Positions 1-35,330 of a stretch of DNA of 35,330 bases are shown here, one piece after another. The stretch covers positions 1 through 35,330 of the forward strand of contig NZ_JAJFUC010000046.1 of assembly GCF_021372645.1 (NCBI RefSeq), in the 5' to 3' direction. The translations under genes were made by a program, and so were the position numbers. Origin of the DNA: Clostridium sp. Its GTDB lineage: Bacteria > Bacillota > Clostridia > Clostridiales > Clostridiaceae. Below the pieces are notes generated by a model. That model ran no database searches. It was given only the letters and a program-made list of their open reading frames with translations, and was not told the origin of the DNA. The stretch's first letter is position 1. Each line of letters begins with the position of its first letter.

Positions 1-23
1 TCCGCTTCGGTTCCTGAACACAA

Positions 24-70
24 CAAAAAAGCCCTACATATGACCGTTTTTTAGTCATACATAGAGCTTT
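24..70 (-). terminator. Rho-independent terminator of the GTPase operon (copy A of a repeated 3' module)
   Basis: On the minus strand a stem of about 15 bp (arms near 29-45 and 53-69) is followed by a run of six U (positions 25-30). It lies about 130 bp beyond the stop of the 581-aa GTPase. The same structure with compensating base changes occurs at 4279-4322 after the TrlF gene. Positions 1-23 hold nothing I recognise. Confidence 0.8.
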
Positions 71-143
71 ATTTTTTCGAAACTTTATTATAATTTTTTC
101 AAACTATTTTTGAAATTTCGAAAGTTTATTGGGAATGAACATA

Positions 144-172
144 GTAACAAATAGTCTTAGACTATTTGTTAC
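144..172. repeat. Perfect 13-bp hairpin, part of repeated 3' module copy A
   Basis: Arms 144-156 and 160-172 are perfectly complementary around a 3-nt loop. It sits just after the stop of the 581-aa GTPase (minus strand) and before the terminator at 24-70. A hairpin of the same size and place occurs at 4354-4382, followed by the same ATGTTCATT-like string. Between the hairpin and the terminator, copy A alone has a 15-bp direct repeat (75-89 and 116-130) centred on TTTCGAAA. Confidence 0.75.
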
Positions 173-199
173 AGAAATAAGGGATTAACTATCTGTACC

Positions 200-1945
200 T
201 TATGAATTTTTATTTATTTCATTAACTATTTCTTTTATCTCTTCTTGAATTTCTATTAATTCTTGAGCATTCTTAGATTTTATTATATCTTTATTTCTTA
301 AAGAATTTGACTCATATTCTATATTATTTAATTCCTTTTCATATATATTTTTTACTATATCTTTTTTTGCTTCATTAAAGTTTTTTCTAATATCATTTGC
401 TAAAGTTCTAAAGTTATCCCTTGTTTGAATTCTTGCATTCTTTATATTGTCTTCATATTTATCTTCTTCATATTCATCATAAAATGCTATAACTGGCGCA
501 ACTAAAGCTCCAACTACGCCGACTCCCTTACCTACCTTTGATAACACTTCTCCTGCCTTTCCTATCTTTCCAGCTATTTTAACTGCTTCGTATGGTTTGA
601 ATTTCTTTCCAAAAAAACTTCCTACTTTCAAAACAAATTTATGAGCATCACTTCCAGCTAACGCCTTGATGCCCTTCTCAACAGCATCAGAATTAGTACA
701 CCAGCTTTTAATTCCATTTCCTGATACACCTAAAAACTTACTAATATTCTTTAATGCATCAGGTGATTTTTTTATCTTTGTTAAATCCTGCTTTTCGCTT
801 AAATTAACGTTAACATCAATTTCAGCATTGAAATCATTAAGTATATCTTTATATAATGCTGTATTCTCAAGTTGATTTATCTTCTTAATTAAATTATCTA
901 TTTCATAATCTAATATTTCTTCTATTTCATTAACACATTTCTCACATAATGTATCAATCTTCATCTTTGCTTCTTCTAATTCATACTCCAATTCATTTAC
1001 ATTAAAATCACTTGAAATTTTATCAATAATTCTATTTGATAGCTGTATTATTTCATTGTATGAATTATCAATAACTGTGTTAATTTTCTGCTCTGTTAGT
1101 CGCTTGCTTTCGCTCACTAAAAATTTTTTTCTTGTAAGTAACTCTTGGATTTTTATATTTGAATCTTCTGTTGTTATATCATTTAATACTTTTGTAAAAT
1201 GAGTCTCTATAACATTGAGTTTAGATAATAATCTTCCAAGTATTCCTCTCTCATATACAAATTCATTAATACTATTAATAACTTCATGAAAATTACTCAT
1301 TTCTATTAATTCTTTTTTATCTTCTTCGTTAGTTTCTATTAATCCTTCTAAATAGTCTTTAGCATCTATAAACGTTACTCTAAAATCACTTAACTTTAAT
1401 GGTTGTATAACTTTTTTGACATCATTTTCCCAATTAGGCTTATTATTTATAGATTCTAATGATGTTTTATTTATAACTAACATCATTTTATAATACTTAT
1501 TCTTTTCAAAGGCAATTTTTCTAAAGTCTTTTGCTATTAAATCATCAAATCCTTGTGTTGTTACAACATATACAAGTAAATCTGCTAAATCCATATGCCT
1601 ATACGATATTTCATCATGCTCAGAATTCTCTGTATGTATTCCGGGGGTGTCTATTAATATAATATCGTTCCACTCGTATTCCTTTGCTTTATCTGTAGTG
1701 ACGTTTTGCCCTATTCTAATATTACTATTTTCAGTTATTGCAGATATAATTGATGATTTCCCCGCTGAGTATTGTCCAATAAACGCTACATTAAATTTAT
1801 TTTTTTTATTTAATGTATTAGAATCATTAATGTATTCCTCTATAAAACTATGTTTATTTGTATATACATCGTTTATAGTATGTTCAAGTCTATCTTTTAC
1901 ATTATCTATTTTCTTATTTATCTCTGAAAATATTAATCCTTCCAT
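200..1945 (-). CDS. Dynamin-like GTPase, second gene of a GTPase pair
   Basis: 581 aa. G1/P-loop GQYSAGKSS at about 57-65, G3 DTPG at 99-102 and a G4-like NKTS at 159-162 (canonical is NKxD). The remainder is mainly long helices, with a glycine/hydrophobic segment around 459-487 that could insert in or contact membrane. This is the layout of bacterial dynamin-like and related large GTPases. It follows the 720-aa GTPase by 2 nt; its GAGGAGG ribosome binding site lies inside the last codons of that gene, so the two are translationally coupled and probably act together, perhaps as a hetero-oligomer at the membrane. Paired dynamin-like GTPases occur in Leo/defence contexts, but the role here is inferred. 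Confidence 0.85.
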   Translation of the reverse strand: MEGLIFSEINKKIDNVKDRLEHTINDVYTNKHSFIEEYINDSNTLNKKNKFNVAFIGQYSAGKSSIISAITENSNIRIGQNVTTDKAKEYEWNDIILIDTPGIHTENSEHDEISYRHMDLADLLVYVVTTQGFDDLIAKDFRKIAFEKNKYYKMMLVINKTSLESINNKPNWENDVKKVIQPLKLSDFRVTFIDAKDYLEGLIETNEEDKKELIEMSNFHEVINSINEFVYERGILGRLLSKLNVIETHFTKVLNDITTEDSNIKIQELLTRKKFLVSESKRLTEQKINTVIDNSYNEIIQLSNRIIDKISSDFNVNELEYELEEAKMKIDTLCEKCVNEIEEILDYEIDNLIKKINQLENTALYKDILNDFNAEIDVNVNLSEKQDLTKIKKSPDALKNISKFLGVSGNGIKSWCTNSDAVEKGIKALAGSDAHKFVLKVGSFFGKKFKPYEAVKIAGKIGKAGEVLSKVGKGVGVVGALVAPVIAFYDEYEEDKYEDNIKNARIQTRDNFRTLANDIRKNFNEAKKDIVKNIYEKELNNIEYESNSLRNKDIIKSKNAQELIEIQEEIKEIVNEINKNS

Positions 1946-1947
1946 TT

Positions 1948-4092
1948 TTATACCTCCTCAATGTTAATATTAAAATCATCCAATATTCTATTAGTTAATT
2001 TAATATTTCTACCGCCCTTACCTATAATGTGCCTTATGTCATCTTTTTTGGCTTTTATAACTATATCTTTTGAATTAAATTCTACATCTATATTATCAAT
2101 AATTGCAGGATACAAAGCTCTTTTTAATAACTCTTTAGAATCATTAATAAATTCCACATAGATTATTCTTTCTCCAATTATATTTCTGAGAATCTCTCTA
2201 TATTTATTATATTTTAAGAAAATATCTTCTTTTACTAATATCTTACTCATTATTCCTTGTTCTCTTGCAATTCTTATAACATCTGATTTCAATTCTTGTG
2301 AGAATGTCTGCCTATATATCTCTCTGTATAATTCGGTATTTTCTGTATCAACATTTTTACGTATCTCTAATGCTATTACTTTTACATTATCTAAATATGC
2401 TTCTAAAGTCTTTATCTTTTTTTCTAAAACATTATTTATATTTTCATATAAAGGATTTAGAATATTCTTTTTAAAATGTTTTTGTAATAATTTTTTTGTT
2501 TCTAAGTCCCCTTTATTTATGCTTTTTTTCATATTCATTTTTGCTTGAGACTTTTGCTTATCATATCTCTTACTATCAGTACCAAAGAACCATGATATAC
2601 CTGTAAGTATTGCTCCTCCTATACCTATTAGTCCACCAACCCATCCAGCTGGATTCCAGAAATTTGTTAAACTAAATAAAAATATTCCATCTAATACTAC
2701 TGACCCCCATCTTGCTACTCTCCCTATAACACCCTTCTTTAAATTTTTAACTCCATTTAAGTCATTATCAAAATTTAAATTGCTTATTTCAAATTCAAAT
2801 TGTCTATAAAATTCATTTAAATTTCTATTTGCCTCTTCATATAATTCCTTATATATCTCATTAACTTTACCTTCTATATTATGAACTTTTACTCCGTCAT
2901 TCCATAACCTTTCTATTCTTTTATCACCTGCGTATCTATCAATAAAATCATCTACCTCTGACAGCATCTCATTATATATTTTACCTACTTCTACATCTAT
3001 CGTTTTTTTTCCTTTCTTTTCAAAATCAAGAAACCATTCTTTAATGTCTTTATGTTTTTCTTTAATATATTTAATTCTCGGTTTTATCTCTTTATAACTA
3101 TCCCAAAAAACATTTTCTAAACTATTTAAATACAATATATATTCATCCCTAAAAGTTAATACTCTTTTTTGCCTGCCCTCATTTATAATTATATCTCTAA
3201 GTAAATATTTAACTTTGTTAATTTGAGATGCATTATATAATTTCATTTTTAATTCTTCATCTTCTGTCCGTGTGCTTTCAAATCCAGCCATTGCATGAAT
3301 TGGAATAATATCAATTTTATCAGTTCCTAAATATTTTTTACAGTAATCCTTTATTCTATTAACATGCCCTTCTTGTCCTTTTATACTAACTACCTCATTA
3401 TAATTTTTTAAAAATCTCCTCATATATATATCTTTATCTATGGCTTGTTTTACATTCAGTAAAATTACAATTGGTTTATTTAATGATTTTAATTCTACTA
3501 ATTTTTCAAATTCTGACTCTTGTATGCTATCACTTACTACTAAAAATAGTATTAAATCCGCTTCACTAATAATACTCTCTGCTAACTTAACATCGTCATC
3601 GCCTTCATATGCAGATATACCCGGAGTATCAATTATCCTTAAGTTATTCCAAGTATATTCTTTTATATCTCTTGTTGTTCTTTGTGAACCTTGTCCTATT
3701 GTATTACCATCGCCATTAGTTAGCGTTTCTCTAAGTGTACTTTTACCTGCTTTTGTTCTTCCAAATAATGCAACTGTAAATTTACTAAGATTCTCTTTTT
3801 TCTTTTGTAATGTATTATTAATATACCCTATACCATCTCCTATTTTTTCATCTATTACTGAATTTAACTGTAACAATGTTTCTTTAAGTTTATCATCTTT
3901 TAAAACACCAATACTCTCTATTTCATTTATAAACTCATTTAAGTCATTTTCTTTATCTTTTAACATTGAGCCTAAATTATTAAATTGGGTATCTAACCTT
4001 TTTGCTTCTTCATTCGCTATAAATTTACACTCATCTAAAGAATTTAAGTATTCCTCATAAGTACACTTATTATTAATCTTTGTATTAACCAT
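1948..4092 (-). CDS. Dynamin-like GTPase with C-terminal NusA-like tandem KH region
   Basis: Numbering is from an upstream ATG at 4110. The start at 4092 (residue 7) is preferred because GGGGGAT stands about 10 nt before it and the 4110 ATG has no ribosome binding site. G1 GRTKAGKST at 117-125, G3 DTPG at 161-164, G4 degenerate (NVKQ, 219-222). A hydrophobic stretch at about 470-510 resembles a dynamin paddle or membrane segment. The last 110 residues resemble the NusA KH1-KH2 module: IAREQG..SKI at about 614-623, a GERI/ALYPA linker, then GKGGRN at 697-702, the KH GxxG loop. The equivalent loop of the first KH is degenerate. GTPase activity and RNA binding are inferred. First gene of the pair. 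Confidence 0.85.
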   Translation of the reverse strand: MVNTKINNKCTYEEYLNSLDECKFIANEEAKRLDTQFNNLGSMLKDKENDLNEFINEIESIGVLKDDKLKETLLQLNSVIDEKIGDGIGYINNTLQKKKENLSKFTVALFGRTKAGKSTLRETLTNGDGNTIGQGSQRTTRDIKEYTWNNLRIIDTPGISAYEGDDDVKLAESIISEADLILFLVVSDSIQESEFEKLVELKSLNKPIVILLNVKQAIDKDIYMRRFLKNYNEVVSIKGQEGHVNRIKDYCKKYLGTDKIDIIPIHAMAGFESTRTEDEELKMKLYNASQINKVKYLLRDIIINEGRQKRVLTFRDEYILYLNSLENVFWDSYKEIKPRIKYIKEKHKDIKEWFLDFEKKGKKTIDVEVGKIYNEMLSEVDDFIDRYAGDKRIERLWNDGVKVHNIEGKVNEIYKELYEEANRNLNEFYRQFEFEISNLNFDNDLNGVKNLKKGVIGRVARWGSVVLDGIFLFSLTNFWNPAGWVGGLIGIGGAILTGISWFFGTDSKRYDKQKSQAKMNMKKSINKGDLETKKLLQKHFKKNILNPLYENINNVLEKKIKTLEAYLDNVKVIALEIRKNVDTENTELYREIYRQTFSQELKSDVIRIAREQGIMSKILVKEDIFLKYNKYREILRNIIGERIIYVEFINDSKELLKRALYPAIIDNIDVEFNSKDIVIKAKKDDIRHIIGKGGRNIKLTNRILDDFNINIEEV

Positions 4093-4278
4093 TATTATAT
4101 TATCCCCCATGAAATTTTTGTTTTATTTTCATTTATAGTATATTATTCACGCATCTCATTATAAATTATACCATCTTATCCTTAATTTTTATTATCTGTT
4201 TTATATTATTATCAATGATGATTGTTTTTTAATTAGTTCTACATTATTTCTCAACATTTTCGCCATTGGAAAGACAGC

Positions 4279-4322
4279 AAAAAGCCTATCTATGACCTTT
4301 ATTAGGTCATAGATAGAGGTTT
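4279..4322 (-). terminator. Rho-independent terminator after the TrlF gene (copy B of repeated 3' module)
   Basis: Stem of about 15 bp (left arm 4281-4297, right arm 4304-4320) with a short U run at its minus-strand 3' side (4279-4283). Equivalent to the terminator at 24-70. The 4111-4278 stretch beyond it must hold the promoter of the GTPase operon; I see a TATAAT-like box but no convincing -35. Confidence 0.75.
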
Positions 4323-4353
4323 ATTTTTCTAAACTTTTTTAGCAATGAACATA

Positions 4354-4382
4354 GTAGTAAATAGTTATAAACTATTTATTAC
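4354..4382. repeat. 13-bp hairpin, part of repeated 3' module copy B
   Basis: Arms 4354-4366 and 4370-4382, 3-nt loop, one imperfect pair. Compared with 144-172 at least two base pairs have changed on both sides (C-G to T-A), so the pairing has been kept while the sequence drifted. It lies directly after the TrlF stop codon. Confidence 0.7.
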
Positions 4383-4392
4383 AGAATTAAAA

Positions 4393-7203
4393 TTATGCTT
4401 TTTTATTCAAACAATACCTTTCCTCTCTTTTTAGAAACGCTATATCTCCGCCTTCTAAAATATCACATACATCATTTCTAATTTCTATGTTTTCAAGCCC
4501 ACCACTAAAATATTTTATCTTTGCTTCTCCATTTTTAGTGTTATCTGCAAATTTTGCTACTATAACTTGTTCACTATCTGTGTTAACAACTAAATTAGGA
4601 TTATGTGTTGCTATTATTACTTGCCTTTTCTTTTTTATTTGTCTGATATCATTAACTAAGTCTAAGTACACAGACTTATTATCTAAATTATCTTCTGGTT
4701 GGTCTATCAATAACGGTTTCGTACTATTATCAAGTTTCAAGAAAATTTTCATTAATACAAGTCCTTTTTGACCGGGCGATAAAGTTTCTAACGCCCTTCC
4801 CTTAAAATTAATAAAATAGTTTACTTCATAATAGTCATCAAAAATCCAATCATAAAATGATGCTATATCAAATCCACTTTTAACCAAAGATTCATAATCT
4901 CTATTTTCCCCAAACACTTCACTTATAAATGAATCGTTATTAATCCAATTTAATAATAAATCAATATCTGGTAGTTCATCTTCTACATTTTTACTATCAA
5001 TTTCTGCTAATTTATTAATTAACTTTTCTGTTAATATTTCTTTTATTTTTTCTTGTGAATTACCTTTTCCATGCCTAATTATTGAATCTTCAATTGAAAA
5101 GAATTTATCAGTGTTAAACTCTATCTTTACATTGAAACTTATATTATTATCATTTTCTAACTTCATCTTTAATTGTTCATATCTTTGCTTTTGTTGAATC
5201 TTATTTCTTATTAATTCTAAATACTTACTTTGCAATTGAATTCTTAATTCTTGAATTTGCTTTATATTATTATCCAAATTTATTTTTTCTGTTTGTAAAC
5301 TTTTAAGTTCCTTTTCAACTATACTTTTACCTTCAAACCACTTTTTAGTGATATTCTGCTGTTCTTCTAAATTTTTATTCAATTCTTCCAACGGTTTAAT
5401 ATTGCTTATATTCTCGCTTAATTGATTATGTAATTCCATCTGTTCTTTTTTTAATGTGCTGATTCGTTCTTTAATTCCATCTGATTTTAACACATCTAAT
5501 TTAATTTCAAGATTTGTTATCATATTTTTATTTAAATATTTATATGTATTACTCTTTATATTTAAGTTGTTGTAAAAATTTTGTTTTAACGTATTTATTT
5601 CACTATTTAGCCACTGACCGAACTCATTTATTTCATTTTGTTCTTTCGTATTTATATCCATTTTAGTTTTTAGCTCTTGTTCATAACCAATTAATTTTTT
5701 ATATTGTTCTTCTTGTTCATCTGTAAAATTTGTAACTATCTTAGGTTGATTATTTAAATAATTATTTAACTCAACTTTTTTATTTTCAATAGCACTATTA
5801 ATCTTTTCCATTTTTTTAGTTATTTCAGTTAATTCGTAAATCTTTTTGTCTAATCTTTTAATTATTTCAATAGCACTCTTTGCTTTTTCATCAAATTCAC
5901 TAACATCAGGATATGTAGATAAAATTATATCTTTAATGAATTCTTGAAATTTATCTTTCTCATCGCAATAACTTTCTAACTCTTTTAAAGATAAATATCT
6001 TACTTTAGCATGTTTATCAGTACTACTCTTAGCATCTTCTCCATTAAATGTATGTGACTTTTTAGCCCCACCCAAATATTGAATATCTAAATTAGTTCCT
6101 TTTATTACTTCCTTTGCTCTATTATAGAACGAATATGGATTCTTTTTATCTTTTTCATATATACCTTCTTCATTTGATATGGAAAGTAAATCTAATAATG
6201 CAGTTTTTCCCGCTCCTTTCTCACCTATTATAGATACTAAGCCACTATTTAATTCAAGTTTTCCATTTTCAAACCATCCATTACTATTTGATATGCTTAT
6301 ACTATCTATTATATTTGTCTTATTTTCATTATAAAAAGGATTTGTCTCCTGTATTTTTATTCTTTCTTTTGTTTCAATTAATATTTGTTTTAAACCTTCA
6401 TAGGTTTTATCTGCTTTTATCCAAGTTAAACATCTATAATTTGATGCCTCTAATTGTTCAAAATTATGTATATCATCAGAATGAATCAATACTTTTTCTC
6501 CAAAATTATCAAGAACCATTTGCTTCTTTGAGAAATTATCATCTGGGGATGCAGTAAAGAAAGCATCAACTTTGTTATATAACGCTTCTTTAAATTGTCT
6601 AAGTTGAGTACCTTTCTCAAGGTTATTCCATTCTTTATATCCTAAAAGTGTAAATACTTTATCTTTCCAAGTTTTGCTCTCGATAACGCCAAATACTTCT
6701 TCTTTTGATGGAATTGTAGCTTCAAATCCCTTTTTAATGTCTCCACCACATTCAATAATATTTTTACGACTTAAAATTTTTGTTTTATGTATTTCTAATT
6801 GTGATAGATGAATTTGTTCTATAAATTCTTCCTTTATCTTTTTAATTTCACTTTTCCATTTTGTATCTTCTATATTAAATAGAATATGTAAATTAATTCT
6901 TTGAAACTTACTTCCACTCGCTGAAGCAAACGTATCTATTCTGAATTCTAATATTGGAAATATCTTTTTTATATTTCCTAATCGACCTTGATTCATTTTA
7001 TAGTCCATTACTTTTTCAAAACCATCTATAAAATAATAATCATTTATCCCTATAACGTCTACATCCTTAGGCAAATTTTCTAAATGAGTTATAAAATTCT
7101 CCCATGTTTCTTCATCATCAGCACCATACTTATTACATATTGATTTAGGTGTATGTATATGTAAATCCCATTTGCTCCAAACAGAACCTTTATTAGATTT
7201 CAT
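4393..7203 (-). CDS. TrlF-type protein: PHP-like N-terminus plus SMC/ABC-like ATPase
   Basis: About 936 aa from the ATG at 7203, chosen because AGAGGAG lies 8 nt upstream; in-frame GTG codons at 7212 and 7209 are too close to that site. The N-terminus has a PHP-type metal motif DLHIHTPKS (about 16-24). Walker A GEKGAGKT lies near residue 331, followed by about 400 residues of coiled coil. Then an ABC-like signature SPGQKG (about 811), Walker B PLLIDQPEDNLDN (about 833) and H-loop ATHN (about 868). This is the architecture of TrlF-family AAA-like/ABC ATPases, which occur in defence islands; the PHP part suggests a phosphoesterase or nuclease activity driven by the ATPase. Monocistronic, with its own terminator. 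Confidence 0.85.
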   Translation of the reverse strand: MKSNKGSVWSKWDLHIHTPKSICNKYGADDEETWENFITHLENLPKDVDVIGINDYYFIDGFEKVMDYKMNQGRLGNIKKIFPILEFRIDTFASASGSKFQRINLHILFNIEDTKWKSEIKKIKEEFIEQIHLSQLEIHKTKILSRKNIIECGGDIKKGFEATIPSKEEVFGVIESKTWKDKVFTLLGYKEWNNLEKGTQLRQFKEALYNKVDAFFTASPDDNFSKKQMVLDNFGEKVLIHSDDIHNFEQLEASNYRCLTWIKADKTYEGLKQILIETKERIKIQETNPFYNENKTNIIDSISISNSNGWFENGKLELNSGLVSIIGEKGAGKTALLDLLSISNEEGIYEKDKKNPYSFYNRAKEVIKGTNLDIQYLGGAKKSHTFNGEDAKSSTDKHAKVRYLSLKELESYCDEKDKFQEFIKDIILSTYPDVSEFDEKAKSAIEIIKRLDKKIYELTEITKKMEKINSAIENKKVELNNYLNNQPKIVTNFTDEQEEQYKKLIGYEQELKTKMDINTKEQNEINEFGQWLNSEINTLKQNFYNNLNIKSNTYKYLNKNMITNLEIKLDVLKSDGIKERISTLKKEQMELHNQLSENISNIKPLEELNKNLEEQQNITKKWFEGKSIVEKELKSLQTEKINLDNNIKQIQELRIQLQSKYLELIRNKIQQKQRYEQLKMKLENDNNISFNVKIEFNTDKFFSIEDSIIRHGKGNSQEKIKEILTEKLINKLAEIDSKNVEDELPDIDLLLNWINNDSFISEVFGENRDYESLVKSGFDIASFYDWIFDDYYEVNYFINFKGRALETLSPGQKGLVLMKIFLKLDNSTKPLLIDQPEDNLDNKSVYLDLVNDIRQIKKKRQVIIATHNPNLVVNTDSEQVIVAKFADNTKNGEAKIKYFSGGLENIEIRNDVCDILEGGDIAFLKREERYCLNKKA

Positions 7204-7332
7204 TTTCACCACTCCTCTTTTTATCTATATAAATAATTCAATAAAAAGAAGAATATTCCTTCTAAAATGTCAACTTTTTGTATATATTATGTAATAAACT
7301 TATATTTTTCAAATAAGTAAGGAGGTTTCTTT

Positions 7333-7548
7333 ATGCATATAGATTGGAAATGTAAAAACTGTGGTCAATATCACACAAGTTTAATAGAAAATTTAATGGT
7401 AAAAAATAATGAAAATTTTAATTTATCATGTTCTACATGTTCTGCAACATCAACTTTTAGAATTCTATCAATAAAATATTCTGCTAATTGTTCTGTTTCT
7501 AATGACCAAAATGATGCTATTGATAAGCAATGCATTCTAATATACTGA
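7333..7548 (+). CDS. Small CxxC zinc-ribbon-like protein
   Basis: 71 aa with an excellent ribosome binding site (AAGGAGG, 8 nt before ATG). Two CxxC pairs (WKCKNCGQ near residue 7 and LSCSTCSA near residue 33) could bind one zinc. It is the only plus-strand gene before 29.9 kb and lies between the transposition genes and the TrlF gene. I do not recognise the family; a DNA- or RNA-binding accessory role is possible. The stop codon lies inside the terminator stem that follows. Confidence 0.65.
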   Translation: MHIDWKCKNCGQYHTSLIENLMVKNNENFNLSCSTCSATSTFRILSIKYSANCSVSNDQNDAIDKQCILIY

Positions 7549-7576
7549 TTTATTCATATGGAAAAATCAGTATATT
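7539..7576. terminator. Bidirectional hairpin terminator
   Basis: Perfect 13-bp arms at 7539-7551 and 7564-7576 with a 12-nt loop. A TTTT stretch lies at the plus-strand 3' side and an A-rich stretch on the other. It sits between the convergent 71-aa gene and tniQ and can serve both. Confidence 0.7.
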
Positions 7577-7614
7577 TTAAATTTCAAATATATTGATTTT
7601 TTTCAATTATACAA

Positions 7615-9084
7615 TTAATTTAAATTATTTCTTATACCTGCTTTTGCTCTCACCTTCCACTCACTTATAATTTCATCATTAAAGCAATTTTCTTTTACCC
7701 ATTCTATTCTTCTTTTTTGAAAATCCTCAACTGATTCCGCATTTTTTTGTATGTATTCATTACATTTAGGCATTTTACTAATATATCTTTGCAATAAATA
7801 TAAACTTCCGGTTTTTCTACCTATGAGACTTATAGTAATTCTTTCAGGCTTATCTTTGGAATTTATTATTTCCTCTACAACCACTTTTGCTTTTTTTAAA
7901 ATCTCTTCATCTCTTCCATTCCAGTCAATATTCTTTATACCAATATTTTTCTTTCTACTTGGTGAATTATCTTCTAACCATTTCTTATCATATTTATAAA
8001 GCCAAGTATACGTTGAATGGTCAATCTGCCTTAGTTCTGTTTTTGATTTGTTAGGGTTATTTATCATTAATAAGTTCCATCTTTTTCTATATACATCTTT
8101 ATCTTTCTCACTTTTTTCAGTTAATGTTCTATCATTACTATAAATATTAAATTCATTACTATTGAATAATTCTTGAATATTTATCTTAAGAAAATCTATT
8201 ACTAACAAGTGATATAATGGATGAAAAAAAGTTCTATGTTTCCTTGTTATTTTAGTTAACCAACTTCTACTATCAGCAAATTTATAATCACCACCTATTA
8301 ACTCGAGGTAGTTTTTTCCATAATATTCTACAAATCTATTGTGTAGAGTGTCTTGATTTATTTTAAATTTATTATCTGCTATTCCTATTTCCACAAGCCT
8401 TTTAACATAATATTCTCTAAAACAATTCATACTTTTATACTCATGATGATGATTTAGAATTAAGTTAGAATTTATTATTAGTGATGATTGTTTTTTTATA
8501 ATTTCTTCATTTATATTATCTACTAATGCTTTTTCTGGTAAATCCTTATGGTTAATATTAATAAATTCTTGTCTATTTCTAATATATTTATTATCAATTT
8601 CATATAATGAAATTTTATGTTTACCACATATAAGTACACCTGCTAATTGATGCTCTCTACGCCAATATCCCTCTCCATGCTTTTCTTTATCTTCTTCAAA
8701 ACATTTTCTGCAATATTTAAGACTATTGATATTATTAATAGAATTATTGCTTAATCCTAATGTAGCAAATATTTTTGAACCTCCATTTCCTATCATTTGG
8801 CCATATACTAAATTAGCCCTTTCATTATTTGAAAAGGCTAAATAATATCTATATAAAGTTGTTTTATTAATCAAATCATCTTCATTTAACTTATATTTAT
8901 TAGGTATATGCTCTCTCAATTCTTTTATATTAGATGGTAGATGCTTACTTGCTACTATTGTTTCTTTTCCATACAATTCTCTTAAAACATTTTTTGAATT
9001 AGTATTACCACTCCATACCTTATATCTTGCTATAACACTATATAAAGTTTCATCTGGATACGGTAATGGAAAAAAATGAACCAC
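7615..9084 (-). CDS. tniQ: TniQ/TnsD family target-selection protein
   Basis: 489 aa, GTG start at 9084 in the sequence TAGTG shared with the tnsC stop; GAGGTGAG just upstream serves as ribosome binding site. The N-terminus FFPLPYPDETLYSVIARY is the TniQ-family signature. A zinc-binding cluster C-x2-C ... H ... C-x2-H follows at about 127-160 (CRKC, EHQLAG, CGKH). The protein is longer than the TniQ of CRISPR-associated transposons and close to TnsD size, so the C-terminal part may read a specific chromosomal or plasmid target. It would join TnsC to the target DNA. Last gene of the operon. Confidence 0.9.
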   Translation of the reverse strand: MVHFFPLPYPDETLYSVIARYKVWSGNTNSKNVLRELYGKETIVASKHLPSNIKELREHIPNKYKLNEDDLINKTTLYRYYLAFSNNERANLVYGQMIGNGGSKIFATLGLSNNSINNINSLKYCRKCFEEDKEKHGEGYWRREHQLAGVLICGKHKISLYEIDNKYIRNRQEFININHKDLPEKALVDNINEEIIKKQSSLIINSNLILNHHHEYKSMNCFREYYVKRLVEIGIADNKFKINQDTLHNRFVEYYGKNYLELIGGDYKFADSRSWLTKITRKHRTFFHPLYHLLVIDFLKINIQELFNSNEFNIYSNDRTLTEKSEKDKDVYRKRWNLLMINNPNKSKTELRQIDHSTYTWLYKYDKKWLEDNSPSRKKNIGIKNIDWNGRDEEILKKAKVVVEEIINSKDKPERITISLIGRKTGSLYLLQRYISKMPKCNEYIQKNAESVEDFQKRRIEWVKENCFNDEIISEWKVRAKAGIRNNLN

Positions 9085-10706
9085 TACTTACTCACCTCTT
9101 TTAACCATTTACCTAAGTTTTTAATATATCCTATTTCTTTTAATTGTTCATAAACTGTAAATTTCCCCTCTTTCGCTACCTTTCCTAAAAACCTTATGTC
9201 ATCTTCCTTAAGTAATTTATTTTTAACTTTTGTTTCCTTGATTCCATCATTCTTATTTCCATTAATAATTTCTATAGCTATCCTAACTAATTTATTAACA
9301 TTACTTTCTTTCACACATAAAATATCTTCAATAAAACCATTAAATTCATTTTCTTTATAACCTAATTCTAATAATTTAATACTAACCTGTTCTTTCATAT
9401 GAATTTGATTATTTTCCTTTATACTTTCTCGTGCTTTCTTTAATTCTTCCACTTTATTATCAAATTCTAACTTTGTTTGCGCTGTTTGTATTACCTTTGA
9501 AATATCTATTGGCATAATATCTGAATAGTTTGCTATTTCTCTAATATCCCCTGATTTTAGTGAATTTAACATTGGTTTTAGAAGTTTTAAGTTTTCATCA
9601 GCTACTTTTTTGATTAATTTAATTGATATTTCTTCCTTATTAGATATTATAGCTCTAATCTGTGCCATGAAAAATAATTTAACTACAATATCAATTATCC
9701 CTTGGCTTTCATCATATAATATGTCAACAATTTCTTTAGTTAACTCTTGAGGCTTTTGAATCCATTGATATTCCCATAATCCTTCCACTAATATAAAGAA
9801 TTCTTCATCATTTTTAAGCCTGTCCCAAAAGACATTTCCTTGACCACAACTCCTACGTGCTTGTCTAAATTCTGTCTGAAATAGTGGTAGTGCTTTAGGA
9901 GTTCCTATTAATATTACAGGGATTGATACTGTATTAATTAATGTCACAAAAAAGTTAAGCATTTTTTCTGCACCACCACTTCTTGCAGTTGATAAATGTT
10001 GAATTTCATCTACTACTAATACTCCAATATTTACATTTAATGCTATCTGTTTAATAATTGGTAGCATTGCATTTGCAGATAACCTTGAATTATAATACTT
10101 ATTAAAATAATTACTCCCAACAAGCTCATCAACTTTACTAAAAAAATCTAAACATAGTGCCTTTAGTGAACCATCATATGGACAATCTAATTCCATCCAA
10201 ACTATCTGTGTATAACACATATCATATACTTTATAACTTGAATGTGATATAACCTGTGGAATCGAAGTTAAAATTTTATTAATAACAGTAGTTTTTCCCA
10301 TTCCACTTACACCAACTAATGTAAGCGAATTCGCTGTAGCATTATAACTGTAATCATTTTTTATTCCATACTTAATCTCATTATATCCTTCATTTAAAAC
10401 TTCAACATATTCTTTTGCTAAAGGATTTCTACTAACATATCCTTGTCTTATTAATCTTCCAATAGTTTGCTCAAGCTCTATATGTCTTGGTAAAGGTTGA
10501 AAAAATTCAAATATCCTTTGAATGATGTGCAATCTTATATGTTTTTCATGATATCGTTCTTCATCTTTAAAGAATGGATATGTTGCTAACTTTTCAACAA
10601 CTTCTTTGTTACTATATATGTCTGGTAATGATTCTATTAACGGATTACCTTTATATTCTTCAATTATTTGTTCACTATAAACAGCTTCAGTTTTTTTATT
10701 AGTCAT
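9084..10706 (-). CDS. tnsC: TnsC-like AAA+ ATPase, transposition regulator
   Basis: About 540 aa. The ATG at 10706 is preferred (AAGGTG 8 nt upstream); a GTG at 10715 overlapping the tnsB stop is the alternative. Walker A GVSGMGKTT at about 133-141 and Walker B GVLVVDEIQHL at about 232-242, the latter being the usual TnsC/TniB wording. The N-terminal part (about residues 1-125) would contact TniQ and the C-terminal part TnsB, by analogy with Tn7. It lies between tnsB and tniQ with stop/start overlaps at both ends, so translation is coupled. Confidence 0.9.
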   Translation of the reverse strand: MTNKKTEAVYSEQIIEEYKGNPLIESLPDIYSNKEVVEKLATYPFFKDEERYHEKHIRLHIIQRIFEFFQPLPRHIELEQTIGRLIRQGYVSRNPLAKEYVEVLNEGYNEIKYGIKNDYSYNATANSLTLVGVSGMGKTTVINKILTSIPQVISHSSYKVYDMCYTQIVWMELDCPYDGSLKALCLDFFSKVDELVGSNYFNKYYNSRLSANAMLPIIKQIALNVNIGVLVVDEIQHLSTARSGGAEKMLNFFVTLINTVSIPVILIGTPKALPLFQTEFRQARRSCGQGNVFWDRLKNDEEFFILVEGLWEYQWIQKPQELTKEIVDILYDESQGIIDIVVKLFFMAQIRAIISNKEEISIKLIKKVADENLKLLKPMLNSLKSGDIREIANYSDIMPIDISKVIQTAQTKLEFDNKVEELKKARESIKENNQIHMKEQVSIKLLELGYKENEFNGFIEDILCVKESNVNKLVRIAIEIINGNKNDGIKETKVKNKLLKEDDIRFLGKVAKEGKFTVYEQLKEIGYIKNLGKWLKEVSK

Positions 10707-10711
10707 TTGTA

Positions 10712-12796
10712 TCACCTTCTTCTTGTAATTGATTTAATTAGCTCTAAGTCGCTATCATCAATTTCAAAATTATCATTAGTCTCATTATCACTTAAATTAT
10801 TATCAACTTTCTTCTTTGATTCCCTTATTAATTCTTTCTCTAATCTTCTATTCTCCCTAATACCAGCTATATTCGATGGTTTAAAATCTATTCCATCCAT
10901 CCTTTCCTCTGCTTCTTTTACTATCTGTTCAATATCATTAAATAAATTTATTTCCCTTTCAGTTTCACTCTTTTGCATAGTCTCTATTTCTTCTTTTTCT
11001 TTGTTTTTAAGATACTCAATGTCAAAAATACTTTTTCCTCTATATCTACTATCTTTGTTTAATATAAAACATAATTCATTAATTCTATTTTTAATATCAA
11101 TATAAAATATATTAGTTAAATCATTTGGATTATAAGAAACTATTATCTTATAAACTCCATTAGCTCTTGCATTTTCAAACCAATGTTCTTCAATAGCTTT
11201 TATACAAGAATAATATATACCTTTAAACTTAATGCCCCTTTCAGTTATAGTTGCTTCACTTCTTGGCAATAAAGCTAATCGTAGTTCTTCTTTATTAATG
11301 CATCTTAAATTACCAGTTATATTGTTTAATCCCCAGTTCCATATTTCTCTTGGAATTGGTTTTACATCATCTTCTAACATACCAATATCTTTTTTGAAAT
11401 TAGTTAATAATCTACAGTTATTATGATATAGTACTGATTTAATAATAATTTTTGTCAAATCTCGAATATTAAGCGTTGAATCTAAGATATAACTTTTACT
11501 ACCACGCTGTCTAAAATCAGGATTAACTATCCCCGGTGATAAAGGTTTTACATGTATATTTAACAATCTGAAATATTGCTCAACTAATGACTTCCATTCT
11601 GCCCTGTAAGGAGCTGTATTAGATACTTTTATTCCTAAATTAACAAGATTATCTGCATTAAAACCAACCATTTCACCTCTATCAGCCAATATTTCATGAG
11701 GAATATATTTCATAGGCCATTCCTCATCTTTAATATCTATTCCATACTCTTTACAAAATTCAGTTTTTTCAGTAAATGCATTAATTAAAGCTCCCATAGC
11801 ACCTTCCCAAGATGGTCCTTCTAACGTAACATTTATTCCAATGACAGAATAAGAAAATGTATCAATCACAGCGTATATCACTGGACGTCCTATTATCCAA
11901 TTTTTATTAAATTCTGATACTAAATAAATATCACCAATTGTTGCATCTATTTGATACTGATAACCAGACCCTATTATTCCATCTCTTACACTTCCCAATA
12001 TTGCTCTATTTTTTTGTTGAAATATTCTTCCCCCATATCTACTCGAAATTTCTTTTTTTATATTTCTTTCTTTATTAAACCAATATCTAAATTGATTAAG
12101 GGTTGGTATTTCATCATTTAGAATTAAACTTTGTTTTCCATAATTATCAGTAATTTTTTGCGAAAAATACTCTTTTAGCATCAAATTATAAGCTGTTTTT
12201 AATGTATTTTGGCTATAATTATTATAAAATTTATTAACTGATGTTTTAAATATTTTCTTGATTTTTTCATCAACATTTAATCCATTTCCTTTATTTTTTG
12301 ATGGCTTACCTCTTTTAGTTCTACTCGATAATTTTTCCTTTCCTCTTCCCCCACATAAATAATAATCTGGTAATAAAGAATTTTTAGTCATTCCCCTTTT
12401 CCAATACTTTTTTAAATATAATTCTGCTGTACTTCTACTAATATTAAATTTCTTAACTACATATTTTATATGTTGGTTTCTTAATTTAATATCAAAGATA
12501 TCAGGTTCATTAATTTTCTTATAAAACTCCATTACAACTTCATAAGCTCTGTCTCTTTTTATTTTCTCTACATTATTAATTGAATTCTCTTCTATAAAGA
12601 ATGTATTATCAGCATAATCAATAATCTCTCTTTTTTTGTTTTTAATACTATCAATAACAAGTTTATATTCTTCTTCATATACCCAACTATTATCTTCTAC
12701 ATTAATAAGAATAACTATATTTTTATCTGCCCACAAAACTCTTTCAATAACACTACTTTCTAACTTCTTCATCACTGTATTAATTAATATTTCCAT
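10712..12796 (-). CDS. tnsB: TnsB-like DDE transposase
   Basis: 694 aa. The rve-type catalytic core has Asp in YQYQIDATIGD (about residue 283), Asp in EILADRGEM (about 371) and Glu in KSLVEQYFRLL (about 406), the expected D,D,E spacing. An N-terminal helix-turn-helix region (around 100-130, RSTAELYLKKYW) would bind the element ends, and the acidic C-terminal tail (about 640-694) is where TnsB meets TnsC in Tn7. It does 3'-end cleavage and strand transfer. The start ATG overlaps the tnsA end by 13 nt, with GAGG shortly before it. Confidence 0.92.
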   Translation of the reverse strand: MEILINTVMKKLESSVIERVLWADKNIVILINVEDNSWVYEEEYKLVIDSIKNKKREIIDYADNTFFIEENSINNVEKIKRDRAYEVVMEFYKKINEPDIFDIKLRNQHIKYVVKKFNISRSTAELYLKKYWKRGMTKNSLLPDYYLCGGRGKEKLSSRTKRGKPSKNKGNGLNVDEKIKKIFKTSVNKFYNNYSQNTLKTAYNLMLKEYFSQKITDNYGKQSLILNDEIPTLNQFRYWFNKERNIKKEISSRYGGRIFQQKNRAILGSVRDGIIGSGYQYQIDATIGDIYLVSEFNKNWIIGRPVIYAVIDTFSYSVIGINVTLEGPSWEGAMGALINAFTEKTEFCKEYGIDIKDEEWPMKYIPHEILADRGEMVGFNADNLVNLGIKVSNTAPYRAEWKSLVEQYFRLLNIHVKPLSPGIVNPDFRQRGSKSYILDSTLNIRDLTKIIIKSVLYHNNCRLLTNFKKDIGMLEDDVKPIPREIWNWGLNNITGNLRCINKEELRLALLPRSEATITERGIKFKGIYYSCIKAIEEHWFENARANGVYKIIVSYNPNDLTNIFYIDIKNRINELCFILNKDSRYRGKSIFDIEYLKNKEKEEIETMQKSETEREINLFNDIEQIVKEAEERMDGIDFKPSNIAGIRENRRLEKELIRESKKKVDNNLSDNETNDNFEIDDSDLELIKSITRRR

Positions 12797-13509
12797 AACA
12801 TTACCTCATTAATTTCGAACTTATCTATGTTAGTTTCAAATGATATTTCTTCATCCAAATTTATGAGCAAATAATCATTTATTATCATTGTCTTCATAGT
12901 AGATAAAACTAATTTATCTTCATAATTATAAGTTCTACCAATTTGCTCTATATAATCTTTTAATCTGCCAGTATTTATACCAATTGTATCTTTAATTATC
13001 TTTAATAATTCTGGATTAATTTCAGTTAAAGATTCTCCTAATTGCAACCATTTTATATTTTTTAATATTGTATTTGAAATATCTTTATTAGTAATAATGC
13101 ACCAATCTATTGCTTTTATATTCCAATATCGCCTTTCTATTTCTAATTTTAACTGAGTGCTACTCTTATAGAGCTGGCTCTGATTCTTACATGAAATAGC
13201 TACTTCTTTATTATTAGATAATGTAACTAAAAATGTAGTTGTTATTGTATACTCTTCACCTGTTTTTTTATCATTAAACTTTTCCCAATTAATATCATTA
13301 TCTGCTATTAAATCTCTAACATTCTCTAATGGATAATGTTCCTTTATATCAACTACATTTTTATCAAACTCTAAAATATAGAATACATTTGTTTCTAAAT
13401 CACTTAAAAAATGATGTATTCTTCCTGTTTTTCTACCTAAAACTCTTGAAACTTTACCTTCAGACGAAAACTGCTGAATTTTAACTAAACTTTCATACTC
13501 TTTTTCCAT
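12784..13509 (-). CDS. tnsA: TnsA-like endonuclease homologue, catalytic Asp replaced
   Basis: 241 aa from the ATG at 13509 (AGGGAGGG about 11 nt upstream); a TTG at 13551 lacks a ribosome binding site. It aligns well with Tn7 TnsA through the stretch KTGRIHHFLSDLE: Glu39 here equals Tn7 E63. The Tn7 segment STDFLV with D114 reads TTTFLV here, so Asp is replaced by Thr92, and QVK (K132) reads SCK (Lys108). The later LEIERRYW block is conserved. With one of three active-site residues gone, 5' strand cleavage may be lost. The alignment uses the Tn7 sequence from memory. First gene of the transposition operon. Confidence 0.85.
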   Translation of the reverse strand: MEKEYESLVKIQQFSSEGKVSRVLGRKTGRIHHFLSDLETNVFYILEFDKNVVDIKEHYPLENVRDLIADNDINWEKFNDKKTGEEYTITTTFLVTLSNNKEVAISCKNQSQLYKSSTQLKLEIERRYWNIKAIDWCIITNKDISNTILKNIKWLQLGESLTEINPELLKIIKDTIGINTGRLKDYIEQIGRTYNYEDKLVLSTMKTMIINDYLLINLDEEISFETNIDKFEINEVMLWKY

Positions 13510-13622
13510 ATAAAAATAATCCCTCCCTACTTGTTGATATATTATTAGCAATAAATGATTTCTTTGTGATATTTTAAAAATTATTTTATATATAATACGA
13601 ATTTTAAATGGTTGTATAAAAA

Positions 13623-13680
13623 AAACATTACATATAGGAAATCATCTTAATTTTTTTTAATGATTTCTATAGGTAATGTT
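13623..13680 (-). terminator. Terminator of the resolvase gene
   Basis: A long imperfect stem (arms of about 20 bp near 13630-13652 and 13659-13680, small bulges) starts at the resolvase stop and ends, on the minus strand, in eight consecutive U (about 13622-13629). It separates resolvase transcription from tnsA. Its position beside tnsA also makes it a place to look for a transposon end. Confidence 0.8.
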
Positions 13681-14257
13681 ATTGAGCTAATCGCTCTTTA
13701 TTTTCATATTCATTTTTTAGCTTATAAAATGTAGTTCTTTTTAAGTTTAATAATTCTATTGCTTTTGTACCTGTAATTTCTCTTATCTTATATTTTTGAT
13801 AAATTTCTTGCCATCCCTCGGGATAATTAATCTTTTTTCTTCCTTTATATTTGCCTGCTTCAACTGCCAACTTAATGCCTTCTTTTTGTCTTTCAAGTAA
13901 GCATTCGCGTTCAAACTGATATATACTTCCGATTATTCCCAACATCATTCTACCTGCGGCCGTACTTGTATCTATATTTTCTTTTAATGAAATAAGATGT
14001 GCTTTTTTATTTTCTGTTATATATTCTACTAATTCTAATAAATCTTTAGTGCTTCGAGCAAGACGAGAAAAACTTTCTATATATAAATTATCATTTTCTC
14101 GAATAAACTCCAACATATTTTTTAGTTCTGGTCTATTCGTATCTTTTCCACTGCATTTATCTATAAATAATTTATCTATTCCCTTTTCCTTCATCATTAC
14201 AATTTGACGATTTTCATTTTGGTCTTGACTTGAAATTCTTATGTAGGCTATATCCAT
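13679..14257 (-). CDS. Serine recombinase (resolvase/invertase family)
   Basis: 192 aa, the small resolvase size. N-terminal YIRISSQDQ with the nucleophile Ser9, the conserved LYIESFSRLARSTKDLLELV (Arg residues of the active site) and GSIYQFERECLLERQKEG leading to helix E, then a C-terminal helix-turn-helix (about 150-185, ITGTKAIELLNLKRTTFYKL). The start has GAGGGGAGG and a good promoter. It lies just upstream of tnsA in the same direction, but with its own terminator. A likely role is resolution of cointegrates or plasmid dimers. Confidence 0.92.
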   Translation of the reverse strand: MDIAYIRISSQDQNENRQIVMMKEKGIDKLFIDKCSGKDTNRPELKNMLEFIRENDNLYIESFSRLARSTKDLLELVEYITENKKAHLISLKENIDTSTAAGRMMLGIIGSIYQFERECLLERQKEGIKLAVEAGKYKGRKKINYPEGWQEIYQKYKIREITGTKAIELLNLKRTTFYKLKNEYENKERLAQ

Positions 14258-14289
14258 TTTCTGCCTCCCCTCTTAATAATTATAATCAT

Positions 14290-14318
14290 ATTATACAAAG
14301 TTATTTGTTTGAAATCAA
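14290..14318 (-). promoter_or_regulatory. Sigma-A-type promoter of the resolvase gene
   Basis: Minus strand: -35 TTGATT at 14313-14318, 17-nt spacer, -10 TATAAT at 14290-14295, about 30 nt before the ATG. A small palindrome TTTGAttTCAAA overlaps the -35 box and could be where the resolvase represses itself. The remaining stretch to 14631 holds nothing else I can name. Confidence 0.7.
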
Positions 14319-14631
14319 AGGGTTCTATAGCCACCTATTCAAAAATACACCAATTAACTCTAAACAGATTATTTTCAATATAATTGAGTTATTCGCTTAG
14401 GGTATACCTTATTTAAAGATACATAGAAAGAAATTAATCTAATATATAAACTAACTTCTTTCTATTACCATTTTGAATTGCCTCATTATTTAATTATACA
14501 ATTTCTTAATAATCATGATTTATAGCGAAATTTAATTAAGTTTAAATATTTACTTTGAAATATCTTAGTTGATTATAAACTTACTTTACAATTTTCCTCT
14601 TTTTAAATTTAACTGCTATAAAAAGATTATC

Positions 14632-15018
14632 CTATTCTTCATTAACTACTTTTATCTTTGATTCACACTCATAAAAGTATGTAGCAGACTTTATGCCCTT
14701 AGTGCTTATAGATGTACTTTTTTGATTATTGTACTTAAAAACAAATTTGAATATGAAGCCCCAAAAAGCCCCCAAGAACTTTCTTTCATAATCTGTAATA
14801 TCAAAATCACTTTCATTGGCTAATAGAAAAACCTTAACAGGTGGCATTTTCAAAACATCATTGCAAAATATTATATGATTCATTAGCTCTGCATCCATTA
14901 TTGTATCTATACACATATTCCATAAGGGTCCCGCTTCCACAAACCCACCAAATGCTCTATATGCTTTGGGAAATTCATTTTTTAATTCATTTATTATTTT
15001 TTCTATAGTAAAATTCAT
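14632..15018 (-). CDS. Hypothetical protein, 128 aa
   Basis: I do not recognise it. It begins with GGAGGCGG 6 nt before ATG. The sequence has no signal peptide; an aromatic hydrophobic patch at about 85-97 (FLGAFWGFIFKFVFKY) could be a buried core or a short membrane-contacting helix. It stands alone between the resolvase and the HEPN gene. An 18-bp inverted repeat lies just upstream of its ribosome binding site, suggesting tight control. No promoter stands out. Confidence 0.6.
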   Translation of the reverse strand: MNFTIEKIINELKNEFPKAYRAFGGFVEAGPLWNMCIDTIMDAELMNHIIFCNDVLKMPPVKVFLLANESDFDITDYERKFLGAFWGFIFKFVFKYNNQKSTSISTKGIKSATYFYECESKIKVVNEE

Positions 15019-15036
15019 AATACCGCCTCCAATACG

Positions 15037-15077
15037 CTAAATTTATAATCCTTATTATATAAGGGTTATAAATTTAG
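15037..15077. promoter_or_regulatory. 18-bp near-perfect inverted repeat before the 128-aa gene
   Basis: Arms 15037-15054 and 15060-15077, one mismatch (a G-U pair in RNA), 5-nt loop. It ends 6 nt before the GGAGG of the 128-aa gene. The loop and its edges read TATAAT on the minus strand, so it could be an operator over the -10 box or an RNA hairpin in the leader. Confidence 0.6.
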
Positions 15078-15233
15078 TATATACTTATCATCTTTTAAAA
15101 TCAATACTTTTATTTTTTATAGAAGATTACTTATTTTCAAATATAAGTTATAGAGACCTAATAGAATTTATGAATATTATTTCTATTAAAATATTTCAGA
15201 TAATATAATAAAAAACTAAACTCTCGAGAAAGA

Positions 15234-15295
15234 CTTATAGGGACAGTAGATAGTTTTGTTTTAACGCAAAGCTATCTACTGTCCCTAATTATAAG
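15234..15295. terminator. Long hairpin after the HEPN gene: terminator or REP-like element
   Basis: Perfect 14-bp arms starting GGGACAG (15240-15253) and ending CTGTCCC (15272-15285), extended by CTTATA/TATAAG outside with a 4-nt bulge and a few pairs inside. It stands out as GC-richer than its surroundings. No U run follows closely on either strand, so a plain terminator role is not assured. The rest of the 348-bp gap (15019-15366) is plain AT-rich sequence apart from the repeat at 15037-15077. Confidence 0.6.
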
Positions 15296-15366
15296 CCATT
15301 ATATTATAGGACTTTACAATTTTTTTCACTTTTATCTAAATATATTATAGCAATATATCTATTAAA

Positions 15367-17313
15367 TTATATATATAAATACTTTATGAATGCAATATTT
15401 TCAAGCCCAAATTCTAATATTTCTTTTTCTCTATTTTTTATTAACTCTTTTATTCCTTCTTCTGTATTATTATTATATTTTTTCTCAATCTTTTTTACAG
15501 TTTCACTTAAATTTTTTATACCTTCTTTATATGTATCATAGGTCTGTATTATAGAATATAACACTTCCCCTACAGATAATTCTGGATTTCGTTTAATATG
15601 GTAAATTAAAGTACTTAATATACAACTTAAATAATGTTGCAATCTATCTGTTTGATATTGCATATTTATTTCCAAACTTCCTCCATTATGTACTAAATTA
15701 TTTCTTGTTCTATAAACAGATGTTATACTATTTATTACTGATTGCTCTATATCCTCAATATATTTTAATAATTGGGATGGCTCTGTTAATAGTTTGTGAA
15801 CGTCAGTAACACTTCTATTAACCGTAGTATAACATTTTGTTTTTTCATTTAAATTATTACTTGTTTCTTCACAAGCTAAATATTCAACTAATTTCTTTTT
15901 TGAATACTTATGTGGCTTGTCCTCTGATTTACACTCCCCAATACCTTTGTCATCTATTTTTTTGCCCAGTAAAGGATATAATCGTTCCCATAATACATTC
16001 ATCTTTTGTTTGACAATATATATACATATTACTTTAGGAACAATAGTAATAACTTTTTCTATTATAGAATTTCCTTTATATGGTCTAAGTAAATTTTCCA
16101 TACAATTCCAATAATTTAACAATCTATTTTCTCTTGTAAATTCAGTAGATTTTTGTAGTATATTTATTACTTGTTCCATATCATGTATACAGCTCATATT
16201 TTTCTTATTATGCCTAAAATCATCTCTTAAATTCACAAAATCTTCGATATCTTCTTTTTCCCTTTCACTAAATTCTTTAGTATGTTGTTTTATATTATTA
16301 AGTGAAATTTCTTTGTATCCACCACCAGTTATACCTATTTCCTCATTAATTATTCTTATTACTTTGATTAAACATGTATTAATCAAAGTATTTGACATAG
16401 TATTATCTAATACCTTATATATTTCGATGTAATTTTCTATTGGATATAATACTTGCTCTATTGCTTTATATTTATCGCACGCATTAATTCTGATTTTCAA
16501 ATACCACACTTTATTGCTTTCAAAAAATTTATAATTTTCCTTACTTATCGTTTCTTTTTCTTCTTCATCTAATGATGTATATGTAATATCTCCAATAGTA
16601 ATATGGTTATTTTGTTGAAATTCATCTTTAATTTTTTGGGGTAAGCTTAATTTTATAATTACATCATATTCGTAAGTGGTCTTATCTGATAGTACTTTAA
16701 ATTTTTCTATTTCGCTTTCTAATACTAAATCTTGCTTTTTATTTAATATCTCTTTAAATGAATCCATCCACCATTCTTGCAGATATTTTAAAGAATAACC
16801 TTCATATAGTAACTCACTTATATAACAATCCATCACCTTATCAACTTCTTCAAATGATGAAACTTTTTCTAATATTATATCAATCCAAAAATTCAGAATA
16901 TTAATCTTGCTTATTTTTTTATTTAACGCACTTATTGAATAATAGATACATTCTTCCTTTTTTATTGAACTGTTAGTTTTTTCACTTTCATTTTGATTAT
17001 CTTTATCACTTTTATTTTCTGATTTCATTAATTTTAATAAACTTACTATATCATTACTAAAACTTTCGTTCTTTTTGAATAAAGTTTTTTCAAAGTAAAA
17101 TATTATAGTATTATTTAATGCTTTTTTGCTTTTTTGTAATTTATCTTTATCTACTATATTGCTTTTTATTTCCTGTTCTAAATTTATATATTCTGATAAT
17201 AACCTTCTTAAACTATCTACCTTCCTATTTTCCAATCTATAGTGTTCATCTTTAAAGTGCTCTTGAATACTTAAAATAAAATATTCATATGCAGTATTTT
17301 TATCTTTACTCAA
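15367..17313 (-). CDS. Large HEPN-domain protein (Apea-like HEPN), putative RNase
   Basis: 648 aa, TTG start with GGGGTGA a few nt upstream. The C-terminal third has the Apea-like HEPN pattern: NRLLNYWNCMENLL near 400-415, then VYRTRNNLVHNGG with R537-x4-H542, the Rx4-6H motif of HEPN ribonucleases. A second Rx4H string (RDDFRH, 363-368) lies before it in a charged region and may be chance. The N-terminal half is helical and unrecognised and probably senses a trigger. HEPN proteins of this kind are usual in abortive-infection and toxin systems; the target here is unknown. Single gene, no obvious antitoxin partner. Confidence 0.75.
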   Translation of the reverse strand: MSKDKNTAYEYFILSIQEHFKDEHYRLENRKVDSLRRLLSEYINLEQEIKSNIVDKDKLQKSKKALNNTIIFYFEKTLFKKNESFSNDIVSLLKLMKSENKSDKDNQNESEKTNSSIKKEECIYYSISALNKKISKINILNFWIDIILEKVSSFEEVDKVMDCYISELLYEGYSLKYLQEWWMDSFKEILNKKQDLVLESEIEKFKVLSDKTTYEYDVIIKLSLPQKIKDEFQQNNHITIGDITYTSLDEEEKETISKENYKFFESNKVWYLKIRINACDKYKAIEQVLYPIENYIEIYKVLDNTMSNTLINTCLIKVIRIINEEIGITGGGYKEISLNNIKQHTKEFSEREKEDIEDFVNLRDDFRHNKKNMSCIHDMEQVINILQKSTEFTRENRLLNYWNCMENLLRPYKGNSIIEKVITIVPKVICIYIVKQKMNVLWERLYPLLGKKIDDKGIGECKSEDKPHKYSKKKLVEYLACEETSNNLNEKTKCYTTVNRSVTDVHKLLTEPSQLLKYIEDIEQSVINSITSVYRTRNNLVHNGGSLEINMQYQTDRLQHYLSCILSTLIYHIKRNPELSVGEVLYSIIQTYDTYKEGIKNLSETVKKIEKKYNNNTEEGIKELIKNREKEILEFGLENIAFIKYLYI

Positions 17314-17472
17314 TCAACTCACCCCGTATTAATTAAACTCATCTCTCTACTAAATTAATCTTACCAAATAATAAATTTGACTTATTTATTATTTTATATT
17401 ATGATTATAGCATAATATAAATTTAATTGAATATTTTTATTAAATATTCATATACTAATATAGCAAAAGACT

Positions 17473-17528
17473 GAGTGCTTCTTTGGGCATAGGGTTACAT
17501 GTGTAACTACTTCCTAATGAATGCACTC
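17473..17528. repeat. Nested inverted repeat in the 17.3-18.0 kb gap
   Basis: Outer arms GAGTGC (17473-17478) and GCACTC (17523-17528) with further partial pairing inside, and an inner palindrome GTTACA/TGTAAC (17494-17507). It might be a recombination core or hairpin RNA. The surrounding gap 17314-17460 is AT-rich with nothing recognisable. Confidence 0.4.
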
Positions 17529-17747
17529 TTTAATATTTTAGATATTATTTTCTTGACTGTTTTAAATCATACTACTTATACCAACTGCTTTCAATATAGC
17601 ATATTAGTGTTCATAAAGCTATATACTCACCATTGTTATAAGTTTTAAAATAAACATTTTTGCAAAAAAAACCTTAACCTCTCATCTGCAAGCCTTCAAG
17701 CTACGCATTTGAACTCTCTGTGGCACCATGGGTCTTAATACTTCCTA

Positions 17748-17990
17748 TTATTGATATAGTTTAAGATTTTCAAAATGGACAGACTCTTCCTTTAGATAAT
17801 ATAAGTTCATGATTCGGGAAAGTTGTTTCATTTCTGGGTTTTCATACTTGCTTATTTCTATTTTACCAATATACATGATTCTGATGACATTTTAACATCA
17901 TCACTTAAACCTACTCTCAATATTGCGGCCGCAACTAAATTTAAAGAATTATCTACACTAATCATGTTAGCTTGTACTATATCAATATAA
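17748..17990 (-). pseudogene. Decayed coding fragment, possibly from an XRE-type regulator
   Basis: Two short overlapping minus-strand frames right after the CoiA-like gene. 17858-17965 encodes 35 aa containing NSLNLVAAAILRVGLSDD. 17748-17876, in another frame, encodes 42 aa containing IEISKYENPEMKQLSRIMNL, which resembles the second half of an XRE helix-turn-helix (YExGxxxP...L..I...). Together they look like a gene broken by a frameshift. The neighbouring 17650-17750 stretch is less AT-rich than its surroundings and shows no coding frame. Confidence 0.35.
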
Positions 17991-17994
17991 CTTC

Positions 17995-19200
17995 TTAAAC
18001 ACCATTATTTAATTCATTAAAATAGTATAATTTAACTGCAATATCAAATTTATCAATATTAACCTTATACTCATACTCCTCTCTTTTCTTAGCCTTTTCA
18101 TGTAAGTTCAAAATATTATTGGATGTTAATTCTTCAAAGAAATTATAAATTGCATCTGTTATATCCGGAAATTCTTTTTTTACTAATGTAGATGTATAAC
18201 TTAAATCTTTATTTACATTCATATTAGAATATTTTCTAATCCAAGCTACAACCTTACAAATCTCAATTATCTTTTTATAACGATTATTAATAAATTTATC
18301 CCATATTATTAATTTCCAAAAAAATTTATGCTCTTCAAATGCCATTTCACCATCTATTGAATTGGTTAACAACTTAGGAATATTACTAATATCTATATTG
18401 TACTTACCCTTCAACTCTATCCATTCTGGGTTATTTAATAATTTATTATAATATATTTTTTCAAATTCTACTTTCTTTAACATCAATTTTTCTATTCTTC
18501 GATTTTTAAGCACCTGTTGTTTTTCTAAGTATTCTTTATATTGTTTTTCTTTTAATTCTTTTCTTTCTTTTATTTCAAGTTTTTTCTGTTCTGCCAGTTT
18601 ACTATATATCCATTTTTTATTATCAACAGAATTTATTACTTTTTCTATTAATTCTTTTTTATTTAAAATTAAGCTACTATCATCAATATTTAAACTTATT
18701 TCTAATGTAGATAAGCCACTATGAATAATTTTTTTCTTTTTTTCCTCGTCTACTTCATGTGTTACTGCAATTTCTATAGCTAATTTGTATTTGCCTTTAT
18801 GTGCAATAATATCTGGTTTGAAATCATTTACATACTCTTCAACCTGTATCCTATCGAACTCTATTAAATTCTCTTTCATAAGAGAAATTTCTTTTACGTC
18901 AAATTCTCCATATCTATCTTCATAAGAATCATAGTAATTATATGATGGTACCCTTATTTTTTTATTTTCTACAATCACCTGTTTTGCAAATAAGTGTAAT
19001 GCCGTTTCAAGTCCTTTTCCGCAATCACTTCCTTTGTAGTGGGAAAAGTGCTTTTGATTTTGTTCACCTAATCTTGCAACTAAAATGCTTCCACAATAAG
19101 GACATACACAATTACAATTCAATCCATTCTCAATATTTTTAATTTCCTCTATATGTATTAGTTTTTCTCCTCTTTTTCCAAATGGCAATTTAATCTTCAA
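17995..19200 (-). CDS. CoiA-like nuclease with zinc-finger N-terminus
   Basis: 401 aa from a TTG at 19200, chosen because GGGGAGGA lies 5 nt before it; another TTG at 19215 overlaps that site. The N-terminus carries CPYCG and HFSH (about 35-60), typical of the CoiA zinc ribbon. A PD-(D/E)xK nuclease core follows: FKPDIIAHKGKYKLAIEIAVTHEV (about 130-155) with Asp and Glu metal ligands, then a lysine/glutamate-rich coiled coil at about 190-240. CoiA-like proteins are tied to competence, but many stand-alone versions sit in mobile DNA, as here. DNA processing or defence is likely; the substrate is unknown. Confidence 0.75.
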   Translation of the reverse strand: MKIKLPFGKRGEKLIHIEEIKNIENGLNCNCVCPYCGSILVARLGEQNQKHFSHYKGSDCGKGLETALHLFAKQVIVENKKIRVPSYNYYDSYEDRYGEFDVKEISLMKENLIEFDRIQVEEYVNDFKPDIIAHKGKYKLAIEIAVTHEVDEEKKKKIIHSGLSTLEISLNIDDSSLILNKKELIEKVINSVDNKKWIYSKLAEQKKLEIKERKELKEKQYKEYLEKQQVLKNRRIEKLMLKKVEFEKIYYNKLLNNPEWIELKGKYNIDISNIPKLLTNSIDGEMAFEEHKFFWKLIIWDKFINNRYKKIIEICKVVAWIRKYSNMNVNKDLSYTSTLVKKEFPDITDAIYNFFEELTSNNILNLHEKAKKREEYEYKVNIDKFDIAVKLYYFNELNNGV

Positions 19201-19345
19201 TTTATTCCTCCCCAAATAGAATTAAATTAAATATATTATTTTAATTTAATATTACTCGAAACCATTATATGTATTTTAACAAGTATATTTATACAATTTG
19301 AGTTTCTTCTAAATCCTTAAGTTTTAATTTAAGATATAAAATAAA

Positions 19346-19366
19346 AGCCGTGATTTTGCTACAGCT
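19346..19366 (-). terminator. Probable terminator of the winged-helix gene
   Basis: Short stem (AGCTGT/ACGGCT, one G-U pair) followed on the minus strand by TTTATTTTA. It lies about 90 bp after the stop of the 143-aa gene. A weak stem, so only moderately sure. Confidence 0.5.
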
Positions 19367-19454
19367 AAATTATTTTATAAAAATACTATTATTTTTACTT
19401 ACTATAAGTTTCATTACAATATTCACTTAAATTTATTCTCTTTCAAATAATTAA

Positions 19455-19886
19455 TCATTTATTAGAATCAGTTAATAAAATTTGTGCATATCCTCTAACC
19501 ATTTTAATTTCATCACAAGTCATGTTTAGAATCTCAGCTTGCTCATCATCTCTTAACTTTATAATATTGTTATCTTTCATAATAGAAGTTATATACTTCA
19601 AAAACTTATTAAATGGTCCGTATTTTATAGTATCTGTATGGTTAACCTTATATACTCCTGCTTTTATTTTTTCAATGCATTTATCTGAACGTTCTAATCT
19701 TACTATGCATTTAGAGACCAACGTTTGACTAATTCCTAATGTATTTGCTATTTCCTTCTGAGAAATTCTACTCATATTGTCAATGTCTTTTTGAGAATCT
19801 ATAATGTCCAATATATCTTTATATTTTTTGAAATATTCCTCAAATATTTTTGTCATTTCATTTGAAATTCCTATTTTTTTAGCCAT
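19455..19886 (-). CDS. Winged-helix DNA-binding protein
   Basis: 143 aa, GAGGAGAT 9 nt before ATG. The helix-turn-helix at about 42-72 (SQKEIANTLGISQTLVSKCIVRLER) is followed by a short wing-like strand pair (KCIEKIKAGVYKVN). The remaining C-terminal part is helical. This fits a MarR-like or phage/plasmid regulator; the wording also resembles helix-turn-helix parts of plasmid replication or transposon control proteins. It may control the CoiA-like gene downstream or the cyclase/FRG genes upstream. No partner identified. Confidence 0.65.
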   Translation of the reverse strand: MAKKIGISNEMTKIFEEYFKKYKDILDIIDSQKDIDNMSRISQKEIANTLGISQTLVSKCIVRLERSDKCIEKIKAGVYKVNHTDTIKYGPFNKFLKYITSIMKDNNIIKLRDDEQAEILNMTCDEIKMVRGYAQILLTDSNK

Positions 19887-20029
19887 TTAAATATATCTCC
19901 TCAAAATTTTTCAATTACATAAATTAATAGCATTGAATTAAAAAACACTTTTAAAAGTCCAACACTAATAATAACTTTCATGTATTTCCCCATACTTCAT
20001 CACTCTCATTAACTTTTACTCTGCTTTAT

Positions 20030-20959
20030 CTATATACGTATTTCCTCATTAGGTTTTAATTTTGTTAAATCAATTACTTTTTCTATATTGTCATCATCGT
20101 CATAAATAGTTATTCTGGGATGTTGTGGTATAGCCTTTTGAAAATTTGTTTTCACAACCGTTGGATTATCTATATTTATTTTTAAGTTTGTATATTTTAC
20201 ACTGAAATTAAAATATTTAGCTAACCAAATATATTTATGTAAAACCTTTTTAGGACTATCATCTTTTGATGCAAGTTTTAGATTTTCTTCAATTAATTCT
20301 TTAAGTTCCATTAGATTTATTTCAGTAATTTCAGGAGACCATGTATTAAATGTACACATTCTTCCAATAAAGTCTACAAAATAGTAATCATTATCTTTTA
20401 AAAGAATTCCCATATTAACTAAACTTTCAAGTATTTCTTTTGTATTCAAAGCATCTTCTTGATATACTGTATCGATTATTATTCTTGGATAGATGGCATT
20501 TTTGCTTTCAGATGTATAAGCATTAACTAAAGCTTTAGAAAACATTATTTTCGAACTTCGATAATGGTTTCCTATTGAAATCGAGCCACGAAAAATAATA
20601 TCTGCATGCAATGATTGCATTTGTATTCCAGATAATATTAAACTTAATTGAAATAATTTATCATGAAGATAACAAATATATGGAGCTAATTCAAGTTGAG
20701 ACCGATTATAATCACCATAATCTAATGTTATTGGAGTAGTAATAATAATGCTATCTGAAAATATTTCGTAGTCAAATGGCCCCATATTACCATGACTTGA
20801 ATGCTCAATATATTCTGTTATTACATTTCCAATAATTTCTTCTAACTTTTTTATAATAGATATAGAATTATTTTTTTTTTCAGAATCATTCACCAAATTT
20901 TTGTAACCTAAAATATCAATAAATGCGCATAAATGTTTAGTATAACCTGTATCTTCCAT
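20030..20959 (-). CDS. Class III nucleotide cyclase-like protein
   Basis: 309 aa, AGGAGG 8 nt before ATG. It has the order of a class III cyclase domain: CAFIDILGYKN with Asp15 at the first metal position, EIFSDSIIIT with Asp69 at the second, then FRGSISIGNHY and MFSKALVNAYTSE, matching the R-G-I-x-x-G and N-x-A-x-R parts of cyclases. Both metal-binding Asp are present; whether ATP, GTP or a pyrimidine nucleotide is the substrate cannot be read. Cyclases of this general type supply the signal in Pycsar defence. It lies 90 bp behind the FRG-domain gene on the same strand, so the two probably form one transcript. Confidence 0.65.
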   Translation of the reverse strand: MEDTGYTKHLCAFIDILGYKNLVNDSEKKNNSISIIKKLEEIIGNVITEYIEHSSHGNMGPFDYEIFSDSIIITTPITLDYGDYNRSQLELAPYICYLHDKLFQLSLILSGIQMQSLHADIIFRGSISIGNHYRSSKIMFSKALVNAYTSESKNAIYPRIIIDTVYQEDALNTKEILESLVNMGILLKDNDYYFVDFIGRMCTFNTWSPEITEINLMELKELIEENLKLASKDDSPKKVLHKYIWLAKYFNFSVKYTNLKINIDNPTVVKTNFQKAIPQHPRITIYDDDDNIEKVIDLTKLKPNEEIRI

Positions 20960-21048
20960 ATAATTTCCTCCTAAAATAGAATATCTATATTTCCATGAAG
21001 TTCTTCAATTCCATAATAATATCCTCTTATTTAAAGTTCTAAATCTTA

Positions 21049-22065
21049 TTACTTATTATTAAATATTTTTAATTCATCTTCATTAATTTCTTCTGATAAA
21101 CTATTTAGGTCTTGATAAACAAAATACTTATTGATTCCACATTCTTTTAGTTCATTTCTTATAACTTCAACGCTATTATATGGTATATAAATTTTATGTA
21201 TATCAGATTCAAACATTGTATAAAAATCTAATGGGGCACAATAATATCCATGTAATGTAAAACAACCTGATTGATTTCTTATTCTTTTATCTGTTTCATT
21301 ACAATTTATACAAATAGGTACATCACTAATTGCATTATCACTTATGGTCTTTAAAATAACATTGTAATTCTCAGAATTAGCATTTATAAAATACTCCATA
21401 TCATTTGCTACTTTTTCATCTCCAACATATATAGGCGAATCAACATGGAATGCATTTTTATTTAGTATATTGGGACTCATAACATATACTGCGGCCGCAT
21501 TTCTGGCATTATCTCTATATCTTAGTTTATCTTCGTTTATCTCATCAATATCATATTGCCTATGATGTTTCAAATCATATAAGTCTTCATTACTAATGTT
21601 CTTAAGTTCATCTAATGATAAATCATTTTCTTTAATTATTTCTATCAAATCCTTAGCACTGATTTTTTCTAATGTTTTTTTCACTGGTAGTGAAAAATAT
21701 AATCCAATTAAAGCATTTGTTGTCCAATCTAAAAGCTTTGTTGCTAATCCATAATGCTGTGCTATTATTAACCATTCTATTTCAGTTGAAGGCGTATTAT
21801 CTAAATTATTTATAGCTTTTCTTTTAAAATCTCGTAACAATCTACTCAGGTCAGGTATTTCTACATCTTCATCCTTTCTCATATACTGGATTCTGTTTTT
21901 TTGTTTTATATTTCTTAATCCACTTGGTGATAAATCATAATTACAATCTTCCTGTCCTCTAAACCAAACTTCATATCTTGGATTTACTTCTTTTATTTTC
22001 TTTGTTATCTGTTTTATTACACTTATGTACTCACTTAAATTCCTTGCAATATATGCTTGTCCCAT
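21049..22065 (-). CDS. FRG-domain protein
   Basis: 338 aa, GAGAGGAG upstream of ATG. The FRG domain fills the first 140 residues: VWFRGQEDCNYDLSPSGLR (34-52) and IIAQHYGLATKLLDWTTNALIGLYFSL (about 104-130), both signature blocks. The remainder (about 140-338) has a conserved-looking GCFTLHGYY and is otherwise unknown. FRG domains are common in prophages and defence islands; their biochemical activity is not settled to my knowledge. As the first gene of a pair with a cyclase-like protein it could be the effector switched on by a cyclic nucleotide, but no known nucleotide-binding domain is visible. Confidence 0.75.
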   Translation of the reverse strand: MGQAYIARNLSEYISVIKQITKKIKEVNPRYEVWFRGQEDCNYDLSPSGLRNIKQKNRIQYMRKDEDVEIPDLSRLLRDFKRKAINNLDNTPSTEIEWLIIAQHYGLATKLLDWTTNALIGLYFSLPVKKTLEKISAKDLIEIIKENDLSLDELKNISNEDLYDLKHHRQYDIDEINEDKLRYRDNARNAAAVYVMSPNILNKNAFHVDSPIYVGDEKVANDMEYFINANSENYNVILKTISDNAISDVPICINCNETDKRIRNQSGCFTLHGYYCAPLDFYTMFESDIHKIYIPYNSVEVIRNELKECGINKYFVYQDLNSLSEEINEDELKIFNNK

Positions 22066-22261
22066 ATCAAGCTTAACTCCTCTCTAAACTTCATAAAAAT
22101 ATTCCATGATTAACTAAATTAAAATCTATACAAATTATAACAATAAATATAATTTTTTGCATCAATATTACTAAAATTTAATTTAATATTCACTTTAAAT
22201 CGCTGTTTTTTCTATAATTCATTTCATACCGTTATTTTAAAATTACATTTTTTATATATAA

Positions 22262-22297
22262 TTTAAGAGCTAAGGAAATTACTCCTTAACTCTCTAT
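22262..22297 (-). terminator. Possible terminator after the 243-aa gene
   Basis: About 11-bp stem with one G-U pair (AGAGTTAAGGA / TCCTTAGCTCT on the minus strand) about 45 bp beyond the stop. There is only a weak U run, so it may be a processing or attenuating hairpin. The rest of the 22066-22339 gap would hold the FRG promoter; no clear boxes seen. Confidence 0.45.
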
Positions 22298-22339
22298 TTT
22301 TCTTAGGCTACTCTTATTATTTTTTATTTTTCTTATTCC

Positions 22340-23062
22340 TTATTTGTATAACAAGTTTGTTTCAAACAAATTTCCTCCAGAACAATTTTTATACCTATCA
22401 TGCCATAATAACTCCGAATATATTCTATAATATTTTTCACCATATTCTTTAGTTCTTTCTATGGATTTTTTATATAAAATCTTTTGCAATCTATCATATT
22501 CATCAATTGAATCAATATCAGCTATTGTTGTTATAGATTTAGAATCTTCTTTCATTAGTTCTATTGGAGTAAAACACTTTTCAATTGTATGTTCATCCAA
22601 TGGAACAAATAAAAAAGGTATCAATTTTTTTCTGCAACAATTCAATTCTTTTGCCATAGATATAACATGTTCTAAAAACAAATCTATAGGAACTCTTATT
22701 CTATTATAGACTAATTTGTCATTCTTAATAGTTTTTTTTAATAACGCCTGAACTTCAGAGCATAAATTATCGGAAAACTTATTAAGTTCATCTAAATTAT
22801 TTATTTTCTTTATTGCACCAATAATCTTTGTTTTATTTTTTATTAAATAACCAACATAAATATTTTTAGCTCCATCTTCATTACAATCTATTCTATGAAA
22901 TCCTCTCCAAATACTTCTATCTATAGCTCTCATTGTCCATTCATCATCAAACTTGTCTTTGACAATACAGCCCTCTACAATTGAATCATAGTCATATAAT
23001 GGACTTGGATTTAAAAATACTTTTTGTGCCTTAGCCATAAATAATTTTTCAGAAATCCCCAT
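22340..23062 (-). CDS. Hypothetical protein, last gene of the LRAT/DUF1566 operon
   Basis: 240 aa from the ATG at 23062 (GGGAG about 10 nt upstream; a GTG at 23071 is the alternative). I do not recognise the family. It is a soluble mixed alpha/beta sequence rich in charged residues, with a CC pair near 140 and a YRIYSELLWHDRY block near the C-terminus. It begins 21-31 nt after the 693-aa gene, so it should be co-transcribed with the LRAT/DUF1566 genes and may belong to that system. Confidence 0.6.
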   Translation of the reverse strand: MGISEKLFMAKAQKVFLNPSPLYDYDSIVEGCIVKDKFDDEWTMRAIDRSIWRGFHRIDCNEDGAKNIYVGYLIKNKTKIIGAIKKINNLDELNKFSDNLCSEVQALLKKTIKNDKLVYNRIRVPIDLFLEHVISMAKELNCCRKKLIPFLFVPLDEHTIEKCFTPIELMKEDSKSITTIADIDSIDEYDRLQKILYKKSIERTKEYGEKYYRIYSELLWHDRYKNCSGGNLFETNLLYK

Positions 23063-23092
23063 TATTCCCACACTCCCACTTATAGAAGTTTA

Positions 23093-25174
23093 TTATTTCA
23101 TTAAATCTTTTCTCATCTTAAATATTAGTGAATTATATTCCTTTTCTCTCCTTGCAAGCTCTTCAGCATATGCCTTCGCATCAGAAATATAAACATCATA
23201 ATTTTTTCTTTTTAAGTCTGCGAATTGATTTAAAACATCTTTCGATATTTTATCTAAGTCCTTATCTTTTATAAAATCTAAAATCTCATCTATTTGTAAA
23301 TCTATAATATTATTTGCCCAGTTTAATAAGAAAAGCCTATCTTCTACATTATCAAGGCTAAATATAACCTCTTGTAATTGTTTTTGAAAATTTGTAGTTA
23401 TCTTATACAATTCACTTTCAGCTTCAAATTTTTCTTGTACTTCTCCTCCTGCTTGGAAAGCAAACTTTTGATATATCCCCTTTCTTTCTTCTAAATAAAA
23501 AACAGCAAATTTCTCTTTATATTCTTCTAATAAACCTATAAGATTTCCAATAACAGTTTGTTGTTGGTTCTCATTATATCCTTGTAATTTATTCGTAGTA
23601 ATTTTACCTTTTAATCCTTTTTCAATTAAAGGTAGAAATTGCTTTTCTATTATAAATCTACTTTTATTCCAATCAGCATACCAACCTTGCCATATATTTT
23701 CTTCAATACTATCCTCTTCACAAATATTTTTAAGTTCATCTTTTTTAGTAGTCTTAAACACTTTATAATCTTCTGTCCACTCATCCCAAAGCTTAACTGC
23801 ATTTGTTGCAAAATCCCTATTCTTTTCAAAATACTCAATCTTTATTAAAGCATTTTTTATTATATTAGAAGTATTTTCTGCAATGAATCTAAAGCTTGCT
23901 CTTTTTTCATCTTCAAGTTTTGCAAGTTCTTCAATTGCATTATCTCCATTATTAATTTCTTCAATTCTTTCCTCTATTTTTTCAGATTGCTTTTTAATTG
24001 CTAAAAGTTTGGAGCTTACACTATTCATTCCAAGTTCAAAATGCTTTTTAAAGAAAACTTGTCTACTCTTTAATAATTCATTTTCTTTATCTGTTAAATT
24101 AGGATTATTATCATATTTTTTAGATAACGTTAATCCAATAATATTGCAATCCCTAATAACATCACTCTTTTGCCCTTCATAATATCTCATTTTATCCATA
24201 AGTTCATCTGTCCAATTAATAACAGCTTCATAATATTTGATTATAGAATTATCAATTGCTTTAATATCATATTTTACAAGTAATATGTTGTAATCAAAAG
24301 TTGATGATAATAACACTTCTTGTTGTAAATCATTTATTTGTTCTTGTAATTCATTAAGTTTCTTCATTAATACTGGTTTTTCAAAATAAATCTTTTTATA
24401 CAGTTCTGTTATTTCATTATTATTAAATATAGGTTCTAAATTGTTATTTACAAATAAGTTTAAAGTAAATTGCAGACGTTCTACTTCTGTATACACATTA
24501 TTATCTGATGATACGTTACTTTCATATTCTTGATAAGTTATTTCTTCTGATGTAGGGAATAAAACCCCGTGGTCTGTTGTTTTAGGATAATCGTTATCAG
24601 TCCAGATATAATTTATTTTTTCATTGTAATTTAATATAACTCCACTATTTCCAAATATTTGTTTAGAGTTTCCAGTATATTCTGGAAAAGTTATGTCATC
24701 TATTAATGTACAAAACTGAAATTCATTAGGTATTTTCCAATTTTGATGACCATCCATTATTAAATTTTCAACTATTTCTTTAGCCTCATCAATTTTATAA
24801 GAACTTTCATTTTTTATAACTTTAAAATAGTTTGGATTTGCCCAAATAAGTCCAGTATTTCTGTCCATCAATACCTTAGGCTTATTCTTAAAGTAATACC
24901 ATCTTTGCTCTTTAATAGCTTCTAATATTCTATCAATGCCTTTACCTGATAAGTTTTTAATATCTTCATTAATTTTATTAAGCTGTTGTTCTATCTTACT
25001 AAGTTCTGCTGAAATATTGTTTTTCTTACTAATCAAATTGGATTTTCCCATATTAAGTTCAGTAATTTTTTTAGCATTATGTTCATTATCAATTCCTTCG
25101 CAATTTTCTTCAATTTCTCTTATCTTTGAAAGTATCTCATCTCTTTGAGTCAATAAATCCTTAACATTTTGCAT
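23093..25174 (-). CDS. Coiled-coil protein with DUF1566/Lcl-like domain (paralogue 1)
   Basis: 693 aa. An N-terminal coiled coil (1-85) precedes a block shared with the 602-aa neighbour: QRWYYFKNKPKVLMDRNTGLIWANP (about 90-115) and WKIPNEFQFCTLIDD (about 150-165). These resemble the DUF1566/Lcl domain pattern (D-x-x-TGLxW ... WRLPxxxEL). The rest (about 270-693) is helical, again parallel to the paralogue, including RKGIYQKFAFQAGGE and a near-identical C-terminal tail (REKEYNSLIFKMRKDLMK). No membrane segment. It follows the LRAT gene by 71 nt and precedes the 243-aa gene by about 30. DUF1566 has a C-type-lectin-like fold, so ligand recognition is a fair guess. Confidence 0.65.
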   Translation of the reverse strand: MQNVKDLLTQRDEILSKIREIEENCEGIDNEHNAKKITELNMGKSNLISKKNNISAELSKIEQQLNKINEDIKNLSGKGIDRILEAIKEQRWYYFKNKPKVLMDRNTGLIWANPNYFKVIKNESSYKIDEAKEIVENLIMDGHQNWKIPNEFQFCTLIDDITFPEYTGNSKQIFGNSGVILNYNEKINYIWTDNDYPKTTDHGVLFPTSEEITYQEYESNVSSDNNVYTEVERLQFTLNLFVNNNLEPIFNNNEITELYKKIYFEKPVLMKKLNELQEQINDLQQEVLLSSTFDYNILLVKYDIKAIDNSIIKYYEAVINWTDELMDKMRYYEGQKSDVIRDCNIIGLTLSKKYDNNPNLTDKENELLKSRQVFFKKHFELGMNSVSSKLLAIKKQSEKIEERIEEINNGDNAIEELAKLEDEKRASFRFIAENTSNIIKNALIKIEYFEKNRDFATNAVKLWDEWTEDYKVFKTTKKDELKNICEEDSIEENIWQGWYADWNKSRFIIEKQFLPLIEKGLKGKITTNKLQGYNENQQQTVIGNLIGLLEEYKEKFAVFYLEERKGIYQKFAFQAGGEVQEKFEAESELYKITTNFQKQLQEVIFSLDNVEDRLFLLNWANNIIDLQIDEILDFIKDKDLDKISKDVLNQFADLKRKNYDVYISDAKAYAEELARREKEYNSLIFKMRKDLMK

Positions 25175-25245
25175 ATCCCTATTCCCCTTTAATTCACTTA
25201 TTAATCTGCTTTAAAGTTTAAATTTATCCCTTAGCTCTATTTTTT

Positions 25246-26454
25246 TTATTTCCCTTCACCTAACAACCTCTTATTAGAACTGCCTCCTAATTTTCTAATA
25301 TCATTTGTAGCTTCTAATTCTGCATTGTTTATATCATTTGAAAGCATTTTATCTATTAAATTATTTGTAATTAGAGCTGTTTGGTCAATCAGTTTTTCTT
25401 TAGAATTTAAGAAACTTTCTATTATTTTACTTTGTCTATCTGTCAATCCTTCTATTTGTTTATTAAAACTTTGAAGTTGTGAGTTCATATCATCTTCTAT
25501 TCTTTTAAAATACAATTTATGTGCCGGTGAACTTTCATCATATTGTTCTAATACTTCAAGTAACTTAGGAAGTTTTATTTCACTATATTCTTGATTGTCT
25601 TTAGTTATTTTGTCATTTAATTCTTTATAAAAGTTTTCTACCTGTCCTATTATTTGCAATGAGCCTTTTTCGATTATTTGCATTCTTTTTTCAGCAACCT
25701 CATTTAATTTATCTTGCATCCCAACAATTGTATTTGCAATATTATTAAATCCTCTTGCTTTTGCTTCTTCAAGAGCGACTTTGCAATAATATTCTTTTTC
25801 TAATACATCTATTTGTGCATTGGTCATTAAATCAATTCTTTCTTTTTCCATATTTGCAAGTCTAATTTTTGTCTCTGATTCTATTTCTGCAATTCTCACT
25901 TTATCTGGCTCATATGTAGTATTAGTATTGCTTGTACTTCTACTTCCTCCACTACTGTTCCCTTTAAACAATCCACCTATCCAACTAAATAATCCCATAA
26001 ATTTATTCCTCCATAAAATTAAATTAAATACTTTTTCAACTTGTCCACTTCTAAATCTTCCTAATGTACATACATTGGCAAAATGCTCACAGTTATTAAA
26101 CACTAAATTATATCCTTTATCCCCTAAGCATGCTCTTGCATAAGCTACAATATGTTCTACTGGATATAAATCTTGTAATTCATCATCTGTATACTCTTTA
26201 ACTTCAAGCTCTCCATCTTTTAAAAAATAGCTTATATCCGTTTTAATTACTTCTGGCTTTGACCAATCTAAAACACTATCTTCTTCGCTACCAGTAAAAT
26301 GTATTACTTCATCATTACTTATGTAAACTCCATGATGTGTGTATAATCCTCTATCTACTTTTATATGTTCACCTTTACTTGGTTTCTTTCTAACCCATAT
26401 TTCCTGTTCTTCATCTGGAACATCAAAAATTACTGGTCCTCTAATTATCTCCAT
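25246..26454 (-). CDS. LRAT-domain (NlpC/P60-like) protein fused to a coiled coil
   Basis: 402 aa. The LRAT domain occupies 1-150: YTHHGVYI with His40, DEVIHFTG with His52 and NNCEHFANVC with Cys122, which match the His-His-Cys catalytic residues of LRAT/HRASLS acyltransferases and thiol hydrolases. Residues 153-402 are a long alpha-helical, coiled-coil region. A second, well-placed ribosome binding site inside the gene points to separate production of the helical part from Met153. It lies between two paralogous DUF1566-like genes (6-nt gap upstream, 71 nt downstream). Possible actions are lipid acyl transfer or hydrolysis at the membrane; this is inference. Confidence 0.75.
   Translation of the reverse strand: MEIIRGPVIFDVPDEEQEIWVRKKPSKGEHIKVDRGLYTHHGVYISNDEVIHFTGSEEDSVLDWSKPEVIKTDISYFLKDGELEVKEYTDDELQDLYPVEHIVAYARACLGDKGYNLVFNNCEHFANVCTLGRFRSGQVEKVFNLILWRNKFMGLFSWIGGLFKGNSSGGSRSTSNTNTTYEPDKVRIAEIESETKIRLANMEKERIDLMTNAQIDVLEKEYYCKVALEEAKARGFNNIANTIVGMQDKLNEVAEKRMQIIEKGSLQIIGQVENFYKELNDKITKDNQEYSEIKLPKLLEVLEQYDESSPAHKLYFKRIEDDMNSQLQSFNKQIEGLTDRQSKIIESFLNSKEKLIDQTALITNNLIDKMLSNDINNAELEATNDIRKLGGSSNKRLLGEGK
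25996..26012 (-). promoter_or_regulatory. Internal ribosome binding site and start inside the LRAT gene
   Basis: Minus strand GGAGGA stands 9 nt before an in-frame ATG (25998), which is codon 153, exactly at the border between the LRAT domain and the coiled-coil region. The product from here would begin MGLFSWIGGLF. It suggests either a dual product or a recent fusion of two genes by loss of a stop. Confidence 0.6.
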
Positions 26455-26460
26455 ATCAAA

Positions 26461-28254
26461 TTACCTCATTAACTCTTTCCTCATCTTAAACATTAATGAA
26501 TTGTATTGCTTTTCTCTAATAGCTCTTTCTTCTACATATGATTTAATATCTGAAATATACTCTGTGTAATTATTTTCTCTTAATTTAGAAAATTCAATTA
26601 ACACATCTTTTGATATATTGCTTAATTCCTTATTTTCAATAAACTCCAACACTTCATCAACTTGTATATTAATAATTTCCTCAGCCCATCTTAAAATATT
26701 AATCTTACTATAAGAATCTTCACTGTCAAATATTATATCTTGTAATTTTTCTTCTAATTTAGCTGTTGTTTTATATAATAAGCTTTCAACTTCAAATTTT
26801 TCTTGTAAATCTCCGCCTGCTTGAAATGCAAATTTTTGATATATACCTTTTCTTTCTTTGATATAAAATTTATCAATTTCATCTTTATAAGTTTGTAATA
26901 TATTTATTAAGGCACCTACTGTTTCGTGCTCTACATTACTATCTATACCTAATTTGATTAATTGTGATAATTTTTCTTCTATTATATATCTACTTCTATT
27001 CCATTCGATAAACCAATCGTCTATTAATTCTTTTTCTATAGAATCTTCTTCACAGTCTTTGCTAAAATCTTCTTTCAATTTACTCTTGAATGTTTTATAA
27101 TTTTCATTCCATATATTTTCGATTTTGATAATGTTTATTACAAATTCTCTATTAACTTCAATATATTTTACTTTAGATAAAGCTTTTTTTAATATATTAA
27201 ATGTGTTTTCTGTAATAAACTTAAAACTTGCCCTATCTTCTTTTTCTAATTTACCTAATTCATTTAAAATATTGTTGTCACCATTTATTTCTTCAATTTT
27301 CTCTTCTATTTTATCTGCTTCTACTTTGAATACTATTAATTTATTTTTCAATTCTCCTATAGAAATATTAAACTTCTCTTTTAACAAATTTATTCTATTA
27401 TTAAATAATTCTGTTTCCTGTTCACTAAGATTGTACTTATCACTGGAAACCTTTGATACAGTGAAAGAAATTTCATTAATCTCCCTTATTAATTCATTAT
27501 TAGATAATTCAAATGCATCTAAATACTTCAAAAGGTCATATATCCAGTTTTGTATTCCTTCATAATATTTAATAATAGATGTATTTATTTCTTCAATATC
27601 ATATAATTTTATAAACTCTACATAGTTAAGTTCTTTCAAATTTAAATTTCTCCTATTTTCATTGTTATTCTGATTATCTAAATATATTTTTTTATATAAT
27701 TGAGTTATTTCATCATTATCAAATATTGGTTCAAATTCGTATTTTTTAAATAGTTCTAATGTTAAATTTAATTTTTCTTCTTTACTTAAGTATGTTGCTT
27801 TTTTACCTTTTATATATTCTTCACTACTCACATTTTTATTTACTGGAATAAAATATGCTGTATCTGATATAATCAGCATTGGATAATCAGAATCTAACTT
27901 AATTGCAGATTCTATTATATAATTACTGTATATATATACAGAATTATGGCCTAAAATTTTGTAATTGCTTCCTTCAAAAAATGGAAATTCCTTATCAACT
28001 GTGATTAATCTTATATCTTTGGGTTCCGGCAATTCCCATTCACCGAAACCATCTAAATTTAATTCAATGGCCAAGGATTTACATTGTTCTTTTGTATAAA
28101 ATTTTCCTTTTGCAATCACATATTTAAAATTCTTTAAATTAGGCCATAAATACCCAGTTTCTTTATCAAACAATATATTAGGCTTATTTTTTAAAAAATA
28201 CCATCTTTGTTGTCGTATTGCATCTAAAATTTTACTTTCATCTTTAATTGCCAA
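26461..28254 (-). CDS. Coiled-coil protein with DUF1566/Lcl-like domain (paralogue 2)
   Basis: About 597 aa from a TTG at 28254; the ATG at 28269 is itself within the GAGGTGG ribosome binding site, so the TTG is preferred. It lacks the N-terminal coiled coil of paralogue 1 but shares LDAIRQQRWYFLKNKPNILFD, KETGYLWPN, WELPEPKDIRLI, DEITQLYKKIYLD, RKGIYQKFAFQAGGD and the C-terminal KQYNSLMFKMRKELMR. First gene of the four-gene operon, 6 nt before the LRAT gene. Two diverged copies around one enzyme suggest a heteromeric sensor or scaffold. Function unknown. Confidence 0.65.
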   Translation of the reverse strand: MAIKDESKILDAIRQQRWYFLKNKPNILFDKETGYLWPNLKNFKYVIAKGKFYTKEQCKSLAIELNLDGFGEWELPEPKDIRLITVDKEFPFFEGSNYKILGHNSVYIYSNYIIESAIKLDSDYPMLIISDTAYFIPVNKNVSSEEYIKGKKATYLSKEEKLNLTLELFKKYEFEPIFDNDEITQLYKKIYLDNQNNNENRRNLNLKELNYVEFIKLYDIEEINTSIIKYYEGIQNWIYDLLKYLDAFELSNNELIREINEISFTVSKVSSDKYNLSEQETELFNNRINLLKEKFNISIGELKNKLIVFKVEADKIEEKIEEINGDNNILNELGKLEKEDRASFKFITENTFNILKKALSKVKYIEVNREFVINIIKIENIWNENYKTFKSKLKEDFSKDCEEDSIEKELIDDWFIEWNRSRYIIEEKLSQLIKLGIDSNVEHETVGALINILQTYKDEIDKFYIKERKGIYQKFAFQAGGDLQEKFEVESLLYKTTAKLEEKLQDIIFDSEDSYSKINILRWAEEIINIQVDEVLEFIENKELSNISKDVLIEFSKLRENNYTEYISDIKSYVEERAIREKQYNSLMFKMRKELMR

Positions 28255-28358
28255 ATTGCACCACCTCATTAGTATTTGTTTGAATTATATCATTTTTTAC
28301 TACAATATAAATTATATTCCACATTTAAACATAATTCTATATATGTATATATGAAAAA

Positions 28359-28397
28359 TACAGTATAAATGCTCTAATCAAGTTTATTTATACTGTA
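28359..28397 (-). terminator. Terminator of the second resolvase gene
   Basis: Perfect 12-bp arms (28359-28370 and 28386-28397), 15-nt loop, followed on the minus strand by TTTTTC. It lies 15 bp after the resolvase stop. The 28270-28358 stretch must carry the promoter of the LRAT operon; several TATAAT-like boxes, none with a clear -35. Confidence 0.75.
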
Positions 28398-28411
28398 ATA
28401 CATTAATAATG

Positions 28412-28975
28412 TTATTTGTTATCTTTATTCAATTTAATATATCTATATAATGTAGTTTTACTTACTCCTGTAGCCTCAGTTATTTCACTAATACTATGAT
28501 TTTTACTTTCATACATTTTAAGAGCAATGTCTATCTTTCTCGTATCCTTACATGGTCGCCCACCGATACGTCCTCGAGCTCTACTAACTGTAAGTGATTC
28601 TTTTGTCCTCATACTAATCATATCTCTTTCAAATTGTGATATACCACTAAATATAGTAAACATCAGCTTACTTTGTGGTGTAGTTGTATCCATCCAGCTC
28701 TCTTTAAGAGACTTTATGTTTGCCCCTTTCCCCTCTATAATATCTACTAATTTAAACAAATCTTTAGTTGACCTACTAATACGTGATAAATCGCATACTG
28801 TAATTTGGTCTTCAGGTCTTAACTGGTCTAATAATTTTTGAAGCGCAGGTCTCTCTAATTTTGTACCTGTAATTTTTTCTTGAAAAATTCTTTCGCATCC
28901 TGCTTCTTGAAGTTGCAATATTTGTTTTTCTAAATCTTGAAAATGAGTGCTCACACGTGCATATCCAAATATCAA
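28412..28975 (-). CDS. Serine recombinase (resolvase/invertase family), second copy
   Basis: 187 aa, TTG start with GAGGAGG 8-9 nt upstream. Textbook resolvase: FGYARVSTHFQ with Ser9, CDLSRISRSTKDLFKLV, GISQFERDMISMRTKESL, then a Hin-like C-terminus GGRPCKDTRKIDIALKMYESKNHSISEITEATGVSKTTLYRYI. It is not a close copy of the recombinase at 13.7 kb. Plasmid dimer resolution or DNA inversion are both possible. Short repeats upstream (29021-29145) might be its binding sites. Confidence 0.93.
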   Translation of the reverse strand: MIFGYARVSTHFQDLEKQILQLQEAGCERIFQEKITGTKLERPALQKLLDQLRPEDQITVCDLSRISRSTKDLFKLVDIIEGKGANIKSLKESWMDTTTPQSKLMFTIFSGISQFERDMISMRTKESLTVSRARGRIGGRPCKDTRKIDIALKMYESKNHSISEITEATGVSKTTLYRYIKLNKDNK

Positions 28976-29063
28976 AAATGATTCCTCCTCTTTTGTGGTT
29001 AATACATTATTATTTTTGTTCTAAAAACCTTAAACATCAACAGTTATAAAACTTTGATTTTGG

Positions 29064-29090
29064 TAATAGTTTTGGCACTAAAAACTATTA
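29064..29090. repeat. Hairpin/inverted repeat upstream of the second resolvase
   Basis: Perfect 10-bp arms (29064-29073, 29081-29090), 7-nt loop. The octamer CTAAAAAC occurs at 29021-29028, 29078-29085 and 29126-29133, and inverted at 29138-29145. The spacing is suggestive of a resolvase res site, but the AT-rich background makes chance repeats likely. Confidence 0.4.
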
Positions 29091-29120
29091 TTATTCTATA
29101 AATATTTCTCCATTCAAAAA

Positions 29121-29150
29121 AAGTCCTAAAAACGAACGTTTTTAGAACTT
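29121..29150 (-). terminator. Terminator, probably of the 133-aa gene
   Basis: Arms 29121-29134 and 29137-29150 (14 bp, one mismatch), 2-nt centre. On the minus strand it is followed by a run of T. It lies about 145 bp past the 133-aa stop; the sequence between (29151-29293) shows nothing else. Confidence 0.65.
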
Positions 29151-29293
29151 TTCAATATTCAATAGATTATTAACTTGTACTAATTTATGTTTATAAATTA
29201 AAATTGTTGTTATAGCTAAAATTTAAGTATAAAAAGTAGCCTTCATTTTAATTAAACTATTTTAACATTTCCAAGTTATTTACATTAATAAAT

Positions 29294-29674
29294 TTATCCT
29301 TCAACTACTTGGCGTAAATACTGTATCATTTCTCCTCTTGCAGAGATTTCCTCTAATTTATCAACAATCCTTTTTCCAACTTCTTCTTTATCTAAATCAT
29401 CCGCCAATTCGTAAACCATATCGTTTAATTCAGGTTCACAAATTTTAACTACCTCATCATTCTGATTATTCATCATATATACTTCTATTTCCCACTTCGG
29501 AAAATCTAAATAATATATAACGTCTATAAAAATCCCTTCTTCCCATGCGAGTTCATGTAAATTAGCATATTCCTCTCCAAATTTAGCTTTCTCTTCTTCA
29601 TATATATCTTCATCAAATGGAAAACATATTTTAAAACAACTTAAATCAAAATAACCATCATAAACTTTTAACAT
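29294..29674 (-). CDS. Hypothetical acidic protein
   Basis: 126 aa from the ATG at 29674: AAGGGGGG stands 8 nt before it, whereas the upstream ATG at 29695 overlaps that site. Strongly acidic, especially 10-40 and the ELADDLDKEEVG block, no cysteine cluster, no membrane segment. I do not recognise it. Small acidic proteins near mobile genes can be DNA mimics or anti-restriction/anti-defence proteins; that is only a thought from composition and place. Confidence 0.6.
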   Translation of the reverse strand: MLKVYDGYFDLSCFKICFPFDEDIYEEEKAKFGEEYANLHELAWEEGIFIDVIYYLDFPKWEIEVYMMNNQNDEVVKICEPELNDMVYELADDLDKEEVGKRIVDKLEEISARGEMIQYLRQVVEG

Positions 29675-29815
29675 ATATAATTCCCCCCTTTTCATTTATA
29701 TTATACATCTTTATTTACATTTTTAACATAACAACTTATTATTTTACATTTATTCAATATTATATATCCTATAATATAGTTGCATTTAGGAATGATTACA
29801 TTATTTTCATGAATT

Positions 29816-29845
29816 TATAGTATAAATATTTATAGTTATACTATA
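29816..29845. promoter_or_regulatory. 10-bp inverted repeat upstream of the 93-aa gene, with a possible promoter after it
   Basis: Arms 29816-29825 and 29836-29845. Just downstream on the plus strand come TTGATA (about 29850) and TATAAT (about 29871) with a short 15-nt spacer. It may be an operator/promoter pair for the 93-aa gene. Confidence 0.4.
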
Positions 29846-29927
29846 TTTTTGATAGTGCATATTTTTAGTTATAATTTTCTACCATAGCATCTATAATTTA
29901 TATTATAGAGCAAAGGAGGCTATTAAA

Positions 29928-30209
29928 ATGCCAGTATCAGCAATAACATCAACTTTTGATTTAGATAAAATTAAAGAAAAGATTTTAATATCTTTACATG
30001 ATAATTCTATAACATTTTCAAAACTATTAACTTGTACAGATGAGGTTTTTTTAGGAGATTATATTCAATTAATTAACGACTCCATTAAAAATTATAATCT
30101 TGAATTTTCTGTTATGAGTTTAAAAAAGGATTATTTGATTTTAGACTCAAATTCAGGTTTAAAAATTGTAATAACAGACTATTATTTAGAAATAGTAGCT
30201 GAAAATTAA
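29928..30209 (+). CDS. Hypothetical protein, 93 aa
   Basis: Clear AAAGGAGG 8 nt before ATG. Small protein with alternating hydrophobic strands in the second half (SVMSLKKDYLILDSNSGLKIVITDYYLEIV) and a helical first half. No family recognised. It begins the plus-strand block after the divergent 133-aa gene and has its own terminator. Confidence 0.6.
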   Translation: MPVSAITSTFDLDKIKEKILISLHDNSITFSKLLTCTDEVFLGDYIQLINDSIKNYNLEFSVMSLKKDYLILDSNSGLKIVITDYYLEIVAEN

Positions 30210-30213
30210 AATG

Positions 30214-30240
30214 AAGTAGAGATTCTCTACTTTATTTTAA
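30214..30240 (+). terminator. Terminator of the 93-aa gene
   Basis: Stem GTAGAG/CTCTAC with a 3-nt loop, extended by flanking A-T pairs and followed by TTTATTTTAATTTT. It lies directly after the stop codon. Confidence 0.75.
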
Positions 30241-30385
30241 TTTTATAAACTTTATATAAAGCTTTACTCCTATGCTGAAATTAAGTTTATTTTAAAATTT
30301 TAATTAATTTTATCTGAAAGTATAATTTAAAATAAAATACAATAATTTTACAACTTCATTTTAGTATTTTAAAATATGTTGTTTT

Positions 30386-30440
30386 AATTTTTCATTTTAA
30401 TAAAAATACTCAATTACTATTTTTATTAAAATGAAAAATT
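30386..30440. repeat. Perfect 23-bp inverted repeat in a 506-bp non-coding, very AT-rich spacer
   Basis: Arms 30386-30408 and 30418-30440, 9-nt loop, no mismatch. The spacer 30241-30715 has hardly any G or C, many ATTTTAA strings, and otherwise only a small GCAC/GTGC hairpin near 30636. It separates the 93-aa gene from the DUF2325 gene. It could be a hairpin terminator, a protein-binding palindrome or part of a replication origin. Confidence 0.6.
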
Positions 30441-30751
30441 CTTATATTTAAATATTAAAATTTAAACTAATTTATTATCCCTCTAAAGCTTTATCTATAT
30501 AATTTATATTTCATAGCTACTATTTGGTTTAATAGCACTTGTGACATACATAAACTTCAATTAGCTATATATAATTGTAAATTATATGTATATCATATCT
30601 TTTAAACTAAGTTCTTATTTATTTCCTTTAATCTGCACGCAAGTGCTGTATGATATATTTTACATTTATACATTTTTAGCACAAATATTGATTTTTAATT
30701 CAAAAAAACTTATTATTGTATTATATATTATTAAGGGTTGGGGATGAATTT

Positions 30752-32284
30752 ATGGATATTGAATCACGTATTAAAGAATCTACAGAAATATTGAAGAATG
30801 TTTTTTGCCTATCTATTGCATCTAAAGAAATGATGTATAAGGATATAGATGAAATATATAATAAAAATAAACACTTATATCTACAAGCATATAGGGATAG
30901 CGCTTCATATAACACCATTTTAAATAAAGGTTTGAGCTATAAAACAGAAATTTATGTAAAAAAAATGATAGGTATATCAGAAGATTCAATAAAACAAGAT
31001 GATACAACTAATATAATAAATCTATATAAAAAAGCATATAGGAAAATTTATAATAATACTAAGAATTTAGATTCTATAAAAATATTAGATATTATAAAAT
31101 TTGTTGATGCAACTAATTCTGAAAGCTCTATTGATGCTTTATCTGCATTCTATTTTTATTCAATAAGAGGTCTTTTAGAGCCTTTTAATATTGCTGATTA
31201 TAAATTTGATGCTATGTTAGATGATGTTCATGTTTTAGCTCTTTATAAGAAAATAAACTTTTCTTATAAAATTATTGAACATAAAAAGGAAGACATTATT
31301 AAGTTAAAAAATAATTTTGGCATAAAAAATAAAGATTACATTGCTGATGACTTGATTACAGATATTCTTAACAAAGAAATATCTATGTATATAAAAAATA
31401 ATCCTAATTCTAACGAACTTGATGCATCAAGCATAGTTCAAAAGTCTGGCAAGATAGCTAAAAACATTGGATTAATGGAAGGATTATATAAATGTTTAGA
31501 ACTAAATGCTACTGGAATATCTAAGAAAATAAGCTTTACGTCACGAGAAATCTCAGAAATCTTATTAAGCTATAAGCTTACTAAAAACTTTGATGATTAT
31601 GCTGATGAAGAAAGCCTAAACCCATACATAATATCCGCAATATATATGGCTATTTTAAATAAAGAATATAAAAATTTAAGAGCTGATTATTCTAAATATG
31701 TATCTGAAGAAAGTATAATTGAAATTCATAATTTACAGGAGAAATTGAAAAATTCTGTAAATGAAGTAGATAAATTAAAAGCGGATTTTGAAATTAAGGA
31801 AAAAACATTAACAGATAAAGAACAAAGCTTATTGAAAGAAATTGAGCTATTAAAAAAGGAAAACTCTCTTCTAAAGAAAAATATAAATGATACTAAAGCA
31901 CTAAAGACAGAAGTTATAAAGCTAAGAGAATTTGTCTTTAATTTACAAAATACTATTGAAGACGAGATTGCAGTAACTGAAGAATTAGATTTATCTACTA
32001 TTAAAGATAAAAATATAGTAATCATTGGTGGGACTACTTCTTGGACTAAAAAATTAAAAGAATTATTCCCCAAATGGCAATTTATAGGTGTAGAACAAAA
32101 AAATAATAATTTATCATTTATAAATAATTGTGATTTTCTATTTATCAATATTAATATGACACATTCATTATATTTTAAAATTAAATCTCTAATAGAAAAA
32201 TATAACATAAAATATAATTTTCTAAAAAATACAAATAACATAAATAACACATTACATGAAATAGTATCTAATTTAAAAGACTAA
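30752..32284 (+). CDS. DUF2325-domain protein with coiled coil
   Basis: 510 aa from the ATG at 30752 (GGTTGGGG about 8 nt upstream); an in-frame ATG at 30716 lacks a ribosome binding site. Residues about 1-320 are helical and unrecognised, 325-400 form a coiled coil, and the last 90 match DUF2325: NIVIIGGTTSWTKKLKELFP, NNCDFLFININMTHSLYFKI and a final N-x-L. DUF2325 has a Rossmann-like look and is often found in Firmicute mobile elements; its function is not known to me. Monocistronic. Confidence 0.7.
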   Translation: MDIESRIKESTEILKNVFCLSIASKEMMYKDIDEIYNKNKHLYLQAYRDSASYNTILNKGLSYKTEIYVKKMIGISEDSIKQDDTTNIINLYKKAYRKIYNNTKNLDSIKILDIIKFVDATNSESSIDALSAFYFYSIRGLLEPFNIADYKFDAMLDDVHVLALYKKINFSYKIIEHKKEDIIKLKNNFGIKNKDYIADDLITDILNKEISMYIKNNPNSNELDASSIVQKSGKIAKNIGLMEGLYKCLELNATGISKKISFTSREISEILLSYKLTKNFDDYADEESLNPYIISAIYMAILNKEYKNLRADYSKYVSEESIIEIHNLQEKLKNSVNEVDKLKADFEIKEKTLTDKEQSLLKEIELLKKENSLLKKNINDTKALKTEVIKLREFVFNLQNTIEDEIAVTEELDLSTIKDKNIVIIGGTTSWTKKLKELFPKWQFIGVEQKNNNLSFINNCDFLFININMTHSLYFKIKSLIEKYNIKYNFLKNTNNINNTLHEIVSNLKD

Positions 32285-32298
32285 TTAGCTTTAAATAA

Positions 32299-32339
32299 AA
32301 AATGGACTTGTTATGTAAATATTCTAACAAGTCCATTTT
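32299..32339. terminator. Bidirectional terminator between convergent genes
   Basis: Arms of about 15 bp (32299-32313 and 32325-32339) containing TGGACTTGTTA/TAACAAGTCCA, with A-rich and T-rich sides. It lies between the DUF2325 gene and the helicase gene and can stop both. Confidence 0.85.
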
Positions 32340-32389
32340 AAAATTTTTTAAATTAGAAATCATAAAAATTTATTATTTTAATCTATACT

Positions 32390-34444
32390 TTAACCCTTTA
32401 ATCTTTCCAAAAGCATGCTATTTCTTCTTGGTGGTACTTTTATCACTGCTTCATCAAAAGTTTGTTTATTTCCAATAATGATTACTTTTTCAATTGCTCT
32501 TGTAATTGCTACATATATTAAATTAGTATTAAATAATTCTTCTTTTTTCTCATCCACGGCTAAAATTATAACCTTATTTGAACTTCCCTGCATCTTGTGA
32601 ATCGTTAAAGCATATGCTAAATCTAAATTTACAGTTTTTTTATATTTAACTTTCTTATACCCATAATCTACAATTAGAGTAGTATCATTAAACTCTTCGC
32701 TAATATAAGTAATTTTACCTATTTCCCCATTGAAAACCTCTAAGTTATAATCATTTTTAGTTTGTATTACTTTATTGTTAATAGAAAGATTTTTATTTAT
32801 TTTTTCATATGGAAAATATCTATCTGCTATCTTTTTATTTATGCCTGCTACACCATTTGCTCCTTGCTTTACAGGAGTAAGTATAGTTATATCATCTAAA
32901 TTGTATCCATTGTTTTGTAATATTTCTATTTCATTTAATATTTGATTTGATATTTCTGTATTTTTACAAGGAACAAATTTGAACTCTTCATTTTCATATT
33001 TTTTATATTCAAAATTAGGTACATACTTACAATTAACTTCATACTGTAATAACTTTTCTGCATTTTTAGCTATTAAACTTTTATCCTTCTGCCTATGATT
33101 TCCATTAAGTATTGTAATGCTAAACGTATTGCTTTCTTTTATATCTTTAAATACTTGTCCCATTCCTACAGGCTCAAGTTGATGTGTATCTCCAACCAAA
33201 ATTATCTTAGTACTTAGCTCCAAACTTTCAAACAGCTCCGAAAATAACTTTAAATCTAAAATTGATGTCTCATCTATTATTAAATAATCAATATCTTTTA
33301 TTTTATTAATTTCGTAAAACTCATCTTCTTTTTTATTTAAAAATCTGTGTATAGTTGTTGCTGATATATACAAATTATTTAATTCTAAATTAATTACATT
33401 TACTGCTTTGCCTGCTAAAGAAGCTATTGATATATTCTTATTTAAAGCTTTTATACATGCTACCAATGTACAAATAGTAAATGTTTTGCCACTACCTGCT
33501 CCGCCACTTATTGTGGATATATTATTAGTTAAAGCTGTAAATATAGCTTCTTGTTGTTTTAAATCTAACACCTTAACACTGTTATCAATAATTCCTTTAA
33601 CTTTTTCATTATCTTCTAACGTTAATTCTGTATTTTTAATTTCTCTTCTTTTTAACAAATTATTTATTAGAGAATCCTCTAATAAATAATTTTCTGTAAG
33701 ATATACTCTATCTTCTTCAATACTAACTAAGCCATCGTTCTCTAAAATAGATAACATTTTATTTATATCTATATCAGTAAATTCATTTTTTACATCTCTA
33801 AGATAAGAAAATATATGCCCCCTACTACAATCTTTATACAAGCTTCTTAAAATATTACTTAATGTTATTGTATCATTGTCTTTTTTTATTTTGTTTATAT
33901 TACTATTGTTATTTTCAAATCTTACTAACATATAAGGCTTATTAATTAATATGTCAACTATATCTTTAGTACAATCTTTACTTAAAAAAAACCCTATCAT
34001 CTCATTTTTCAATTTATATTTATCCTTTAAATTTATGAGCTTGTCCTTGTTTTTAAAATGAAAAAGAGTGTCTATTGCAAAATCTTTTTTCTCATCATCA
34101 TACTTATTTAACTTAACTGCATCTATAATGCTTTGCATAGAATCAATATTTAAATAATATTCTATATCATCTTTATTCATTATCTTTTGTAACTGTCCAT
34201 TTGCTTCTTTTAATACTATTTTATCTACACCACATTTAACTACATTTTCAACTATTGAATCACCTTGGTCGTATTTTATAACTTCTGCCAGATATTCATT
34301 TCCAATTGTAAAATTATAATAATATTCACAAATTATGATGATATCTATAATATCATCATCTTCATATTTTTGAGCGTGTATTTTGGTAAACCCTTTCTTC
34401 TTGTCCTTTATTTTTATATTTCTAACAATAAATTTTATCATCAT
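32390..34444 (-). CDS. RecD2/TraA-like superfamily 1 helicase
   Basis: 684 aa. Walker A ISGGAGSGKTFT at about 313-320, Walker B YLIIDETSILD near 390, motif III IILVGDTHQLEPVG near 420, motif V/VI region YALTIHKMQGSS (about 610) and LIYVAITRAIEKVIIIG (about 645), i.e. the RecD2 set. The N-terminal 300 residues hold the helix-rich RecD2-type region, although reduced. It unwinds DNA 5' to 3' in RecD2 proteins. The start overlaps the end of the upstream helix-turn-helix gene by 23 nt, so the two form an operon. On a plasmid or integrative element it may help replication or transfer. Confidence 0.88.
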   Translation of the reverse strand: MMIKFIVRNIKIKDKKKGFTKIHAQKYEDDDIIDIIIICEYYYNFTIGNEYLAEVIKYDQGDSIVENVVKCGVDKIVLKEANGQLQKIMNKDDIEYYLNIDSMQSIIDAVKLNKYDDEKKDFAIDTLFHFKNKDKLINLKDKYKLKNEMIGFFLSKDCTKDIVDILINKPYMLVRFENNNSNINKIKKDNDTITLSNILRSLYKDCSRGHIFSYLRDVKNEFTDIDINKMLSILENDGLVSIEEDRVYLTENYLLEDSLINNLLKRREIKNTELTLEDNEKVKGIIDNSVKVLDLKQQEAIFTALTNNISTISGGAGSGKTFTICTLVACIKALNKNISIASLAGKAVNVINLELNNLYISATTIHRFLNKKEDEFYEINKIKDIDYLIIDETSILDLKLFSELFESLELSTKIILVGDTHQLEPVGMGQVFKDIKESNTFSITILNGNHRQKDKSLIAKNAEKLLQYEVNCKYVPNFEYKKYENEEFKFVPCKNTEISNQILNEIEILQNNGYNLDDITILTPVKQGANGVAGINKKIADRYFPYEKINKNLSINNKVIQTKNDYNLEVFNGEIGKITYISEEFNDTTLIVDYGYKKVKYKKTVNLDLAYALTIHKMQGSSNKVIILAVDEKKEELFNTNLIYVAITRAIEKVIIIGNKQTFDEAVIKVPPRRNSMLLERLKG

Positions 34445-35018
34445 TCCAAATCTTCTTTCTTAAAACTTTATCTTTAAATACCTTTTTAGCTATGTTTTCT
34501 CCAAAACATTCAATTATAGCTTTAGCTTCTATTTTAGAAAATCGTATACCTTTATCTAATAATTGTTTAGATAGATTTTCTGCTTTAACAAATGTTTCTT
34601 CTGTATATTCCGGAATAATATATTGTGTTGTTTTATTCTTAACAGATTTATCATCATTAGTTTCTTCTTTTTCTTCTTTTTCATAAAATTCAAGCACTGC
34701 AAATCCATTTATATAATAAAGTATTGAACTTTGGGGGCGTCCAACTCTTTCTGCAATATCATTCTGTGAATACTTTATCTTGTTTATACTTTTTGCATTG
34801 CTTTGTCTAATAGCAATAGTTAATATCTCTTTTAAAACATAAATATATTTATTGACTAACTTATACAAATTGGGATATTTATTCTTAGATATATTTTCTA
34901 TCTTCTTAATATTATTTCTATAAATCTGTTTTAATAGGTCTGCGTCTGAAACATGAATATCTAATAACTCAATTAATTGTATAATTGCTTCTTGAGGATG
35001 TTGTATGTTAAATAACAT
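34422..35018 (-). CDS. Helix-turn-helix protein, probably 5'-truncated
   Basis: 198 aa from the first available ATG. A helix-turn-helix lies at about 85-110 (SQNDIAERVGRPQSSILYYINGF), and the C-terminal 60 residues are helical. The frame stays open upstream for another 62 codons, to a stop at 35205-35207, with protein-like sequence (QVIEAYIAIYNNA, GKYHIYIGKSYKEYKLKYS) but no ATG, GTG or TTG, and the ATG at 35018 has no good ribosome binding site. The gene may have lost its first part. Overlaps the helicase start by 23 nt. Confidence 0.65.
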   Translation of the reverse strand: MLFNIQHPQEAIIQLIELLDIHVSDADLLKQIYRNNIKKIENISKNKYPNLYKLVNKYIYVLKEILTIAIRQSNAKSINKIKYSQNDIAERVGRPQSSILYYINGFAVLEFYEKEEKEETNDDKSVKNKTTQYIIPEYTEETFVKAENLSKQLLDKGIRFSKIEAKAIIECFGENIAKKVFKDKVLRKKIWNDDKIYC

Positions 35019-35223
35019 ACAATATATATCTACAAAAGAGTACTTTAATTTATATTCTTTATAACTCTTTCCAATGTAAATATGATATTTACCATCAATA
35101 TCTTTATTTATACACGCATTATTATAAATTGCTATATACGCTTCTATTACTTGATGTTTATTATCAAAATCTTTTACATATATATTATTTGTAAGCGTAA
35201 AAAATTAAGTATCTAGATAGCCT

Positions 35224-35270
35224 GTCCTCTCATTGATAAAGTTAAATTAAATAATTATTAATGGGAGGAC
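35224..35270 (+). promoter_or_regulatory. Hairpin masking the ribosome binding site of the last gene
   Basis: Arms 35224-35239 and 35255-35270 pair over 16 bp with two G-U pairs in the RNA, 15-nt loop. The right arm contains GGGAGGAC, the ribosome binding site of the ATG at 35275, so translation would be blocked when the leader is folded. Confidence 0.65.
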
Positions 35271-35274
35271 TAAT

Positions 35275-35330
35275 ATGTCTAGAAAATTAGATAATGCCAG
35301 TTGGGAAGAATGCATCAATAAATTTAATTC
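35275..35330 (+). CDS. Start of an unknown gene, cut by the window edge
   Basis: ATG with GGGAGGA 6-7 nt upstream, then 18 codons reading MSRKLDNASWEECINKFN. Too short to assign. The beginning of a site-specific recombinase or transposase would suit the place and the masked ribosome binding site, but this cannot be shown. Confidence 0.5.
   Translation, partial: MSRKLDNASWEECINKFN

Follow-up and report, generated by a model that had tools for sequence, protein, structure and literature searches.

A NusA-like KH1-KH2 tail on LeoBC, the larger dynamin-like GTPase of an Eleos-type pair

The GTPase LeoBC encoded by a Clostridium sp. contig (NZ_JAJFUC010000046.1) ends in a tail of ca. 115 residues which, as judged by profile comparisons, is homologous to the KH1-KH2 module of NusA. 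The DNA analyzed here, referred to as the window, is the whole stretch of 35,330 nucleotides. Based on its sequence, the gene is leoBC and belongs to an Eleos-type LeoBC-LeoA pair, of which it encodes the larger member. This pair is already known, and the NusA-like KH tail appears to be the new part. Its presence suggests that RNA or the transcription machinery might turn LeoBC defence on.

Results

The PADLOC LeoBC model matched residues 21-597 of the window protein with 335.7 bits (E = 1.9e-100, profile positions 7-567 of 601), and the LeoA, LeoB and LeoC models matched it more weakly. MMR_HSR1 (58.7 bits) and Dynamin_N (36.8 bits) both exceeded their Pfam cut-offs, which together with the PADLOC match bears out the earlier description of the protein as a dynamin-like GTPase. 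Further, a G3 motif (DTPG) was found at residue 161 and a G4-like NVKQAID at residue 219. Counted from the first ATG at 4110, the open reading frame encodes 720 residues, and this numbering is used throughout. An alternative ATG at 4092, yielding 714 residues, is probably the real start because GGGGGA lies ca. 10 nt ahead of it and no such site precedes 4110, as judged by eye; this is the start that the earlier note had chosen. The leoA gene begins 2 nt downstream of the leoBC stop codon on the same strand. As PADLOC calls both LeoBC and LeoA at this spacing, the feature sits in an Eleos-type pair, in keeping with the defence setting that had been proposed for it. LeoA of the window showed no KH or NusA among its listed family matches; its hydrophobic segment, assigned by hydropathy only, comprises residues 471-489.

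Table 1. Features of the window and the basis of their assignment
Feature	Position	Strand	Basis
leoA, second dynamin-like GTPase, 581 aa	200..1945	-	PADLOC LeoA E = 2.8e-99
leoBC, dynamin-like GTPase	1948..4110	-	PADLOC LeoBC PDLC03841 match
NusA-like KH1-KH2 module, C-terminal, residues 595-720	1951..2328	-	NusA TIGR01953 match; hhalign
KH2-like part, residues 664-720, GxxG kept in loop IIGKGGRNIKL	1951..2121	-	Motif reading
KH1-like part, residues 605-663, without GxxG loop	2122..2298	-	Alignment A2 (59 tails); hhalign register
Hydrophobic stretch, residues 491-509, candidate membrane paddle	2584..2640	-	Kyte-Doolittle mean 1.71 over 19 residues, hydropathy only
G1/P-loop GRTKAGKS, residues 117-124	3739..3762	-	Most residues invariant in alignment A4
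TrlF-family ATPase, defence-type neighbour, outside Eleos	4393..7212	-	NF045780 512 bits, cut-off 350
Tn7-like transposition genes: TniQ/TnsD, TnsC-like AAA, TnsB-like, TnsA	7615..13551	-	Pfam TnsD, TniQ, TniB/AAA_22, Mu-transpos_C, TnsA domains

Within the tail, the motifs IAREQGIMSKI, GERI, NDSKELLKRALYPA, IIGKGGRNIKL and a terminal INI were all located as previously listed, and the NusA profile and the hhalign register agree on the proposed KH1-KH2 order. The same register confirmed that GxxG is lost from KH1 and kept in KH2, where it reads GKGG. Across alignment A2, columns G34 (G619 of the window protein) and E62 (E647) are invariant and R31 (R616) is nearly so. The N-terminal domain and the S1 domain of NusA are absent ahead of the tail, with the LeoBC match found there instead.

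The NCBIfam NusA model TIGR01953 matched the window tail with 46.5 bits (E = 2.5e-12) against an equivalog cut-off of 253.4, and Pfam KH_5 reached 21.6 bits against a cut-off of 27. For residues 595-720 the TIGR01953 match covered profile positions 253-337 of 340 (E = 2.6e-12), and in the protein no part of the model outside positions 222-337 was matched. Because it stays below both the Pfam and the NCBIfam cut-offs, the tail would be overlooked by routine annotation. In a phmmer search of the PDB, 15 of 16 matches to the tail were NusA or its archaeal homologue (best 1.9e-7). Using a profile of 59 tails, NusA was the sole significant PDB match, accounting for 15 of 16 rows (1.5e-10 to 0.0066), with the remaining row being a chance match at 0.96. 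Residues 591-720 of alignment A4 matched NusA in hhalign at 98.5% (pairwise E = 3.1e-15; all hhalign E-values refer to single comparisons), LeoBC windows excluding the tail gave E-values of at least 0.06, and in a scan with sliding 130-residue windows the NusA score rose solely at the tail or its onset. Neither a profile of 80 LeoA C-termini nor a reversed-profile control yielded a match to NusA. The aligned tail and NusA profiles are 17-23% identical.

We further compared tails with and without a KH2 loop. The 37 loop-less tails of alignment A6 matched NusA in profile-profile comparison over 103 columns and in the same register (83%, pairwise E = 8.8e-6). The other 22 tails, comprising 20 that have a loop or GKD and 2 loop-less ones, reached 99.2% (E = 1.8e-19) against NusA KH1-KH2 from 25 species. 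Compared with each other, the two sets of tails gave 2.7e-20. With a NusA HMM built here, all 14 GxxG tails and 5 of 6 GKD-type tails, but only 1 of 39 loop-less tails, outscored every one of 11,800 shuffled tails. A HMMER search of the PDB with the profile of 37 loop-less tails placed NusA (E = 0.86) below unrelated matches at 0.16, and the evidence for NusA that loop-less sequences provide on their own is modest. The window tail itself, with its E-value and its score above all shuffles, excludes a chance-level match, the outcome by which the original proposal could have fallen.

At E of 0.01 or less, the NCBIfam NusA model matched 17 of 59 tails. It also detected the LeoBC tail in 8 of 30 LeoBC-bearing genomes (E 5.7e-10 to 9.2e-4, profile positions between 218 and 338, frames of 707-749 aa). 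Four additional weak matches in the 30 genomes were located in the S1 part and belong to other proteins. All 30 genomes carry their own NusA above the cut-off; 25 of these 30 loci entered the NusA alignment, since the motif pattern missed the KH2 loop in the chosen frame of the other five. In a draw of 398 genomes from the phylum, the A2 tail profile matched 381, with two matches solely in the two genomes carrying a tailed LeoBC, and all six non-LeoBC loci checked were NusA.

To follow the tail among relatives, a four-row LeoBC alignment (A1) was used as query. It retrieved 249 relatives from genome contigs, and the top 80 were carried forward. Four loci in viral contigs (IMG/VR, with A1) and two of six plasmid records found by protein search were added, resulting in 86 loci; a MAFFT alignment of 90 rows served for tail extraction. 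No confirmed match was obtained in IMG/VR with the single window protein, and there was no match in phage records or, by distant DNA search with a Klebsiella leoBC, in E. coli genomes. We classified 83 LeoBC-type rows, namely 82 of at least 600 aa from the MAFFT alignment and L008; the body tree leaves out eight pieces shorter than 600 aa (L011, L036, L038, L047, L052, L085, L097, L105).

The earlier note had known of no dynamin-like GTPase with such an RNA-binding tail and had proposed a search for other GTPases carrying it. The tail does sit on such a GTPase but it is not a lone case, as 61 of the 83 rows carry one; with relatives being the 80 most window-like of 249, this proportion leans towards the window's type. 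Another 21 rows lack it, 11 of them having a short end without demonstrated KH character and 10 having none, and one was not classed. Among the 61 tailed rows, the KH2 loop is GxxG in 14, GKD[H/R] in 6 and missing in 41, the latter comprising 39 plain and 2 apparently truncated tails; in L030 the loop reads GIKG, and L104 has no loop, as seen by eye. In the even phylum draw, LeoBC was found below 1e-50 in 4 of 398 genomes: the tail is present in the window and G029 and absent from G361, and the fourth genome, G033, has a LeoBC frame of only 490-507 aa whose tail status was not classed.

The 11 short ends, found in cyanobacteria, Treponema, Bacteroidales and others, were considered as KH1 alone, a candidate that was rejected: their profile A7 matched NusA at E = 0.46, the loop-less tails at 28% (E = 6e-4) and the other tails at E = 0.012. 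As A7 shows no NusA link, short ends were not counted as KH. One clade of such rows (L077, L068, L091, L094, L101, L029, L073, L076, L090, L093) has a LeoBC of 817-846 aa with 744-764 aa ahead of the tail point, compared with 585 in the window; in L029 the additional residues sit at the N-terminus. It looks as if a different input domain took the tail's place in this clade. LeoBC consists of two ORFs, by split or frameshift, in L036 (5118-7232), where the second ORF retains the tail, and in L038 (5656-7821). L008 (1486-3669) is a LeoBC-type GTPase without a tail and with, by eye, a coiled-coil insertion after the P-loop; even so, no other member of the sample scored higher against the PADLOC LeoBC model.

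A LeoA-like ORF accompanies LeoBC at 80 of 86 loci and is missing at L047, L049, L052, L065, L085 and L097, where L049 and L065 end with the contig. The gap between the two genes has a median of 7 nt at 77 pairable loci, 73 of them within 150 nt. No constant third gene was found among 735 non-overlapping ORFs of the 86 loci (173 of the ORFs fall into the pair's own cluster). Apart from that cluster, the most widely shared ORFs were one at 8 loci, all from a single clade, and two at 7 cyanobacterial loci; a further neighbour, by eye a type I R-M subunit, occurs at 6 loci, and one other pair (L100) has neighbours weakly related to TnsB and TnsC of the window.

In a tree with 25 NusAs, all 59 tails fall on one side of a branch with SH-aLRT 99, and with only the 14 GxxG tails the corresponding support is 92/94, not starred; the tree is built on few columns and long branches meet in it. 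This grouping of the tails apart from NusA would fit a single ancient origin. Tail presence needs two changes on the LeoBC body tree, and a cyanobacterial clade of nine rows, mostly Nostocales, nested in the tailed group has no tail. Root placement of the body tree is unsure owing to the long L008 and LeoA branches, and no order of tail gain and loss is therefore claimed. Of 12 pairs tried, 10 allowed tail dN/dS to be computed, with values of 0.02-0.24 for nine pairs and 0.84 for the tenth; as tail dS exceeds 1 in 7 of the 10, these values are rough, and the three pairs with dS below 1 gave 0.15, 0.18 and 0.84. Compared with the body, the tail is less conserved in 7, equally in 2 and more in 3 of 12 pairs. 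The NusA of the window's own host ranks only 9th of 25 in closeness to the tail, which disfavours a recent capture from host nusA.

The trlF gene lies upstream of the LeoBC-LeoA pair, with the Tn7-like genes beyond it. A serine resolvase gene adjoins tnsA, so that the Tn7-like set and resolvase span 7615-14257; the ends of the element were not located in the window, whose contig begins 199 bp past leoA. A common intergenic module follows both leoA (26-180) and trlF (4279-4390). It consists of a two-way terminator-like hairpin and a second palindrome, with 82% identity across two 65-nt stretches, and part of it recurs at G000:C36:1918-1984 (91%). The module may serve as a marker of cargo units in the Tn7-like element, unless it is merely a common terminator. 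Other defence-type genes on the contig encode an FRG-domain protein matching PADLOC PDC-S15 (21049-22065) and a RecD-like helicase (32390-34444), and an LRAT-domain protein (25246-26454, E = 1.4e-25) is an unusual companion for phage-defence genes. No known RNA family in the window reached gathering. LeoBC was searched for in 59 genomes, namely that of the window and those of 58 relatives, 35 of the latter being of the same genus. At E of 1e-30 or less it was found only in the window's own genome, which fits acquisition by transfer.

Discussion

The explanation we tentatively favor is that the tail serves as a regulatory input which gates LeoBC-LeoA membrane assembly upon ligand docking; a regulatory docking module gating a membrane GTPase is its most likely role. 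In the resting cell, the tail would keep LeoBC away from the membrane or from LeoA. During infection, it would dock on its ligand. In GxxG-type members this would most likely be single-stranded RNA or the nascent RNA of a transcription complex, bound via the KH2 loop, and in loop-less members perhaps a protein held on the KH1 face. After docking, LeoBC would pair with LeoA via the GTPase domains of both, and the two would assemble with paddles inserted into the membrane; this assembly would curb phage production or lysis. Of this scheme, the gene pair, the hydrophobic segment, the tail and its maintenance are seen in the sequences, and the gating steps are inferred from them. For the later steps, Michie et al. 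suggested that LeoA and LeoBC of ETEC heterodimerize through their GTPase domains (PMC4159319), and B. subtilis DynA is described as forming phage-induced membrane clusters and delaying lysis (PMC8844932).

The LeoBC family may be split into RNA readers and protein dockers. Net charge is +2 for the window tail, with medians of +2.5 in the GxxG set, +8 in the basic GKD-type tails and -0.5 in 38 loop-less tails. The KH2 loop is gone from 41 of the 61 tailed rows and has its last glycine replaced in 6 more, 47 in all, so that loop-mediated RNA binding cannot serve the whole family. RNA may be the ligand in part of it: the kept GxxG loops, the basic GKD-type tails and the precedent of archaeal MTH1203 would point to it, while loop loss, low charge and the KHNYN precedent would point away. 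MTH1203 has a KH without followed by a KH with GxxG, RNA binding being predicted for the second alone, and the protein binds U-rich RNA (PMC3095777). In antiviral KHNYN, according to the accessible text, the KH region was needed although RNA binding was not detectable and the loop was dispensable, and its cleft is suspected to be a protein site (PMC11997328). Taken as a whole, the more specific scenario in which LeoBC uses a NusA-derived KH tail to sense phage RNA or a phage-altered transcription complex, followed by its assembly with LeoA at the membrane, is rather unlikely.

A realistic alternative is that the tail is purely a protein-binding or autoinhibitory scaffold with no role for RNA, its partner being LeoA, the stalk of LeoBC or a protein of host or phage. 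The frequent loss or alteration of the loop, alongside the constancy of R616, G619 and E647 among 59 tails, would be expected from such a scaffold, and KHNYN offers an antiviral precedent. Further, KH1 of NusA is itself a protein-binding face that holds AR2 in the autoinhibited protein (PMC7171158). However, 14 tails from Bacillota, Acetobacteraceae and others keep a GxxG loop that is mostly basic inside and would be superfluous in a scaffold, and the six GKD-type tails are strongly basic. It is improbable that the tail is an integrated decoy, i.e. a NusA mimic through which LeoBC is gripped and triggered by a phage factor that handles NusA, be it for antitermination or for modifying RNA polymerase. 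Although the tail profile resembles NusA more than KH domains in general and keeps the KH1-KH2 order, and the phage factor lambda Q does act on NusA, its contacts lie on the NTD and AR2, off KH1-KH2, in the accessible text (PMC7171158). A decoy should also track its model, yet the own NusA ranks 9th of 25 and the profiles are so little identical.

An inert remnant of an old nusA fusion is very improbable: loop decay in large clades, the tail-less clade and the weaker conservation of the tail in 7 of 12 pairs would suit it, but dN/dS is low in 9 of 10 computable pairs, though 7 of the 10 are saturated, and the tail persists in most rows across several phyla. Chance or convergence on a KH-like motif has a practically negligible probability, since against the modest evidence from loop-less tails stand the 14 of 14 GxxG tails above all shuffles, NusA as the sole significant PDB match of the family profile, and empty results for the reversed profile, the non-tail windows and the 80 LeoA C-termini.

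The 2022 Eleos study reportedly tested a pair from Bacillus (now Rossellomorea) vietnamensis NBRC 101237 that was active on large Bacillus phages. One of our loci, L057, is from Rossellomorea vietnamensis NBRC 101237 and its LeoBC carries an intact GKHG tail, so the Eleos defence experiment may have used a tailed LeoBC. The terms KH domain and NusA do not occur in the accessible text of the LeoABC paper (PMC4159319), literature searches for dynamin, LeoA and Eleos with KH or NusA gave no report of the tail among the matches listed, with subscription papers mostly outside their scope, and the searchable literature yielded neither a trigger nor a sensor for Eleos. The tail would provide Eleos with a concrete, testable input domain, having R616, G619 and E647 as constant residues and the KH2 loop where it is kept. 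With RNA or transcription complexes as its ligand, the tail would bring dynamins among the RNA-controlled GTPases; with neither, it would be a bacterial parallel of the RNA-blind di-KH in KHNYN. Should the transcription-switch reading be true, an RNA or transcription signal would be tied directly to a bacterial dynamin.

With regard to known systems, the pair resembles Eleos in its two tandem dynamin-like GTPases, with LeoBC and LeoA profiles fitting at E about 1e-100, and differs in that the PADLOC LeoBC match stops before the window tail. Like NusA, the tail shows KH1-KH2 in order and spacing, the ARE-xG and GEKI motifs, the KH2 loop and the ALxPA linker motif, whereas S1 and the N-terminal domain are missing, the KH1 loop is deleted and the module is fused behind a dynamin. 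Archaeal NusA consists of KH1-KH2 alone. Era, a GTPase with a C-terminal type II KH domain that binds the 16S rRNA 3' end, shares with LeoBC the combination of GTPase and C-terminal KH; LeoBC differs by its stalk, candidate paddle and two KH units, and the Era model matched only its G domain (residues 112-234, 36.9 bits against a cut-off of 116.25). LeoABC of ETEC H10407 belongs to the same dynamin family, with LeoB and LeoC together corresponding to one LeoBC, but keeps LeoC and LeoB separate (PMC4159319). The LeoB model reaches position 561 of 568 at window residue 588, so that LeoB, going by this model rather than by an E. coli LeoB, would have no room for the tail. MTH1203, an archaeal beta-CASP nuclease, likewise joins an enzyme to tandem KH domains, the first without and the second with GxxG, but the enzyme is a nuclease, the KH domains are N-terminal and no dynamin is involved (PMC3095777). 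The extended di-KH of KHNYN is of type I, belongs to a eukaryotic nuclease and, in the accessible text, gave no detected RNA binding; it nevertheless resembles the window tail in being part of an antiviral effector in which GxxG was lost from KH1 and kept in KH2 (PMC11997328).
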